A stretch of 64,000 nt of DNA, taken from Nitrospira lenta. GTDB taxonomy: Bacteria; Nitrospirota; Nitrospiria; Nitrospirales; Nitrospiraceae. Each line of letters starts with the position of its first letter. Within the stretch, counting starts at the first letter, position 1. The stretch spans positions 1 through 64,000 of the forward strand of contig CAMBDY010000001.1 in the NCBI GenBank assembly GCA_945865525.1, read 5' to 3'. The position numbers were made by a program, and so were the translations under genes. Positions 1-64,000 of the stretch are shown one piece after another. The notes beneath the pieces were generated by a model. It saw only the letters and a program-made list of their open reading frames with translations. It searched no databases and was not told the DNA's origin.

Positions 1-1223
<1,223 letters not shown>

Positions 1224-1247
1224 TCACTCCTTCTTCAACGGGGCGGA

Positions 1248-2126
1248 CTATTTCAGCGCTTCAGCGCCGCCGACGATATCCATCAGTTCTTTAGTAATTG
1301 CGGTCTGGCGGGTCTTGTTGTAATGCAAGGTCACTTTCTTGATCAGCTGCCCAGCGTTTCGCGTCGCGCCGTCCATGGCCGCCATGCGCGCGCCATGTTC
1401 TGCCGCGGCCGACTCCAGCAGAATCCGAAACGTCTGTATCTGGAAATGTTTTGGGATAAAGACGTTCAAGAGTTCGCCTTCGTCCGGTTCATAGAAGTAG
1501 CTTCCGCCGGTCGTACCGTCAGCCTGCGCGGCGCCAAAGTCGGCCGTGGGATCAACGGGGAATAGTTTCTCCACGATCACGCGCTGCTGAATCGCGGATT
1601 TGAATTCGTTATAGACAATGTAGAGTTCATTGAAGGTGTTCTTGACGAAGTGGTCGGTCAAGTCGCCACCGATATCGATGGCATGTTCGAAGGTTAGCTT
1701 ATCGAAGATGCCGGTCCATTCTTGCCTGATCGGCCAGGTGCGGCGGCGGAAATAGTCACGGCCCTTGCGTCCTACGATGCTTAAGTGGACCTGTAAGTCG
1801 CGGGCTTCGCATTCCCGCACGAACTCCGCACTCTTTCGTACAATATTGCCGTTGAACCCGCCGCATAAGCCACGATCGCTCGTGATGACGAGCACCTCAA
1901 CCGTCTTGCTTGCGCGTTTTTGCAGCAGCGGGTGGGAGCTCCGGTTCACACGCTGGCTCAGATTGCTGAGCACGCCGCGCATTTTCAGGGCATAGGGTCG
2001 CGCGGCCAGAATGCGGTCCTGCGACCGTTTCAGTTTGGCCGCGGCCACCATCTTCATGGCCTTGGTGATCTTCTGCGTGTTTTTAAACGCCGCAATTTTC
2101 CGACGTAGCGATTGAAGACTTGGCAT
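1248..2126 (-). CDS. atpG: ATP synthase F1 subunit gamma
   Basis: Central rotor stalk of F1 ATP synthase, 292 residues, normal for the family. The N-terminal helix (SLQSLRRKIAAFKNTQKITK) and the C-terminal helix ending in RNAGQLIKKVTLHYNKTRQ, which form the coiled coil inside the alpha/beta hexamer, are both typical. It sits between atpA (60 bases upstream) and atpD (27 bases downstream), all on the same strand, so cotranscription is expected. The internal segment around residues 190-225 is more variable, as is usual for gamma subunits. Confidence 0.97.
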   Translation of the reverse strand: MPSLQSLRRKIAAFKNTQKITKAMKMVAAAKLKRSQDRILAARPYALKMRGVLSNLSQRVNRSSHPLLQKRASKTVEVLVITSDRGLCGGFNGNIVRKSAEFVRECEARDLQVHLSIVGRKGRDYFRRRTWPIRQEWTGIFDKLTFEHAIDIGGDLTDHFVKNTFNELYIVYNEFKSAIQQRVIVEKLFPVDPTADFGAAQADGTTGGSYFYEPDEGELLNVFIPKHFQIQTFRILLESAAAEHGARMAAMDGATRNAGQLIKKVTLHYNKTRQTAITKELMDIVGGAEALK

Positions 2127-2186
2127 GGTGTCTGTACTTTCAGCACGCAGACGGTTGCGCGCTGCTCAAAGCCGACGGCGCGGTGG

Positions 2187-3704
2187 CTATTTGGCGCCGT
2201 ATCCCATCTTCTGTTTAAAGGTCGCGATGATCTCTTTCAGTCTGGCGCCAACCTTGTCGTCGATTTTTCCGATGCTGGCGATTTCTTTTTTCAATTCGGG
2301 ATGGTGCTGCTGGACATAATGCAGGAGGTCGGCCTCGAACTGCTGCACTTTGTCGACGGCGACATCATCGAGGTAGCCGTTGACACCGGAGTAAATCGAC
2401 AGCACTTGGTCGGCCACCGGCATGGGCTTGTATTGTCCCTGCTTGAGCAATTCCACCATACGCACACCGCGCGCGAGCTGCATCTGGGTCGCTTTATCGA
2501 GTTCGCTACCGAACTGTGAGAAGGCCGCCATCTCGCGGTATTGTGCGAGGTCGAGCCGCAGGGTGCCTGCCACCTGTTTCATGGTCTTGATCTGGGCTGA
2601 GCCTCCGACGCGGGAGACGGAGAGGCCGACGTTGATCGCTGGGCGGATGCCCGAGTAGAAGAGATCGCTGCCGAGATAGATCTGTCCATCGGTGATTGAA
2701 ATGACGTTGGTTGGAATATAGGCGGACACGTCGCCGGCTTGCGTTTCAATGATGGGCAAGGCGGTCAGGCTTCCCCCGCCGAGCTCGTCGCTGAGTTTGG
2801 CCGCACGCTCCAGCAACCGTGAGTGCAGGTAGAACACGTCGCCAGGATAGGCTTCGCGTCCCGGAGGACGGCGGAGCAAGAGCGATAGCTGGCGATAGGC
2901 CACGGCATGCTTGGAGAGGTCGTCGTAGACGATCAGCGCATGCTTTCCGTTATCTCTGAAATATTCACCGATGGCTGCACCGGAGAAGGGCGCTAGGTAT
3001 TGCATCGGTGCGGCATCGCTCGCAGTGGCCGCCACCACGATGGTGTAGTCCATCGCGTGGTTCTCTTCGAGCGTCTTGACGACGCGCGCCACGGTAGACC
3101 GCTTCTGTCCGATGGCGACATAAATACAAAATACGTTGAGGCCCTTTTGATTGATGATCGTATCCACGGCGATGGCCGTCTTACCGGTCTGCCGGTCGCC
3201 GATGATCAACTCCCGCTGGCCGCGGCCGATGGGGATCATGGCGTCGATAGCCTTGATGCCCGTCTGCAGGGGCTCGCGCACTGATTGGCGCGTGTTCACA
3301 CCGGGGGCCACGACTTCGATGCGGGAGGAGAGCGTGGAATTAATCGGGCCTTTCCCGTCGATGGGCTGGCCGATGGCATTGACCACGCGGCCGATTAAGG
3401 CTTCGCCGACGGGCACCTCGGCAATGCGCCCCGTGCGCTTGACCGGATCGCCCTCCTTGACCCCAACGTCGTCGCCCATGAGCACGGCACCGACATTGTC
3501 TTCTTCAAGGTTGAGGGCGATTCCGTAAAGGCTGCCCGGGAACTCGAGCATTTCGCCGGCCATCGCGCCGTCTAGGCCATAGACTTTGGCGATGCCGTCT
3601 CCGACCTGAATGACGGAGCCGGTCTCCTTGACGTCGACCTGCTTGTCGAAGCCTTTGATTTTTTCTTTAATAATCGAACTGATTTCTTCTGCCTTGATCT
3701 GCAT
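2187..3704 (-). CDS. atpA: ATP synthase F1 subunit alpha
   Basis: Non-catalytic nucleotide-binding alpha subunit of F1 ATP synthase, 505 residues. The N-terminus [19 protein letters not shown] contacts the delta stalk. The P-loop GDRQTGKTA lies near residues 170-178, and the alpha signature [20 protein letters not shown] is intact. The start lies two bases downstream of the atpH stop codon, consistent with translational coupling. The membrane F0 genes (a, b, c subunits) are not upstream of atpH, so F0 must be encoded elsewhere. Confidence 0.98.
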
Positions 3705-3706
3705 GG

Positions 3707-4246
3707 CTACTCCTTAGTCAACAAACTCTGCATCGCTTGTAATCGCCCATGGACGGTGCTATCGACCACCGTGCTCCCGAGCTGAATCTGAACCCCGGCA
3801 AGATGGCGGGCATCCGTGTGAAAGGTTACGTCAACGGGGCGTTTAAGCATCTCGCGTAAGCGAGTACGCATTCGATCTTGTTCCGTGGAGGACAAGGCCA
3901 CCGCGGAGGACAGGGTAATTTGCTGGGTGCCTTTCGCCGCATCGGCGAGCTTGGCGAAGGCCTCGGCGATTTCCGGGAGAAAGCCGACGCGATTTTTTTT
4001 CACCAACTGTGCAAGAAATGTTTTGCCAACCGGCGGACACCCTAGGCGTGCGCCCAATTCTGCCAGGACGGCGATCTTTTCGTCGGCCCCGAAGCTCGGC
4101 GAGGCCACGACATGGCGGAGTGACGTGGAGTCCTTGATGGCGCGCCCCAGCCCGATGAGGGCGGTGCGGGTGGACTCAATCGTGGAGGCCTCGAGTAGCT
4201 CAAAGAGCGCTTGTGCGTAACGCCGCGCAACTGCCGTCTTGATCAC
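3707..4246 (-). CDS. atpH: ATP synthase F1 subunit delta
   Basis: Peripheral-stalk delta subunit linking F1 to the membrane b subunits. The start is placed at GTG 4246 (protein begins [19 protein letters not shown]), which gives 179 residues, the usual delta length. A longer reading frame reaching 4399 would add about 50 residues unlike any delta N-terminus and would overlap mnmA. The family N-terminal motif [10 protein letters not shown] and the C-terminal strand [19 protein letters not shown] are present. No clear ribosome-binding site precedes the GTG. First gene of the F1 operon. Confidence 0.93.
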
Positions 4247-4318
4247 TATACTGGTCCGTTCGTTCTTCTTTTTGACAAAAGGAAAACCTTCGCGCGTATG
4301 CACGAAAAGTGGCGCGCC

Positions 4319-4348
4319 AAGGTAGCATTGGCAACGGAGAACTGTCAA
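4319..4348 (-). promoter_or_regulatory. Candidate promoter for the F1 ATP synthase operon
   Basis: On the minus strand a perfect -35 hexamer TTGACA (4348-4343) is followed after 18 bases by TACCTT (4324-4319), a weak -10. It lies between mnmA and atpH, about 70 bases upstream of the chosen atpH start. The -35 is convincing; the -10 matches only three of six consensus positions. Confidence 0.35.
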
Positions 4349-4373
4349 TACGATGCGGTGGACGCGAAAGACG

Positions 4374-5465
4374 TTAGAGCGACTGGATGATACCGCCACC
4401 GAGCACGCGATCGTTTCGATACACGACGGCGGATTGTCCGGGGCTTAAGGCGCGTTGGGGCTCGTGGAAGCGAATGCGCAGGGCGCCATCTGTAAGGGGC
4501 TGGAGGGTGGCCGGGGCCGAGGGCGTGGCATAGCGCACCTTCACGGTCACGTCTGTTGAGTCCGTAAGCAGGGTGGGGTCGAAGAGATTGAGATCCGCAA
4601 TATCGCAGTGATCGCGGCGCAGCGACTCTTCCGTCCCGAGGACCACCGTATTGGTGGCGGGCTGGACTTGCTGCACGTAGAGCCTACGGCCTGTCGCAAT
4701 GCCGAGGCCCCGTCGTTGGCCTGGCGTATAGAAGGCGATTCCCTCGTGCTCCCCGAGATAGCGGCCCTCAACGTCAACGAAGGCCCCCGATTTCTTGGCC
4801 TCGGGGGCTTCTTTTTCGATGAAGGTTCGATAATCGCCATGGCTCACGAAGCAGATTTCCTGGCTTTCCTTCAACTCATCGACGGGAAGGCCCAGGGCTT
4901 CCGCCTCCCTCCAGACGTCGGCTTTTTGCAAGGCTCCCACGGGAAAGAGCAAGCGAGCGAGCCAGGGCTGACGGAGGCGATAGAGAAAGTAGCTCTGGTC
5001 TTTCTTGGGATCGGTCGCTCGGTGGAGCGTCGGGAGGCCTTCGAATTCTCCGATGCGGGCGTAATGACCCGTTGCGACATAATCGATGCCGCGCGCGTCG
5101 GCTAATTCGATGAGGCCGCGTAGCTTGACGCGTTCATTGCACCGCACGCAGGGGTTGGGTGTCGTGCCGTCGAGGTAGCCGGCCACAAAGTCGTCAATGA
5201 CGCCAACACGAAAGGTTTCTCTGGTATCGACGACTTCATGCGGAATTTTCAAGGTCTGCGCCACGTAGCGGGCGATGCCGACCTTGCAGCAGCCACGCTC
5301 CTCCCATTTCTTGGAGGCCGCGACTGTTTCGTCTTCATGTTCCCAGACTTGAAGCGTGACGCCTCTAACATCGTAGCCCTGACGCACTAGGAGGGCGGCC
5401 GCGACGGAACTATCCACCCCACCACTCATGCCGAGAAGAACTGTTCGACGAGCCATGGGCGGCAT
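4374..5465 (-). CDS. mnmA: tRNA-specific 2-thiouridylase MnmA
   Basis: Cytoplasmic enzyme that puts the 2-thio group on the wobble uridine (U34) of Lys, Glu and Gln tRNAs, using ATP to adenylate the base. The PP-loop GMSGGVDSS is at residues 13-21. The catalytic cysteines are in NPCVRCN and in QEICFVSHGDY; the expected C-terminal beta domain follows. 363 residues from the first ATG; a second ATG (MARRTVLLG) at 5456 is an equally reasonable start. It lies on the same strand as mnmE and mnmG, which modify position 5 of the same base, with an AT-rich gap between it and parB. Confidence 0.96.
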   Translation of the reverse strand: MPPMARRTVLLGMSGGVDSSVAAALLVRQGYDVRGVTLQVWEHEDETVAASKKWEERGCCKVGIARYVAQTLKIPHEVVDTRETFRVGVIDDFVAGYLDGTTPNPCVRCNERVKLRGLIELADARGIDYVATGHYARIGEFEGLPTLHRATDPKKDQSYFLYRLRQPWLARLLFPVGALQKADVWREAEALGLPVDELKESQEICFVSHGDYRTFIEKEAPEAKKSGAFVDVEGRYLGEHEGIAFYTPGQRRGLGIATGRRLYVQQVQPATNTVVLGTEESLRRDHCDIADLNLFDPTLLTDSTDVTVKVRYATPSAPATLQPLTDGALRIRFHEPQRALSPGQSAVVYRNDRVLGGGIIQSL

Positions 5466-5776
5466 TGTACTGAGTGGGGAGCAAAAGGGCTAGGGGGCAA
5501 CGGGTCGTTAATACCCGGATGCGGCAAGACTACGCGGCCACAGATCCGCTTGTATCCGAAACCTTCTCTCTAGAAACCCCCTGCCTTCACCGGCGAGTAA
5601 CTTTCGCTTCTGACACATGATTCGACGCACTTATAAACACGACATATTCGCTATGCACACGTATTAAATTATCATAAATTATTGAAATATAATGATTTAT
5701 TAGCTTACAGTGTCATTTATAACACGTTGTATATGTGCGAGTCGGCATAAGTGCTAAGGGTGAGAACGGGCGCGCA
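5466..5776. other. AT-rich intergenic region between parB and mnmA
   Basis: No gene is seen. The stretch from about 5625 to 5740 is strikingly AT-rich compared with its surroundings. It contains an imperfect hairpin (10-base arms at 5674-5683 and 5691-5700 with one G-T pair, 7-base loop). Two 9-mers each lie one mismatch from the DnaA-box consensus TTWTNCACA: TTATAAACA at 5631 and CTATGCACA at 5651. A related TTATAACAC lies near 5720. It could carry the mnmA promoter, or be a DNA-unwinding element; the sequence alone does not decide. Confidence 0.5.
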
Positions 5777-6625
5777 TTAGCTAAAAAGGGTTTCAAGAAT
5801 TCCGTCGAGCTCGGGGGCTGAGAAGTAGTGAATGACAATTTTCCCGCCGCGCCTGCCTTTTTGGATCGAGACTTTGGTGCCTAGTCGTTTTTTCAGCCGC
5901 TCCTCGACGTCGGACCAGGGGGTCCGGCGCAGGTCTTTGGTCTTACGATTTTTCGCAACGGGCGAGGTCCCTACGAGTTTTTCTGTTTCTCTCACAGATA
6001 ATGTTTTGGCAACCACGAGCTGGGCGATCCGCAGCTGCTCACTTGCGTTCGGCAGACCAAGGATGACCTTGGCATGGCCCATGGAAAGCTGATTCAGTTC
6101 GATGAGCTGTTGGACCGCTGAGGGTAGGTTGAGAAGGCGTACGATATTGGCGATGGAGGATCGCTCGCAACCGACTCGCTGTGCAATGAGGTCCTGCGTG
6201 AGCCCAAATTCGTTCATCATCCGGTGGTAGGCCCTGGCCATTTCCATCGGGTTCAGGTCTGCCCGTTGAAGATTTTCCACCAGCGCCAGAACGACAGATT
6301 CCTCATCGCTGCAATTGCGAATAACCGCTTGAATCGTATCGAGCCCCGCCTCTTTTGTCGCGCGCCAGCGTCGTTCACCGGCAATGAGTTCGTAGACTCC
6401 ATCGCCTTTGCGGCGGACCAAAACGGGCTGCAACAATCCGCTTTGCTTCAGTGAGGCGGTGAGCTCCGCCAGCTCCTGCGGCGCAAACGTTTGTCGGGGC
6501 TGATACCGGTTGGGGACAATCGCATCGACCCGCAGCCGCTGAACCTCCGGCATGTCCGGTGTCGAGGCAGCTTTGGTAGCCGGCAGCAATGCGTCGAGCC
6601 CTCTACCGAGCGCTTTTTTCTCCAT
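5777..6625 (-). CDS. parB: Chromosome partitioning protein ParB
   Basis: Site-specific DNA-binding protein that loads at parS, spreads as a CTP-dependent clamp, and with ParA segregates the origin region. 282 residues. The N-terminus ([13 protein letters not shown]) is the ParA-contacting segment. The NTP-binding motif GERRWRA follows near residues 86-92. The helix-turn-helix region [20 protein letters not shown] recognises parS, and a C-terminal dimerisation domain ends the protein. The start overlaps the end of parA by 23 bases, so translation is coupled. Two matching parS sites lie 0.8-1.5 kb upstream. Confidence 0.97.
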
Positions 6626-7379
6626 GGCTCACAAACTCCTTGGCTAAAGACAAATAGGCCTGCGCCCCTACCGACGCGACGTGATAGAGCATGGCCGGAC
6701 GACCGTAACTTGGGGCCTCAGCGAGCGTCACATTACGAGGGATTACGGTGCGGTAGACGACGTCTTTAAAATGCGCGCGAACCTGCTCAACTACTTGGCG
6801 TGCGAGCGTATTCCTCGCATCAAACATTGTCAAGACGATCCCTTCCAGCTGGAGATCCGGGTTGAATGACCGGCGGACTCGGTCGATGCTGTCGACCAAT
6901 CGGCTGAGCCCTTCCATCGCGTAATACTCACATTGCACCGGGACTAAAATGGTGCGGGCGGCGACGAGAGCGTTGACCGTCAGGATCCCCAATGTTGGCG
7001 GACAGTCGAGAAAGATGACGTCGAATAATGGTTCAACGTCTCGCAGGAAACGCTGTAGCAGCCTTTCACGGTCCTCGACGTTCACCAGCTCGATTTCTGC
7101 CCCAGACAGATCGGCATTAGCCGGCAAGAGCGCCAGACCATTCACTTCTGTGGCGAGCACCGCCTCCTGGAGCTTCACGCCATTAACTAGACAGCTATAG
7201 ACCGTGGTCTGCAAGGACCGTGGGTCAACTCCTAGCCCGCTGGTGGCATTCCCTTGTGGGTCCATATCGATAAGGAGGACTCGTTGGCCTAAGAGCGCAA
7301 TGCCCGCGGCAAGATTGACGGCCGTGGTGGTCTTGCCTACGCCACCCTTTTGATTTGCGATCGCAATAATTTTTGTCAT
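6603..7379 (-). CDS. parA: Chromosome partitioning ATPase ParA (Soj)
   Basis: Walker-type ATPase that partners ParB. The deviant Walker A motif KGGVGKTT is at residues 11-18, followed by DMDPQGNAT and DCPPTLG. The start used is ATG 7379 ([13 protein letters not shown]), the usual ParA N-terminus, giving 258 residues. An in-frame GTG at 7421 would add 14 residues encoded partly by a parS site (beginning MGLFHVEQ). That GTG lies 9 bases downstream of a TATAAT box, so the longer form from a leaderless message is possible. The gene overlaps parB. Confidence 0.96.
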
Positions 7380-7398
7380 TATGAGATTGGGTCGAGTC

Positions 7399-7414
7399 TG
7401 TTCCACGTGGAACA
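7399..7414. promoter_or_regulatory. parS centromere site 1
   Basis: Perfect 16-base palindrome TGTTCCACGTGGAACA, a canonical bacterial ParB-binding site. It lies just upstream of the parA ATG and downstream of a TATAAT sequence, so ParB binding here could also repress parAB. Confidence 0.95.
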
Positions 7415-7430
7415 AACCCACATCTAGTTG

Positions 7431-7436
7431 ATTATA
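7431..7436 (-). promoter_or_regulatory. -10 box of a candidate parAB promoter
   Basis: Perfect TATAAT on the minus strand at the very end of rsmG, with no good -35 at the standard distance. A transcript starting about 7 bases downstream would begin almost at the GTG at 7421. Confidence 0.35.
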
Positions 7437-8096
7437 TTATGCATTGCTTTTTTCAAGCACGGCAATAACCCTTTTGCCAGATTCGTAGGGTAAAAGAAAA
7501 GTTGCGGCCGTAGCAAGATGAAATCCGTCGCCAAGTTCATGGCTTTGCACGGTTTCCGTTCGGTAGAGGACAATTTTCCCCTTTGGTGCTAATAGGGCCG
7601 GTGCCTGCGCGCGTACGTCCTCAAACTTTAATGCGCGCAGGACGATCATATCAACAATCGGCTGGAGCGGGCTATTGGCATATTGCTCGATCGTACCGTT
7701 AAAGGTGGAGATTTTCTGAAGTTTCAAAAGGCCGATTACTGAATTAAGAAATGCGCATTTTTTTTGAACTGGCTCAATCAGAATCAGCCGGAGGTCCGGT
7801 CTCATAATTTTCAGTGGAATGCCTGGAAATCCCCCACCAGACCCCACGTCAAGCACGAGCGCCTGTTCCGGGAAGTTGGTTGCCACAAGCGCCGCCAGTG
7901 AGTCGATGAAGTGCTTGATGACAATAGCCTTGGGCTCGATGATCGCAGTCAGATTAATCGTCTTATTCCACTCAAGAAGTTGGGCCAGATAACGGATGAA
8001 TTGTCCAACCTGCGGGTCCTCTATGGTCAGTCCGATTTCTTTTGCTGAGCGAACGATGAGGGCCTGTAATTCTTGTGCCTGTTCCACGTGGAACAA
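7437..8096 (-). CDS. rsmG: 16S rRNA (guanine527-N7)-methyltransferase RsmG
   Basis: SAM-dependent methyltransferase (GidB) that methylates G527 of 16S rRNA. 219 residues from a TTG start at 8096. The SAM-binding motif LDVGSGGGFPGIPLKI is clear, followed by IEPVQKKCAFLN. The chosen start codon, and a second possible GTG start three codons later, lie inside the second parS site, so the protein begins MFHVEQ. A TAA stop lies immediately upstream in frame, so no longer form is possible. Position between mnmG and parA is the conserved near-origin order. Confidence 0.96.
   Translation of the reverse strand: MFHVEQAQELQALIVRSAKEIGLTIEDPQVGQFIRYLAQLLEWNKTINLTAIIEPKAIVIKHFIDSLAALVATNFPEQALVLDVGSGGGFPGIPLKIMRPDLRLILIEPVQKKCAFLNSVIGLLKLQKISTFNGTIEQYANSPLQPIVDMIVLRALKFEDVRAQAPALLAPKGKIVLYRTETVQSHELGDGFHLATAATFLLPYESGKRVIAVLEKSNA
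8080..8095. promoter_or_regulatory. parS centromere site 2
   Basis: A second perfect TGTTCCACGTGGAACA palindrome, identical to site 1 and 681 bases away, overlapping the first codons of rsmG. A half-site with the same core (TGCTCCACGT, 10055-10064) lies over the start of mnmG. Confidence 0.95.
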
Positions 8097-8163
8097 TTAC
8101 GTTAATTCGTAGATGAGGTCAAGACATTCTGGCGCTGGTCCAAAAATCCCAGCATTTATAGCT

Positions 8164-10068
8164 CTAGGGTGAGAGCTGTAAATGATTGTCTCGACGGGAT
8201 TCCCCTTTGTGCCGTTCGAGTGCCACAAGGAGAAGGGAAATTGCCGCTGGCGTAACCCCTGAAATCCTCGAGGCCTGACCGATGGAGGCCGGGCGCACTG
8301 CTTTGAGTTTCTCGCGAACCTCTCGTGAAAATCCAGTCGTTTTATCGTAGTCAAAGCCAAGCGGAATGGGCTTCGACTCAAGCTTTTTGAACCGTTCTAT
8401 CTGTTGAAGTTGCCGTTTAATGTAACCGGAATATTTGACCTGAAGCTCTATTTCCTCATATGTTTCAACGTCTTGCACAGATTCAATCTCAAGCGCTGCC
8501 AGAAGTGTCTTATAGCTGACACCTTGCCGACGCAATAGCTGGGCTGCGGTGCAGGGCCCGGAGATCTCCTCGATCTGCACCGTTGCTAACCGTTCACGCA
8601 CGACGTCCGTGAGCCTGGGCCGAAATTCTTCGAGCCGCACCAGCTCTGATTTAATGGCTTCTTGTTTGATTTGAAATTTGGAGTAGATCTCATCGGATAT
8701 CAGGCCGGCTTTATGTCCAATATCTGTTAATCGAAGATCCGCATTTCCATGGCGCAGCAAGAGGCGATATTCTGCCCGCGAGGTGAACATACGATAGGGT
8801 TCACGCGCATCCTTTGTAATGAGATCATCAATTAAAACGCCAATATAGGCCTGCGACCGGTCCAGCACCAGCGGAGGCTCTTCGCGCAGCTTCAGGACTG
8901 CATTGATTCCCGCCATCAAACCTTGAGCCGCCGCTTCCTCATAGCCGGACGTGCCGTTGATCTGTCCCGCATGGTAAAGGCCGGCCAGAAGTTTGGTTTC
9001 GAGAGTTTGGTGCAATTGCCTAGGAGGGAAATAGTCATACTCGATCGCATAGCCAGGTTTGAGCATCGTGGCCTGCTCCAGCCCTGGAATCGTTTTGAGG
9101 ATGGCGGCCTGCACATCTACCGGAAGACTGGTGGAGATGCCGTTGGGATAAAACTCGCGGGTTTCCAGCCCTTCTGGCTCGATAAAGATTTGGTGCCGTT
9201 CTTTGTCCGCGAAACGGACGACCTTATCCTCGATCGACGGACAGTAGCGGGGCCCCACGGACTCAATGATCCCGCTGTAGAGCGGCGACCGGTCTAGATT
9301 GCGTTGGATCAATTCGTGGGTCGCGCGACTGGTGTGCGTCAAATGACAGGGAAGCTGCCGGTTCACAATGTGGTCGGTCCGATACGAAAATGGCGGCGGT
9401 GGATCATCGCCGGGTTGCGGCGTCATGACGGAAAAGTCGATGGTGGCCCCGTCTAGGCGCGGCGGCGTTCCAGTTTTGAGCCGTCCCACTTCGAATCCTA
9501 GGTCGCGCATACAATCAGACAAGTGTTCAGCGGACGCTTCACCCGCGCGTCCCGCAGGGAAATGATTCAGGCCGATATGAATAAGTCCCTTCAGGAATGT
9601 CCCGGATGTCAGAATGACAGCCGTCGCGGCGATGTGCTCACCACGGCCGGTCACGACGCCCGTAATTGCCCCGGCATGTGTCAATAAACGATCGACGGTG
9701 CCTTCGCCGATCGTGAGTCCCGGTTGCTGCCGCAACGTTTGTTGCATGGCGTCTCGGTACAGTTTTTTGTCGCATTGGACGCGGAGCGCTCGCACCGCTG
9801 GGCCTTTGCTCGTGTTGATGAAGCGGAACTGGATGCCGGCTTGATCCGTGTTCCGTGCCATTTCTCCGCCCAGGGCATCGATTTCTTTAACGAGGTGCCC
9901 CTTGGCGATGCCTCCGATTGCCGGGTTGCAAGACATCTGCGCGATGCGGTCGTGATCCATCGTGAGCAGCAGGGTTCGTGCACCCATGCGTGCCGCCGCC
10001 AAGGCAGCTTCGCAGCCTGCATGACCGCCCCCGACGACAATGATGTCAACCGCCTGCTCCACGTTCAT
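8164..10068 (-). CDS. mnmG: tRNA uridine-5-carboxymethylaminomethyl modification enzyme MnmG
   Basis: FAD-dependent subunit (GidA) of the MnmE-MnmG complex, which installs the (carboxymethyl)aminomethyl group at C5 of wobble U34 using methylene-tetrahydrofolate. 634 residues, usual length. The dinucleotide-binding motif [19 protein letters not shown] is near the N-terminus. [20 protein letters not shown] and the C-terminal tRNA-binding helical domain are present. The start lies six bases from the end of mnmE. The N-terminus MNVEQ resembles the parS-encoded MFHVEQ of rsmG. Confidence 0.98.
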
Positions 10069-10074
10069 ACGCTC

Positions 10075-11502
10075 CTACTTGCCGATACAGAATTCTGAAA
10101 AGATCTGCGCCAAAATTTCGTCTGTCGTAATGGCCCCGGTAATTTCTCCGAGGGCGTCGGCTGCCGCCCGCACATCGATCGAGACGAGCTCGCCGGCCAT
10201 TCCGTCTTGTACGGACTCAAGAGCCTGGTGCAAGGATTCACGGGCCCGGCGCAAGGCATCGTGATGCCGTACGTTCGTGACAGTGACACCTTCCGCCGCC
10301 TCAAAGCCCCCGGAGACCAGCTGAGCACGAAGAGCCGACTTCACCGTTTCCACTCCCAGACCGGTTTTTGCCGAAATGAGATAGGTTGGGTGGCCCACCA
10401 GTGTCGCCTCCGTCCCGAGGGTTTGGGCCAGATCCGCCTTGTTCAGCACCACGACATGCTTGCGATTGCGGACGGACTGCAAGAGGTCACGGTCGTCACT
10501 CGTGAGGGGCACAGTGCCATCCAGTACGACTAACACAAGATCTGCGTCGGTTTGCGCAGCGCGCGCCCGCTTGACTCCTTCTTGTTCGACGAGGTCGTTC
10601 GTGTCCCGCAGCCCCGCCGTATCAATTAATCGAATCATCACTCCATGGAGATCAATGGCTTCCTCGATGACATCTCTCGTCGTTCCGGCAATGGCGGTCA
10701 CAATGGCACGTTCTTCCCGCAAGAGACGGTTGAGCAGGCTGGATTTGCCGACATTCGGGCGGCCGAGAATGACGACACGCGCCCCCTCTCGCAGGATTCG
10801 CCCTTCCTGCGCGGTGGCCTCAAGTTTCTGGACCACGGCATGGGCACCGCGCACGATACGCACCAGCTCATCCCGTTGTAGAAAGGCGATATCTTCGTCG
10901 ACAAAATCGATTCCCGCCTCCACATGGGCCAGCACAGTGAGGAGTGCGGCCCTAGCCTGATCCACTTCACGGGCGAGCTCGCCCCGTAGATGGCGTTGGG
11001 CGAGGTGGAGGCCGGTGATCGATGTGGCCCTGATGGTATCAAGGACTGCTTCCGCCTGGGAAAGATCCAACCGTCCGTTGAGGAACGCCCGCCGTGTAAA
11101 TTCGCCAGGCTCAGCCATCCGTGCGCCTGATTCGACACAGACTCTGCAGATCAGCTCGAGCACCAAGGCTCCGCCATGCGACTGAATCTCGACCACATCT
11201 TCCGCGGTAAATGAGCGGGGGGCTTTCATGTAGACGACGAGCGCTTCGTCGAGCAGGCCAGCCGCCTGCCCCCGATCGTGATCGAGTGCGGGCGCGCTCG
11301 GCGTGTCCGATGCGGGCATCACCAGATCGGCGAGATAAAGCCTGTGTGAGGACGCCGATGTCAGGGGGCGATTGGAACGGAGTCGCACGACCCGGGAGGC
11401 GACAACGAGCGATTGGGGGCCGCTCAGACGAACGATCCCGATGCCACCCTCGCCCGCGGGGGTCGCAATCGCGCAGATCGTATCCTCAAGTCCTCCCCAC
11501 AT
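10075..11502 (-). CDS. mnmE: tRNA modification GTPase MnmE
   Basis: GTPase partner of MnmG (TrmE). 475 residues in three parts: an N-terminal folate-binding domain (DTICAIATPAGEGGIGIVRL), a helical domain, and an inserted G domain. The G motifs GRPNVGKSS, DTAGLRDT and NKAD are present, and the invariant C-terminal CIGK carries the folate-site cysteine. It is separated from yidC by 58 bases and from mnmG by 6, so it is probably part of the long rpmH-to-parB run. Confidence 0.98.
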   Translation of the reverse strand: MWGGLEDTICAIATPAGEGGIGIVRLSGPQSLVVASRVVRLRSNRPLTSASSHRLYLADLVMPASDTPSAPALDHDRGQAAGLLDEALVVYMKAPRSFTAEDVVEIQSHGGALVLELICRVCVESGARMAEPGEFTRRAFLNGRLDLSQAEAVLDTIRATSITGLHLAQRHLRGELAREVDQARAALLTVLAHVEAGIDFVDEDIAFLQRDELVRIVRGAHAVVQKLEATAQEGRILREGARVVILGRPNVGKSSLLNRLLREERAIVTAIAGTTRDVIEEAIDLHGVMIRLIDTAGLRDTNDLVEQEGVKRARAAQTDADLVLVVLDGTVPLTSDDRDLLQSVRNRKHVVVLNKADLAQTLGTEATLVGHPTYLISAKTGLGVETVKSALRAQLVSGGFEAAEGVTVTNVRHHDALRRARESLHQALESVQDGMAGELVSIDVRAAADALGEITGAITTDEILAQIFSEFCIGK

Positions 11503-11560
11503 GACGACTCTTCCGCTCGGTGTGGCCCCCTCCCAGCGCGGTTCTGGCTCTTGGGGGCGG

Positions 11561-13258
11561 TTAGGACTTCGCGCTGCTTTGCTCAGGCCCTGCCGAGATG
11601 AGGGTTTTGTTGTGAAACAGAAACCGATCCGTAAACACTTGCTGGGAAATGGTCAAAACATTGTTCGTTAGCCAATACAAGACCAGGCCTGCAGGAAAAT
11701 TGACGAACAGGAAGGTCATAAATACTGGAAGCACTAACATGATTTTCGCCTGTGTGGGGTCCATCGTGGTGGGCGTGATCTTCTGCTGGATCACCATGGT
11801 GACCCCCATGATCACCGGCAGCACATAGTAGGGATCCTGCACCGACAAGTCGGTAACCCAGAGGATGAAGGGCGCTTGACGCAAATCAATCGTCATATAG
11901 AGGATGTTGAACAGGGCGACGAACACCGGCATCTGCAAGATCATCGGGAGGCAGCCGCCCACCGGATTCACTTTCTGGTCGCGATAGAGCTTGATCAATT
12001 CCTTGTTCAGCCGTTCCCGGTCGTCTTTATACTTTTCCTGTACGGCTGCGACCTTGGGCTGGATCAGCTGCATCATTTTCATCGACTTGTAGCTCTTGTA
12101 CTGCAACGGCACAAATAACAGTTTGATTGCCAAGGTCAGTAGGATGATGGTGAGCCCATAGTTGTAGGTATAGTCGTGGATGAATCGCAGGATGTAGAAA
12201 ATTGGCTTGGCCACGGACTTTACCACCGTCCAACTGCCGAAGATGAACCAGCCAAAATCGATCGTATCTTCGAGGCCCATGTTCAATGAGCGGAGGGTGT
12301 CATATTCCTTCGGACCGGCATAGAGCTGGAGCGCAACCGAGGTCCCTGCGAGAGGGGTGGGCATCCGCACGCCGGCTGAGACCACCTTCTCGCCTTCCTT
12401 TTTGGCCAGTGCGGAGGTTGCCTGCTTCGGCATCAAGACCGAAAGAAAGTACTTGTCCTGCAACGCGACCCACTGAACCGAGCCCTTCCGCTCTAGCTCC
12501 GTGTCCGGCGTTTCCTTCTCCGCCTTGTCGTCAACCAGCGACGCTGACCCGATCAGGCCGATAAATCCTTCGCCCCATTCCACGATCCCAAAGTTCGTGC
12601 CGAGGCCGACATCGTAGGGTTCGGTCACGCCTTCCAGCGCGACGGCGATATCCACCACGTAACTATCGTGATGAAAGGTCAGCCGTTTCTCAACGCCGAG
12701 ACGGGTAACGGGATCGTGAAACTGCATCGTGACATGTCCGACGGGATGCGCGGCATCCAAGATCGTGAAGTCTTGTTCAAGGTGGTAGAGGCCTTCCCGA
12801 ATCGTCTGTTCGATCTCGGCGTTTGCCACAGTAATCGAGAGGGGGCCTCTGAACTTTCCTCCTGAGTAGACGAGTTGCACCAATTTTTCTTCTGGGGCTG
12901 CGGTATGGTAGCGCTTCAGCTCCCAACTCTTGATTACTCCGCCACGATTCGAGAACCCGACCCGCACCAGATTTGTTTCAACCGTCACCGTCTGCTCCGA
13001 TGTCGGTAGCGAGAGGTTCAGGCCCTGTGCGGCAGGCTGTTGACCGGATTGGGCGGAGCGGTTCGCGCCGCGGGAACCGCTATTCGCTCCCGCTACATCC
13101 GTAGGAATCGACTCCGGTTCAGGGGAGGCGGAGCCACGAGTGGACGAGTCTTGGACAGGAATTGGCTCAGGGAGCCAGCCCATTTGTTTCAGGAGCAGGT
13201 CGTAGCCCAAGATGATGGCTAATGAGAGAACGAGAAAAATAACGACGCGTTTTTCCAT
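11561..13258 (-). CDS. yidC: Membrane protein insertase YidC
   Basis: Inserts and folds inner-membrane proteins, alone or with Sec. 565 residues, the Gram-negative form. One N-terminal membrane segment (about residues 5-25) is followed by a low-complexity Ser/Gly linker, a large periplasmic domain, and a C-terminal core of membrane helices from about residue 340. The core contains the conserved YNYGLTIILLTLAIKLLFVP and NPVGGCLPMILQMPVFVALF. The short basic tail lacks the long ribosome-binding extension. It follows yidD by 37 bases. Confidence 0.97.
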   Translation of the reverse strand: MEKRVVIFLVLSLAIILGYDLLLKQMGWLPEPIPVQDSSTRGSASPEPESIPTDVAGANSGSRGANRSAQSGQQPAAQGLNLSLPTSEQTVTVETNLVRVGFSNRGGVIKSWELKRYHTAAPEEKLVQLVYSGGKFRGPLSITVANAEIEQTIREGLYHLEQDFTILDAAHPVGHVTMQFHDPVTRLGVEKRLTFHHDSYVVDIAVALEGVTEPYDVGLGTNFGIVEWGEGFIGLIGSASLVDDKAEKETPDTELERKGSVQWVALQDKYFLSVLMPKQATSALAKKEGEKVVSAGVRMPTPLAGTSVALQLYAGPKEYDTLRSLNMGLEDTIDFGWFIFGSWTVVKSVAKPIFYILRFIHDYTYNYGLTIILLTLAIKLLFVPLQYKSYKSMKMMQLIQPKVAAVQEKYKDDRERLNKELIKLYRDQKVNPVGGCLPMILQMPVFVALFNILYMTIDLRQAPFILWVTDLSVQDPYYVLPVIMGVTMVIQQKITPTTMDPTQAKIMLVLPVFMTFLFVNFPAGLVLYWLTNNVLTISQQVFTDRFLFHNKTLISAGPEQSSAKS

Positions 13259-13295
13259 GGCTAAATATTATCCAAAATAAACAACGGAGGCCCTG

Positions 13296-13505
13296 TCATT
13301 GCACAGGGTCTACGCCTCCGGGATGAAACGGGTGGCACTTCAACAGGCGGCAGCCCGCAAGCTTCAGCCCACGGAGCACCCCATACTGCCCGATCGCAAC
13401 ACTCGCATATTCAGAACAGGTCGGCTCGAACCGGCAGGCCTGTCCAAGGAACGGCGAGATCCAAGAGCGGTAACCGGCAAGCAGGGCAAGGCACCAATGG
13501 CGCAT
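13296..13505 (-). CDS. yidD: Membrane protein insertion efficiency factor YidD
   Basis: Small membrane-associated protein of 69 residues that assists YidC-dependent insertion. The family pattern is complete: [10 protein letters not shown], the cysteine motif [11 protein letters not shown], and the C-terminal [13 protein letters not shown]. It starts one base after the rnpA stop, the classical rpmH-rnpA-yidD-yidC order. Confidence 0.96.
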
Positions 13506-13506
13506 A

Positions 13507-13869
13507 CTAAGCCTCGGGTGGACGTAAGAGCCGTTGGCGCTGGAGCGATAGCAGCCAGGCTTCTTTCAGGACGGCAAAGGGCCGCAGAATCGACTCCCGT
13601 TTAGGAAAAACGACTAGCGCGTGCCCTGGGATCAATTGATCCCGTACGTGCCGCGTGAGCTCCCGAAACAGACGCTTCACGCGATTCCGGCTGACGGCGC
13701 CTCCGAATCGCTTACCGACAACAATGCCGACACGGGAGCCGGTCACCTCAGTGTCGCAAATCATCATGTTAAAGAAGGCGGTCGAAATACGGCGTCCGTG
13801 CTTCTTCGCATGCTCGATATCACGGCTGCGTTTCAGGAACAGATCCCTGTCAGCTCCACCCTGCGACAT
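13507..13869 (-). CDS. rnpA: Ribonuclease P protein component
   Basis: Protein subunit of RNase P, which with its RNA matures the 5' ends of tRNAs. The signature helix [14 protein letters not shown] is at about residues 58-71, and the upstream strand [20 protein letters not shown] matches the family. The start is set at ATG 13869 ([17 protein letters not shown]) with AGGA eight bases upstream, giving 120 residues. An open frame extends up to 13947 but its first 26 residues look non-homologous. The RNA component itself is not seen in the window. Confidence 0.93.
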
Positions 13870-14037
13870 GACGATCATCCTGGGTGAGAACCAGCTCGCA
13901 CAGGAACTCCCTTCGAGTCCAGATCTCCGGATCTCGATCATGGCCACATGCCGTCATTCTGTGAAGGGAGCGTCCTTGGTTGAGATACGCAGCGAGGGCA
14001 AGATTCCTCGCGGAGCCTCCCGGGGCCCCGCGCACTA

Positions 14038-14175
14038 CTATACGGTTAAGCGGGCCCGACCCTTCGCGCGGCGGCGAGCCAAAACCTTGCGGCCGTTCTT
14101 CGTGCTCATACGTTTACGAAATCCATGCTCACGCTTTTTCTTGAGGTTCGAGGGCTGTGCGGATGTAAACGACAT
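14038..14175 (-). CDS. rpmH: 50S ribosomal protein L34
   Basis: 45-residue basic ribosomal protein. The core [17 protein letters not shown] followed by [20 protein letters not shown] is unmistakable. The N-terminus is unusual: [10 protein letters not shown] instead of the common MKRTFQPS, so it is slightly longer and lacks the early basic pair. The ribosome-binding site AAGGAG lies seven to eight bases before the ATG. It heads the minus-strand rpmH-rnpA-yidD-yidC series. Confidence 0.97.
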
Positions 14176-14588
14176 AACAATCACTCCTTGCTAAGAATAC
14201 TTACGAATTAACGGGGCATTATAGGGGTGGGGGTGCACCCTGTCAAATTGTTGTTCCGTTGAGGACGAGGGTTTTCACCTTGGTTAACGCGTGATCCACT
14301 CGCTGGAGGCTCACAGCACATCGCGGGTTCATCCTTCGACACGTACGATGATTGAGGCGCTTTTGTGGGTGAGGGGCTAGACTGCCCCATAGATTTCGTA
14401 GTATTTTCAGGGTATTCCGACGTAACACCTTGTAACGCATAGGATTCATGCTGATTACGATTGTAGATTGCTGGCATCATCCTTGCTCACTATTTATCGT
14501 TTGACGCATCTTGTGTGCCAAGAGCGGGCGCGTCACCGACGATAAACAAGCGTGCTGGCCCTCGGTCGGCTTTTTAACAAGGAGAGAA
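14176..14588. other. Divergent intergenic region upstream of rpmH
   Basis: No convincing gene. It separates a 14-kb run of minus-strand genes from a 10-kb run of plus-strand genes. In many bacteria the chromosomal origin lies just upstream of rpmH, but I see no cluster of DnaA boxes (nearest is TGTGGGTGA near 14366, two mismatches). A 90-codon minus-strand open frame here has non-protein-like composition and no ribosome-binding site. Confidence 0.5.
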
Positions 14589-15212
14589 ATGATGAATACG
14601 CGAGCAACAATGCTGCCAGTACTGTGCGCCCTTTTAATGCTTACGGCGTGCGCAAAGGCGCCGACGGAGCAGATCGCCGCGGCAGAGAAAGCCGTGACCG
14701 AAGCGCAGCAGAGCGGCGCTGCAACCTATGTCGCGGACGAATATGCCAAAATCGAAGGTACCATGGCCGCGCTTAAGAAAGAAGTGAGCGACCAAGATGG
14801 CAAGCTGGTATTATTTCGTGACTACGGGAAGGCGGAACAGCTCGCCGTCTCGGCCAAGAGCGATGCTGAGCGGGTGAAAGTCGCAGCTGCGACGAAGAAG
14901 GAAGAAGCGAAAGCTGCCGCGCTCCAGGCTCAACAGGTTGCGCAAGAGGCGGTGACCTCCACGCTCGCACTCGTCGCTAAGGCGCCGACGGGAAAAGACC
15001 GGGCTGCATTAGAGTCGATCAAGGCGGATGCCAACGCGCTTAAGGAATCGCTCAATCAGGTGCAGGCGGCGATCGATGCCGCAGACTACCCAGCCGCACA
15101 GACCAAGGCGAAGGCCATTTATGAGAAGAGCCAGGCTGTGTCCCAGGAAATCAAGGCAGCGCTTGCCAAGATCGGCACGAGAAAGCCCTCTGCGGTGAAG
15201 AGGAAGAAATAA
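14589..15212 (+). CDS. Alanine/lysine-rich lipoprotein, Lpp/DUF4398-like
   Basis: Predicted outer- or inner-membrane lipoprotein of about 207 residues. The signal peptide ends in the lipobox LTAC, so the mature protein begins at that cysteine. The rest is helical and rich in Ala, Lys, Glu and Gln, with heptad-like patterns (KVAAATKKEEAKAAALQAQQ) typical of coiled-coil envelope spacers, and ends in a basic RKPSAVKRKK tail. AAGGAG precedes the ATG at 14589; ATG 14592 is equally possible. It lies directly ahead of L,D-transpeptidase genes, enzymes that in other bacteria attach such lipoproteins to peptidoglycan. A structural or tethering role is therefore inferred, not shown. Confidence 0.75.
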   Translation: MMNTRATMLPVLCALLMLTACAKAPTEQIAAAEKAVTEAQQSGAATYVADEYAKIEGTMAALKKEVSDQDGKLVLFRDYGKAEQLAVSAKSDAERVKVAAATKKEEAKAAALQAQQVAQEAVTSTLALVAKAPTGKDRAALESIKADANALKESLNQVQAAIDAADYPAAQTKAKAIYEKSQAVSQEIKAALAKIGTRKPSAVKRKK

Positions 15213-15226
15213 GATAGATTGATCCT

Positions 15227-16375
15227 ATGCCTGGTCATTGTCCGCGAGTCACATCGATGGTCCTGGGGTGGGGCGCCTTGGCGTTGGCGGGGCTGTTTAC
15301 CGGCTGCGTCGAGGCTGTGCCTCAAGACGCGATTGACGCGATTGAAAGTATTGATCGGGACTTCATAGAGTTGCGGGCGGCCGAGCTTTTCCCAGTCGAT
15401 TATGCTCGGTTCGCCCACCAGTGGATGGCGCTGAAAAGCCGCGTTCGGGCCGACGAAGACGTGATACGCTGGCCCTGGGAGCCCAACGACTTGGAGCTCG
15501 CTCTCCGGCGGCTCCAGAAAGAAGGGTCTCAGACGGTGGCCCGCCTCACCAAAGAGCGCGAGGCGTTGCGTCATTCAGCAGAAAGCAAGATGGCCCAGGT
15601 CGAAGACCGATCCCGGGTGATGGCGGTGCAAGTCAGCGCTATTGATAGCCGGCTTGTGCTGGGGCAAAAGCCAGTCGAGACCGACCTGCTGATGAAGCAG
15701 GCCCATGCTTTTTATGAGCAGGGCCAGTACGACCGTTCACTCGAGGCGTCAGACCGGGCTGCGCAGAATTTGTCCACGCAAGCGGTCTTGTTGGGTAATG
15801 AGTTCGGGCGGTACGCCGATCGCGGGCGAATCACCCTCTGGCAACAGATGGCTAAGGAGACCATCGCCTGGTCGCGTACCCACCAAGCGTCGGCGATTGT
15901 GGTCAACAAGGCCGATCGCGTACTAACCCTCTATCGCAACGGAGAGAAGCTCCTCTCCTATCCCGTCCGCCTCGGATTCAATGGCATTCGTGAGAAGCGC
16001 TATCAAGGTGATGGCGCCACTCCAGAGGGCCGCTACAGGATCAGTCGGAAGCGCGGACAGGGGGAGACGCAGTTTTATCGCGCGCTGGTCCTCGACTACC
16101 CCAACGAAAAGGATCGACAGCGGTATCGGCTGGAACGAAAGACTGGGCAGATTCCGGCCTCGAGCGCCATCGGGGGGCAAATCGAAATCCATGGGGTCGA
16201 GAATCAGTTGATGGCCCAAACATTAGGGTGCGTCATGCTTGAGAATCCACAGATGACCCTGTTGTTTGATCGAGTTCAGACGGGCACGCCCGTCACCATT
16301 GTTGGCGCGTTACAGGAGCAGAACTCCGTTGCGCAGGCACTAGTGCTGATGGGCGTTCAACGGGAAGAAACTTAA
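15227..16375 (+). CDS. Lipoprotein L,D-transpeptidase (YkuD family)
   Basis: Predicted cell-wall cross-linking or remodelling enzyme, 382 residues. The N-terminus carries a signal with lipobox LFTGC. Residues about 40-215 are helical and charged. The YkuD domain follows from about residue 225: ASAIVVNKADRVLTLYRNG, then GDGATPEGRYRI, and the catalytic part EIHGVENQ...QTLGCVML with His and the nucleophilic Cys. Leu replaces the second His of the common S/T-H-G-C motif, a variation seen in other YkuD proteins. No good ribosome-binding site is visible; a second ATG at 15257 could also start the signal. Confidence 0.85.
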   Translation: MPGHCPRVTSMVLGWGALALAGLFTGCVEAVPQDAIDAIESIDRDFIELRAAELFPVDYARFAHQWMALKSRVRADEDVIRWPWEPNDLELALRRLQKEGSQTVARLTKEREALRHSAESKMAQVEDRSRVMAVQVSAIDSRLVLGQKPVETDLLMKQAHAFYEQGQYDRSLEASDRAAQNLSTQAVLLGNEFGRYADRGRITLWQQMAKETIAWSRTHQASAIVVNKADRVLTLYRNGEKLLSYPVRLGFNGIREKRYQGDGATPEGRYRISRKRGQGETQFYRALVLDYPNEKDRQRYRLERKTGQIPASSAIGGQIEIHGVENQLMAQTLGCVMLENPQMTLLFDRVQTGTPVTIVGALQEQNSVAQALVLMGVQREET

Positions 16376-16385
16376 CGGAGGACTT

Positions 16386-17018
16386 ATGCGGCGCGTCCTT
16401 CTGGTTGTGTCGTCCGGCTTGATGGGGCTCCTCCTAATCACTCTGGTGCAGAGTAGTGGCCTGTTGACCTTGAATGCGTCAACCGTCCGACCAGCCGCGG
16501 TCGACCCCGTGTCGTTGCACGCACGGCACGCACGCTACAAAACGCTCGCTAAACGACTGACCCAGTTGATGCCGACGCAGCCCTATATTCTGGTCGATAC
16601 GGCCCGCAATCATCTTTATATTAAACGGCAGGACCAGGTCATGCTGGAGGCGCTGGCCTCCACGGGCAGTGGTACGATTCTCGACAGGCCTGGCGATTCG
16701 AAGGGGCAGTGGATCTTTGATACTCCTCGAGGCGAATTTACCGTACAATCCCGGCTGACTAATCCCGTCTGGGTGAAGCCCGATTGGGCCTTTATCGAAG
16801 AGGGGCTTGCGGTTCCCAAGAGCCAGACCGACCGTCTTGAGCCGGGCGTACTCGGTGAATATGCGCTCGGATTCGGGAAGGGGTATTTTATTCACGGGAC
16901 GCTCTATACCCGTTTTCTTGGGAAAAATGTCACGCACGGCTGTATCAGACTGAATGACGACGATCTGAAGAGTGTGTATCGGCTTGCCAAGGTCGGCACA
17001 CCGATTATGATTTTCTAA
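16386..17018 (+). CDS. L,D-transpeptidase (YkuD family)
   Basis: Second peptidoglycan L,D-transpeptidase, 210 residues, starting 10 bases after the previous gene. An N-terminal hydrophobic segment (VLLVVSSGLMGLLLITLVQS) acts as signal or anchor. The YkuD fold runs from PYILVDTARNHLYIK to the complete active-site motif IHGTLYTRFLGKNVTHGCIR, with Cys as nucleophile. It most likely cross-links stem peptides or attaches envelope proteins in the periplasm. Intact catalytic residues make this the more canonical of the two enzymes. Confidence 0.92.
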   Translation: MRRVLLVVSSGLMGLLLITLVQSSGLLTLNASTVRPAAVDPVSLHARHARYKTLAKRLTQLMPTQPYILVDTARNHLYIKRQDQVMLEALASTGSGTILDRPGDSKGQWIFDTPRGEFTVQSRLTNPVWVKPDWAFIEEGLAVPKSQTDRLEPGVLGEYALGFGKGYFIHGTLYTRFLGKNVTHGCIRLNDDDLKSVYRLAKVGTPIMIF

Positions 17019-17040
17019 CCTACCCCTTGGCGCAGTCCTT

Positions 17041-17676
17041 ATGAGTTTTCTCTGCGCAATGTTTTCCATTGCCCTATCACTGATTTCGGTAAGCTGGGCT
17101 GCCGAGCTGGAGGTCACCCCGCCAGCGGAGTTCACCGATTCCGCCGCCCTGCAAGAAGCCACACGATTGCTGGAAGAAGAGATCAAGCTCGCCACCAGGC
17201 CGCAGATCTATGCGCTCATTGATCTGGCGACCAACGTGATCCTGATTAAGGGCCGGGGCGTCGAGCTTCATCGTAGTTCGATCGAAAAATGGTCGGCCTC
17301 AGACCGCTCACGGCTCGCGACTCTGTATCGCTTACGTGAGCGCCCACAAATCCATCGCCGTAAAATTAATCCCACGGCTGGGGCGGAGCAAGATCCCATT
17401 TCTCTGGTCGACATGCCGGCTACGTTTCCGCTCAAATTCTCACCGCCTTTGGCGGTCCTCGTCCTTGCCAACACGGACGGTAATCCCTGGCAATGGACCC
17501 TGCAGCGAGGGCGAGTATGGTGGCATTGGCTCATGGCATGGGGAGAGATCCTTCGGACAGGAGACCTGCTTCCCCCTCCCTCACTCGATCTGACCGTCTC
17601 ACTCGATGATGCGCAATCGCTCGCTTGGACGGTCACGGAAGGCATGCCCTTTCTCATTCATCGCCCCACGCCATAG
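17041..17676 (+). CDS. Exported protein with a truncated YkuD-like start, no active site
   Basis: 211 residues with a signal peptide (cleavage likely after SWA). The segment RPQIYALIDLATNVILIKGR resembles the first strands of the YkuD domain of the gene before it (PYILVDTARNHLYIKRQ). The remainder has no HG...GC catalytic motif and no family I recognise. It lies 22 bases after that gene, apparently in the same operon. It may be a partner or a decayed paralogue of the L,D-transpeptidases; the function is unknown. Confidence 0.7.
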   Translation: MSFLCAMFSIALSLISVSWAAELEVTPPAEFTDSAALQEATRLLEEEIKLATRPQIYALIDLATNVILIKGRGVELHRSSIEKWSASDRSRLATLYRLRERPQIHRRKINPTAGAEQDPISLVDMPATFPLKFSPPLAVLVLANTDGNPWQWTLQRGRVWWHWLMAWGEILRTGDLLPPPSLDLTVSLDDAQSLAWTVTEGMPFLIHRPTP

Positions 17677-17685
17677 GGAGGCTTT

Positions 17686-17796
17686 ATGTTTGTCTTTCAT
17701 TCATCCGATAGCCCGATGTTGAGGAACAAGCGATCACCCGGAGCCGTCCAAGCGGTGCAGACGGCTTGGACGATTCCAGTGGATCGCGCGCAATGA
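17686..17796 (+). CDS. Small ORF coupled to pgi
   Basis: A 36-codon frame beginning MFVFHSSDSPML and ending VDRAQ. It has a strong GGGAGG ribosome-binding site five bases before its ATG, and its TGA overlaps the ATG of pgi (ATGA), the arrangement of translational coupling. pgi itself lacks a good ribosome-binding site, so reading through this ORF may be how pgi is translated. No known family; it may serve only as a leader. Confidence 0.4.
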   Translation: MFVFHSSDSPMLRNKRSPGAVQAVQTAWTIPVDRAQ

Positions 17797-19493
17797 GTCG
17801 TAAAACTGCCCAATCATTGTCGTTAGAACTGCATGCGTTAGTCACAGCGGCTCACGCGCGACTCAGGGCATCCCGCGCAGTCGAGCGACTGTGGGCCCAG
17901 GATTATCGGCTCTGGCGGGAAGATCCGACTGACATTGCGAACCGTCTCGGCTGGCTGACTATCGTCGGGGAGATGAATGCATGCATCGAGGAGTTGCAGG
18001 CGTTCGTGCATTTGGTGAAGGACCGCGGCATCCGCGACGTGGTCCTTCTGGGTATGGGCGGTAGTAGTTTGGGCCCGGAAGTGTTGCGCGCCTCGTTTGG
18101 ATCGCGTCGTGGGTTTCCGCGCTTGTGGGTCCTCGACTCCACGATCCCCGGCCGGGTGCGACAGGTCACCGAAGCCATTGATCCGGCTCGCAGCCTGTTC
18201 ATCCTCGCCAGTAAGTCCGGCGGAACCATCGAGGTCCTGTCCCTCTTCGCTTACTTTTGGGAGCTCGTGCATCAAGCCCCGGGGCATCAAGGAGGCGAGC
18301 AGTTTATTGCCATTACCGATTCCGGTACCGGGTTGGAAAAACTGGCAGCGACCTATCGGTTCGGCCGCGTCTTTACCAGCCCCGCCGACATCGGTGGACG
18401 GTATTCAGTACTCTCCTATTTTGGATTAGTTCCGGCGGCCTTGATGGGGATTGATGTGGCCCAGTTGTTGGCCCGGGCCGCCATGATGGGCCGCATCTGT
18501 CAGGTCCAGGCCCCCCTCGCGTACAACCCCGGCGCCGACCTTGGCGCGACGATGGCCTCATTGGCGCAAGCGGGCCGCAACAAGGTCACCATCATTGCCT
18601 CACCCCAAATTGCGGCCTTTGGTCTCTGGGCGGAGCAGCTGCTCGCCGAAAGCACGGGCAAGGAAGGCACCGGCCTAATTCCTGTCGCGAACGAACCGGG
18701 GGTATCATCCAAAGCCTATGGCCAAGACCGGCTGTTCGTGTATCTCCGGCTGAAGAACGATCAGAATCGATCCCTCGATCAGCAAGTCGCCACGCTTGCT
18801 AGACAGGGCCATCCCGTTCTGACCCTCACGCTCCAAGACCGGTACGATCTTGGGGGAGAATTTTTTCGGTGGGAAGTGGCCACGGCTGTGGCCGGCCATC
18901 TTTTGGGGATTCAGCCCTTCGATCAACCGAACGTTCAGGAAAGCAAAGCCAACACGACCCGCGTGCTAAAAACCGTTCGGTCCACCGGCAAGCTGCCGAA
19001 GCAGACCATCGTCACGCCGGCTCAAGCCGCTGTGCAGCTCAAACGGCATTGTCGCCCTGGTCGCTATGTTGCTATCTTGGCCTACACGCCGCCCTCTCCA
19101 AAAATGGAGCAGGCCCTTCGTGCGCTACGGCGCACGCTCGTCGCCCATCACCATGTGACCACGACAGCCGGCTATGGACCTCGCTATCTCCACTCAACAG
19201 GCCAGCTTCATAAAGGAGGCCCCAAGGGCGGAGTCTTCTTGCAACTTATCGATCAGATGAGTCCGGATCTCACGATCCCAGGCGCCGCCTATACCTTTGC
19301 GATGCTCGCCCGGGCTCAGGCCGCCGGCGACATTCAGGCGTTGCACGCGCATGGCCGGGAGACCATCGTGATGCCGCTGGGGAAGAACCCGGTTACGGCG
19401 ATTCAGGCCTTGACGAAATCGCTCGCGCCCCGCACGAAGGTTCGACCTTCAACCAGTACGCGCCGTCAGAGTAGGAGCGCCAGTAAAAAGTAA
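17793..19493 (+). CDS. pgi: Glucose-6-phosphate isomerase
   Basis: Interconverts glucose 6-phosphate and fructose 6-phosphate in the cytoplasm. 566 residues from ATG 17793. Phosphate-binding motifs are LLGMGGSSLGPEVL and ASKSGGTIE. The sugar-isomerase second half includes PGVSSKAYGQDRLF and GPRYLHSTGQLHKGG. The sequence resembles the isomerase half of transaldolase/isomerase fusions, but no transaldolase domain is attached. A TTG start at 17766 is possible, but the ATG overlapped by the preceding small ORF is preferred. First enzyme gene of pgi-pgl-glk-rpiA. Confidence 0.93.
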   Translation: MSRKTAQSLSLELHALVTAAHARLRASRAVERLWAQDYRLWREDPTDIANRLGWLTIVGEMNACIEELQAFVHLVKDRGIRDVVLLGMGGSSLGPEVLRASFGSRRGFPRLWVLDSTIPGRVRQVTEAIDPARSLFILASKSGGTIEVLSLFAYFWELVHQAPGHQGGEQFIAITDSGTGLEKLAATYRFGRVFTSPADIGGRYSVLSYFGLVPAALMGIDVAQLLARAAMMGRICQVQAPLAYNPGADLGATMASLAQAGRNKVTIIASPQIAAFGLWAEQLLAESTGKEGTGLIPVANEPGVSSKAYGQDRLFVYLRLKNDQNRSLDQQVATLARQGHPVLTLTLQDRYDLGGEFFRWEVATAVAGHLLGIQPFDQPNVQESKANTTRVLKTVRSTGKLPKQTIVTPAQAAVQLKRHCRPGRYVAILAYTPPSPKMEQALRALRRTLVAHHHVTTTAGYGPRYLHSTGQLHKGGPKGGVFLQLIDQMSPDLTIPGAAYTFAMLARAQAAGDIQALHAHGRETIVMPLGKNPVTAIQALTKSLAPRTKVRPSTSTRRQSRSASKK

Positions 19494-19494
19494 G

Positions 19495-20277
19495 ATGGCC
19501 GCCCCCCCCGAGATTCGCCTCTCTCGTGACCGTCAAGCCTGGGCTGCGGGCGCCGCTGAACTGGTGCAGTCGGTGGGCCAAGAGGCCGTTGCTGCGAAAG
19601 GGCAATTCCTTCTTGCCCTCTCCGGCGGAGCGACGCCGGAGAGTCTCTACCGAGCGCTGACCTCTCCCCCATTTGCCGGTCGCTTCGATTGGTCGCACAC
19701 CATATTCTTCTTCAGTGACGAACGCTGCGTCCCTCCGGATGATCCCCGGAGCAATTACGCCTTGGCCAACAAGGCGCTCCTCACTCCTCTGAACATTGCG
19801 CCGTCACAGGTCTGCCGGATGGCGGGGGAATCTCGTGATCCACAGGCCGCTGCCGCTGACTACGAACAGCACCTGCGCCATGCAACAAAGACGACAGCCC
19901 CGGCTTTGCCGCAGATGGACCTCATCCTCTTAGGGGTGGGAGCGGACGGCCACACCGCTTCTCTTTTTCCTAGAACACCGATCTTGCAGGACCGCCAGAC
20001 CGTGATCGCGGTGACGCAATCTCCACAGGATCCCCCGACCAGATTGACTATGACCTTAGGTGTGATCAATCGGGCGAGTGTGGTATTGTTTCTCGCCGCA
20101 GGAGCCGGTAAAGCAGGAGTCGTGAGCGCCATTCTCGATCCGAAGACCGAGGCGGATCGACAGCTCCCCGCAGCGTTGGTCGCACCGGACGAGGGCCGTC
20201 TTATCTGGCTGCTCGACCTGGCGGTTGCCGCAGGACTGTCGAGAGATCGAGTCAAGATGATCGCACGTGAGGACTAG
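19495..20277 (+). CDS. pgl: 6-phosphogluconolactonase
   Basis: Hydrolyses 6-phosphogluconolactone in the oxidative pentose phosphate pathway. 260 residues. Conserved blocks are LALSGGATPESLYRAL, FFFSDERCVPPDDPRSNYAL and LLGVGADGHTASLFP. The start codon follows the pgi stop by one base. The dehydrogenases acting before and after it (zwf, gnd) are not in this window, so the pathway must be completed elsewhere. Confidence 0.95.
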   Translation: MAAPPEIRLSRDRQAWAAGAAELVQSVGQEAVAAKGQFLLALSGGATPESLYRALTSPPFAGRFDWSHTIFFFSDERCVPPDDPRSNYALANKALLTPLNIAPSQVCRMAGESRDPQAAAADYEQHLRHATKTTAPALPQMDLILLGVGADGHTASLFPRTPILQDRQTVIAVTQSPQDPPTRLTMTLGVINRASVVLFLAAGAGKAGVVSAILDPKTEADRQLPAALVAPDEGRLIWLLDLAVAAGLSRDRVKMIARED

Positions 20278-21348
20278 ATGATTGTTGCTGGTGATATTGG
20301 GGGTACGAAAACTCATTTAGCCCTGTTCGATTGGAAGAAGGACCGCGTCGACCCCATCCGGTCGGAGTCTTTCCATAGCGCCGACTACACCTGCCTTGAG
20401 GACATGCTTGCGGAATTTCTTATTCCGCCAAAACCTCCGACACCGATCGACGAATACGACGCTGACCAAAACACGATTGAGGAACTGGAAGCGGAGCGTC
20501 CGACGGAGGAACCGCTGAAGATTGATGCAGCCTGTTTCGGTATCCCCGGCCCTGTCATTCAGAACCATTGCCAGGCGACCACCCTTCCTTGGGTAGTGGA
20601 TGGCGCGGCAGTGGCTAAACATTTCGACATCCCGAATGTGCAGCTCCTCAACGATCTCGAAGCGATGGCCCACGGCATTCTGTTGTTACGACCTGACGAA
20701 GTCGAAGTCCTCAACGCCGGGACGCCACCACCGTATAATCAGGCGCTCGTCCTGATCGCAGCGGGAACGGGATTGGGTGAGTCCATTCTCTACTGGAATG
20801 GATCACGCTATCAGCCCATGCCGTCGGAAGGGGGCCACGCCGATTTCGCTCCGAATAATGACAACGAGATCGAGCTCCTACGCCATCTGCGGGGCCATTA
20901 CCTGCACGTCAGTTACCAGCGGGTCCTGTCCGGGCCGGGGTTGCAGGCGATCTACGACTATGTCCGCGACAGCAAGAAGAACGAGCCGACCTGGCTCTCA
21001 GAGCAAATCAAGGCCGGAGACCCGGCGACGGTCATCGCAGAGGCAGGCCTCAAGGGGCAGGCAGAGATCGCCACGCTGACACTCGACTTGTTTGCGTCGA
21101 TCTATGGAGCAGAAGCTGGCAATCTGGCGCTGAAGGCCATGGCGCTCAACGGCGTCTATCTGGGCGGAGGGATGGCGCCGAAGCTGCTGGCCAAACTGAA
21201 GGACGGGACATTTATGAAATCATTCATCAATAAGGGTCCCTACAAACGGTTGATGAGTTCGATCCCCGTGAAAGTCGTGATGAACCAACAGACCGCCGTG
21301 CTCGGCGCCGCCTCGTTCGCGGCCCACCTCGCTCGGCAGGCGTCATAA
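20278..21348 (+). CDS. glk: Glucokinase
   Basis: Phosphorylates glucose to glucose 6-phosphate with ATP. 356 residues. The ATP-binding DIGGTKTHLALFDW is at the N-terminus, followed by the sugar-site region LLNDLEAMAHGI, GTGLGESIL and EGGHADFAP. It starts immediately after the pgl stop. An acidic insertion near residues 55-80 makes it somewhat longer than E. coli Glk. In an autotroph it probably serves recycling of stored glycogen or osmolyte sugars; that is inference. Confidence 0.93.
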   Translation: MIVAGDIGGTKTHLALFDWKKDRVDPIRSESFHSADYTCLEDMLAEFLIPPKPPTPIDEYDADQNTIEELEAERPTEEPLKIDAACFGIPGPVIQNHCQATTLPWVVDGAAVAKHFDIPNVQLLNDLEAMAHGILLLRPDEVEVLNAGTPPPYNQALVLIAAGTGLGESILYWNGSRYQPMPSEGGHADFAPNNDNEIELLRHLRGHYLHVSYQRVLSGPGLQAIYDYVRDSKKNEPTWLSEQIKAGDPATVIAEAGLKGQAEIATLTLDLFASIYGAEAGNLALKAMALNGVYLGGGMAPKLLAKLKDGTFMKSFINKGPYKRLMSSIPVKVVMNQQTAVLGAASFAAHLARQAS

Positions 21349-22043
21349 TGGCCATGGACCTAGATGCATTGAAACGGGCGGCAGCGTTGAAAGCTGTCGA
21401 GTACGTGCGCGATGGCATGGTCGTCGGACTGGGGACCGGCTCCACGGCGAAACATATGGTCATGGCGTTGGGGGAGAAGGTCCGTTCCGGCATGCAGCTC
21501 CGCGGAGTCCCGACATCTCAAGAAACAGCGACGCTTGCCAGAGAGCAGGGCATTCCCCTCATCGATGCTGACAACGCCTGGGTGATTGATGTTGCGATCG
21601 ACGGAGCGGACCAGGTCGATCCAGCCTTCAACCTCATCAAGGGCGGCGGCGGCGCGTTGCTGAAAGAAAAAATTGTTGCCGCCTCGGCTAAACAGTTTAT
21701 TGTTCTCGTCGACCAGACCAAGCGAGTGCCGGCCCTGGGAGGCTCTTTCCCTCTTCCGATCGAAGTGATTCCCTTTGGCTGGGGTAGCACGGCCAGAGCC
21801 ATTGAAGGGCTCACGAAGAGCTCCGTGATACTCCGGGAGCGAAACGGATCCCCGTTTCACACGGAAGCCGGCCATGTGATTCTGGATGTCCATCTGGCAC
21901 GGATTGACAACCCGCGCGAATTGGAAATCGCCTTAACCCTGATTCCTGGAGTCGTCGAGACCGGTCTTTTTGTCGGACGAACAGATCTCCTCATCGTTGG
22001 TACCGCCAAGGGAGTTGAGACCTATCCTGCGACGAGGACGTGA
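21348..22043 (+). CDS. rpiA: Ribose-5-phosphate isomerase A
   Basis: Interconverts ribose 5-phosphate and ribulose 5-phosphate. 231 residues. Signature blocks are VVGLGTGSTAKHM, DVAIDGADQVDPAFNLIKGG and GGALLKEKIVA, which hold the catalytic Asp, Glu and Lys. The start overlaps the last base of the glk stop codon. Last gene of the sugar-phosphate operon. Confidence 0.96.
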   Translation: MAMDLDALKRAAALKAVEYVRDGMVVGLGTGSTAKHMVMALGEKVRSGMQLRGVPTSQETATLAREQGIPLIDADNAWVIDVAIDGADQVDPAFNLIKGGGGALLKEKIVAASAKQFIVLVDQTKRVPALGGSFPLPIEVIPFGWGSTARAIEGLTKSSVILRERNGSPFHTEAGHVILDVHLARIDNPRELEIALTLIPGVVETGLFVGRTDLLIVGTAKGVETYPATRT

Positions 22044-22161
22044 ACGAGCCGGTTGATCGGCGATAGCCCATACCGTTCTCGCATGAAAAACGTTCGCTTC
22101 CCTCGCACTCTACTCCCACAGTGTTTGCACAAGAAGCCGTGAACGGCCGAAAGGTAAGGTT

Positions 22162-24750
22162 ATGAACCAGGGCTCTTCTTCAGGCCAACTCGACCCCTAT
22201 AGGCTTCCAAGGCAGGTGATCCCGACTCGCTATGATCTACGATTAGAGCCGGATCTGGCGGCTGCCACGTTTGCCGGACAGGAAACCGTCACCCTGACCA
22301 TCGCCTGTCCGACGTCGGACATCTTCCTTAATGCGATTGAGCTCGATATTACTTCCGCAAAGATCGAGGGCCTCCCAGGTCAAGCGCAACAGGCGACGAT
22401 TACGCTCGATGAACCGCGTCAGCGTGCCCACTTCACATTTGCTGAGCCTCTTTCAATTGGAACCTGGCGGCTGACCATTAGATTCAGCGGGATACTCAAC
22501 GACAAGCTGCGTGGCTTTTATCGCAGTACCTACAAAGACGAGCAGGGTGTGACGCACAACATGGCTGCGACGCAATTCGAAGCGACCGATGCCCGGCGGG
22601 CTTTCCCCTGCTGGGACGAACCAGACTTCAAAGCAATCTTTGCCGCCACGCTGGTCATCGATCCGGCGTTGACCGCTGTCTCCAACACCCAGATGACCTC
22701 AGAAACGGTGGAGCAAGGGAAGAAGGTGATGCACTTCGCCGACAGCATGAAGATGTCCACGTATCTGGTGGCCTTTATCGTCGGTCAGATCGAAGCGACC
22801 AACCCGACGATGGTTGGCCGGACCCCGTTGCGCCTCTGGGCCGTCCCAGGAAAAAAGCATCTCGCCACATTCGGCCAGGACATTGCCGCGGCGTCGCTCT
22901 CATTTTTTGAAACCTACTATGGCATCCCCTATCCTGGCGACAAACTAGACTTGCTCGCTATCCCAGACTTTGCCTCTGGCGCTATGGAAAATCTCGGGGC
23001 CATCACCTATCGGGAAACGGCTCTGCTGGTCGATCGGCAGAGCGCCACACATGGAGAGCTGGAGCGAGTCGCCGATGTCGTCGCTCATGAAAACGCTCAT
23101 ATGTGGTTTGGTGATTTGGTCACCATGTCTTGGTGGAACGGGCTGTGGCTCAATGAGGCCTTCGCGACCTTCATGGAAATGATGGCGGTGGATGCGTGGA
23201 AGCCGGAATGGAAACGGTGGGACAGTTTTGGCGTCTCGCGCGCGGCGGCTTTTTCCGTCGATGGACTCCAGAGCACTAGGCCGATCGAATATCCAGTGCA
23301 GGCCCCCAAAGATGCCGAGGCGATGTTCGACGTCCTGACGTATGAAAAAGGGGCGTCGGTCCTGCGCATGTTGGAGCAGCACATCGGTCCGACAGTCTTC
23401 CGCGATGGGGTCCGAGATTATTTACAGGCGCATGCCTATGCGAACGCCGATACGAATGACCTCTGGGTGTCGCTGGGGAAAATTGCTGAACAGCCAGTGC
23501 CGGAACTGATGAATGGGTGGATTTTTCAGCCGGGCTTCCCGCTTGTGACGGCTAAAGTGAGAGGGGCATCCGAACTGACCATTACGCAGCAACGATTCAG
23601 GTATCTGAACGATGGGCAGCCCAGCTCCGCGGCCGACCCGCTGTGGCAGATCCCGATTCAGTTGCGGCTCACAGTTGGAGGGGAAGCTCGCACCTCGCGC
23701 CTGTTGCTGACGGAGAAGGAGACAACCGTTCCACTTCCACAAGGCTGGGAGTCTCTGCTGCTTAATGAAGGCGGCCATGGTTTCTATCGAGTGCGGTATG
23801 CACCAGATGTCTTGAGCCGATTGCTGGAGGGAGGCCTCGACCGCCTCGCCGTGACAGAACGATTCAACCTCGTCAACGATGCCTGGGCCATCACTATTGC
23901 AGGCCTCATGCCCCTCACGGACTATCTTGACCTGACAGGCCGGTTCACAACAGAGCGGGACAAGAACGTTTGGGCCGTTCTGTTGGATTCCTTTTCCTTT
24001 CTCAACAAGATTGTCACCACGGAGGATCGTCCAGCATTGGAATCCTTCGTGCGCGCACGTGTCGGCCCGGCCGTCGCAGCGCTAGGCTGGGCACCGAAGA
24101 GTGGTGAGAGCGAAGGGACGAAACAGTTGCGGGGAGACCTGATCGGGGCCCAGGGAAAACTCGGTAATGATTCAGCCATTCACGCGCGCGCAGCAGAGCT
24201 GTACCGGGCGTATCGACAGGACGCGACGACGGTCGATCCTAATATCGTGCCGGCGCTCGTGGCGACCCTTGCCCATCGGGGCGACGAGGCGCGGTACGAT
24301 GAGTTTGATGCAGGGTTTCGCACCGCTTCGACGCCGCAGGAAGAACGGCGGTATCTCTTTTCGCTCGCGGCCTTCCGCCCGAAACTTTTGCTTGAACGGA
24401 CCCTCGCCCGCACCATCAGTGGAGACATCCGCATGCAGGATGCGCCGTTTCTCGTCAGCGCCGTCCTGGGCAATGTCTACGGCAGAGAACTGGCCTGGGA
24501 CTTCGTCAAGACGAACTGGGAGAAGATGGATCACCTATTTCCCAAGCAAGGGTTACGGCGCATGTGCGGCGGCATTGTCAATCTGGCTACGCCGGCGTTT
24601 GAGCAGGACGTGCAAGCATTTTTTCTCTCGCGCCAGATCGACTTGGGCGGAAAAACACTTGATCAAAATCTGGAGCAATTGCGGGTCGCCGTGACGGTTC
24701 GAGAGCGAGAGACCAGGGCCTTACGCACGTACCTGGATCAATTTCGATAG
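22162..24750 (+). CDS. M1 family aminopeptidase (aminopeptidase N type)
   Basis: Zinc aminopeptidase removing N-terminal residues from peptides, 862 residues. The exopeptidase motif GAMENLGAITYRE precedes the zinc site HENAHMWFGD, with the third ligand in WLNEAFATF, i.e. HEXXH-X18-E. A C-terminal ERAP1-like helical domain completes the protein. No signal peptide is seen, so it is cytoplasmic. The ATG has a GGTAAGG ribosome-binding site. It is closer to the ERAP/tricorn-factor branch than to E. coli PepN by its length and C-terminal domain. Confidence 0.93.
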   Translation: MNQGSSSGQLDPYRLPRQVIPTRYDLRLEPDLAAATFAGQETVTLTIACPTSDIFLNAIELDITSAKIEGLPGQAQQATITLDEPRQRAHFTFAEPLSIGTWRLTIRFSGILNDKLRGFYRSTYKDEQGVTHNMAATQFEATDARRAFPCWDEPDFKAIFAATLVIDPALTAVSNTQMTSETVEQGKKVMHFADSMKMSTYLVAFIVGQIEATNPTMVGRTPLRLWAVPGKKHLATFGQDIAAASLSFFETYYGIPYPGDKLDLLAIPDFASGAMENLGAITYRETALLVDRQSATHGELERVADVVAHENAHMWFGDLVTMSWWNGLWLNEAFATFMEMMAVDAWKPEWKRWDSFGVSRAAAFSVDGLQSTRPIEYPVQAPKDAEAMFDVLTYEKGASVLRMLEQHIGPTVFRDGVRDYLQAHAYANADTNDLWVSLGKIAEQPVPELMNGWIFQPGFPLVTAKVRGASELTITQQRFRYLNDGQPSSAADPLWQIPIQLRLTVGGEARTSRLLLTEKETTVPLPQGWESLLLNEGGHGFYRVRYAPDVLSRLLEGGLDRLAVTERFNLVNDAWAITIAGLMPLTDYLDLTGRFTTERDKNVWAVLLDSFSFLNKIVTTEDRPALESFVRARVGPAVAALGWAPKSGESEGTKQLRGDLIGAQGKLGNDSAIHARAAELYRAYRQDATTVDPNIVPALVATLAHRGDEARYDEFDAGFRTASTPQEERRYLFSLAAFRPKLLLERTLARTISGDIRMQDAPFLVSAVLGNVYGRELAWDFVKTNWEKMDHLFPKQGLRRMCGGIVNLATPAFEQDVQAFFLSRQIDLGGKTLDQNLEQLRVAVTVRERETRALRTYLDQFR

Positions 24751-24859
24751 CCGACTGAGCCAATGAATGATTCTCGAATCGAGCCGTTTCTGTCAGGAGC
24801 TTCTCTCCCGGTCATTCCCCTCAGCGCCCAGACCGACGGCCTTTGACCACCCGCGCTCT

Positions 24860-27526
24860 CTATTCATGTCGCAGGATGGCCAGAGGCCGTTGGCCGAGAA
24901 TCCGGTAGGTGCTCGCAAATCCGACGAAGAGCGTGAGCCATAGCGTCAGGAGCAGACCTTTCCCGAGTACCAGTAGGTGCAGGCTCCAAGGAAGATCGAA
25001 GATATAGCGTAGCACTGCCCAGGATAAGGCGGCACCGAGCATCAATCCGATCGATCCTGCCACTAGGCCCAACAAGAGATATTCGAGCGCAAAGGCTCGG
25101 GCAATCAGGCCCCTGGTCGCCCCGATCGCTTTGAGAATCACCGATTCATAGAGCCGTCGGTAGCGTGTCGCGGCGAGCGCCGCTGCCATGACTAGGCCCC
25201 CGGTCAGGAGGCAGAAGAGGGCCACCGCGCTAATTGCCATTGCGAGACGGTCCAGTACGCGCGAGAATCCATCGAGCACATCGCCAATATGGATCGCGCT
25301 GACGTTCGGGAAGGCGGCGACGACTGCTTGCTGCAACGGGGCTTCTTCGTCCTGCGAGACCCGCACCGTTGCCACATAGGTGAAGGGTGCCCCTGCCAGC
25401 GAGCCTGGGGACAGGATCAGGTAGAAATTCGTCGAGAAATTTCTCCACGCCACCTTGCGAATACTACTTACCCGTGCGGAGATCATCGTCCCTTGCACGT
25501 CAAGCTCTACGATTGAGCCGATCGTGAGACCTAAATGGGTGGCGGCTTCTTCTTCCAGTGAAACTTCTGGCGTTGAAAAGACCTGCCCCGGTTTCCACCA
25601 GGCTCCTTTGACGAGCTGATTATCTTTCGGCAGCTGGTCAAGAAAGGTCAGCACATATTCCCTGGTGAGATACCACTGTGCGCTCCGCTCCTCTTTTCCT
25701 TCCGCACGCGCAGAGTGCTTGTCGCTCTCCGCTTCTGCCGCGACGACTTGCCCATTGAGTGCATGGAGCCGTGAGCGGACCAGTGGAGTGAGTGCCGGAC
25801 TCGGACGGCCAGTCTGCCGCTGCACCAGCGACATAAATTTTTGTGCTTGATCCGGCTGAATGTCGATGAAGAAGAAGGTTGGGGCATCCGCCGGCCTATT
25901 TTCTTGGACATGCCGGAGCAGGGCCTGTTCTACCAGTACCACCGTGGTGATCAACATGACGCCGATACCAATGGCGACCATGATTCCAATGGCCTGGCTC
26001 CCGGGCCGCACGATATTACCCAGCGCAAAGCGTAGGCTCAGGCTGCGGGGCCTGGGCATCGAGGCTAGCAGTCGTACGCACAGGCGTGCGGAGACAAAGA
26101 GGATCGCGAGGGCGAGAGATAGGGCCCCGAGAAACAGCAGTCCGATGACCCAGGAGCCTGCCTGCCAGATCGAGAGGGCACAGAGTCCGAGGATGATTCC
26201 CCCCGTCGTGCCGACATTCACTCGATCGGCCAGGCCCCATCGTACCCACCAGCGTGACGGAGTCATTTTCTGCCCGACCGTTGTCTGTTCCGTCTCGCGC
26301 CGGAAGATCGCTCCTGGCTGCACGTCGCGAATCTTCAAGAGGGGCCAGAGGGTAAAGAGCAATGTCGACAGGAGTCCCAGCGTCGCTCCCTTCAGTAAGG
26401 GCCAGAGGGAGAATCCGGAGAATTTCGCGGAGACACCTAATTGTTCGAGGAGGTTCGACGCGAAGAGGTCGGCCATGAGGGGCGGGAGTCCTCCCTGGAG
26501 CGCAATCCCCAAGAGGACTCCCGCGAGGCTTCCGATGGAGCCCAAAAAGATCGTCTGCGTCACATAGGTGGAGACGACGGTGGCTGAATCCGCTCCGACC
26601 ATTTTGAGGATCGCAATCGTGTTTAGTTTGTCTCGCAAGAAGGCATGAATCGAGGTGCCGACTCCCAGTCCTCCGATGAAGAGGGCCGTGAGGCTGATTA
26701 GGCCGAGATAGCGGGAGAGCTGGTCAAGAAATTGTTTCAACTGCGGTTGGGCCGTGCGATAGCTAGAGAGGCGCGCAGAATCTGCGGCCAATCGGCTTCG
26801 CAGTTCGATGAGGAGCGGCTCAATCAGCAGGCTGGGCGGCAGCTTGACGAGATACCGTTCTCGCACCCTGCTGCCAGGCTTAATGAGTTCCGCCGCGCGT
26901 AACCCCTCCTGTGCAATCAGGACTCGCGGGCCCAAGCTGAAGGCGTTGGCCATGCGATCTGGTTCGGTCCTGACGATTCCGGTAATGAGAAACGCCGCCT
27001 GGCCAATCTTCAGCCAATCCCCGACCGAAAGGCTCATCCGAATCAGCAGCGACTCCTGTACCACCGCGCCCAAACAGACTTGGCCACCACAGCGACGTGT
27101 ATCGGGATGGAGCAGGCCATCGAGGAGTTGCGCCGGCTCGAGCGTGATGGCCCCATACAGGGGATAGGTTGATTCGACCGCTTTGAGTTCGATGATCTGG
27201 GTTGCCTGAGGCGTCGAAGACTCCTGAGTCTGGCGCGAAGCCATGGCGATGAGCTCGCTTACATGGGTGAGGGTCAAGCCTCGTTGGCCCAGCGACTGTA
27301 GGACCGTCTGGCCTTCGGCGCTGAGGGAATGGGTCAGGCGAATTTCAAGATCGCCACCTAACAGGCCTCGCGCTTCTTTCGTGACAGCGTGATCTACCTT
27401 CGCGCTAAACAGCGAGACCCCGACCAAGGCCCCGACACCGATGGCGATGCAGGCGAAGAAATAGAGAAAGTGTCGCCAGGAACCTCGGGTTTCTCGCCAG
27501 GCCATTTTGAAGATGAAGAGGTTCAC
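24860..27526 (-). CDS. ABC transporter permease, YbbP/FtsX family
   Basis: Large inner-membrane permease of 888 residues. It has two FtsX-type membrane modules (around residues 255-400 and 770-880), a central cluster of helices near 430-560, and extended periplasmic domains between. The N-terminus MAWRETRGSWRHFLYFFACI is typical of YbbP. It overlaps the ATPase gene by four bases (ATGA). With that ATPase and the divergent esterase this matches the ybbA-ybbP-tesA group of proteobacteria. The family extrudes lipophilic or lipoprotein cargo rather than importing; the actual substrate is unknown. Confidence 0.9.
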   Translation of the reverse strand: MNLFIFKMAWRETRGSWRHFLYFFACIAIGVGALVGVSLFSAKVDHAVTKEARGLLGGDLEIRLTHSLSAEGQTVLQSLGQRGLTLTHVSELIAMASRQTQESSTPQATQIIELKAVESTYPLYGAITLEPAQLLDGLLHPDTRRCGGQVCLGAVVQESLLIRMSLSVGDWLKIGQAAFLITGIVRTEPDRMANAFSLGPRVLIAQEGLRAAELIKPGSRVRERYLVKLPPSLLIEPLLIELRSRLAADSARLSSYRTAQPQLKQFLDQLSRYLGLISLTALFIGGLGVGTSIHAFLRDKLNTIAILKMVGADSATVVSTYVTQTIFLGSIGSLAGVLLGIALQGGLPPLMADLFASNLLEQLGVSAKFSGFSLWPLLKGATLGLLSTLLFTLWPLLKIRDVQPGAIFRRETEQTTVGQKMTPSRWWVRWGLADRVNVGTTGGIILGLCALSIWQAGSWVIGLLFLGALSLALAILFVSARLCVRLLASMPRPRSLSLRFALGNIVRPGSQAIGIMVAIGIGVMLITTVVLVEQALLRHVQENRPADAPTFFFIDIQPDQAQKFMSLVQRQTGRPSPALTPLVRSRLHALNGQVVAAEAESDKHSARAEGKEERSAQWYLTREYVLTFLDQLPKDNQLVKGAWWKPGQVFSTPEVSLEEEAATHLGLTIGSIVELDVQGTMISARVSSIRKVAWRNFSTNFYLILSPGSLAGAPFTYVATVRVSQDEEAPLQQAVVAAFPNVSAIHIGDVLDGFSRVLDRLAMAISAVALFCLLTGGLVMAAALAATRYRRLYESVILKAIGATRGLIARAFALEYLLLGLVAGSIGLMLGAALSWAVLRYIFDLPWSLHLLVLGKGLLLTLWLTLFVGFASTYRILGQRPLAILRHE

Positions 27527-28227
27527 CGGGACGACTCGGCCGGCAAATGGTCCGAGCCGATGCGGGTGTCGGATTCGACGCGGCCATCACGCAACGTAAT
27601 GACTCGCTCCATGGATGCGGCCATGGTGCGATCGTGTGTCACGAGGATGAGGGTGGCGCCGCATTCGCGGTGGAGCGAGAGGAGGAGGTTCATGATTTGT
27701 TGCCCTGTGACGGAGTCCAAGTTACCGGTCGGTTCGTCGGCTAGGAGGATCGGTGGGCGACAGGCGAAGGATCTGGCCACGGCGACTCGCTGTTGCTCGC
27801 CTCCTGATAGTTGGACCGGATAATGATGGAGCCGATCTCCGAGGCCGACGGATTTCAAGAGATCCGTCGCGCGTGTCTGCGCCCCGCTTGTTCCCGCCAG
27901 CTCCAGCGGCACCAGAACATTTTCTAGGGCGGTGAGGGTGGGGATGAGATGAAATGATTGAAAGATGTAGCCGATGTGATCGCGGCGGTACCGGGCCAAA
28001 TCGCTCTCCCGCATTCGGGAGATGTCTGTCCCGTCCAGCATGATGGAGCCTGAGGTCGGACGGTCCAACCCCGCGATGAGCCCCAGCAGAGTGGACTTGC
28101 CGCTTCCCGAGTGGCCGACGATGGCCACGCGCTGCTTGTCGGGGATCTCGAAGGTGACATCGTCGAGGATCGTGATCTGATGGCCTCCGCCGGCCAGGCG
28201 CATCGTTAAGTGAGAGAGAGTGATCAT
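27523..28227 (-). CDS. ABC transporter ATP-binding protein, YbbA/LolD family
   Basis: ATPase subunit of 234 residues driving the adjacent FtsX-type permease. Walker A GHSGSGKST, the signature LSGGEQQRVAVARS, Walker B ILLADEPTGNLD and the switch histidine in LVTHD are all intact. It is the first gene of the two-gene operon and is transcribed divergently from the esterase gene, with 58 bases between the starts. Confidence 0.94.
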   Translation of the reverse strand: MITLSHLTMRLAGGGHQITILDDVTFEIPDKQRVAIVGHSGSGKSTLLGLIAGLDRPTSGSIMLDGTDISRMRESDLARYRRDHIGYIFQSFHLIPTLTALENVLVPLELAGTSGAQTRATDLLKSVGLGDRLHHYPVQLSGGEQQRVAVARSFACRPPILLADEPTGNLDSVTGQQIMNLLLSLHRECGATLILVTHDRTMAASMERVITLRDGRVESDTRIGSDHLPAESSR

Positions 28228-28270
28228 ATGTTGTCGGGCTCCACAGTATCGTCTGCGCGCACGGTTATAT

Positions 28271-28276
28271 TATACT
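28271..28276 (+). promoter_or_regulatory. -10 box immediately before the esterase gene
   Basis: TATACT ends 9 bases before the ATG at 28286, with no ribosome-binding site between. A message starting the usual 6-7 bases after the box would have a leader of only about 3 bases. The -35 region is not recognisable. Confidence 0.4.
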
Positions 28277-28285
28277 GAACACTTA

Positions 28286-29020
28286 ATGCGTTATTCATGG
28301 ATTCTCGCACAACTCGTTCTCGGCGTATGTCTGGCCGTCTTCTATGGCTGTGACCGAGGCAGCGCGCCATCTTCGTCGCCTCCCCCTCGTGACGGGTTTG
28401 GGCAACGGCTGGGCACCGACGTCACGGCGCGACCGGGGCGATCGACGGCATCGGTCTCAGCCGAACGCCTGCGCATCGTCGCCTTTGGCAATAGTTTGAC
28501 AGCAGGCCTCGGAGTGGCGCAGGAGGAATCCTACCCAGCGCAATTGCAGCGGAAGCTGGAGGCGGCAGGCTATGCCTATCGGGTGGTGAATGCGGGGGTC
28601 AGCGGCGAAACGACCGCCGGTGGATTGCGGCGGGTGGGCTGGGCCCTCAACAGCAAGCCCTCCATCGTCATCCTGGAGCTCGGTGGAAACGATGGGCTTC
28701 GAGGCCTGGGCCTTCCAGAGACGAAAGCCAACCTCGAACAGATTATTCAGCAGTTCCAGGCGGCCTCCGTCACGGTCCTGTTAGCCGGGATGAAGCTCCC
28801 GCCGAACTATGGCAAGGACTATACGACCGGGTTCGAGGCACTGTATCGCTCGCTGGCACAACAGTATCACCTGACACTAATTCCGTTTTTCCTTGAAGGG
28901 GTTGCAGGCTCTGCGTCGCTGAATCAGGCTGATGGGATTCATCCCACCGAAGAGGGCTATCGCCTAATAGTCGAACAGGTTTTTACGATATTGGAGCCGT
29001 TGCTGACACGAGCCAGATGA
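28286..29020 (+). CDS. TesA-like SGNH lipoprotein esterase/arylesterase
   Basis: SGNH-fold hydrolase of 244 residues. The signal peptide ends in lipobox FYGC, so it is anchored as a lipoprotein. Block I is FGNSLTAGLG (catalytic Ser, with Asn in place of the usual Asp of GDSL). The oxyanion residues are in NAGVSGET and GGNDGLRG, and the catalytic Asp and His are in DGIHPTEEGY. It is divergent from the YbbA/YbbP exporter, as tesA is in E. coli. Substrates are probably short acyl esters or thioesters in the periplasm. The start is set by the signal peptide. Confidence 0.9.
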   Translation: MRYSWILAQLVLGVCLAVFYGCDRGSAPSSSPPPRDGFGQRLGTDVTARPGRSTASVSAERLRIVAFGNSLTAGLGVAQEESYPAQLQRKLEAAGYAYRVVNAGVSGETTAGGLRRVGWALNSKPSIVILELGGNDGLRGLGLPETKANLEQIIQQFQAASVTVLLAGMKLPPNYGKDYTTGFEALYRSLAQQYHLTLIPFFLEGVAGSASLNQADGIHPTEEGYRLIVEQVFTILEPLLTRAR

Positions 29021-29204
29021 CGCTTGATCATGGCGAGAGAAGCAGGGCCGGAACTCATGCACTTGTGCTACAGGGATGCGTGACTAAAACTTCTTGAGGA
29101 ACGACTCGTCGACGCCTTAAGTCAGGATCAATCTGATCAATGGAGACGAGTGGCCCACGATGCCGCTATAGTCAGGATTGTGGTCGCCCTCGCTCACCGC
29201 TCTA

Positions 29205-29444
29205 TCAAATCCGCGAATGGGTTCCATCACAATAGGGCGGCTTCTCTGTTCGCTTGCAACCGCAGAGTGCCACCCGTTTTTTTTCTTCGAAATGGACTGC
29301 CAGCGGTGAAAATTCCGTTCCGGTATGGGCTCCATCGCAGAAGGGTTGTGTCTTCGAGCGACCGCATTGACACCAATAGATAGTGCCGGGACCGACTTCT
29401 ACTATGCAGGGAGTTCGCCGGGCAATCACGGGCTTTTCAGGCAT
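29205..29444 (-). CDS. Twin CDGSH-type iron-sulfur protein
   Basis: 79-residue protein with two CDGSH motifs, CQCGRSKTQPFCDGAH and CGCKRTEKPPYCDGTH. Each supplies three Cys and one His for a redox-active, pH-sensitive 2Fe-2S cluster. The family moves electrons or clusters; the partner here is unknown. No signal peptide, so it is cytoplasmic. The 184 bases between the esterase gene and this one show nothing recognisable. Confidence 0.92.
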   Translation of the reverse strand: MPEKPVIARRTPCIVEVGPGTIYWCQCGRSKTQPFCDGAHTGTEFSPLAVHFEEKKRVALCGCKRTEKPPYCDGTHSRI

Positions 29445-29497
29445 CGCTTTTCTTCTCCTCTGTCATAAAGTGCGCACGAGCGGTACGAGTCATGTGG

Positions 29498-30511
29498 TTA
29501 TCGGCATCGGCGCGGGAGTCCCTGTTGACCGACCGGAGTCAGCCAAAGATAATCCGCGATCTTGTCCCGTATCAAATCGTGCAGTTCTTCAATCCGCCCG
29601 GCCTCGAACGAGGTCAGATAGACGCTGATCTGCCGCACCCCATCAGGTAGGCGGCGGAGGACTCGCTGGGGAACCGGGAGATTATATTGAACATGGCCGC
29701 CTCCGGTATAGCTGATCAGAGGGCCAGTCATTGGATCGGAGCCACGGCGGATGAGGGAGAGGCGAGCGACCAGGGTCTTGGCCATTCCTTCATCGCGAAC
29801 CATAGAGGCGTCATACATCGTCTGATAGAGGCTGTCGTGTCCGCCGCCATGACAGGCTTGGAGTTGCTGAAGAATGCGGGCGCGATAGACCGGGTCGTCG
29901 ATGATGGCTTCGTCCTGCATGCCCCATTGCGCCATGATCGGATCGGACTGCGCCTGAGCTAAGCCCTGCTTCGCGACGAGCCGGATCAAGGATTTCGGGG
30001 GATTGAGCGCCGCAACCGGCAGGCCTTGTTCCTTCGCGAACAGGACCAGCGGCTCATAGTCCTCGTAGGCCCCGCCCCAGTTTTGTTGCCACTGGACGGC
30101 GTCGAGAAATTCCTGGCGAGTTTGGTTGGAGCCAGACAGATATTGGTTCAGGGCGGTCTGGCCGTCCCAGCCGAACATTTCCATCGTCAGGACCGGTATC
30201 CGCCCCTGCTCTTTCAGCGTTCGTAAGACTGTTAGCGCCGCCTCAACATGGAATCGATTGTGATGTTCCTCGCCCAGATAGATGATGTCCTGCTGCCGCA
30301 GTAATGCGGTCCATTGGTCTGCAGAAATCGGCTGCCCTGTCGCAGTCTCAATGATCTGCCCTGCCTGGAACGGCGAGAGTCGTTCGCTGGGCAGGGCGGA
30401 TGAGCTTCTGGGCGTTCCACAGGCACAGGCCACTGTCAGCCAGACTAGGCTGATGACCAAGAGCCTAGAGCTGGAGCGGGCCGTTTGCGTGGGAGCAAAT
30501 ATTATCGGCAT
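29498..30511 (-). CDS. ChaN-like lipoprotein (heme-binding uptake family)
   Basis: 337 residues. The signal peptide carries lipobox TVAC. The domain begins DIIYLGEEHHNRFHVEAAL and continues VLTMEMFGWDGQTALNQYL, the pattern of the ChaN/DUF399 family. Some members bind heme at the outer membrane, and the fold is related to erythromycin-esterase and TraB-type enzymes. The role in this organism is unknown. The CDGSH gene follows 53 bases downstream on the same strand. Confidence 0.85.
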   Translation of the reverse strand: MPIIFAPTQTARSSSRLLVISLVWLTVACACGTPRSSSALPSERLSPFQAGQIIETATGQPISADQWTALLRQQDIIYLGEEHHNRFHVEAALTVLRTLKEQGRIPVLTMEMFGWDGQTALNQYLSGSNQTRQEFLDAVQWQQNWGGAYEDYEPLVLFAKEQGLPVAALNPPKSLIRLVAKQGLAQAQSDPIMAQWGMQDEAIIDDPVYRARILQQLQACHGGGHDSLYQTMYDASMVRDEGMAKTLVARLSLIRRGSDPMTGPLISYTGGGHVQYNLPVPQRVLRRLPDGVRQISVYLTSFEAGRIEELHDLIRDKIADYLWLTPVGQQGLPRRCR

Positions 30512-30556
30512 AGTTTCTCACTACCATAGGTTTCCCTGGGACGGCAAGACACCAAC

Positions 30557-30587
30557 CTTGACGCCCCAGCGATTTGGTCGTTATGCT
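30557..30587 (+). promoter_or_regulatory. Candidate promoter for the 437-residue protein gene
   Basis: TTGACG (30558-30563), an 18-base spacer, then TATGCT (30582-30587). It is placed between the divergent ChaN-like gene and the downstream start at 30645, which would have a leader of about 50 bases. Confidence 0.45.
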
Positions 30588-30644
30588 AATCGGCATCAAC
30601 TGCCAGGGATAGCTCGACCACCACAGGCCCCACCCCACCCGATT

Positions 30645-31958
30645 ATGAATTCCAACGCACAGGTCCTTGCAGATTTTCGTTCACAGGTCACGCGGCTGTT
30701 ACAGGAGCGTGACAAGGAGTGGGAGGCGTCCCGTAAACTGGTTGAGGGGCCCCGGCTCACGACGACCTTGAAGCGGTTGATTCACGAAGCCGGGCGCGCC
30801 GACCTTCCCCTCAGCGTCCGTGATGCCATTACCCTAGCGCTGGGCCCTGCGGACACTGCCAGAATGCAAGATCTCCCTGGCCCCCGGCTCAAAGAACTCA
30901 CCGGGCTTCCTCCGACAAAGGCCGTGCGGGCGCTCTGCGTCTGGCTGGGCGTCGTGGAGGGGCCTGGGTCCCAGTGGCCGCTGACCGTGCTCCAGAGCGA
31001 CGTGATTGCAAGCTTTGCCCAGTCCCATGCCAATCCCTTCGACGTGCTGCTCGACGCGGATGTAGCGTCGCTGCTTGATGTGGGAGCCGGCGATCTGTCC
31101 TTTGCCACGGAGCTAGTCGAGCAATATGTCGCGCCCCTTCAGCAGCGTCAGCGGGAGTTGATTCTCCATGCGCTGGATCGGCTGCAGCCAGGCTCGAAGT
31201 TAGGTGGCCCGCTCCATCCAGAGCAGGCGCGGCTCAACGGTCTGCGGTCCCGGACCGGGCTCTCATTTCAATTCTATGGGAACCACGATATGTTCGATCT
31301 GGCCGACCTCGACGGGGCCGGGAAGCTCGCCCCTCGTTATACGATTGCGACCTGCTGGGCTCCTGCAACCCCTACGTTTGCCTATGAACCGACCAGGCTG
31401 TCTCAGCCCATCATCACGCAAGAACTCCAGCGCACCAAAGGCCAGTTCCGGCAGACCAGTTTTTCAGGAGAGCCAGCCCTAGAGGTCCAACATGGGGCGC
31501 GCGCCCTTCTGTTCCCCCCCTGGAAGTTCGAGATTCGAGGCCCCCTGGCCTTGCTCGATGTACTGGCGCGGCGTGGCCACCTCTGTGTCCTCGGAGCCGT
31601 CGACACGCAGGTTTTTTGGGAAACTCTCTCCCAGCTGCTCGACGAGCCCCGCTATCGGCCAGCGGATCAGCCCTTCACCCCAGACAATCTCCCGACAGTG
31701 TTTGGTGAAATCTTCGAGCGGCTCTCTCGTCTGGCGATCGGTGAGACGGTGAACTTGGCGGACTGTGCCCCGTTACGAGAGCAGATTTCGCGAGTTCTTC
31801 CTCTGCTTGCGGGACAGGAACGCTCCTATCGTTTCCGCTCCGTGCAGATTCGCCGGGGCGGTGTCTTTCCCGGCATGCCCGCCAGCAGTACCGCGAGACG
31901 ATTCTCTGCTATGGCCGAAGAGACGCCACCCTGGATGGTCACTCTTATTCCGGACTAG
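30645..31958 (+). CDS. Uncharacterised protein with a SAM-binding-like motif
   Basis: 437 residues, no signal peptide. Residues near 143-162 read SLLDVGAGDLSFATELVEQY, which looks like motif I of class I SAM-dependent methyltransferases. The segments around it are not a family I recognise. The C-terminal half contains LSFQFYGNHDMFDLADLDG and FPPWKFEIRGPLALLDVLA. The ATG at 30645 lacks a ribosome-binding site. An open frame continues upstream, but that part overlaps the start of the divergent ChaN-like gene and is unlikely to be translated. A methyltransferase activity is only a hypothesis. Confidence 0.75.
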   Translation: MNSNAQVLADFRSQVTRLLQERDKEWEASRKLVEGPRLTTTLKRLIHEAGRADLPLSVRDAITLALGPADTARMQDLPGPRLKELTGLPPTKAVRALCVWLGVVEGPGSQWPLTVLQSDVIASFAQSHANPFDVLLDADVASLLDVGAGDLSFATELVEQYVAPLQQRQRELILHALDRLQPGSKLGGPLHPEQARLNGLRSRTGLSFQFYGNHDMFDLADLDGAGKLAPRYTIATCWAPATPTFAYEPTRLSQPIITQELQRTKGQFRQTSFSGEPALEVQHGARALLFPPWKFEIRGPLALLDVLARRGHLCVLGAVDTQVFWETLSQLLDEPRYRPADQPFTPDNLPTVFGEIFERLSRLAIGETVNLADCAPLREQISRVLPLLAGQERSYRFRSVQIRRGGVFPGMPASSTARRFSAMAEETPPWMVTLIPD

Positions 31959-32218
31959 AGCGGCTCTCAAACAGGTTTACTTCCGCAACCCCTTGTAAAT
32001 AGCCATCTTAAGACCGGTCAATGCAAAACCTCATGGGAAAATTGACCATCCTCAAACCCGTTACGAGACTTTTTCCCCGTGTACGCTTAGGTCGGCGCAG
32101 ATTGAAAATCATCTTGCCATTTTTCGTACGCGAGATCGTGAGATCGCCGTTGCCGGGGGGAGGGCTCGAACGGTGTAAGGGAAGAGCTGGCAAGGGCAAG
32201 TGTGACGGACTGTGAGTT

Positions 32219-32293
32219 TGGAGCGGGAAACGAGATTTGAACTCGCGACCCTCGCCTTGGCAAGGCGATGCTCTACCACTGAGCTATTCCCGC
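32219..32293 (-). tRNA. tRNA-Gly (anticodon GCC)
   Basis: 75 bases including an encoded CCA. The 7-base acceptor pairs GCGGGAA with TTCCCGC, the D arm contains AGCTCAGTGGTAGAGC, the anticodon loop is CTTGCCAAG, and the T arm contains GGTTCAAATC-type sequence (GAGTTCAAATCTC). The 260 bases between it and the preceding protein gene hold no supported gene. Confidence 0.97.
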
Positions 32294-32317
32294 TCGCTAA
32301 ACAACAGCTTTCCTCTA

Positions 32318-32346
32318 CATGTCAATGACTTAGAATCATTGACATG
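32318..32346. repeat. Perfect inverted repeat upstream of tRNA-Gly
   Basis: Two 11-base arms, CATGTCAATGA and TCATTGACATG, separated by 7 bases. It lies 25 bases upstream of the tRNA 5' end, in the position of a tRNA promoter or operator, and at the left edge of the degenerate gene next to it. It has no run of T or A, so it is not an obvious terminator. Confidence 0.8.
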
Positions 32347-32808
32347 CTCGGCAGTTATTCTGTACTCAAACTGCCAGGCTGTTATACTACCAAATGTGCG
32401 TGGAAAGCAAGGTCTGATGCTGAAACTTCGTGCCTCACGATTCACATATTCCTTCGTCCTGGATGTTCAAATTCTTTCTACTGTTTCTTCGTAAACGGAA
32501 AGTATCTGACACAAACCACAAAGACGGACAACCGCTCATTCGCGCAATCAATCGCCGAAACCGCATATGATTTATATCGCTTTACGCGTCTTATTCCAGA
32601 AGGAAAGATTAGTTAGACGTGGGACGAAACAGAGAGAAATGTGCTTACAGCGTTATCGGTAGACGCAGCAACGCGTCCCGCGAGGTTACAGACGTTACGG
32701 ATCAAACTCGGAATTCTGAGAAGATTCTTCGAAGACATTCCTCGTGCGGATCGCAAAACTAAAACGAATGAGGAATTTATTTACTGGCGAAAGAGTGGGC
32801 GTGAGTGA
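32344..32808 (+). pseudogene. Broken gene, possibly the N-terminal part of a tyrosine integrase
   Basis: One frame of 154 codons interrupted by a single in-frame TAG at 32614-32616. Before the stop it reads FVNGKYLTQTTKTDNRSFA, resembling the arm-binding start of phage-type integrases. After the stop the same frame continues TWDETERNVLTALSVDAATR and then IYWRKSGRE, like the start of a core-binding domain. No catalytic R...HxxR...Y domain follows. Base composition is clearly more AT-rich than nearby genes. Likely remnant of a mobile element inserted at tRNA-Gly; the family assignment is tentative. Confidence 0.5.
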
Positions 32809-33050
32809 GACCGGCAAGCCGTGCAATGCTTCCGCAGGTATTTGGCCGCCCGTACTCGCATTACCGCTGTTGTCGTCGCATAAAATATGCTACCAAAAGG
32901 TAACGCCATGATATAAACACTAAACCATTGATTTATTGACAATTTATCATATGATGGGAGTTTGAATGCTCATCGGTGATACGACAAGTACCCGTGACGT
33001 CTTAATGACGATAAAGATGGCAAGTGGAATGCGAGCATTTTAACATTGTT

Positions 33051-33063
33051 AATCAATGAGTTG
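33051..33063 (+). promoter_or_regulatory. Candidate IHF-binding site upstream of nxrA
   Basis: AATCAATGAGTTG matches the IHF consensus WATCAANNNNTTR at every fixed position. It lies 37 bases upstream of the sigma-54 -24 element, where a DNA bend helps an upstream activator touch the polymerase. The motif is short, so support comes from position. Confidence 0.5.
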
Positions 33064-33099
33064 GGGGCTTTCCTTAAAACTCCATGGTGCCACAGACTC

Positions 33100-33115
33100 T
33101 GGCCCGTCTATTGCT
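33100..33115 (+). promoter_or_regulatory. Sigma-54 (-24/-12) promoter of nxrAB
   Basis: TGGCCCG-TCTA-TTGCT matches TGGCACG-N4-TTGCW with one mismatch. The GG and GC dinucleotides are exactly 10 bases apart, as sigma-54 requires. The predicted transcript would start about 33126, leaving a leader of some 160 bases before nxrA. Sigma-54 promoters need an AAA+ activator; none is encoded in the window. Confidence 0.7.
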
Positions 33116-33286
33116 TATATAGAGGCTCATGATGCTAGGAATTCACGATAAAATGATATGGATGGCCTGTTCGGGGCTCTTACTTTTGGGCAATTTTGTC
33201 AAGAAAGGGGGGTCTGAAGTTTTCGCTGTGCGTCAGTGAAGTCGCGTGGGCTTATTGAAGCCCTCAACTCTTAGGAGGTGTCACCA

Positions 33287-36200
33287 ATGTTTTTGTCACG
33301 TAGGCAGTTCTTAAAAGTCTCCGTGGGAACCGTCGCCGCCGTCGCGGTCGCCGACAAAGTCCTCGCGTTGACCGCGCTGCAGCCGGTCATCGAAGTGGGC
33401 AATCCCTTGGGAGATTATCCGGATCGGTCGTGGGAGCGTGTCTATCACGATCAGTATCGGTACGATTCATCGTTTACCTGGGTTTGTTCGCCGAACGACA
33501 CGCACGCCTGCCGCATCCGGGCCTTCGTCCGGAACGGTGTGGTCATGCGGGTTGAGCAGAACTACGACCACCAGACGTACGAAGATCTCTACGGCAACCG
33601 CGGAACGTTCGCGCACAATCCGCGCATGTGCTTGAAGGGATTTACCTTCCATCGTCGCGTCTATGGCCCCTATCGCTTGAAGGGCCCCTTGATGCGGAAG
33701 GGTTGGAAGGAATGGATGGATGCCGGTTCGCCGGAGCTGACGCCAGAAACGAAGCGGAAGTACAAGTTCGATAGCCGCTTCTTGGACGACATGCTGCGTG
33801 TGTCTTGGGATACGGCCTTCACCTATGCCGCCAAGGCGATGATCATCATTGCCACGCGGTACAGCGGTGAAGCTGGTGCCCGTCGCCTTCGCGAGCAGGG
33901 TTATGCGCCGGAAATGATCGAAATGATGAAGGGGGCGGGAACGCGTACCTTCAAGCATCGCGCTGGTATGCCGGTCCTCGGTATCATCGGCAAGATGGGC
34001 AACACCAGAATGAACGGCGGCGTTAACGCGTTGCTGGACACCTGGATTCGCAAAGTGGACCCAACGCAGGCTCAAGGCGGCCGGTATTGGTCGAACTACA
34101 CCTGGCACGGCGACCAGAACCCCGCCCACCCCTGGTGGAGCGGCGCGCAGGGGTCTGACATCGACCTCTCCGACATGCGCTTCTCCAAGCTGAACACCAG
34201 CTGGGGTAAGAACTTCGTCGAGAACAAGATGCCGGAAGCGCACTGGAAGTTGGAATGTATCGAGCGGGGCGCCCGGGTCGTGGTCATCACGCCTGAGTAC
34301 AACCCCACAGCCTATCGCGCCGACTACTGGATGCCGTTACGGCCCGCGGCGGACGGCGCCATTTTCTTAGGCGCCATGAAGATCATCGTCGATGAGAACA
34401 TGCACGACGTGGACTTCTTGAAGGGGTATACCGATTCGCCGATGCTCGTCCGTACGGATACCCTGCAGTTCCTGGATCCGCGCGAGGTTGTGGCGGGGTA
34501 TGAGTTCCCCGACTTCTCGAAGAGCTACTCGGGCCGCGTGCAGTCCTTGAAGCCGGATCAGGTGGCTCGGCTCGGTGGCATGATGGTCTGGGACTTGAAC
34601 AAGAAGGCCGCCGTGCCGCTCCATCGTGAGCAGGTTGGCTGGCACTATCAGAACAGCGGCATTGATGCAGCCCTCACCGGGACCTACCGGGTAAAGTTGC
34701 TCAATGGCCGTGAAGTCGATGCGATGCCGGTCTGGCAGATGTACTTGGTGCACTTCCAGGATTACGATCTGGACACCTGTCATCAGATTTGCCGAACGCC
34801 AAAGGACCTCTTGGTCCGTTGGGCGCGTGACTCAGGTTCGATCAAGCCCGCCGCCATCCATAACGGCGAAGGCACGAACCACTATTTCCATCAGACCATT
34901 AATGCCCGCGGTGCGGCGATGGTGCTCATCGTCACCGGCAACGTCGGGAAGTTCGGCACCGGGCAGCATACCTGGGCCGGAAATTACAAGGCGGGTACCT
35001 GGACGTCGACGCCCTGGTCTGGTGCTGGTATTGCCGTGCATACGGGTGAGGATCCATTCAACATCAACTTGGATCCGAACGCGCATGGCAAGGAAATCAA
35101 GGTCAAGGGCTATTACTACGGCGAGGAAGTCGGGTATTGGAACCACGGCGACACCGCCTTGATCGTCAATACGCCGAAGTACGGGCGGAAGGTGTTCACG
35201 GGCAAGACGCACATGCCGACGCCGAGCAAGTTCCGCTGGGTGGTCAACGTGAACGTGCTCAACAACGCCAAGCACCACTATGACATGGTGCGCAACGTCG
35301 ATCCGAACATCGAGACCCTGATCACTCAGGACATCGAGATGACCTCGGACGTGAACCACAACGATATCGCCTTCGCGGCGAATTCGTGGATGGAGTTCAC
35401 CTATCCAGAAATGACTGTCACGGTCTCCAATCCGTGGGTGCAGATCTGGAAGGGCGGCATCCGGCCCTTGTACGACACCCGGAACGACCTCGATTCGTTC
35501 GCCGGTGTGGCGGCCAAGTTGTCGGACATGACCGGTGACAAGCGTATGCGCGATTACTTCAAGTTCGTCTACGAAAACCGCGTGGACGTCTATGCGCAGC
35601 GCATGCTCGATGCCTCCAGCACCTTCTACGGCTACAGCGCAGACGTCATGCTGAAGTCGGAAAAAGGCTGGATGGTCATGGTGCGGACCTATCCGCGGAC
35701 CCCATTCTGGGAAGAGACCAACGAGTCAAAGCCCATGTGGACGCGGACTGGTCGGTACGAAAACTACCGAACCGAGCCCGAGGCGATCGAATACGGCGAA
35801 AACTTCATCTCGCACCGCGAGGGCACGGAAGCGACGCCGTATCTGCCGAACGCCATCATGTCGAGCAACCCGTACGTCCGTCCGGACGACTACGGCATTC
35901 CGATCACGGCGCAGCACCATGACGACAAGACGGTGCGCAATATCAAGCTGCCGTGGCAGGAAATCAAGCGGCACGCCAACCCGTTGTGGGAGAAGGGGTA
36001 CCAGTTCTACTGCGTCACTCCGAAGACCCGGCATCGGGTGCACAGCCAATGGTCGGTGAACGACTGGGTGCAGATTTACGAGTCGAACTTCGGCGATCCG
36101 TACCGCATGGACAAGCGGACGCCTGGTGTCGGCGAACACCAGTTGCACATCAATCCGCAAGCGGCGAAAGACCGCGGTATCAACGACGGCGACTACGTCT

Positions 36201-36724
36201 ACGTAGACGGCAACCCGGTGGACCGGCCTTATCGTGGCTGGAAGCCTTCGGATCCGTACTATAAGGTGGCGCGCCTCATGATCCGCGCGAAGTACAATCC
36301 GGCCTATCCGTACCACGTGACGATGGCGAAGCACGCCCCGTACGTAGCCACGGCGAAGTCGGTCAAAGGCCATGAGACGCGCCCAGACGGACGCGCCATC
36401 GCGGTGGACACCGGCTATCAATCGAACTTCCGGTACGGGGCCCAACAGTCCTTTACTAGAAACTGGTTGATGCCGATGCACCAGACGGACTCATTGCCGG
36501 GCAAGCATGCCGTGGCCTGGAAGTTCAAGTGGGGCTATCAGGTCGACCACCATGCGATCAACACGGTGCCGAAGGAATGTCTCATCCGCATCACCAAGGC
36601 GGAAGACGGCGGCATCGGCGCGAGGGGTCCATGGGAGCCGGTCCGGACCGGATTTACCCCGGGCCAAGAGAACGAGTTCATGATCAAGTGGCTCAAAGGT
36701 GAACACATCAAGATCAAGGTGTAA
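33287..36724 (+). CDS. nxrA: Nitrite oxidoreductase alpha subunit NxrA
   Basis: Catalytic subunit that oxidises nitrite to nitrate at a bis-MGD molybdenum centre, the energy source of the cell. 1145 residues from ATG 33287 (AGGAGG ten bases upstream). The N-terminus has a perfect twin-arginine motif SRRQFLK followed by a hydrophobic stretch and LALTAL, so it is exported folded to the periplasm. Likely ligands of the first 4Fe-4S cluster are C67, D71, C75 and C115. The region SNYTWHGDQNPAHPWW is a candidate for the Asp molybdenum ligand of type II DMSO-reductase enzymes. A GTG at 33278 is a less likely start. nxrB follows after 85 bases. Confidence 0.98.
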   Translation: MFLSRRQFLKVSVGTVAAVAVADKVLALTALQPVIEVGNPLGDYPDRSWERVYHDQYRYDSSFTWVCSPNDTHACRIRAFVRNGVVMRVEQNYDHQTYEDLYGNRGTFAHNPRMCLKGFTFHRRVYGPYRLKGPLMRKGWKEWMDAGSPELTPETKRKYKFDSRFLDDMLRVSWDTAFTYAAKAMIIIATRYSGEAGARRLREQGYAPEMIEMMKGAGTRTFKHRAGMPVLGIIGKMGNTRMNGGVNALLDTWIRKVDPTQAQGGRYWSNYTWHGDQNPAHPWWSGAQGSDIDLSDMRFSKLNTSWGKNFVENKMPEAHWKLECIERGARVVVITPEYNPTAYRADYWMPLRPAADGAIFLGAMKIIVDENMHDVDFLKGYTDSPMLVRTDTLQFLDPREVVAGYEFPDFSKSYSGRVQSLKPDQVARLGGMMVWDLNKKAAVPLHREQVGWHYQNSGIDAALTGTYRVKLLNGREVDAMPVWQMYLVHFQDYDLDTCHQICRTPKDLLVRWARDSGSIKPAAIHNGEGTNHYFHQTINARGAAMVLIVTGNVGKFGTGQHTWAGNYKAGTWTSTPWSGAGIAVHTGEDPFNINLDPNAHGKEIKVKGYYYGEEVGYWNHGDTALIVNTPKYGRKVFTGKTHMPTPSKFRWVVNVNVLNNAKHHYDMVRNVDPNIETLITQDIEMTSDVNHNDIAFAANSWMEFTYPEMTVTVSNPWVQIWKGGIRPLYDTRNDLDSFAGVAAKLSDMTGDKRMRDYFKFVYENRVDVYAQRMLDASSTFYGYSADVMLKSEKGWMVMVRTYPRTPFWEETNESKPMWTRTGRYENYRTEPEAIEYGENFISHREGTEATPYLPNAIMSSNPYVRPDDYGIPITAQHHDDKTVRNIKLPWQEIKRHANPLWEKGYQFYCVTPKTRHRVHSQWSVNDWVQIYESNFGDPYRMDKRTPGVGEHQLHINPQAAKDRGINDGDYVYVDGNPVDRPYRGWKPSDPYYKVARLMIRAKYNPAYPYHVTMAKHAPYVATAKSVKGHETRPDGRAIAVDTGYQSNFRYGAQQSFTRNWLMPMHQTDSLPGKHAVAWKFKWGYQVDHHAINTVPKECLIRITKAEDGGIGARGPWEPVRTGFTPGQENEFMIKWLKGEHIKIKV

Positions 36725-36809
36725 GGGACGTACAACATGCACTGTGACGTTGATGTAAAGCTAATGAGATTCACGAATTAACGGATCATGACTATAAGGA
36801 GGATTGACA

Positions 36810-38099
36810 ATGCCTGAAGTGTATAACTGGCAGCTGGGACGGAAGATGCTGTATCCCTACGAGGAACGGCATCCGAAGTGGCAGTTTGCCTTTGTGTTCA
36901 ACATTAACCGGTGCTTGGCTTGCCAGACCTGTTCGATGGCAGACAAGTCCACCTGGCTCTTCTCGAAGGGGCAGGAATACATGTGGTGGAACAACGTGGA
37001 AACCAAGCCCTACGGGGGGTACCCACAGTTCTACGACGTGAAGATCACCCAGCTCATCGAGCAGGTGAATCCGGGCGGCCAGGTGTGGAACGTCCGTGTG
37101 GGACGGAAGCATCATGCGCCGTACGGCGTGTTCGAAGGTATGACCATTTTCGACGCAGGCGCCAAAGTGGGCCAGGCGGCGATCGGGTACATTCCGACGG
37201 ACCAAGAGTGGCGGTTCGTGAACATCTATGAGGATACGGCGACCTCGATGCGTGCCCTCGTGGAAGGTACCGACAAGACCGGATTCTCACGGGACGAACC
37301 GTGGAAGATGACGGGTAGCAGTCTGCCGGAGCATGAAACGTTCTTTTTCTATCTCCAGCGGATTTGCAACCACTGCACGTACCCAGGCTGCTTGGCAGCC
37401 TGCCCGCGGAAGGCGATCTACAAGAGACCCGAAGACGGGATCGTGTTGATTGACCAGAACCGGTGCCGCGGGTACAAGAAGTGCGTGGAGCAGTGCCCGT
37501 ATAAGAAGCCGATGTATCGTGGGACCACACGCGTGTCTGAAAAGTGCATCGCGTGTTATCCACGTATCGAAGGAAAAGACCCGTTGACGGGTGGTGAGCC
37601 GATGGAAACGCGGTGTATGGCCGCCTGCGTCGGTAAGATCCGGATGCAGAGCCTGATGCGCATCGGCGAAGACGGCCTGTGGGCGGAAGACCGGTGGCAC
37701 CCGCTCTACTACGCGATCCGCGTGGAGCAGGTGGCGCTCCCATTGTATCCACAGTGGGGCACCGAGCCCAACGGCTTCTACATCCCACCGCGGCACAGCC
37801 CTCGTGGTTATGCGCGGCAGATGTTTGGCCCAGGCGTCGACAATGCCATCGAGAAGTATCTCGTGCCCAGCCGTGAGCTGTTAGCGGTCCTCCAGTTGTG
37901 GAGAGCCAGCCAGCAGATCATCTTCCGGTACGATGTCATTCCTGGTCCGAAAGTGTTCGAGACCCAGATTCACGGGAAGCGTTTCGAGATGTACAACGAT
38001 ACCGTGTTGGGCTTCAACAAGTCGGGCAAGGAAGTGGCGCGTATTCAGGTCGAAGAGCCGATCTACATTCGGCCGGCCGAGCGTGTAACCTGGCTGTAA
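36810..38099 (+). CDS. nxrB: Nitrite oxidoreductase beta subunit NxrB
   Basis: Electron-transfer subunit with four Fe-S clusters, passing electrons from NxrA towards the respiratory chain. 429 residues. Cysteine groups are RCLACQTC (residues 34-41), CNHCTYPGCLAACP (near 186), CRGYKKCVEQCP (near 219), CIAC (near 246) and CMAAC (near 269), consistent with three 4Fe-4S and one 3Fe-4S cluster. No signal peptide of its own, so it is expected to leave the cytoplasm bound to Tat-exported NxrA. The start is ATG 36810 with AAGGAGG upstream. The membrane or cytochrome subunit NxrC is not encoded next to it. Confidence 0.98.
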   Translation: MPEVYNWQLGRKMLYPYEERHPKWQFAFVFNINRCLACQTCSMADKSTWLFSKGQEYMWWNNVETKPYGGYPQFYDVKITQLIEQVNPGGQVWNVRVGRKHHAPYGVFEGMTIFDAGAKVGQAAIGYIPTDQEWRFVNIYEDTATSMRALVEGTDKTGFSRDEPWKMTGSSLPEHETFFFYLQRICNHCTYPGCLAACPRKAIYKRPEDGIVLIDQNRCRGYKKCVEQCPYKKPMYRGTTRVSEKCIACYPRIEGKDPLTGGEPMETRCMAACVGKIRMQSLMRIGEDGLWAEDRWHPLYYAIRVEQVALPLYPQWGTEPNGFYIPPRHSPRGYARQMFGPGVDNAIEKYLVPSRELLAVLQLWRASQQIIFRYDVIPGPKVFETQIHGKRFEMYNDTVLGFNKSGKEVARIQVEEPIYIRPAERVTWL

Positions 38100-38123
38100 G
38101 TTTCAGCTAGGGGTCGCTTCATG

Positions 38124-38163
38124 AAGGGGCGGAGTTCTTTCGGGGACTCCGCCCCTTCTGTTT
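38124..38163 (+). terminator. Terminator after nxrB
   Basis: A perfect 12-base-pair stem, AAGGGGCGGAGT with ACTCCGCCCCTT, and a 10-base loop, followed by CTGTTTG. It begins 25 bases after the nxrB stop, so nxrAB forms a two-gene transcript. Confidence 0.85.
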
Positions 38164-38305
38164 GACCCACGCCGCCCTAAGCCGCATCGGTCTTTCGGCT
38201 CAATGGTCTCTGCTCCTTCTGCGCACTTGACGTTTCTGAGAGGGTTCAGTAGAGTTTAAGCAGTATAAGAATTCTTCTCCATGCCAAGCTTGGGGTACCA
38301 TCAGC

Positions 38306-38635
38306 GTGACCTCTCCTCAGCAGCACCCAGTCCCATTTGCTGCCCAAGCCATACCCTTCGATGAGTTTCTAGCCTCAGGGAAACTCCCGGAAGGCTACCT
38401 TGCCAGCGAGTACCTCGCACAGCAGTTCGTCGAACGTCTCGTGCATTATGTGCTGAGTGTCCCGGCGGGCAGTTACACCATGGCTCAATTAAGCCATCTC
38501 CTTGAGCAGCTTGACCCCCGTGCGCAGGTGTTCTTCTTCAAGCGCCTCAAAGAGACCAGTCCTGAAAGCCTCAAAGATTTTGCCCCGCTCTACTACGGCT
38601 TCATGAACGAGTTTCATTCCCTCCTGTTTACCTAA
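38306..38635 (+). CDS. Small uncharacterised protein downstream of nxrB
   Basis: 109 residues from a GTG start, no signal peptide or membrane segment. It is mostly helical, with the segment VERLVHYVLSVPAGSYTMAQ and the C-terminal YYGFMNEFHSLLFT. No family recognised. It lies about 140 bases after the nxrB terminator, so it is probably transcribed separately. The ribosome-binding site is weak, which lowers confidence in the exact start. Base composition resembles its neighbours. Confidence 0.65.
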   Translation: MTSPQQHPVPFAAQAIPFDEFLASGKLPEGYLASEYLAQQFVERLVHYVLSVPAGSYTMAQLSHLLEQLDPRAQVFFFKRLKETSPESLKDFAPLYYGFMNEFHSLLFT

Positions 38636-38651
38636 TCTGATAACTCTCCCC

Positions 38652-38679
38652 TTGTTGCCAGGGTATTTTCATGTATAAT
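38652..38679 (+). promoter_or_regulatory. Promoter for the 123-residue protein gene
   Basis: TTGTTG (38652-38657), a 16-base spacer and a perfect TATAAT (38674-38679). The gene's ribosome-binding site and ATG follow within 35 bases. Confidence 0.6.
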
Positions 38680-38711
38680 AGGTTGGTTAACAATTAGCGC
38701 AAAGGAGCGAC

Positions 38712-39083
38712 ATGAATCCTACCCTACAGCGAGCCGTGACGAGCTTTTACAATCTCATTTATGAAGCCCAGACCTTTGCTACCACGATGTCTCGAATTGA
38801 TACGGGCGAGCAGGAGCATTATTCAGGACGTATTGAAGGACTGAACTGGGTCCTGGATCGTTGCCAGGAACTCGAGGAGATGGATGCCAATCTGACGCCC
38901 TCCTCCCTCCAGCGGGTCCTTACAGAAGTGAAGTCCGATCTCGATCACGAATTGTCGGTGCAGCGACGTGAAAAAGGGCGTCGGGCAGATGGTCGAGAGG
39001 AGGCTCTCAACTTTGTGGCGGATTATTTATCCAGCCTGATTACCGCAACCGAGATTGAATCAGCCAAGACGCCGGTCGTATAA
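38712..39083 (+). CDS. Small acidic helical protein, unknown function
   Basis: 123 residues, cytoplasmic, rich in Glu, Arg and Leu. It looks all-helical: YNLIYEAQTFATTMSRIDTG, GLNWVLDRCQELEEMDANL, then a basic EKGRRADGREEALNFVADYL. It has its own TATAAT promoter and an AAGGAG ribosome-binding site eight bases before the ATG, so it is certainly a gene. No family recognised. It is the second of four small genes after nxrAB. Confidence 0.75.
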   Translation: MNPTLQRAVTSFYNLIYEAQTFATTMSRIDTGEQEHYSGRIEGLNWVLDRCQELEEMDANLTPSSLQRVLTEVKSDLDHELSVQRREKGRRADGREEALNFVADYLSSLITATEIESAKTPVV

Positions 39084-39143
39084 CGTGCCGTCTCCGTACC
39101 AGTTCTACCCGTCGCCTTTCATGACGCCTGGTTTATTACTACG

Positions 39144-39374
39144 ATGATGCGAGAATGGATTGTGTTCGCGTTGTGCATGGGAGTTGGGGGCCACATCGCT
39201 CTCGGCTTCGTCTTGCATGCGCCGGGCCTCTGGCCCTGGAGTATGGCCTGGCTCTACGGCTTGATGAGCGGGCTGGCTGTCTATGGTTTGGTACAAGGAG
39301 CTCGCGGGGCTTGGAGGCTGCTCAGGTCCTCTCCGAAGACTCCACGGCAGACCGGCTCCACCGATCCCTGGTGA
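39144..39374 (+). CDS. Small inner-membrane protein, unknown function
   Basis: 76 residues (75 if the second ATG is used). Two predicted membrane helices, about residues 5-25 and 32-52, are joined by a short PGLWPWS turn, with a basic tail that should stay in the cytoplasm. No clear ribosome-binding site. It may be a hypothetical membrane protein; no homologous family recognised. Confidence 0.5.
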   Translation: MMREWIVFALCMGVGGHIALGFVLHAPGLWPWSMAWLYGLMSGLAVYGLVQGARGAWRLLRSSPKTPRQTGSTDPW

Positions 39375-39407
39375 GCCGGCAAATCTGACGGCGCCCGGCT
39401 CTCGCCA

Positions 39408-39704
39408 TTGACCGTCACGCGGCCCACCACGTACAATTCCTCCATGCAAGGACCTTCGCGTAAACCGCCTGCCTCTGGATGGCCGCCAGGGGTAACCCCC
39501 AGAATGCCTCGGTCCAGGCCTGGCGTGCCCGAACAGGTAGACCAGTTCAAATCGCTTAACGCCTCTCTGCTCTATTGTCCGCAATGTCGAGTCGCGACTC
39601 CGACCCGAGAGCGATTGCTGCTTGTCCTCCCGACCGGCAATCTTTACGAGTATCGCTGCCAACAGTGCGGAACTTCAACCGGCTCCAAGACCGACAATCA
39701 ATAA
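39408..39704 (+). CDS. Small zinc-ribbon protein, unknown function
   Basis: Up to 98 residues from a TTG start; the true start is uncertain and may be the ATG at 39444. The C-terminal half has two CxxC knuckles, YCPQCR and RCQQCG, 29 residues apart, as in zinc ribbons. The N-terminal half is Pro/Arg-rich and poorly ordered. No family recognised; it is the last of the small genes after nxrAB. Confidence 0.55.
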   Translation: MTVTRPTTYNSSMQGPSRKPPASGWPPGVTPRMPRSRPGVPEQVDQFKSLNASLLYCPQCRVATPTRERLLLVLPTGNLYEYRCQQCGTSTGSKTDNQ

Positions 39705-39833
39705 GCGAGTGTGACGGCCATCGCTGAGCGGCATCAAAAGGATTGCCTATGGGTCCGCATGGGCACAATCAGTAGAGGGCCGGTGTGCATGGCGTCTGGG
39801 AGGAAGGATCTGCCGGGAAGTCGGTCTGCCAGC

Positions 39834-40118
39834 TTAAGCCTGCAGAGGGATGCCTTCTTCGATGAGCATGACGGGGATGTTTTGGCGAATGGGGTAGAGC
39901 ATCGTACGGTCACTTCGGATGAGCCCCCCATCGAGGGGTTCCGTGACCGGCTTGTTGGCTTTATTTTTCAATTGTCCACGACTCACTCCTTCGTTCAGCG
40001 TGGCAATCAAGGCCGCGTCAGCCAAACTCACGTCCTGCTTGGTATCCGGACAACAGAGAATCGCTAGGAGATCCTTGTCGATCGTCGCCGGAGAATGTGC
40101 TGCCGCATGTTCTGCCAT
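39834..40118 (-). CDS. Trm112-family small protein
   Basis: 94 residues. The pattern LLAILCCPDTKQDVSLAD near the N-terminus and LYPIRQNIPVMLIEEG near the end is that of the Trm112/UPF0434 family, whose eukaryotic member activates several methyltransferases. The bacterial role is not settled. Most zinc Cys of the eukaryotic protein are absent here. It points against its neighbours and is probably monocistronic. Confidence 0.85.
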   Translation of the reverse strand: MAEHAAAHSPATIDKDLLAILCCPDTKQDVSLADAALIATLNEGVSRGQLKNKANKPVTEPLDGGLIRSDRTMLYPIRQNIPVMLIEEGIPLQA

Positions 40119-40267
40119 AATGCCCCCTCGTGAGCTGGACCGACAAGACGTGGGTAGGATAGATCGCCGATCTCATGGAGATCAAGCCCCTCGACCCTCT
40201 CTATTTCGTTTCTGGTTTCTGCTACACTGCCAGTCCTGCCTGATCAGGAAGAAGGAAGCAAGCGGCC

Positions 40268-40885
40268 ATGTCCAAGAGTTTATGGAAATATTCCGTGGCA
40301 GGCCTGCTGCTACTCGTGCCGGCTTGGGCGACATTTTCGATCCTGGCTACGCTGCTTCGTGTGCTGAACGAGCTGCTCGTCGAGCTTCCGTGGCCCATTG
40401 AGGCACAGCAGATTCCTGGGCTCAGTCTTCTGCTGTTTTTCATTCTTGTGCTTACTATCGGCGCCATTGCCACTCATGTAATCGGGCGGTACGTCGTCAT
40501 TCAGATGGAGCGATGGCTCGAACAGATTCCCCTGGTCCGTAGCGTCTACATGACGCTCAAGGGGATGACCGATCTGTTGAATTTCCGTTCCCGTTTCGGG
40601 CGCAGCACCGTGGTGGCCATTCCCTTTCCTCGCGATGGTTTGTGGGCGATCGGATTTATCATGGGGATCGCCCCGCCATCCTTGCAAGTTGCACCAGGCG
40701 CAAGCCTACTCATGGTTTTCGTGCCCACGGCGATCCATCCCTTTACCGGCCTTCTTGCGTTTATTCCACAGGCACAGGTTCGCCCAATCAATCTGCCGGC
40801 GGAAGAGGCCATGAAGATGGAGTTTACGGCTGGCCTGTATACGCCAGCCGTCGAATGGTTACACGCTCCAACGGTCACCGCCTGA
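40268..40885 (+). CDS. DUF502 family inner-membrane protein
   Basis: 205 residues with two N-terminal membrane helices (about 8-30 and 55-80) followed by a soluble domain containing IPLVRSVYMTLKGMTDLLNF, typical of DUF502. The ATG is preceded by GGAAGCAAGCGGCC, a weak site. The function of the family is unknown. The following acetyltransferase gene starts six bases after its stop, so the two are probably cotranscribed. Confidence 0.88.
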   Translation: MSKSLWKYSVAGLLLLVPAWATFSILATLLRVLNELLVELPWPIEAQQIPGLSLLLFFILVLTIGAIATHVIGRYVVIQMERWLEQIPLVRSVYMTLKGMTDLLNFRSRFGRSTVVAIPFPRDGLWAIGFIMGIAPPSLQVAPGASLLMVFVPTAIHPFTGLLAFIPQAQVRPINLPAEEAMKMEFTAGLYTPAVEWLHAPTVTA

Positions 40886-40890
40886 CGGTT

Positions 40891-41412
40891 ATGTCGATAC
40901 TCGACCACCTCACGATCCGACTCGCTAGGCCGAGCGATGCAGCTAGCATCAGCTCATTTAGCGCGGCCATGGCGCTGGAAACGGAAAATCTCCACCTTGA
41001 TCTCGATCGTTTGCAGGCGGGAACGGCCGCCCTGCTAGACTCTCCCAATCACGGATTCTTTATGGTGGCAGAATTGGAGCAGTCAGGCCGGCAATTGCTG
41101 CTGGGGCAGTTAATGATCACCTATGAATGGAGCGATTGGCGTAACGGCGTCTTTTGGTGGATTCAGAGCGTATATGTGGACCAATCCTGGCGTCGCCAGA
41201 GCGTCTTTCGTCGGATGCACGAAGCGATGATGGCCCGCGCTAAGGCCAGTCCGAACGTTTGCGGCGTCCGCCTCTACGTCGAACAGAGTAACAGTACGGC
41301 GCAGGCTGTATACCGTCGAATGGGACTTGTGCCATCCTCTTATGCCATCTTTCAAACAGATTTTATTCTGGGTTCCCAGAAGGGGCTTGAGGATCGTCCG
41401 AACGAAGCCTAG
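40891..41412 (+). CDS. GNAT family N-acetyltransferase
   Basis: 173 residues. It begins MSILDHLTIRLARPSDAASI, the usual first strand of the GNAT fold. The strand before the acetyl-CoA loop is FWWIQSVYVDQSWRRQSVFR, and the end reads VRLYVEQSNSTAQAVYRRMG. The pyrophosphate loop (RRQSVFRRM) is a variant of Q/R-x-x-G-x-G/A. The open frame extends upstream to 40642 but that part overlaps DUF502 and is not used. The substrate is unknown. Confidence 0.88.
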   Translation: MSILDHLTIRLARPSDAASISSFSAAMALETENLHLDLDRLQAGTAALLDSPNHGFFMVAELEQSGRQLLLGQLMITYEWSDWRNGVFWWIQSVYVDQSWRRQSVFRRMHEAMMARAKASPNVCGVRLYVEQSNSTAQAVYRRMGLVPSSYAIFQTDFILGSQKGLEDRPNEA

Positions 41413-41423
41413 TAGGATGCGAA

Positions 41424-41452
41424 TTGCCGGAAGTCCCCGCACAAGCTATAAT
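41424..41452 (+). promoter_or_regulatory. Promoter of the LOG-family gene
   Basis: TTGCCG (41424-41429), an exact 17-base spacer, TATAAT (41447-41452). Transcription should start about 41459, essentially at the ATG at 41460, with no room for a ribosome-binding site. Confidence 0.65.
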
Positions 41453-41459
41453 TACTCTC

Positions 41460-42308
41460 ATGACGTCTCCTCCTAATTCCGATTCCCCCAACGCCGACGG
41501 ACAATCCTCCGCCTATCTTGCTGCCGACCGTGACACCGAGTTCCTTCAGCGGGAAGAATTGCGTGGGGTTCGAGTCGGCCTTGAGCTGCTTAAGGCCGAG
41601 TTGATCCAGCGTGAGCAGGGTATCCGCTCGACTATTGTTGTATTCGGGAGCGCGAGACTCCAAGAACCCTCCGCAGCCAGAGAGACCCTGAGGCTAAGAG
41701 AGGCGGAGTCTGCCAAATCCCCAACGGACCCTCGCTATCGGCAGAACGTAGCCATTGCCAGACGGCAACTTGACCTGTCGAAATATTATGACATCGCACG
41801 TGAATTCAGCACCCTCGTATCCTCTACCTGCCAAATAGAGGGGCAATGCGACTACGTCGTGGTGACCGGCGGCGGCGGCGGCATCATGGAGGCCGCGAAT
41901 CGCGGCGCGGCCGACGTGAACGCTAAATCCATCGGCCTCAACATTACCTTGCCCTATGAACAGCATCCCAATCCCTATATTACGCCCGAGCTGTGTTTTC
42001 AGTTTCGGTATTTCGCCATCCGCAAGATGCATTTCTTGATCAGAGCCAAGGCGTTAGTGGTGTTTCCGGGAGGATTCGGTACCCTCGATGAGCTATTTGA
42101 AACGCTGACGCTGGCGCAGACAGGCAAGGCCCAGCATGTCGTTATCATCCTCGTTGGACGGGCCTTTTGGGAACGGTTGATCAATTGGAAGATGTTGATC
42201 GAGGAGGGGCTGATCAGAGAAGAGGAGCTGCAGATTTTTCATTATGCAGAAACGGCGCCAGAGGTCTGGGACTTGATTAGGCGTTACCATGGAGCGCCTG
42301 CCCCATGA
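41460..42308 (+). CDS. LOG family protein (cytokinin riboside phosphoribohydrolase-like)
   Basis: 282 residues from ATG 41460. The fold signatures are VTGGGGGIMEAANRGA and the active-site motif FPGGFGTLDELFETLTLAQ. LOG proteins cleave nucleoside 5'-monophosphates to base and ribose 5-phosphate; in bacteria the role is unclear. Residues 1-90 form an N-terminal extension with a coiled-coil look. A start at the TTG at 41424 is unlikely because that sequence is the -35 box. It overlaps the beta-CASP gene by four bases. Confidence 0.9.
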   Translation: MTSPPNSDSPNADGQSSAYLAADRDTEFLQREELRGVRVGLELLKAELIQREQGIRSTIVVFGSARLQEPSAARETLRLREAESAKSPTDPRYRQNVAIARRQLDLSKYYDIAREFSTLVSSTCQIEGQCDYVVVTGGGGGIMEAANRGAADVNAKSIGLNITLPYEQHPNPYITPELCFQFRYFAIRKMHFLIRAKALVVFPGGFGTLDELFETLTLAQTGKAQHVVIILVGRAFWERLINWKMLIEEGLIREEELQIFHYAETAPEVWDLIRRYHGAPAP

Positions 42309-43702
42309 AGCTCTCCTTTCACGGGGCAGCACGATCGGTCACTGGCAGCCGCCATATGGTCGAATTGCCGGGATGCAAGTTGCTGCTGGATTGCGGACTC
42401 TTTCAGGGTCGTCGAGAAGAGGCGCTTCGTCAGAACCAGGATTTGGGCTTCGATCCCCATTCGATCAACGCGGTTTTACTCTCCCATGCCCACGTCGACC
42501 ATTCCGGCGCCTTGCCGATGCTCCAGAAGCATGGTTTCACCGGGAAAGTGCATCTTACTAGAGCCACTGCTGACTTGGCGGAGCTCATGCTGGAAGACTC
42601 GGCTCGTGTCCAGGTCAGCGACTGCAGCTACGTCAACAAGAAGGAGCAGCGGAAGCGCAAGGCCTGTGTTCGTCCCTTCTATAATATCGATGACGTTCGT
42701 AAGGTTGTTCGGCGGTTCGAGGGCACGAGATACGGAGACCTGATCAAGGTCGCCCCGCGTGTGACTGCGTCCTTTCACGATGCAGGTCATATCCTGGGAT
42801 CGGCGACCATCCGGGTGAAATATACAGGGCGCGGCAATACGACCACCCTGCTTTTCAGCGGGGACTTGGGCCGTTCCAACATGCCGATTCTGCGAGACCC
42901 TGAGCCGCCGCCGCCCTGCGATGTGTTGATTCTCGAATCGACTTATGGCGATCGCTTGCACGAAGCCGATCGGGCGGTCATGAAACAGCAGGCCCTGGAC
43001 CTCCTCAACCATGCCAAGCTGCATAAGAGCAAGATTATCGTCCCGGCTTTTGCCGTCGGCAGGACCCAGGAATTGGTGATGCGGATCAAGGAGCTCGTCG
43101 GCGAGGGCCGCCTCGATCCCATTCCGATCTATATCGATTCTCCTATGGCCTCGCGGGTCACGGACGTCTTCCGCCGCCATCCGGAATGCTACGACGAAGA
43201 AACGACTAAAACCTTTACGGTGTCCGGCGATCTCTTCGCCTCGCGCTATATCCATTTTGTTTCGTCGCCGGAAGAGAGCATGCGCCTGAACAATATGAAG
43301 GGGCCTTGCGTCATCATTTCCGCTTCCGGCATGTGCGAAGGCGGCCGCGTTGTGCACCATCTCAAGCATGCGATTCAAGATGAAGCGAATGTGATTGTGT
43401 TCGTGGGCTTTCAAGCCGAGCATACGCTGGGGCGCAAACTCGTCGAAGGATGGGATGTCGTGCCGATTTTTGGCGTGCCCACCAGGCGGCGGGCGAAGGT
43501 CGTCACTTTCAACGGGTTCTCGGCTCATGCGGATCGCCAGGATCTCTTGGCCTATGTGCGGGCCATTACTCCGACGCCCAGCAAGATTTTTCTCGTCCAT
43601 GGCGAAGAGAGACAGGCGCTGTCGCTGGCCGCTGCCATTCAGGCGGAACATTCCCAGGTCGAAGTCACGGTTCCTCATTTTGGATCCAGCCATGAGATTT
43701 AA
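42305..43702 (+). CDS. Metallo-beta-lactamase/beta-CASP RNA nuclease
   Basis: 465 residues, a bacterial relative of the CPSF-73/Ysh1 group. The zinc motif LSHAHVDHSGALP is at about residues 58-70. Later ligands are in FHDAGHILGSA and FSGDLGRSN. The beta-CASP insert and the C-terminal FSAHADRQDL and FLVHGEE complete the active site. Such proteins cut or trim RNA. It is translationally coupled at both ends, overlapping the LOG gene by four bases and the P1 peptidase gene by eleven. Confidence 0.92.
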   Translation: MKLSFHGAARSVTGSRHMVELPGCKLLLDCGLFQGRREEALRQNQDLGFDPHSINAVLLSHAHVDHSGALPMLQKHGFTGKVHLTRATADLAELMLEDSARVQVSDCSYVNKKEQRKRKACVRPFYNIDDVRKVVRRFEGTRYGDLIKVAPRVTASFHDAGHILGSATIRVKYTGRGNTTTLLFSGDLGRSNMPILRDPEPPPPCDVLILESTYGDRLHEADRAVMKQQALDLLNHAKLHKSKIIVPAFAVGRTQELVMRIKELVGEGRLDPIPIYIDSPMASRVTDVFRRHPECYDEETTKTFTVSGDLFASRYIHFVSSPEESMRLNNMKGPCVIISASGMCEGGRVVHHLKHAIQDEANVIVFVGFQAEHTLGRKLVEGWDVVPIFGVPTRRRAKVVTFNGFSAHADRQDLLAYVRAITPTPSKIFLVHGEERQALSLAAAIQAEHSQVEVTVPHFGSSHEI

Positions 43703-44897
43703 CCACATCGTTCGCCTGACAACGTCGCTGTTAATCCTGGTTGTCTGGGTTTGTGCAGTGCCGTCCGTTTCTGTTCACGCCCGCGAGCCGGAAGAATCAC
43801 GAGTACGGGCTCGTGCTCTGGGTATTGTCGTCGGTTCCTATGGGCCGGGACCGTTCAATGCGATTACCGATGTGGCTGGTGTGACCGTGGGCCAGACCAC
43901 CCTCATCTCCGGCGACGGGCCACTCAAGCCAGGGCAGGGTCCGGTGCGAACCGGCGTGACGGTCGTGGTTCCTCGCGCAGACGTTTGGCACAAGAAAGTG
44001 CCGGCCGGTTCGTTCGTGCTCAATGGGACCGGCGAGATGACCGGCCTTGCCTGGGTCGCCGAGTCCGGCTTTCTGGAATATCCGATTGCCCTCACGAATA
44101 CGTTGAATGTGCCGCGAGTGGCCAACGGGGTGATGAACTGGATGATCGCACAGTACCCGGAGGTCGGCATTACCGACGATACTCTGACTCCGGTGGTCGC
44201 CGAATGCGACGATGGGCGGCTCAACGACATCCAGGGGCGGCATGTGTCCGAGGCGGATGTGGTGAAGGCGCTCAACGGCGCGGCCTCCGGAGTTGTGCAG
44301 GAAGGATCGGTCGGAGCAGGAACCGGGATGGTGTCTTATGGGTTCAAGGGCGGTATCGGGACCTCTTCACGGCGCTTGCCGGAAGATGAGGGGGGCTATA
44401 CGGTCGGGGTGCTCGTCAATGCGAACCATGGGCGCAGGTCCGAGCTCGTCGTGGGTGGAGCGCCGGTCGGCCGGCTCTATGAGGCCGTGCCTCCCGTCGC
44501 ACAGGCTTTGTCGCCCGGGCAAAGCGAAGGGTCGATCATTGTCATCATCGCCACCGATGCCCCGCTGGATAGCCGGCAGCTCACGAGGCTAGCGAAACGA
44601 GCAGCACTGGGCCTGGCGCGAACCGGCTCCACCGCGCGGCATGGCAGCGGCGACTTCATGTTGGCCTTCTCCACCGCGAACGTCATTCCCCATTATCCAA
44701 AAGACCGAATCTACGCCTTGACCCAGTTGGCCGATACTCATATCAATCCGCTCATTACTGCAACGGTCGAAGCGACGGAAGAGGCGATTCTCAACGCGCT
44801 AACGATGGCCACTACTGTCGTGGGACGAGACGGCCGTCGTGTCGAGGCCATGTCCTTGACCAGGCTCCGTACCATCCTTGATCGTCAACTTAAATAA
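43692..44897 (+). CDS. P1 family peptidase (DmpA/BapA type), exported
   Basis: 401 residues with an N-terminal signal peptide (TTSLLILVVWVCAVPSVSVH, cleavage after VHA). The family pattern is clear: GPFNAITDVAGVTVGQTTL, FVLNGTGEMTGLAWVAESG and the autoprocessing site GGIGTSSR, where the protein self-cleaves and the freed Ser becomes the nucleophile. Known members are beta-peptidyl or D-amino-acid-active aminopeptidases. The start overlaps the nuclease gene. The export signal suggests periplasmic peptide processing. Confidence 0.9.
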   Translation: MRFNHIVRLTTSLLILVVWVCAVPSVSVHAREPEESRVRARALGIVVGSYGPGPFNAITDVAGVTVGQTTLISGDGPLKPGQGPVRTGVTVVVPRADVWHKKVPAGSFVLNGTGEMTGLAWVAESGFLEYPIALTNTLNVPRVANGVMNWMIAQYPEVGITDDTLTPVVAECDDGRLNDIQGRHVSEADVVKALNGAASGVVQEGSVGAGTGMVSYGFKGGIGTSSRRLPEDEGGYTVGVLVNANHGRRSELVVGGAPVGRLYEAVPPVAQALSPGQSEGSIIVIIATDAPLDSRQLTRLAKRAALGLARTGSTARHGSGDFMLAFSTANVIPHYPKDRIYALTQLADTHINPLITATVEATEEAILNALTMATTVVGRDGRRVEAMSLTRLRTILDRQLK

Positions 44898-45002
44898 CTC
44901 CGGTTGCTCAGTTTTCTCACGCGATTAGTCAGCTTCCTCGCTTGCATTTCCCTCTCTCGCCTCGCTATCCTTTTATAGCTATTTTGTGCCGGAAGGAGTG
45001 AG

Positions 45003-45230
45003 ATGAGCGACTATCAGCTTGGCGGTGGCTTACGTCTCTTAACCGCGATAGAAAAAACCGTGGCCTTTAGCGAGTTCATGAAAACCCGCATGGTCCACGC
45101 GTTGGAGTCAGAGGACCCCACAGAGCTCCATTATCTCCTGGCGCAACTCGATGACTACCATTCTTATCTGTGGCGGTACTATAACAAGCTGGCTAAGGAT
45201 CGGCCGGAACGAATGGATCCAGGCGTATAG
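45003..45230 (+). CDS. Small uncharacterised helical protein
   Basis: 75 residues, cytoplasmic, with a strong GGAAGGAG ribosome-binding site and a downstream terminator, so a real monocistronic gene. Sequence is acidic/aromatic with ELHYLLAQLDDYHSYLWRYY. No family recognised. Confidence 0.7.
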   Translation: MSDYQLGGGLRLLTAIEKTVAFSEFMKTRMVHALESEDPTELHYLLAQLDDYHSYLWRYYNKLAKDRPERMDPGV

Positions 45231-45360
45231 CAGACGGCTGAAAAATTAGTGAGACGGGTGGCGCGCTCCCCGTGCCTCCGCAACGGGCGGCCTCAGAAGA
45301 CCTTCATTGGAGGCGCACCGGATGGATGATTGCATCGGCTCCTACGGGCGATAACATACT

Positions 45361-45385
45361 GCCGTCTTGCGGGACGGCTTTTTTT
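45361..45385 (+). terminator. Rho-independent terminator
   Basis: GCCGTC and GACGGC arms with a TTGCGG loop followed by seven T. It ends the transcript of the 75-residue gene and lies before the FIST gene, ruling out a FIST start inside it. Confidence 0.9.
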
Positions 45386-45432
45386 ACGATCCTGTTCCTT
45401 TACTGGGAACTGTGAGGGAAAACATTCGCACC

Positions 45433-46656
45433 ATGATGACTCCGTCTACTGTTACAACCACGTCGTCCACGCTTCAATTTGCGACCGCCCTCTCACGCAA
45501 GACGGATACGGAGGCTGCCGTTCGTGATCTTGCGGATGCCATTAAGAGGCAACTTGGCACCGCGTCGATCGATCTGGCTTTCGTCTTTTTCTCCTCCCAC
45601 CATGCGGAGAAAGCCTCCATGATTTCGGCCATGCTGCAGAGTGAACTGCGACCGAAGGTTTGCCTCGGCTGTTCAGGCGAGGGTGTGATTGCTGGCTCTG
45701 AAGAGATTGAAAGCGCGGCAGCACTGACCGTGTGGGTTGCCTGCCTCCCCGATGTCAAACTGACGCCGCTCCGGCTTTCCGTCTCGCAGATGCAGGATCA
45801 AATCCTTATGCCAGGGTGGCCTGAGCCAGGACTTGCGGATACAACTTTTCTCATCCTTGCCGATCCATTTTCGACCCCGACGCAGGAAGTTCTGGCCCTC
45901 CTAGACGACCGCTACCCCCAAGGTAAAGTCATTGGTGGACTTGCCGGGGGAGGCCAAGACTCAGGAGAGAATCGACTCCTCCTCAACGATCAGGTCTTCG
46001 ACGAGGGCGTGGTGGCGGTACAGATCACCGGACCGATCGCGGTGCGTACCGTCACGTCCCAAGGCTGCCGTCCAATTGGTGAACGGTTTGTCGTGACCAG
46101 GGCGGAGGGAAATCTCATCTATGAGCTTGGTGGAGTCTCCGCCTTGAAACGGCTCCAGGACGTGTTTGAATCCCTAGGCGGGCCCCAGCGTCGCGATGCC
46201 CACCGCGCATTGCACTTGGGGATTGTCATCGACGAATACCGGAGTGAGTTCAAGCGGGGCGATTTTCTTATTCGGAACCTCATCGGAGCAGACCAACAGG
46301 CCGGGGCCGTCGCGATTGGAGAGGTCGTTCTGGAAGGTCAGACCGTGCAATTCCATCTTCGCGATGCGAAGTCTGCGAGCGACGACTTGCACTTTCTCCT
46401 AGTCACGGACCGTACGCACCACCACAGCCCTCCGCTCGGAGCTCTGTTGTTCAGCTGTTGCGGGCGCGGAGAGGGGCTCTTCGGACGCACCCATCACGAT
46501 AGCGGGGTCGTGCAAGAACGGCTTGGCCCCATCCCAACAGCTGGGTTCTTTGCCCAAGGCGAGATTGGCCCGGTTGGAGGGCGTAGCTTTCTGCATGGCT
46601 ATACGGCGAGTGTGGTGGTTTTCGCCGAGCCTGATCCCCACAAGGGCCAGTCGTGA
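45433..46656 (+). CDS. FIST domain protein
   Basis: 407 residues from ATG 45433 (45436 also possible). It contains an N-terminal FIST domain (LAFVFFSSHHAEKASMISAM, CLGCSGEGVIAG) and a C-terminal FIST_C domain (GALLFSCCGRGEGLFGRTHH). The family is predicted to sense small ligands, perhaps amino acids, and is often fused or next to signalling proteins. Here it is alone, with no kinase or cyclase nearby, so a role in signalling is only suggested by the family. Ribosome-binding site distant and weak. Confidence 0.88.
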   Translation: MMTPSTVTTTSSTLQFATALSRKTDTEAAVRDLADAIKRQLGTASIDLAFVFFSSHHAEKASMISAMLQSELRPKVCLGCSGEGVIAGSEEIESAAALTVWVACLPDVKLTPLRLSVSQMQDQILMPGWPEPGLADTTFLILADPFSTPTQEVLALLDDRYPQGKVIGGLAGGGQDSGENRLLLNDQVFDEGVVAVQITGPIAVRTVTSQGCRPIGERFVVTRAEGNLIYELGGVSALKRLQDVFESLGGPQRRDAHRALHLGIVIDEYRSEFKRGDFLIRNLIGADQQAGAVAIGEVVLEGQTVQFHLRDAKSASDDLHFLLVTDRTHHHSPPLGALLFSCCGRGEGLFGRTHHDSGVVQERLGPIPTAGFFAQGEIGPVGGRSFLHGYTASVVVFAEPDPHKGQS

Positions 46657-46787
46657 GGGCCCTTCACTAAGCGTTCGAACAGCATTGCCTGTTTGGACGC
46701 TGGCAGAAGATTCTGCACGACGGAATTTTTACTCTCTGGTCATCCAGCATTGTGCCTGGGTGACTACCGATCAGAAAAGGAGCAGTC

Positions 46788-47156
46788 ATGCCGTTTGAAG
46801 AAACAGGGGCCAAAGGCAAGGAAGTCACGACGTCATCGGGGTTGCAGTATGTCGATCTCATAATCGGCACAGGCCAGACAGCAGAGGTGGGACAGACCGT
46901 TACGGTGCATTACACCGGTTGGTTGGAAAACGGTAAGAAGTTCGACAGTTCCGTGGACCGGGGGCAGCCTTTCTCGTTTCCTCTAGGTGCCGGACGAGTC
47001 ATCAAGGGATGGGATGAGGGCGTCAAAAGCATGAAGGTGGGTGGAAAGCGAAAGCTGACCATTCCCTCTAAGCTTGGCTACGGAGCGCAGGGAGCGGGCG
47101 GCCTGATTCCTCCCCACGCGACGTTGATTTTCGACGTCGAGTTGCTGGGCGTATGA
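46788..47156 (+). CDS. FKBP-type peptidyl-prolyl isomerase
   Basis: 122 residues, a single FKBP domain that speeds proline isomerisation during folding. The core VTVHYTGWLENGKKFDSSVD, the loop FPLGAGRVIKGWDEGVKSMK and IPPHATLIFDVELL are all standard. No signal peptide, so it is cytoplasmic. AAGGAG precedes the ATG. It overlaps gcvT by four bases (ATGA), so the two are translated together. Confidence 0.96.
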   Translation: MPFEETGAKGKEVTTSSGLQYVDLIIGTGQTAEVGQTVTVHYTGWLENGKKFDSSVDRGQPFSFPLGAGRVIKGWDEGVKSMKVGGKRKLTIPSKLGYGAQGAGGLIPPHATLIFDVELLGV

Positions 47157-48265
47157 GCCACCCTATGCAACGCACGCCATTGGTCACGCACCATGCGGCC
47201 TGCGGGGGGAAACTCGTTGATTTCGCCGGATGGGAAATGCCTATTCAATACAGCGGCGTTCTGGACGAGTACCATATCGTCCGTTCCCAGGTCGGCCTCT
47301 TTGACGTGAGTCATATGGGACGGCTTTGGATCTCCGGATCTGGCGCGGCCCAATTTCTCCAGCGAGTCACGACGAACGATGTCAGTCGGCTCGCCCTCTC
47401 TCAGGCCCAGTACTCCATGGTCTGCAACGAGAACGGGGGCATTAAGGACGACATTTTTGTTTATCGGATCGCGTCGGACGAGTTTCTCCTCTGTGTCAAT
47501 GCCTCGAACCGCGAAAAGATTCTCTCCTGGCTACAAGCCCAGCGCGCGCAAGATAAGACGATTCTCCTTGAAGACCGGTCGGTTGCCCTGGCCCAGATCG
47601 CTGTGCAAGGCCCCAAATCACGCGAGCTCCTCATGAGCCTTGGGGGCGCATATCTCGAAGGACTCAAGCTTCACCATACCTGCGAGGGTACGATTGGGGG
47701 CTTCCCCTGTCTGCTGGCTAGGACCGGCTATACCGGTGAATTGGGCTATGAGATTTATATTGACGCCGACAAGGTCGGTTGCCTCTGGGATCTGCTGATC
47801 GACAAAGGCCAAGCCTGGGGACTCAAGCCGGCCGGGCTCGGGGCGAGGGACCTCCTTCGTTTGGAAATGGGTTATCTGCTTTATGGCAACGATATGGACG
47901 AAGACACCACGCCTCTTGAAGCGAACGTGGACTGGACCGTCAGTTTCCAGAAGGGGCTGTTCATCGGAAGCCAAGCGCTGTTAGCGAAGAAACAGGCAGG
48001 AGTTACGCGCTGTTTCGTGGCCTTTGAACTTGTGGAGAAAGCCGTCCCGCGCCATGGATTCAGAATTCTTGACCCGGTCACTTCTCAACCTATCGGCGAC
48101 GTTACGAGCGGAAATCTCTCTCCACTCCTCCAGAAGGGGATTGGGTTGGGCTATGTGCCGGCACGCTATGCAGAGCCAGGTGCGTCCATCCTGATTGAAA
48201 TTCGCAGTAAGAGCGTCCTCGCCACCGTCGTCAAACCGCCGTTCTACAAGAAACGCAAGGTCTAG
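47153..48265 (+). CDS. gcvT: Glycine cleavage system aminomethyltransferase (T protein)
   Basis: Transfers the methylene group from the aminomethyl-lipoyl H protein to tetrahydrofolate, releasing ammonia. 370 residues. N-terminus RTPLVTHHAACGGKLVDFAG, then SHMGRLWISG and LEMGYLLYGNDMDEDTTPLE are typical of GcvT. gcvP is present about 3 kb away on the other strand; gcvH and lpd are not in this window. It is coupled to the upstream FKBP gene and followed by a NUDIX gene three bases later. Confidence 0.95.
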   Translation: MSHPMQRTPLVTHHAACGGKLVDFAGWEMPIQYSGVLDEYHIVRSQVGLFDVSHMGRLWISGSGAAQFLQRVTTNDVSRLALSQAQYSMVCNENGGIKDDIFVYRIASDEFLLCVNASNREKILSWLQAQRAQDKTILLEDRSVALAQIAVQGPKSRELLMSLGGAYLEGLKLHHTCEGTIGGFPCLLARTGYTGELGYEIYIDADKVGCLWDLLIDKGQAWGLKPAGLGARDLLRLEMGYLLYGNDMDEDTTPLEANVDWTVSFQKGLFIGSQALLAKKQAGVTRCFVAFELVEKAVPRHGFRILDPVTSQPIGDVTSGNLSPLLQKGIGLGYVPARYAEPGASILIEIRSKSVLATVVKPPFYKKRKV

Positions 48266-48268
48266 CCC

Positions 48269-48784
48269 GTGGAAACCAAACGCATCTATACCGGTATGAT
48301 CGTGGACGTGAACGTCGATACCGTGACGTTACCCAACGGCCTCACGGTAGATTTGGAAGTCGTGCGCCATCCTGGCGCAGCTGCGGTCGTGCCCATGAAA
48401 GACGATGGCACGGTTATTCTGGTCAGGCAGTTTCGCCATGCGGCCGCAGGGTTTATTTACGAAATCCCTGCGGGGAAGCTTCATCCCGGTGAAGACCCCA
48501 TCGCCTGCGCGGCGCGCGAACTAGAGGAGGAAATCGGATACAAGGCCGGCAAGCTCGAGCACCTCTCTAGTATCTTTACTGCGCCGGGCTTCACCGACGA
48601 AGTGATTCATATCTATCTGGCGACTGGCTTGACGGTGGGGCAGCAACAGCTAGATCACGACGAGGTCCTTGAAGTGATCGAGCTACCATTGCCGGAAGTG
48701 ATCAAGATGATCGAGTGCGGAGCGATCAGGGATGCAAAGTCGATCGTGGGATTGCAGACGATCTATCTTCGAAACGGCAGGTAG
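48269..48784 (+). CDS. NUDIX hydrolase, ADP-ribose pyrophosphatase type
   Basis: 171 residues from a GTG start. The Nudix box GKLHPGEDPIACAARELEEE followed by IG matches GX5EX7REUXEEXGU. Together with the preceding EIPAG this suggests an ADP-ribose or nucleotide-sugar pyrophosphatase that recycles ADP-ribose to AMP. It starts three bases after gcvT and is followed by a bidirectional terminator, so it ends the FKBP-gcvT-NUDIX operon. Confidence 0.92.
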   Translation: METKRIYTGMIVDVNVDTVTLPNGLTVDLEVVRHPGAAAVVPMKDDGTVILVRQFRHAAAGFIYEIPAGKLHPGEDPIACAARELEEEIGYKAGKLEHLSSIFTAPGFTDEVIHIYLATGLTVGQQQLDHDEVLEVIELPLPEVIKMIECGAIRDAKSIVGLQTIYLRNGR

Positions 48785-48795
48785 GTAGAACGCTG

Positions 48796-48828
48796 AAGAG
48801 GCCTACCGCTTGAAGCGGGAGGCCTCTT
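48796..48828. terminator. Bidirectional terminator hairpin
   Basis: Arms AAGAGGCCT and AGGCCTCTT enclosing a second short CCGCT/AGCGG stem. It lies between the convergent NUDIX and lysine-rich protein genes, so it can serve both. Confidence 0.75.
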
Positions 48829-48853
48829 AGGTAGCGCAATTCGCAAAAAAAGC

Positions 48854-49081
48854 TTACTTGCCCTTTTCGTCCTTCTTCTTCTCGTCCTTCTTATCGCCGA
48901 ATGTGTCGGCGTGGCCACCCTTCTTCTCGTCCTTCTTGTCCTTCTTCTCTTCGCCGTACACGAGGACGTGGCCGCCCTTCTTCTCATCCTTCTTGTCCTT
49001 CTTCTCTTCGCCCGCGAAGGACGGAGCGCTGAAGGTCACTGCCACGACGACGGCCATGATTGCCATTAAGATGCTCTTCAT
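48854..49081 (-). CDS. Exported lysine-rich repeat protein
   Basis: 75 residues from ATG 49081. It has a signal peptide (AIMAVVVAVTFSAPSFAG, cleavage after SFA). The mature part is almost only Lys, Asp, Glu, Gly and His: two 19-residue repeats, GEEKKDKKDEKKGGH plus a four-residue spacer (VLVY, ADTF), then a shorter KKDEKKKDEKGK tail. AAAGGGG precedes the ATG by eight bases. An open frame extends 42 residues upstream but lacks protein character. No family recognised; metal binding through the GGH and acidic residues is a guess. Confidence 0.7.
   Translation of the reverse strand: MKSILMAIMAVVVAVTFSAPSFAGEEKKDKKDEKKGGHVLVYGEEKKDKKDEKKGGHADTFGDKKDEKKKDEKGK
48899..49012. repeat. Two 57-base tandem repeats inside the lysine-rich gene
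   Basis: Units 48899-48955 and 48956-49012, in frame, encoding the two 19-residue protein repeats. They are nearly identical at DNA level over the first 45 bases. Confidence 0.85.
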
Positions 49082-49683
49082 AATATGTAACCCCTTTATT
49101 AGTGGTTGGATTTTGTGCCATTCCTCGGCACTTACTGATGTACCAGCAAGCTTGGTGCCAGACCACGCACCCATATAGAAGTAAATAATATCAACAACTT
49201 GTAGCACCGCAAGGCATGCTTCTAAACGGCTTTGCTTTCGATTTTCTGTGGCAGAAGGGTTAAAGGCTCGCTAAAGCGCCTCACAGGCTGGAGGCCTACC
49301 GATCATGAAACATTCAGGAGCTCCTGCGGTGAGGGCGAGAGGTATTGCGAAGAGGCTCCAGGGCTATATTCGCCTGGGCGTGCGGGTGCTCTTTGTTAGG
49401 ATCAATCGATGGATCCACGGTTATTTCCAGAGGGTAATCTCAGAGAGATTAGTCTAGGGTTGCAAGGCAAGGTCCTAACCGGCTGTCCCGTTTTTGTGTT
49501 CCCCTATCGCCGTGGCCCGAATTCCCACTCTTCCTATTCAGAATGCGCACATTATTCCGGCGTTCACCGGTCGTGAAGTGGATTAATTTGTTGAGTAGCG
49601 CCGAGCTGATTCACAGACGTCCCTTAATCGTGCTATCGTGCGGGCTGTGAACCGCTAGGACCATTAAGAGGGAGATCGAGACA
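49082..49683. other. Long intergenic region before fabI
   Basis: 602 bases. It should hold the promoters of the lysine-rich gene (minus) and fabI (plus). Apart from the small frame at 49305-49457 nothing clear is seen. No strong promoter hexamer pair was found. Confidence 0.5.
49305..49457 (+). CDS. Possible 50-residue basic protein
   Basis: An ATG frame preceded by GGAGG ten bases upstream. The product is short and basic with an amphipathic look (RLQGYIRLGVRVLFVRINRW). No homologue recognised and it may be spurious; listed because it is the only candidate in a 600-base gap. Confidence 0.25.
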   Translation: MKHSGAPAVRARGIAKRLQGYIRLGVRVLFVRINRWIHGYFQRVISERLV

Positions 49684-50466
49684 ATGAGCCTATTGACAGG
49701 CAAAACAGGACTGATTATCGGGGTTGCCAACAAGCATAGCATTGCCTGGGCCATCGCCCAATCGGCGGCCGGTCAGGGCGCCACGCTATTCTTCAACTAC
49801 CAAGGTGAGCGGCTCAGGGAAAATGTCGAAGAATTGATCGCGACGATGCCTGGCGCGAAAGCGTTTCCTTGCGACGTAGGAGACGATGCCCAGATCGCTG
49901 CCTTGATGGAGAGCGTGGGGAAGGAAACCCCAAAGATTGACTTTCTTATTCACTCAGTCGCCTTTGCCCCGCGCGAAGAACTCACGGGCCAGTTTGTGAA
50001 TACGACAAGGCAGGGATTCGCCACGGCGCTCGATGTAAGCGCCTATTCGCTCGTGGCCGTGACCAAAGCGGCCTTACCCTTGATGATCGACGGAGGCTCC
50101 ATCGTCACCCTCACGTACCTTGGAGCGGAGCGGGTGGTGCCTCACTACAATGTGATGGGCGTCGCCAAGGCCGCTCTCGAAGCCACCGTTCGTTACCTAG
50201 CGAACGACCTCGGCCCGAAGAATATCCGTGTGAATGCCATCTCTGCCGGTCCGATCAAAACCCTGGCAGCCCGCGGCGTCTCCGGTATCAGCAAGATGGT
50301 GGACCACCATCGTGAGTTTGCACCTCTCCGCCGCGCCACAGAGCAGGGCGAAGTCGGCGACACGGCGTTGTTTCTGGTGAGTTCGCTAGGACGTGGGATT
50401 ACGGGAGAAGTGATCTACGTGGATGGGGGCTATCACATTTTGGGATCGCTCGCATCGGTCGAGTGA
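49684..50466 (+). CDS. fabI: Enoyl-[acyl-carrier-protein] reductase (NADH) FabI
   Basis: Last reductive step of each fatty acid elongation cycle. 260 residues, short-chain dehydrogenase fold. The nucleotide-binding GLIIGVANKHSIAWAIA replaces the classical glycine motif, as in FabI, and the catalytic Tyr and Lys are in YNVMGVAKAALE. The C-terminal DGGYHILG is typical. The ATG has GAGGGAG upstream. Monocistronic, with a weak GC-rich hairpin (50508-50520) and T-rich stretch after the stop. Confidence 0.97.
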   Translation: MSLLTGKTGLIIGVANKHSIAWAIAQSAAGQGATLFFNYQGERLRENVEELIATMPGAKAFPCDVGDDAQIAALMESVGKETPKIDFLIHSVAFAPREELTGQFVNTTRQGFATALDVSAYSLVAVTKAALPLMIDGGSIVTLTYLGAERVVPHYNVMGVAKAALEATVRYLANDLGPKNIRVNAISAGPIKTLAARGVSGISKMVDHHREFAPLRRATEQGEVGDTALFLVSSLGRGITGEVIYVDGGYHILGSLASVE

Positions 50467-50545
50467 TTCGTTCCCCGTCAGTCGTCAATCGCAGGAAGAC
50501 AATCGTCCGGGGAATCCCCGCATTCTTTTCGCGTGACGAATGACG

Positions 50546-50577
50546 GGTGGTCCCTCTCTCTTACTCAAGGGACCGCC
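50546..50577. terminator. Hairpin between fabI and arfB
   Basis: Ten-base arms (one G-T pair), GGTGGTCCCT and AGGGACCGCC, with a 12-base loop that holds the arfB stop codon. It has no T-run on either strand, so a terminator role is likely but not certain. Confidence 0.4.
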
Positions 50578-50971
50578 TGAGGGTTTTTAGCTTTCCTCGT
50601 TTGGTCTTACTCTCCAGCCTCCGCTGCTTTGACCCCTTCGTTGGTTTCGTCGCCCTGCGCTTTTTGCGCGGGATTGCTACGCTTTGAATGAGCTCACAGA
50701 GCCGTGCAAGGGCATCCTCCCGATTTTGCTCCTGGCTCCGATGTTGCTGCGCCTTGATTGTAATCACACCATCCTCTGAAATCCGATTGTCTCTGAGCTT
50801 CACGAGCGCTTCCTTGTAGAAAGGGGGTAAGGAGGAGGCGGCAATATCGAACTGCAAATGAATCGCAGACGAGACTTTATTGACATTCTGCCCGCCGGCA
50901 CCTTGCGATCGCACTGCATGGATATTGATCTCGGAATCAGGGATGATGACGTGTGAGGAGATGTGTAGCAT
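50561..50971 (-). CDS. arfB: Ribosome rescue factor / peptidyl-tRNA hydrolase ArfB
   Basis: 136 residues. It releases stalled ribosomes by hydrolysing peptidyl-tRNA with its GGQ loop, here GAGGQNVNKVSSAIHL at about residues 23-38. The basic C-terminal tail (RKKRRATKPTKGSKQRRLES) enters the empty mRNA channel. Length and tail match ArfB (YaeJ) rather than full release factors. Confidence 0.94.
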   Translation of the reverse strand: MLHISSHVIIPDSEINIHAVRSQGAGGQNVNKVSSAIHLQFDIAASSLPPFYKEALVKLRDNRISEDGVITIKAQQHRSQEQNREDALARLCELIQSVAIPRKKRRATKPTKGSKQRRLESKTKRGKLKTLRRSLE

Positions 50972-51269
50972 ATGTTTAGCCTGAAGAATTTCTTGAAATG
51001 TGCGAAGCGCCCTAGATCGAATGCTGACTGTACCGGATGAAGGCGGTGCTTACTAGGGGATCGGCATCCAGTCGACGCCTCTGCCATTTGATCGCCGCTC
51101 TGAGTGGAGCTGGGTGGGAGGCAAGAAAGAACGGCCAGTTGGATGAACTCGCGGGAGAGTAGAAACTGTTCACACCTGAGGCGGTGGGTTCACGAAAGAT
51201 TTGGAAGGAGGCGTCTGGGTGTCCAGTAACGTGCCCCGTTGGTAGCAAGTCGGGCTCTGTGGGCGCAGC
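50972..51269. other. Intergenic region between arfB and gcvP
   Basis: 298 bases between two minus-strand genes, no gene seen. It should contain the 3' end of the gcvP transcript and the arfB promoter; no clear hairpin or promoter recognised. Confidence 0.4.
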
Positions 51270-54155
51270 CTACGAATAGCTTTCCACCGGCGGGCAGGTG
51301 CAGATGAGATTGCGATCTCCATAGGTTTCATCGATGCGGCTGACGCTGGGCCAGAACTTATGGTCGCGCACCCAGGGCGAGGGAAAGGCGGCCTCTTCAC
51401 GGCTGTAGGGTCTGGTCCATTCGGAAGCCGTAACCACCTGTGCCGTGTGGGGTGCGTTCTTCAATAGATTGTTCGTACGTGGCTGGCGACCTGCGGTGAT
51501 GGCTTCTATCTCAGCATGGATTGCGATCATCGTCTCGCAGAAACGGTCCAGCTCGGCTCTCGATTCGCTTTCCGTCGGTTCGATCATAAGGGTTCCCGCA
51601 ACAGGGAACGACACAGTAGGAGCATGGAATCCGTAGTCCATCAATCGTTTTGCCACATCCATCGCCTCGACTCCCGCAGTCTCCTTGAACGGACGAAGAT
51701 CGAGGATGAACTCGTGTGCCACGAACCCAGAGGTGCCGCGATAGAGGATGGGATAATATTTCTCCAGCTTCTTGGCCATGTAGTTGGCGTTCAAGATCGC
51801 CACCTGTGTCGCCTTTCTCAATCCGTCTCGTCCCATGAGGGCCATGTAGACCCAAGAAATCGTCATGATGCTGGGGCTGCCATAGGGAGCCGCCGAGACT
51901 GGGCCGATGGAGTCGTGTCCGCCTAGGTGCGCGACTGGGTGCCCGGGAAGGAAGGGTGTCAGATGCCGCGCCACACCGATCGGTCCCATTCCTGGGCCGC
52001 CTCCACCATGAGGGATGCAAAAGGTCTTGTGTAGATTGAGGTGACAGACATCTGCGCCGATGTCGCCAGGGCGGCAGAGTCCCACCTGGGCATTCATGTT
52101 GGCTCCGTCCATGTAGACTTGTCCGCCATGCGTATGGATGATTTGGCAGATGCGCCGCACATCCGCTTCAAAGACTCCGTGAGTCGAGGGATAGGTCAAC
52201 ATGAGCGCCGAGAGGCGATCTCGATGTTGCGTCGCCTTGGCTTCGAGGTCAGCTAAATTCACATTACCCTGTTGATCGCAAGCGACTACCACCACCGTCA
52301 TGCCCACCATGATAGCACTGGCCGGATTTGTGCCATGTGCAGAGACGGGAATTAAGCAGATATCTCGATGCAGGTCACCGCGGCTCCGGTGGTAGGCACG
52401 GATGACCATGAGTCCCGTATATTCCCCCTGAGAGCCGGCATTCGGCTGCAAGGAGATGGCAGAAAATCCGGTGATCTCGGCCAACCAGGACTTCAGATCA
52501 CGGAACAGTTCCTGATAGCCCTTAGTTTGCTCCTGCGGCGCAAAGGGATGGAGCCGTGAGAACTCAGGCCAGGTAACCGGCAACATTTCGGAGGTCGCAT
52601 TCAGCTTCATGGTACAGGACCCCAGAGGGATCATCGAATGGACGAGCGAGAAATCTTTCGCTGCAAGACGGTGGATATACCGCAGCATCTCATGTTCTGA
52701 ATGGTAGCGATTGAAGACCGTGTGGGTCAGGTACTTGCTGGTGCGGGACAGATTCGCGGGGAAACTGGTGGTGGCCATGCGGCCCAAGTCTCTCACCTGA
52801 AAGGGCAGATGCTCGTGGCCCGCAAAGATTTCAAGTAGACGTTTGATTTCTTCTTCCGTACTCACTTCGTCGAGCGCAATGCCGATGGAGTCATCCTCGT
52901 GTGAACGAAGGTTGATGCCGGCGTTACTGGCTCTAGTCAAAATAAGATCAGCCTGGACTTTGGGTAGACGGATTAAAACCGTATCGAAGTAGGCTTCCGC
53001 TCCGACATCGAACCCGAGCTTTCGCAAGCCGTCCACTAGCACCACCGCCAAGCCATGCACGCGCTCGGCAATTCGCCGCAAGCCGTTCGGCCCATGGTAG
53101 ACCGCATACATGCTCGCCATGATGGCCAAGAGCACCTGCGCGGTGCAGATGTTGCTCGTAGCCTTCTCACGCCGGATATGCTGCTCGCGGGTCTGGAGGG
53201 ATAGGCGGTAGGCTGGCTTCCCCGTGGCATCCTTGGAGACACCGACGATGCGTCCGGGCATCTGTCGTTTGAACGATTCAGCAGTCGAAAGAAAAGCCGC
53301 GTGGGGGCCTCCGAATCCGAGCGGAACGCCGAATCGCTGGGTGGAACCGATGGCGATGTCGACTCCGAATTCTCCCGGTGAACGCAAGAGGGTTAAGGCT
53401 AATAGGTCAGTGGCCATCACCACAAGAACCCCAGCCGCATGCGCCTTTGTTACCAGTTCACTGTAATCGACGACAGAGCCATCCGTGGCAGGATATTGGA
53501 GGAGGAGGCCGGCTAACTGTAGATTGGAGAAGTCGAGCGTCTGGGTTGGTCCCACGCGCAGCCTTATGCCCATGGGTTCTGCTCTCGTTTGCATCACCGC
53601 AATGGTCTGAGGATGGCAGTTGTGCGATACAAAAAACTCTTTCCGCTCACTACCGGAGGAACGGGAAATAGCGAGACACATCGCCATTGCCTCGGCGGCG
53701 GCGGTGGCTTCATCCAAGAGCGAGGCGTTGGCGAGAGGTAAGCCAGTAAGATCAGTCACCAGCGTTTGAAAGTTCACGAGGGCTTCTAGGCGGCCCTGGG
53801 CAATTTCCGCCTGGTAGGGCGTGTATTGGGTGTACCAAGCCGGGTTCTCGAAAATATTGCGCTGGATCACACCGGGCGTGACGCAGTCGTGATAGCCCAT
53901 GCCAAGCAATGAGCGACAGAGCGTGTTTTGCGCGGCGATGGAACGGATTTTCTGGAGCACGGCCTGCTCGCCGCGGTGGAGAGGTAGATCCAGGTCCTTT
54001 TGCAAGCGAATGTCGGCTGGCACGGTTGCGGCGGTCAACGCGTCCAGCGACTGTAAGCCGAGCGTACCCAGCATCTCGCCGAGATCCGCGTCCGTGGGAC
54101 CAAGATGGCGATGGATAAAGGTATCGGTTGGACTGAGAAAGTCCGGTGTAGTCAT
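51270..54155 (-). CDS. gcvP: Glycine dehydrogenase (decarboxylating), P protein
   Basis: PLP enzyme of the glycine cleavage system: decarboxylates glycine and passes the aminomethyl group to the lipoyl H protein. 961 residues, the single-chain form with both halves fused. The PLP lysine is in [19 protein letters not shown]. The first half begins [19 protein letters not shown] and has FVNFQTL-type GcvPA features ([20 protein letters not shown]). gcvT is present on the plus strand 3 kb to the left. The system may run in reverse for serine/glycine supply in an autotroph; that is inference. Confidence 0.97.
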
Positions 54156-54229
54156 GGCGTTTGTTTTGTCCCTTGGATCGGTGTCGTTGGCCGAGAGTGC
54201 TTTCTCGACGGAGCTCTTTTATGATGAGT

Positions 54230-54259
54230 AGAATACCATGCTCACCCCCTTTTCTCCAA
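54230..54259 (-). promoter_or_regulatory. Candidate promoter of gcvP
   Basis: On the minus strand TTGGAG (54259-54254), an 18-base spacer and TATTCT (54235-54230), about 75 bases before the gcvP start. A glycine riboswitch was looked for in the leader but not recognised. Confidence 0.4.
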
Positions 54260-54309
54260 GGGTGGTACGAGGGTCCTATGCTTGCCTTCGGACTGAGAGT
54301 CACGTATGA

Positions 54310-55974
54310 GTGCACGCTGTGAAACAACACGACATTCTCATTGTTGGGGCCGGCCTCGCAGGGATGCGGGCGGCGGTTGCAGCTCCGCCGGATCTTGACG
54401 TAGCCGTGCTGTCGAAGGTCCATCCGGTCCGGAGCCATTCCGTTGCGGCGCAGGGGGGCATTAACGCGGCGTTAGGAGCGGACGATTCTTGGGAGGCCCA
54501 TGCCTTCGACACAACGAAGGGCGGGCTCTATCTCGGCGATCAGGATGCGATCGAGGCCATGTGCCACGAAGCCCCCGACGCCATTCATGAATTGGAACGG
54601 CTGGGCGTCATTTTCAGCCGAAACGACCAGGGCGGTATCGCGCAGCGTCCCTTCGGTGGAGCCGGGTTCCCCCGCACCTGTTACGCAGCAGACCGCACCG
54701 GCCACGCTATTCTTCACGCCATGTACGAGCAGCTCCTCAAGCGGCGTATCACCGTCTATGAAGAATGGTATGTCACTTCCTTGATCGTGGAGGAGGGAGC
54801 CTGCCGTGGCGTGGTTGCGTGGGACCTAATCCATGGAGGGTTGCAGACGATCCGAGCGAAAGCCGTCATCCTAGCCACGGGAGGCAGCGGCCGCGTTTTT
54901 CTGACGAGTACAAATTCGGTGATCAATACCGGTGACGGGATGGCGCTTGCCTATCGTGCTGGGGCGCCCCTGGCGGACATGGAGTTCGTGCAGTTCCATC
55001 CCACCACCCTCAAGGGAACAGGCATTCTCATTACTGAAGGGGCTCGCGGCGAGGGAGGCTATCTCTTGAATACGCGGGGTGAGCGGTTTATGAAAACCTA
55101 TGCTCCGCAGCAGATGGAGCTGGCTAACCGTTCCACTGTCTCCTTGGCGATTGGGCAGGAAATTCTTGAGGGCCGCGGGGTTGACGGTTGCGTGTTGTTG
55201 GATCTGCGGCATCTGGGCCGCCAGCGCATTCTTGAACGGCTTCCTCAGATCAGAGAGCTGGCCATTGAGTTTGCGGGGCTCGATCCGATTGAGACTCCCA
55301 TTCCTGTCCGGCCCGGCGCGCATTACCAGATGGGAGGCATTCGGACTAATCAGTGGACCGAAACGGACATTGCAGGTCTGTACGCGGCAGGTGAATGTGC
55401 CTGCGTCAGTGTGCATGGCGCGAACCGGCTTGGGGGCAATTCGCTCTTGGAAACGATTGTCTTCGGCCGCCGTGCCGGTATTCGAGCTGGCGACTATGTG
55501 CGAACCGTCACATCGCAGCCCCTCAAAACAGATCATCTGAGTATGAGCCAGGCGCGCGTTCAGCGGCTGCTGGTGCAAGAGGGGTCGATTAAGGCTTGGC
55601 AGATAAGGGAAGAGCTAGGCCAGACGATGAGCCTCAACCTAGGCTTGGTCAGGACTCAGGAGTCCATGTCCACCGCGCTTTCAGCCATCGCGGAGTTGAC
55701 CCATCGCGCGGCCTTTGTGACGGTACAAGACAAGGGCCTGGTGTTCAATACGGATCTCGTGCAGGCCCTTGAGCTTCAGTGCCTGCTCGATGTTGCGGGG
55801 ACCATCGTGGCGAGCGCCTTGGCGAGGACCGAGAGCCGCGGGGCCCATTACCGGTCGGACTATCAAGCCCGTGACGATGAACATTGGTTGACCCACAGCC
55901 TTATCAGACGGACTGAGGCGGGAAGCGTTCTGACCCATGATCCTGTGATGATCACGCGCTTTCCACCAACCTGA
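54310..55974 (+). CDS. Succinate dehydrogenase/fumarate reductase flavoprotein subunit
   Basis: 554 residues. The FAD-binding motif [12 protein letters not shown] is at residues 11-22, the covalent-flavin histidine is H43 in [10 protein letters not shown], and the active-site region is [13 protein letters not shown] and [15 protein letters not shown]-aspartate oxidase (NadB) lacks the covalent His, so SdhA/FrdA is favoured. No iron-sulfur or membrane subunit is adjacent, so it must partner proteins encoded elsewhere. In Nitrospira a fumarate reductase would serve the reductive TCA cycle. Start uncertain: GTG 54310 or GTG 54319. Confidence 0.9.
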
Positions 55975-56003
55975 TGGCAGGCGATTAGTCAGCCGAGGTC
56001 TGG

Positions 56004-56009
56004 TATAAT
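56004..56009 (+). promoter_or_regulatory. Extended -10 promoter of the two-component operon
   Basis: TGG-TATAAT, an extended -10 element with no clear -35. Predicted start about 56016, giving a leader of only about 9 bases before the ATG at 56025. Confidence 0.6.
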
Positions 56010-56024
56010 CGGCCCACGAGTACT

Positions 56025-56699
56025 ATGCGTATTCTGGTTATTGAAGACGAAACTAAAGTCGGCTCTTTTATCAAGCGCGCGCTTGAGGAGGAGACGTACG
56101 CTGTCGATCTTTGCGAAGATGGTGCGAAGGGCCTAGAGCTGGCCTGCGCCACCAGCTACGACTTGGTGATGGTCGATTTGATGGTGCCGACGATGCCGGG
56201 CTTAGAGATCGTTAAGGGGATCCGCCAGGCGAAGATTCAAACACCTATCTTGATTCTGACGGCTCAATCGCAAGTCGACCAGCGGGTTACGGGCCTCGAT
56301 GCGGGCGCGGACGATTACCTCACCAAGCCTTTTGCAATCGATGAACTGCTCGCCCGTGTCCGTGCTTTGTTGCGCCGCGGATCCACTGAGAGTCCCGGCG
56401 TCCTCCAGATCGACGATTTGTTGTTGAACCTGGCCACGCGTGAAGTGACTAGGGGCGGTCAGCGGATCAATCTCACCGTGAAGGAGTATGCCCTGCTCGA
56501 ATATCTAATGCGCCATACGAGCCGTGTTTTGACAAGGCCCATGATCTCCGAGCATGTGTGGAATCAGGACTTCGACACCTTTACCAATGTCATCGATGTC
56601 TACGTGAACTACCTGCGCAACAAGATCGATCGGGGCCACGTTAAGAAACTGATCCACACGGTTCGCGGAAGCGGTTACATGTTGAAGGCAGACGGATGA
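56025..56699 (+). CDS. OmpR-family response regulator
   Basis: 224 residues. The receiver domain has acidic residues in VIEDETKVG, the phospho-acceptor Asp in DLVMVDLMVP and the lysine in LTKPF. The C-terminal winged helix is of OmpR/PhoB type (NLTVKEYALLEYLMRHTSRV, HTVRGSGYMLK). It overlaps the kinase gene by four bases (ATGA). The sequence resembles CusR/MprA-type regulators. Likely target: the HtrA gene downstream, which has 11-base direct repeats in front. Confidence 0.95.
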   Translation: MRILVIEDETKVGSFIKRALEEETYAVDLCEDGAKGLELACATSYDLVMVDLMVPTMPGLEIVKGIRQAKIQTPILILTAQSQVDQRVTGLDAGADDYLTKPFAIDELLARVRALLRRGSTESPGVLQIDDLLLNLATREVTRGGQRINLTVKEYALLEYLMRHTSRVLTRPMISEHVWNQDFDTFTNVIDVYVNYLRNKIDRGHVKKLIHTVRGSGYMLKADG

Positions 56700-58096
56700 C
56701 GCTTCGCGTCCGGCTCACGCTCTGGTACGGCACAGCTCTCGCGCTGATTCTTATTATTTTTTCAACGGTTCTTTATGTCATGACCGCGCGGAGCCTCCGC
56801 GATGCGGTTGATCAATCGCTGGAGGAAACCGCCGCTACCGCCGTACGGGCGCTGGAAGAACGCGGATTTCTCCCTCTTGTCGACGAGGGGGAACTGATGT
56901 CGCAGTTCCCTGAGCTCGCGCGCATTGACAAGTTCTTCCAGATCTTCAGCCCCTCCGGTACCATCACCATCCGTTCGCCGAACGTCAAACAGCATGAGAT
57001 GCCGCTGAGCCGCCAGGCTCTGGAAGTTGCCTCTTCGGGCCATTCCCTATTCGAGTCGGCGAAATATCCCAAAGAACCGCCGCTCCGCCTCATTTCTGTC
57101 CCCATCGTCTATCGGGGCAGTCTGCTCTATATCATTCAAGTCGGCACCACGATGGATTCTGTCGAACATACTCTAAACCGCTTGCTCCTGGTGCTATTAG
57201 TGAGCATGCCGGTGGCGCTGGCCGTATCGCTTGCCGGAGGGTGGTTCATGGCAGGACGGGCGCTTCGTCCGGTCGACGCGATCACGCTCGCCGCGCAACG
57301 GATTGCCGAAGGAGATTTGACGCAACGCTTGACGGCTTCTGCTTCAGTCGACGAAATCGGGCGATTGGCCAAGACGTTCAACGACATGATTGACCGGCTA
57401 GAAGTTTCTTTCCGGCAGATTCGCCAGTTTAGCAGCGATGCCTCGCATGAGTTACGTACGCCACTGACGGTGATGCGAGGGGAAACTGAACTTGCGCTAC
57501 GCCGGCCGCGCGAACTCGAGGACTATAAAGCTGTTATGGAGAGCAATCTCGAAGAAATCGATCGGATGACGCACATTGTGGATGAGTTGCTGTTCCTCTC
57601 CCGGGCTGATATGGGCGAGGTGAAGATGGAGCATCTCCCGGTCCCGCTGGACGCGCTTATCGAAGATGTCCAGCGCCAGGCTTTGTTGTTGGGGCAGGAG
57701 CGGGATGTCCAGGTTGTGCTCACCTCCACAGCACCGACGGTGGTATCGGGAGATGAATTGCGCCTGCGCGAACTCTTGCTCAACCTTGTCGACAACGCGA
57801 TTAAGTATTCTCATTCCGGCGGCACAGTTGAGATGGCGTTGACGATCGAGGAGGAGAAGGCCCGCCTATCGGTGACCGATCACGGTATCGGGATCGCGGA
57901 AGTGGATCGGCCTCAGATCTTCAACCGCTTTTATCGCACCGATAATGCGCGAGCTCATACGAAGAAGGGTACGGGTTTAGGTCTGGCAATTTGCTCCTGG
58001 ATTGCTGAGTCCCACCATGGCCATATCGAGGTTCAAAGCAAGATTGGCGAAGGTGCGACCTTTACGGTGTGGCTTCCTCTGGTTCCTGCTGCTTAG
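56696..58096 (+). CDS. HAMP-domain sensor histidine kinase
   Basis: 466 residues, cognate kinase of the regulator it overlaps. Membrane helix 1 is at about residues 8-30, a periplasmic sensor region of about 125 residues follows, helix 2 is near 160-185, then HAMP. The phospho-acceptor His is in SSDASHELRTPLTVMRGE. The ATPase domain shows LVDNAIKYS, DHGIGI and GTGLGLAI. The layout resembles CusS and MprB sensors. The signal is unknown; the HtrA neighbour suggests envelope stress. Confidence 0.95.
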   Translation: MTLRVRLTLWYGTALALILIIFSTVLYVMTARSLRDAVDQSLEETAATAVRALEERGFLPLVDEGELMSQFPELARIDKFFQIFSPSGTITIRSPNVKQHEMPLSRQALEVASSGHSLFESAKYPKEPPLRLISVPIVYRGSLLYIIQVGTTMDSVEHTLNRLLLVLLVSMPVALAVSLAGGWFMAGRALRPVDAITLAAQRIAEGDLTQRLTASASVDEIGRLAKTFNDMIDRLEVSFRQIRQFSSDASHELRTPLTVMRGETELALRRPRELEDYKAVMESNLEEIDRMTHIVDELLFLSRADMGEVKMEHLPVPLDALIEDVQRQALLLGQERDVQVVLTSTAPTVVSGDELRLRELLLNLVDNAIKYSHSGGTVEMALTIEEEKARLSVTDHGIGIAEVDRPQIFNRFYRTDNARAHTKKGTGLGLAICSWIAESHHGHIEVQSKIGEGATFTVWLPLVPAA

Positions 58097-58100
58097 CAAC

Positions 58101-58133
58101 TTCTAATTCCCTCCTAATCCTCTCCTTATTGTC
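58101..58133 (+). promoter_or_regulatory. Three 11-base direct repeats before htrA
   Basis: TTCTAATTCCC, TCCTAATCCTC and TCCTTATTGTC follow one another with an 11-base period, so each falls on the same helical face. Tandem repeats of this spacing are typical binding sites for OmpR-family regulators. Confidence 0.45.
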
Positions 58134-58206
58134 GACTGCTAGGGTGTAAGGACTTGAACATGGTCATTGGTCTTTACCTCGATGGGTCCATTGCAAGGAG
58201 GAAATC

Positions 58207-59718
58207 ATGCGACAGCCTGTTCGTCAGACTATTGGACGTGCCAGTGCGGCCGTGGCGCTGAGTGCCCTGCTGATCGTGGGTAGTCAATCGCTCGCTCCGT
58301 CCCATGCAGTGAGCCCTCCTGCATCGGCCGCTGTGCCGGTCGCCCTCACGATGAACGCTGCTCCCTCGAATGGATTTACGGAGGTTGCGAAAGCGGTCAC
58401 ACCGGCGGTGGTCAACATTACGACCGTGACGGTCGAGAAGGTGGCTGATAGCCGAGGTGGACAGGAGGAGTTGCGTGAGCAGATGGAGGAATTCTTTGGA
58501 AGACCAGGGGGACCTTTTGGTCCTCGCGGGTTCCGTGGACCGCAGGGTTCTGGGCCCAGTGCACCGCAGGAACATCAGGGTGGCGGACAGGGCTCCGGTG
58601 TCATCGTCTCACAAGACGGATATATTCTGACCAACAACCATGTGGTTGAGGGCGCTCGTACCGTCACGATTACGTTGCCAGACAAGCGTGAGTTCGTCGG
58701 CACGATCGTGGGGGCCGATCCGAAAACAGATCTGGCTGTGGTGAAGATCGAGGGACAGAACCTTCCGACGGTTTCCTGGGGCGATGCCACAAAATTGCAA
58801 GTCGGGGAATATGTGTTGGCGGTGGGCAATCCCTTCGGTTTGAACTCCACCGTCACTCTCGGTATCGTGAGCGCCTTGGGCCGAGGCCGCATGGGTATCA
58901 CGCAGTACGAAGACTTCATTCAAACAGACGCGGCCATCAATCCGGGAAATTCCGGCGGCGCCTTGGTCAATACCAAAGGTGAACTGGTGGGAATTAATAC
59001 GGCAATCTTTTCTCAAACCGGCGGTTATCAGGGGGTTGGCTTTGCCGTTCCGACTAGCATGAGCAAGCCTATCTATGAAAGTTTGGTGAAGACCGGCAAG
59101 GTTGTGCGAGGATTTCTCGGAGTTTCGATTCAGGATCTCAACCAAGATTTGGCGAAATCGTTTGGCCTCGAAGACGCAAAAGGCGCTTTGATTAGCGACG
59201 TGAAGGATGACGGCCCCGCGAGTCAAGCAGGTCTAAAGCAAGGCGATATCATCAAGGCTTATCAGGGTGTGCGGGTTGAAGACGCGGTCACGCTACAACG
59301 GCAGGTGACCAAAACACCGGTGGATGCGAAGGTGACGATCCGGGTGATCCGCGCGGGTCACGAGAAGGACCTCGTTGTGACAGTCGGCGAACAGCCTGGC
59401 AGCATGAAGACTGCCAAGGCTGAGACTGCCGAAGCGGACTATGTCTTTGCCGGAGTGGCCGTTCAGGAACTGGATCAGAATACAGCGAAGGAACTCGGGG
59501 TCAAGGGGAAAGGTGTTGTCGTGACAGCGGTTGAGCCAAACAGCGGCGCGAAGAAGGCCGGGGTGATGAGGGGGGATGTGATCAGGGAAATCAACCGCCA
59601 ACCGGTCAAGTCGGTGAAGGAGTTTGAGGCGATTTCAGCCCGATTAAAAAAAGGCGAGTATGCCTTGATCTTGATCGACCGGCGCGGCAACGCGCTGTTC
59701 CTCAGCGCAAAGATTTAA
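58207..59718 (+). CDS. DegP/HtrA-family periplasmic serine protease
   Basis: 503 residues with a signal peptide (cleavage after SHA, about residue 36). It degrades or refolds damaged periplasmic proteins. The trypsin-like triad is His in NNHVVEGA, Asp in KTDLAVVKI and Ser in NPGNSGGALV. A Gly/Pro-rich flexible segment near residues 95-125 corresponds to the LA loop. Two PDZ domains follow (about 295-390 and 410-500). AAGGAGG precedes the ATG. It directly follows the two-component genes, which probably control it. Confidence 0.95.
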   Translation: MRQPVRQTIGRASAAVALSALLIVGSQSLAPSHAVSPPASAAVPVALTMNAAPSNGFTEVAKAVTPAVVNITTVTVEKVADSRGGQEELREQMEEFFGRPGGPFGPRGFRGPQGSGPSAPQEHQGGGQGSGVIVSQDGYILTNNHVVEGARTVTITLPDKREFVGTIVGADPKTDLAVVKIEGQNLPTVSWGDATKLQVGEYVLAVGNPFGLNSTVTLGIVSALGRGRMGITQYEDFIQTDAAINPGNSGGALVNTKGELVGINTAIFSQTGGYQGVGFAVPTSMSKPIYESLVKTGKVVRGFLGVSIQDLNQDLAKSFGLEDAKGALISDVKDDGPASQAGLKQGDIIKAYQGVRVEDAVTLQRQVTKTPVDAKVTIRVIRAGHEKDLVVTVGEQPGSMKTAKAETAEADYVFAGVAVQELDQNTAKELGVKGKGVVVTAVEPNSGAKKAGVMRGDVIREINRQPVKSVKEFEAISARLKKGEYALILIDRRGNALFLSAKI

Positions 59719-59731
59719 TTACAATCGTAGC

Positions 59732-59757
59732 AATGGGGCAGCATGTGCTGCCCCATT
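59732..59757 (+). terminator. Hairpin after htrA
   Basis: Perfect 12-base arms AATGGGGCAGCA and TGCTGCCCCATT separated by two bases, 13 bases after the htrA stop. A following T-run is lacking, but position and strength suggest transcript termination or 3'-end protection. Confidence 0.65.
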
Positions 59758-59846
59758 ATGCCTATTGCTGGATACGTTAAAAAGTTGTTCGTTAAGGCCA
59801 CAGTGAATATACAACGCTTCCTGGCCTGTCCGACCGCAGGATGCTG

Positions 59847-60710
59847 CTAATTGAAGACGACCGTTTTTCTGCCATAGACTAGTACCCGCCGTTCAACATG
59901 ACGACGCACAGCGCGAGCCAGCACAATCTCTTCCAGATCCCGCCCTTTTCTCACTAAATCGTCGACGGTATCCCGATGGCCCACTTGCATGACGTCCTGC
60001 TCGATGATCGGACCCTCGTCCAGATCTTCCGTAGCATAGTGTGCCGTGGCTCCGATGATTTTGACTCCACGATCATAGGCTTGCCGATACGGATTAGCTC
60101 CCATGAAAGCTGGCAAAAATGAGTGATGGATATTAATGACCGGACAGCTGGATTGGGAGAGAAAGCTGCCGCTCAGAATTTGCATGTACCGGGCCATAAC
60201 AACCAGCTCGATGCGATGCTCTTTCAGTAGGGAGAGCACGTGCTGCTCCTGCTGCGGCTTGGTCTCTTTGGTCACGGGACACACGGAGAAGGGAATTTTG
60301 AACAGTTCGGCCCAGCTAGCGCAGGTGTCGTGATTCGAAATAATGACGGGGATATCGATGTGCAGTTCGTTCCGCTTATGTCGCTGGAGCAGGTCTGCTA
60401 GGCAATGGTCCTGCTTCGAGACCAGCATCGCAACCCGCATTCGGTGGCTTGAGAGTCGGACTTCGTAACGCATGTCGAAGGTCTTCGCGATAGGCGCAAA
60501 GACCGTCCCGATTTCACGAAGCGGAATCTGCAGCCCCTCGGCGGCAAACTCCATACGCATCAGAAATTCGTTTGTCTCTTCATCTGTATGGTGTTCCGAG
60601 TCGAGGATGTTCCCGCCGGAGTCATGGATGAGGCCGGAGACCCGGGCCACAATGCCCCGGCGATCTTTACAGTGAATCAGAAGGATGACCGATTCTTTTC
60701 GTTGTGTCAT
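59847..60710 (-). CDS. purU: Formyltetrahydrofolate deformylase
   Basis: Hydrolyses 10-formyl-tetrahydrofolate to formate and THF. 287 residues: an N-terminal ACT domain (LLIHCKDRRGIVARVSGLIH) and a C-terminal formyltransferase-like domain with NIHHSFLPAFMGANPYRQAY and GATAHYATEDLDEGPIIEQD, holding the catalytic Asn, His and Asp. It keeps the folate pool in balance and supplies formate for purine synthesis. It lies 36 bases downstream of rimO on the same strand. Confidence 0.95.
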   Translation of the reverse strand: MTQRKESVILLIHCKDRRGIVARVSGLIHDSGGNILDSEHHTDEETNEFLMRMEFAAEGLQIPLREIGTVFAPIAKTFDMRYEVRLSSHRMRVAMLVSKQDHCLADLLQRHKRNELHIDIPVIISNHDTCASWAELFKIPFSVCPVTKETKPQQEQHVLSLLKEHRIELVVMARYMQILSGSFLSQSSCPVINIHHSFLPAFMGANPYRQAYDRGVKIIGATAHYATEDLDEGPIIEQDVMQVGHRDTVDDLVRKGRDLEEIVLARAVRRHVERRVLVYGRKTVVFN

Positions 60711-60746
60711 CCTGTCTCCTGCTGGTGGGTTTTTTTTGAGCAGCCC

Positions 60747-62126
60747 TTATGGAACGATGTGGCCGACTAGATCATACAGCGCGGCATCGGTGATCTTAAC
60801 CTTGACCATTTCCCCTGCCGAGGCTGAGCCATCATTGATGTAGACGACCCCGTCGATTTCAGGAGCCAGCCCTTCATGGCGCCCTTCCAGCAGCAATTCT
60901 GTCTCTTCTGAGACCCCTTCAACTAAGACTTCCATCACGGAGCCGATCAGGGCCTGGCCCTTGGCCGCGGCGATTTCTTCTTGAAGGGCAAGGAGTTCAT
61001 TTCGTCGTTCGTCCATGACCGCTCGCTCGACTTTCTCGTCGAGCCCGACGGCAGGCGTATCTTCCTCGTCCGAATACAAAAATACCGCTACCCGATCGAA
61101 TTCGGCTTCTTTTACGTAATGGCGTAGTTCCTCGAAGGCCTGCTCCGTCTCTCCGGGGAATCCCACGATGAAAGCCGTGCGGAAGGTGACGCCGGGAATG
61201 CGAGTCTTGATCCGATCGACGAGAGACGTAATGGCCGCCCGATCGCCTAGTCGGTGCATTCGCTTGAGCATCTGATCATTGATATGCTGCAGAGGCATAT
61301 CAATGTACTTGACGATTTTTTCTTCTCCGGCATAGAGAGCCAGCAGCTCGTCTGAGACCTGTTGTGGATAGAGATAGAAGGGACGGATCCAGTGTAGGTC
61401 CTTCACCTTCACGAGTTCCCGAAGGAGCGTGGTGAGGCCTTGGCGTAATCCAAGGTCCACGCCATAGTTCACGGTATCCTGGGAGATGAGGTTGATTTCT
61501 TTCACGCCTTCCGAGGCGAGGCGTGTGGCTTCTGCCACGATCGATTCCACGGGGCGGCTTTTTTGCTTGCCTCTCATCAGGGGGATCGCGCAGAAGGCAC
61601 AGTTCCGATTACAACCCTCAGCGATTTTTACATAGGCGCTATGAGCTTTCCCAAGAAGGAGCCGCGGTGTATCCGCGTCGTAGAGGTAGGGAGGCTCGCT
61701 GATCCAGAGCCTCTGCTGCCGTTTCTTCGGCACCAGCAGATTCCGGCAGATCTCCGCAATCTTTCCGAACTCGCCGGTTCCCACCACACCGTCCAATTCC
61801 GGTAATTGCTTGAGGAGTTCTCCCTGATACCGTTGGGCTAGACAGCCCGCAGCAATTAAGACGCGGCAGGAGCCTGATTCTTTGAGCTTGCCATGGGCAA
61901 TGATCGTATCGATCGACTCCTGCTTGGCCTCTTCGATGAAGCCACACGTATTGATGATGACGATTTCGGCTTTTTTCGGATCGTCGGTCAGGGTAAACCC
62001 GTCAGTGACTAAGGTGCCTAGCATGATTTCTGAGTCTACCTGGTTTTTTGAGCAACCCAGGTTGACGAACCCGATCGTGGTTTTCTTTTTGCTCGGGCGA
62101 GCGGGCGTGATTAATCGCGTAGCCAT
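60747..62126 (-). CDS. rimO: Ribosomal protein S12 methylthiotransferase RimO
   Basis: Radical-SAM enzyme that methylthiolates Asp of ribosomal protein S12. 459 residues in three domains. The N-terminal UPF0004 domain binds a second 4Fe-4S cluster (NLGCSKNQVDSE, NTCGFIEEA, AAGCLAQRY). The radical-SAM motif is CNRNCAFC, and a C-terminal TRAM domain (GSVMEVLVEGVSEETELLLE) follows. Start MATRLITPARPSKKK is followed by the usual domain. The pattern fits RimO rather than MiaB by the segment GKAHSAYVKIAEGCNRNC. Confidence 0.95.
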   Translation of the reverse strand: MATRLITPARPSKKKTTIGFVNLGCSKNQVDSEIMLGTLVTDGFTLTDDPKKAEIVIINTCGFIEEAKQESIDTIIAHGKLKESGSCRVLIAAGCLAQRYQGELLKQLPELDGVVGTGEFGKIAEICRNLLVPKKRQQRLWISEPPYLYDADTPRLLLGKAHSAYVKIAEGCNRNCAFCAIPLMRGKQKSRPVESIVAEATRLASEGVKEINLISQDTVNYGVDLGLRQGLTTLLRELVKVKDLHWIRPFYLYPQQVSDELLALYAGEEKIVKYIDMPLQHINDQMLKRMHRLGDRAAITSLVDRIKTRIPGVTFRTAFIVGFPGETEQAFEELRHYVKEAEFDRVAVFLYSDEEDTPAVGLDEKVERAVMDERRNELLALQEEIAAAKGQALIGSVMEVLVEGVSEETELLLEGRHEGLAPEIDGVVYINDGSASAGEMVKVKITDAALYDLVGHIVP

Positions 62127-62198
62127 AGGGAGCAGTCTACGGGACGGTTGAAAAGCCTGTCAATCAACAGGCTCTTGTAGGTTGCCAGTCGATTCCCC

Positions 62199-62204
62199 TA
62201 CAGT
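62199..62204 (+). promoter_or_regulatory. -10 box of the gamma-carbonic anhydrase gene
   Basis: TACAGT ends six bases before the ATG; TTGTAG lies 18 bases upstream of it (62175-62180). Transcription should begin at or next to the ATG at 62211, leaving no leader. Confidence 0.45.
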
Positions 62205-62210
62205 AGAAAA

Positions 62211-62750
62211 ATGATTCGAACATTTGAGGGTATCAAACCCACCGTTCCGGCCTCTTGTTTTATCGAAGAGACGGGCATCGTTATCGGCGATGTCGTGCTG
62301 GGCGAACAATGCAGTGTCTGGTTCCATGCGGTCATTCGCGGGGATGTGCATTATATCCGGATTGGGGCAAGGACCAACGTGCAGGATCTCTGTATGCTGC
62401 ATGTCACTCACGATACCCATTCCCTGATCATCGGGAGCGAGGTGACCATTGGTCATGGGGTGATTCTCCATGGCTGCACGATCAAGGATCGCGTGCTGAT
62501 TGGGATGGGTGCCATCATCATGGACGGAGCGGTGATCGGAGAAGATTCCGTTGTGGGGGCAGGGGCTTTGATCACGGAGGGGACCGTCGTTCCATCTAAG
62601 AGTCTAGTCCTTGGCTCACCGGCAAAGGTCAAGCGGCCTGTGACGGCTGAAGAGATTGCCTGGATTAAGGAGTCGGCAGAGAACTACGTGAAGTACGCAA
62701 GCCAGTATATGGACAATACGCCAAAAGTGAAGCCCGGCTTCAAGATCTAG
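62211..62750 (+). CDS. Gamma-class carbonic anhydrase family protein
   Basis: 179 residues, a left-handed beta-helix of hexapeptide repeats (VVLGEQCSVWFHAVIRGD, IGARTNVQDLCMLHVTHD, VTIGHGVILHGC). The histidines in MLHVTHD and IGHGVILHG are the metal ligands expected at the trimer interface. Members interconvert CO2 and bicarbonate or are structural relatives. In an autotroph a carbonic anhydrase role is plausible. No ribosome-binding site; a -10 box sits right before the ATG. Confidence 0.92.
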   Translation: MIRTFEGIKPTVPASCFIEETGIVIGDVVLGEQCSVWFHAVIRGDVHYIRIGARTNVQDLCMLHVTHDTHSLIIGSEVTIGHGVILHGCTIKDRVLIGMGAIIMDGAVIGEDSVVGAGALITEGTVVPSKSLVLGSPAKVKRPVTAEEIAWIKESAENYVKYASQYMDNTPKVKPGFKI

Positions 62751-62756
62751 CACCCA

Positions 62757-63464
62757 TCAGTCTTCCTCCCCAATGTGAATGAAGCAGATTGGATCGCCCA
62801 CTAGCGCGGTTTGGTAATAGCGTTTCCCCACTCGATAGGCCACTCCATGCTGGTGGCACCATTCTGCAATCCAGATCACTTCTTCCGTCGTAGTCGTGAC
62901 GAGACCTGGCCTCGTGAGCTTCCCCATGCAGCATGCCACGAGCGCCCGCACAGTGCGGCGCTCTTTGTTAAACTTCATGGTATCAAGCGTGAGGGGATTA
63001 CCCTGTCCATAAGTGAGAGGCGACAGATTCGGGAATCGCTCAGGATCGTTCAATACACTGACCATCCAGAGATGATCGAAGCAGCCCTTCGCTTTGGCTG
63101 CATCAACCGCATGGAATGTCAGGGGAAGTGCGCGACCAGCACGGTTGAGTGCGATAACCTCAGCTTTCCGGAGATTGTGGGGCTCTACCGTTCGGTCCAG
63201 CTCTACCGCTTCCATAATCATGGGGGGCAGTTCCGCCACTCCTGCACCGACGTAGAGACTACGACCGTTCCGTTTCAGCTTTTTTTTCAACAGAACAGCG
63301 ATCCGGCTCCCGAGCCGAACGCAGGGCCCCCGCTTCGCTCGCCAAAACTCATCGCCTCCCTCATAGCAATAGATTGCTCCCAACGCACCGTAGTCCAGAC
63401 GGTCGTAGACCCCAGTCACCAGACGAGTGGTTGCAGGAGCCAGCTTCGCGTAGCGTGTGTTCAT
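62757..63464 (-). CDS. Uncharacterised protein, possible SAM-dependent methyltransferase fold
   Basis: 235 residues from ATG 63464 (GGGGGC upstream), no signal peptide. Near residue 65-90 a stretch RSLYVGAGVAELPPMIMEAV followed by acidic and hydrophobic residues looks like the SAM-binding loop of class I methyltransferases. The C-terminal part (CCMGKLTRPGLVTTTTEEVI, WCHQHGVAYRVGKRYYQTAL) is not recognised. It lies between the convergent carbonic anhydrase gene and argB on its own strand. Confidence 0.7.
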   Translation of the reverse strand: MNTRYAKLAPATTRLVTGVYDRLDYGALGAIYCYEGGDEFWRAKRGPCVRLGSRIAVLLKKKLKRNGRSLYVGAGVAELPPMIMEAVELDRTVEPHNLRKAEVIALNRAGRALPLTFHAVDAAKAKGCFDHLWMVSVLNDPERFPNLSPLTYGQGNPLTLDTMKFNKERRTVRALVACCMGKLTRPGLVTTTTEEVIWIAEWCHQHGVAYRVGKRYYQTALVGDPICFIHIGEED

Positions 63465-63543
63465 GGTTGTGCCCCCGCGTGCGAATGGCGGCTGATGCGG
63501 AGTCTCTGGTTCACTACAACAAGAGATCGATGGGGTCTGTCGA

Positions 63544-64000
63544 TTATGAGGTGATCTCGGTTCCAATACCCTTGCGCGTGAACACTTCAAGGAGAATCGC
63601 GTGAGGTATGCGGCCGTCGATGATATGGGCCTTGCCGCTGCCGCCGCCGAGCGCCTCTAGGCAGGCATGGACCTTGGGCAACATCCCTTCGCTGATCACG
63701 CCCTTCTTTACCATCCGTTGCGTGTCTTTGCGCGAGACCGTCGAGAGATGGCGCCCATTCGCATCGCGAATGCCCTTGACGTCGGTCATCATCACCAATT
63801 TTTCCGCTCCCAGCGCCGCCGCAATCGCTCCGGCTACGAGGTCAGCATTGATGTTGTAGGTGTTGCCTTCACGGTCTGTGCCGATCGGTGCGATCACGGG
63901 AATGTAATTGTCCTGCTGCAGCTTAAGCACCAGCGTTGGGTCGATGGACTGAACTTCCCCCACCAGGCCGAAATCTGTACCCTCTTCTCCGTCATCCAGA
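63544..64000 (-). CDS. argB: Acetylglutamate kinase (5' end beyond window)
   Basis: Second step of arginine synthesis, phosphorylating N-acetylglutamate. About 150 C-terminal residues are present; the start lies right of the window and the frame stays open to its edge. The conserved parts visible are YNINADLVAGAIAAALGAEK, LVMMTDVKGI and GGMxPK-type SEGMLPKVHACLEAL, ending with HIIDGRIPHAILLEVFTRKG. Confidence 0.95.
   Translation of the reverse strand, partial: LDDGEEGTDFGLVGEVQSIDPTLVLKLQQDNYIPVIAPIGTDREGNTYNINADLVAGAIAAALGAEKLVMMTDVKGIRDANGRHLSTVSRKDTQRMVKKGVISEGMLPKVHACLEALGGGSGKAHIIDGRIPHAILLEVFTRKGIGTEITS

Follow-up and report, generated by a model that had tools for sequence, protein, structure and literature searches.

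Nearly all mobile elements that target tRNA genes use the part of the gene from the anticodon to the 3′ end, so that the tRNA promoter is left untouched. In the Islander collection, 3760 of 3919 islands are bounded by 3′ fragments of the tRNA gene and 159 by 5′ fragments, and crossovers are assigned to three subsites, namely, the anticodon loop, the T loop, and the T/acceptor junction (PMC4383910). The same three subsites are given in a review of archaeal recombinases, which treats the pTN3-like integrases as the archaeal exception that uses the 5′ half of the gene (PMC8371274); in these Thermococcus elements, the 41-bp shared core takes in the anticodon, and integration parts the tRNA from its promoter (PMC5495485). 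With regard to orientation, divergent tRNA-integrase pairs form one of two classes which together account for less than 8% of tRNA-adjacent integrases (PMC2951348).

The locus described here lies in a 64-kb window (the whole stretch of DNA analyzed) of a Nitrospira draft genome of 1.80 Mb in 39 contigs, estimated to be 99.7% complete; the median genome size of streamlined Great Lakes Nitrospira is 1.83 Mb (PMC9239080). We read this locus, with a probability of about 0.88, as the decayed attL of an element that integrated at the 5′ end of a tRNA gene, exchanged the upstream DNA of that gene, promoter included, for its own int leader, and was later largely removed by deletion, the adjacent nxrAB genes being ancestral bystanders. 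The relevant features are as follows.

32219..32293, minus strand: tRNA-Gly(GCC), intact, the one tRNA on which ARAGORN and Rfam agree
32277..32293, minus strand: tRNA nucleotides 1 to 17, the predicted attachment core by analogy with the direct repeat of four intact relatives; the second copy is gone
32294..32416, no strand: element-derived leader, from the tRNA 5′ end to the integrase start, standing in place of the native tRNA promoter region and unlike the native flanks of relatives (family motif, P = 0.0005)
32318-32328 and 32336-32346, no strand: 11-bp perfect inverted repeat with a 7-nt spacer, likely the integrase-binding region of attL
32322..32334, plus strand: copy of the family's leader motif, TCAATGACTTAGA, lying inside the inverted repeat at 28 nt from the tRNA 5′ end
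32417..32795, plus strand: tyrosine integrase pseudogene, codons ~1 to 132 of ~394, assigned by tblastn to intact relatives; the catalytic domain is deleted
32795..32796, no strand: deletion junction between the last integrase sequence and native DNA, which is picked up again at native position -35 relative to the tRNA
32812..32817, minus strand: -35 hexamer of the native tRNA-Gly promoter in decayed form, reading TTGCCG against TTGACA in relatives
32889..32904, no strand: conserved dyad GCTACC-N4-GGTAAC, a native part of the nxr control region that lies outside the element
33287..36724, plus strand: nxrA, in its ancestral place as judged from the conserved order in relatives
36810..38099, plus strand: nxrB, in its ancestral place on the same grounds

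The tRNA-Gly(GCC) and the 11-base perfect inverted repeat which the initial annotation had reported upstream of nxrA were both present, and the region was AT rich as claimed, with a GC content of 0.44 for 32294-32796 versus 0.57 for the window. As the tRNA gene occupies the minus strand, the integrase-like frame between it and nxrA sits on its 5′ (promoter) side. A blastn search of the genome against itself identified this copy as the sole GCC-anticodon tRNA-Gly of the 1.8-Mb assembly, the other tRNA-Gly genes having CCC and TCC anticodons, although, in a draft of 39 contigs, there remains a slight chance that another tRNA-Gly(GCC) was missed or that the locus was misassembled. Only a handful of comparable inverted repeats occur in the window, and the one at 32318..32346, whose exact sequence occurs once in the genome, overlaps the conserved leader motif of the integrase family described below. 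A role for this repeat as a dif/lox-like recombination core was considered and rejected on account of that single genomic occurrence and of the location of the relatives' true cores inside the tRNA; integrase binding within the leader is the likelier role.

The read-through frame at 32344-32808, which is interrupted by one internal TAG (32614-32616) and had been described as resembling the start of a tyrosine integrase, is a broken tyrosine integrase gene. Searches with tblastn matched it to the intact 394-amino-acid (aa) integrase encoded on contig C8 of the same genome (45% identity over 119 aa, E = 7e-31) and to an integrase from another Nitrospiraceae genus (genome G429; 53% over 120 aa, E = 7.6e-39). 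The assignment derives from these matches and not from Pfam, a scan of the frame alone having returned no integrase match but only a chance match to YoaP (E = 0.24); the protein search which the initial annotation had proposed was thus productive against intact relatives and unproductive against Pfam. The start assumed at 32344 had to be revised, as homology to intact integrases places the true start at ATG 32417 (MLKLR..., compare MLKLRDG in integrase L116), beyond which a single frameshift occurs near 32432-32440 (~32435). Homology stops at a conserved WRK (32795). The window copy retains the N-terminal and core-binding part only, and the catalytic residues are absent, belonging to the part that was deleted.

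The family to which this remnant belongs was searched for in 396 genomes of the phylum and in 175 Nitrospiraceae genomes. Close relatives were rare, amounting to nine members in the 175 Nitrospiraceae genomes: four intact copies (contig C8 of the window genome, G429, G386, and G281), the other five being N-terminal fragments (the window, G290, where the gene is cut by a contig end, G272, G345, and G458). All nine adjoin a divergent tRNA gene whose 5′ end faces the integrase, about 90 to 135 bp separating the tRNA 5′ end from the integrase start, a geometry expected by chance for ~0.26% of random genes. The targets are tRNA-Arg(TCG) in five cases, tRNA-Ala(CGC) in two, and tRNA-Lys(TTT) and tRNA-Gly(GCC) in one each; the tRNA-Arg cases may partly represent one inherited insertion, and the independent events, of which there are at least five, are therefore fewer than the loci.

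In the intact members, PF00589 was detected in four of four and PF13102 in three of four, these matches being weak and, for the member shown in full, below Pfam's own cutoff. An AlphaFold model of a family integrase (mean pLDDT of 71) was matched by Foldseek to XerA, lambda Int, XerH, and Tn1549 Int, with values of 4e-8 to 8e-8 for XerA and lambda Int. By these domain and fold matches, the proteins belong to the tyrosine recombinases (phage integrases). Residues R235, K265, R334, and Y366/Y369 are invariant in the four intact integrases when aligned and inspected by eye, the histidine of the HxxR motif reading K331 in all four. A PDB sequence search with the family profile returned no match, and no members were found in phages or in IMG/VR; a plasmid search yielded only matches of 27 to 46% identity, some over short stretches only, and a search of genome contigs yielded one C-terminal match in Bradyrhizobium, with no tRNA within 5 kb. 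A distant integrase (L101, genome G015, contig C167), 26 to 30% identical to the family, lies beside tRNA-Arg(CCT) and faces its 5′ end, with a resolvase-like gene in between; from this case, a broader integrase clade may share the habit of residing at tRNA 5′ ends.

The intact elements permitted the attachment site to be located. Two features of the window genome outside the window are pertinent.

Contig C8, 43433-44614: intact family integrase, 394 aa
G000 contig C8, 43333-49461 (L098/L097): intact 6.1-kb element in tRNA-Ala(CGC)

In each of the four intact elements, which measure 6.1 kb (C8), 16.1 kb (G429), 7.2 kb (G386), and 15.9 kb (G281), nucleotides 1 to 16 or 17 of the tRNA, together with 0 to 5 nt upstream, are repeated directly at the far end. 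The resulting core is 16 to 22 bp long, and the integrase gene is left intact; the tRNA is restored at one end, and a displaced tRNA fragment lies at the other. When the flank of tRNA-Ala(CGC) on contig C8 was joined to the sequence past the far repeat, the resulting 470-bp empty site aligned straight across the junction in at least 13 members of the genus at 72 to 86% identity, with 86% over the full length in G016. From the 5′ repeats of the four elements and the uninterrupted empty site, it follows that integrases of this family act at the 5′ terminus of the tRNA, the native promoter being pushed to the far side of the element.

The elements have a GC content of 0.44 to 0.48, versus 0.52 to 0.55 in their surroundings. 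The integrase gene is adjacent to a serine resolvase gene in four of four and shares its direction in three. Cargo across the elements includes a Vsr endonuclease, a cytosine methylase, and NeuB. The C8 element itself encodes the integrase, a resolvase, NeuB-like and formyltransferase-like proteins, and an HLHF-motif protein without a Pfam match. Proteins with an HxH motif, possibly HUH-type replication proteins as judged by eye, are encoded in C8, G386, and G281; the two tested had no Pfam match.

The duplicated 5′ terminus bears on the reading that the window locus is an ordinary 3′-end tRNA island, with the element formerly located beyond the opposite end of the tRNA, which would accord with the 3′-end duplication seen in most tRNA islands (3760/3919 in Islander; PMC4383910). 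This is a most improbable account, however, in that the integrase lies at the 5′ side of the tRNA in all members, the four elements and the empty site define a repeat of tRNA nucleotides 1 to 16 or 17, and no 3′ duplication was found near the window tRNA. Contig C1 held no second copy of either the tRNA-Gly 3′ end or its 5′ 17 nt. The second copy of the tRNA 3′ end anticipated downstream by the initial annotation does not exist because elements of this family duplicate the tRNA 5′ end instead, while its broader suggestion that the locus marks the edge of an old mobile element agrees with the intact relatives, from which the remnant can be recognized as one end of a tRNA-targeting element. By analogy with these relatives, the 5′ end of the tRNA would likewise have been the point of integration in the window. 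In G024 (L087), 54 nt of the tRNA-Gly 3′ end are duplicated; this was considered as an att site and dismissed as a scaffold-gap artifact, as it flanks a run of N.

Compared with described systems, the elements are tRNA-targeted islands of a known kind, but with an attachment core at nucleotides 1 to 16 or 17, for which no description was found in the literature searched. They resemble the 5′-fragment islands of Islander in that a tyrosine integrase lies beside the restored tRNA and a displaced fragment at the other end (PMC4383910). Unlike the Islander subsites, their core comprises nucleotides 1 to 16 or 17 only, that is, the 5′ strand of the acceptor stem and the start of the D arm, and thus falls outside the three standard tRNA subsites. 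As in the pTN3-like elements, attB lies in the 5′ half of the tRNA, and the tRNA is cut off from its original promoter (PMC5495485, PMC8371274); in contrast, the pTN3-like core of 41 bp is accompanied by disruption of int, whereas the core here is 16 to 22 bp and int is intact. A core of ~41 bp reaching the anticodon, with a disrupted int, was accordingly seen in none of the intact relatives, and the present family occurs in bacterial hosts and at several tRNA isotypes. The overlap of the int promoter region with attL beside the tRNA is shared with integrases of the KplE1/HK620 type, in which, however, tRNA and int follow one another in the same direction, the two being divergent here (PMC2951348). 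Tycheposons and the islands of streamlined plankton are likewise bounded by tRNAs, carry tyrosine recombinases, and occur in aquatic bacteria, but they differ in cargo and size, the likeness being one of description (PMC10872708). For the Methylopumilus islands, a repeat assigned to the final 20 bp of tRNA-Lys(ctt) is listed, ACCAGCTGAGCTAATCCCCC (PMC10872708); this is the reverse complement of an apparent tRNA 5′ end, and a similar 5′-end element may thus exist in other streamlined plankton.

In the window, the segment upstream of the tRNA bears the marks of the family. A 13-nt leader motif built from six other leaders was recovered here as TCAATGACTTAGA (P = 0.0005 against shuffled sequences), whereas the native flanks of the four relatives examined lack it. 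When the window was aligned locally to G001, G011, and G016, the match started in each case at 32796, corresponding to a native offset of 35. In relatives, tRNA-Gly is preceded by a promoter, TTGACA-N17-TAGAAT, located 27 nt before the tRNA, with a score of 14.3 that exceeded those of all shuffles; in the window, the native -10 box TAGAAT is deleted.

These features suggest the following course of events. The element would have integrated within the first ~16 nt of tRNA-Gly, leaving the tRNA whole, and the upstream DNA of the tRNA, promoter included, would have been replaced by the int leader of the element, with the native promoter and a copy of the tRNA 5′ end moved to the far end of the element, as is seen in the four intact relatives. 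The integrase gene would then have decayed, and a single deletion would have taken most of int and everything beyond it in the element, up to and including the far attachment site and the native -10 box, so that int codon ~132 came to abut native position -35; the junction is observed, and the order of events is the one that we consider probable. The old -35 hexamer would have decayed after the deletion. Presumably, the sole tRNA-Gly(GCC) is now transcribed from an element-derived promoter within the retained leader and int 5′ segment: with the native promoter destroyed and the sole tRNA-Gly(GCC) necessarily transcribed, the retained leader is the obvious candidate.

The segment could instead be a neutral scar without functional effect, the tRNA being transcribed by read-through from elsewhere and not from the leader. 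Consistent with this, the leader contains no statistically supported promoter, the best sigma70 candidate on the tRNA strand, TTGCTT-N18-TATAAC, scoring 6.9 (P = 0.52), no better than shuffled sequences. Nevertheless, we regard this alternative as rather unlikely, given that the native promoter is gone and tRNA-Gly(GCC) is single, that no nearby upstream gene on the tRNA strand reads toward the tRNA, and that nxrA diverges from it. In the decayed copies of G272 and G345, the leader and the 5′ end of int are likewise retained, which fits promoter function but also simple deletion from the 3′ side.

A misassembly of the metagenomic genome, by which an integrase fragment became attached here, is very unlikely. 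In its favor, the draft comprises 39 contigs and the remnant was seen only once in the species; against it, the remnant agrees with an independent family in its geometry, leader motif, spacing, and sharp junction, and similar N-terminal scars are present in G272, G345, and G458.

The order of the neighboring genes was compared by searching 32 genomes of the genus for nxrA and the 450-aa gene upstream. In ten genomes, the order ChaN, 450-aa gene, tRNA-Gly (reverse), nxrA, and nxrB was found on one contig, and an eleventh carries the tRNA-Gly-nxrA-nxrB part alone; an integrase remnant between tRNA-Gly and nxrA was detected in none of these 11 relatives. The tRNA-to-nxrA spacer measures 993 bp here versus 525 to 580 bp in most relatives. 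Extra DNA of ~330 bp lies between tRNA-Gly and the nxr dyad in G005 and G007 (L086, L088); it was examined as a possible integrase remnant and rejected, the sequence not being integrase-like, and DNA has thus entered the spacer on more than one occasion. Beyond the opposite end of the tRNA, a ~4.6-kb stretch present in most relatives between the 450-aa gene and the tRNA, with MoxR-, DUF58-, and transglutaminase-like genes (named by eye), is missing from the window (31959-32218) and from G016, the other small genome; a search of the window genome for MoxR, run without a positive control, found no match. In G011, the same interval instead holds some 22 kb of DNA, a large part of which encodes sensor kinases.

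Several blocks are conserved upstream of nxrA in the window, most relatives, and a second nxr copy of the window genome: the dyad, GATAC...TACYCA, and a hairpin before the ribosome-binding site. In the control region of the window (32889-33290), the dyad lies ~400 nt and GATACNNYAANTACYCA ~310 nt before nxrA, a GGGCTT..AAGCCC hairpin lies at -40, and an ATATTGC block is found near -205 in most relatives. These blocks are a candidate regulator site for the genes of nitrite oxidation. The second copy (G000 contig C14, 640-4074; L089) comprises nxrA, whose protein is 94% identical, and nxrB; the 639 bp available upstream contain neither tRNA-Gly nor an integrase remnant.

The initial annotation had suggested that the element brought in or duplicated nxrAB or the nxr control region, for which the physical proximity and the two nxr copies of the genome, 94% identical, might be adduced. 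This is exceedingly improbable. The synteny comparison which it had proposed showed the tRNA-Gly-nxrA-nxrB order to be kept in 11 genomes without the integrase, the upstream control blocks being shared by most relatives and the ChaN and 450-aa gene flanks being conserved as well; an arrangement in which nxrAB occurs only with the element and at variable locations was not encountered in these relatives. Moreover, the window nxrA is 98% identical to the syntenic copies of relatives, and the C14 copy has no integrase in its available upstream flank. From the conserved order and the control blocks of relatives without integrase, it follows that the nxr locus is ancestral and that the insertion is private to the window species among the genomes compared.

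The window case thus corrects the idea that nxrAB moved with the element, and the family widens the known set of tRNA attachment sites. With attachment at the 5′ terminus, expression of the tRNA necessarily passes to the element, which would thereby have a direct hold on an essential gene, and this hold may explain why the 5′ end of the element persists as a scar. Somewhat short of even odds, in our estimation, is the broader proposal that a previously undescribed family of bacterial integrative elements has its attachment site in the first ~16 nt of tRNA genes and provides the tRNA with a new promoter, its scars being domesticated in that the leader, once the element has decayed, could not be lost where an essential single-copy tRNA depends on it. 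If this proposal is true, promoter-bearing 5′ fragments of integrase genes would persist as domesticated scars, in the present case for the sole tRNA-Gly(GCC) of the genome.
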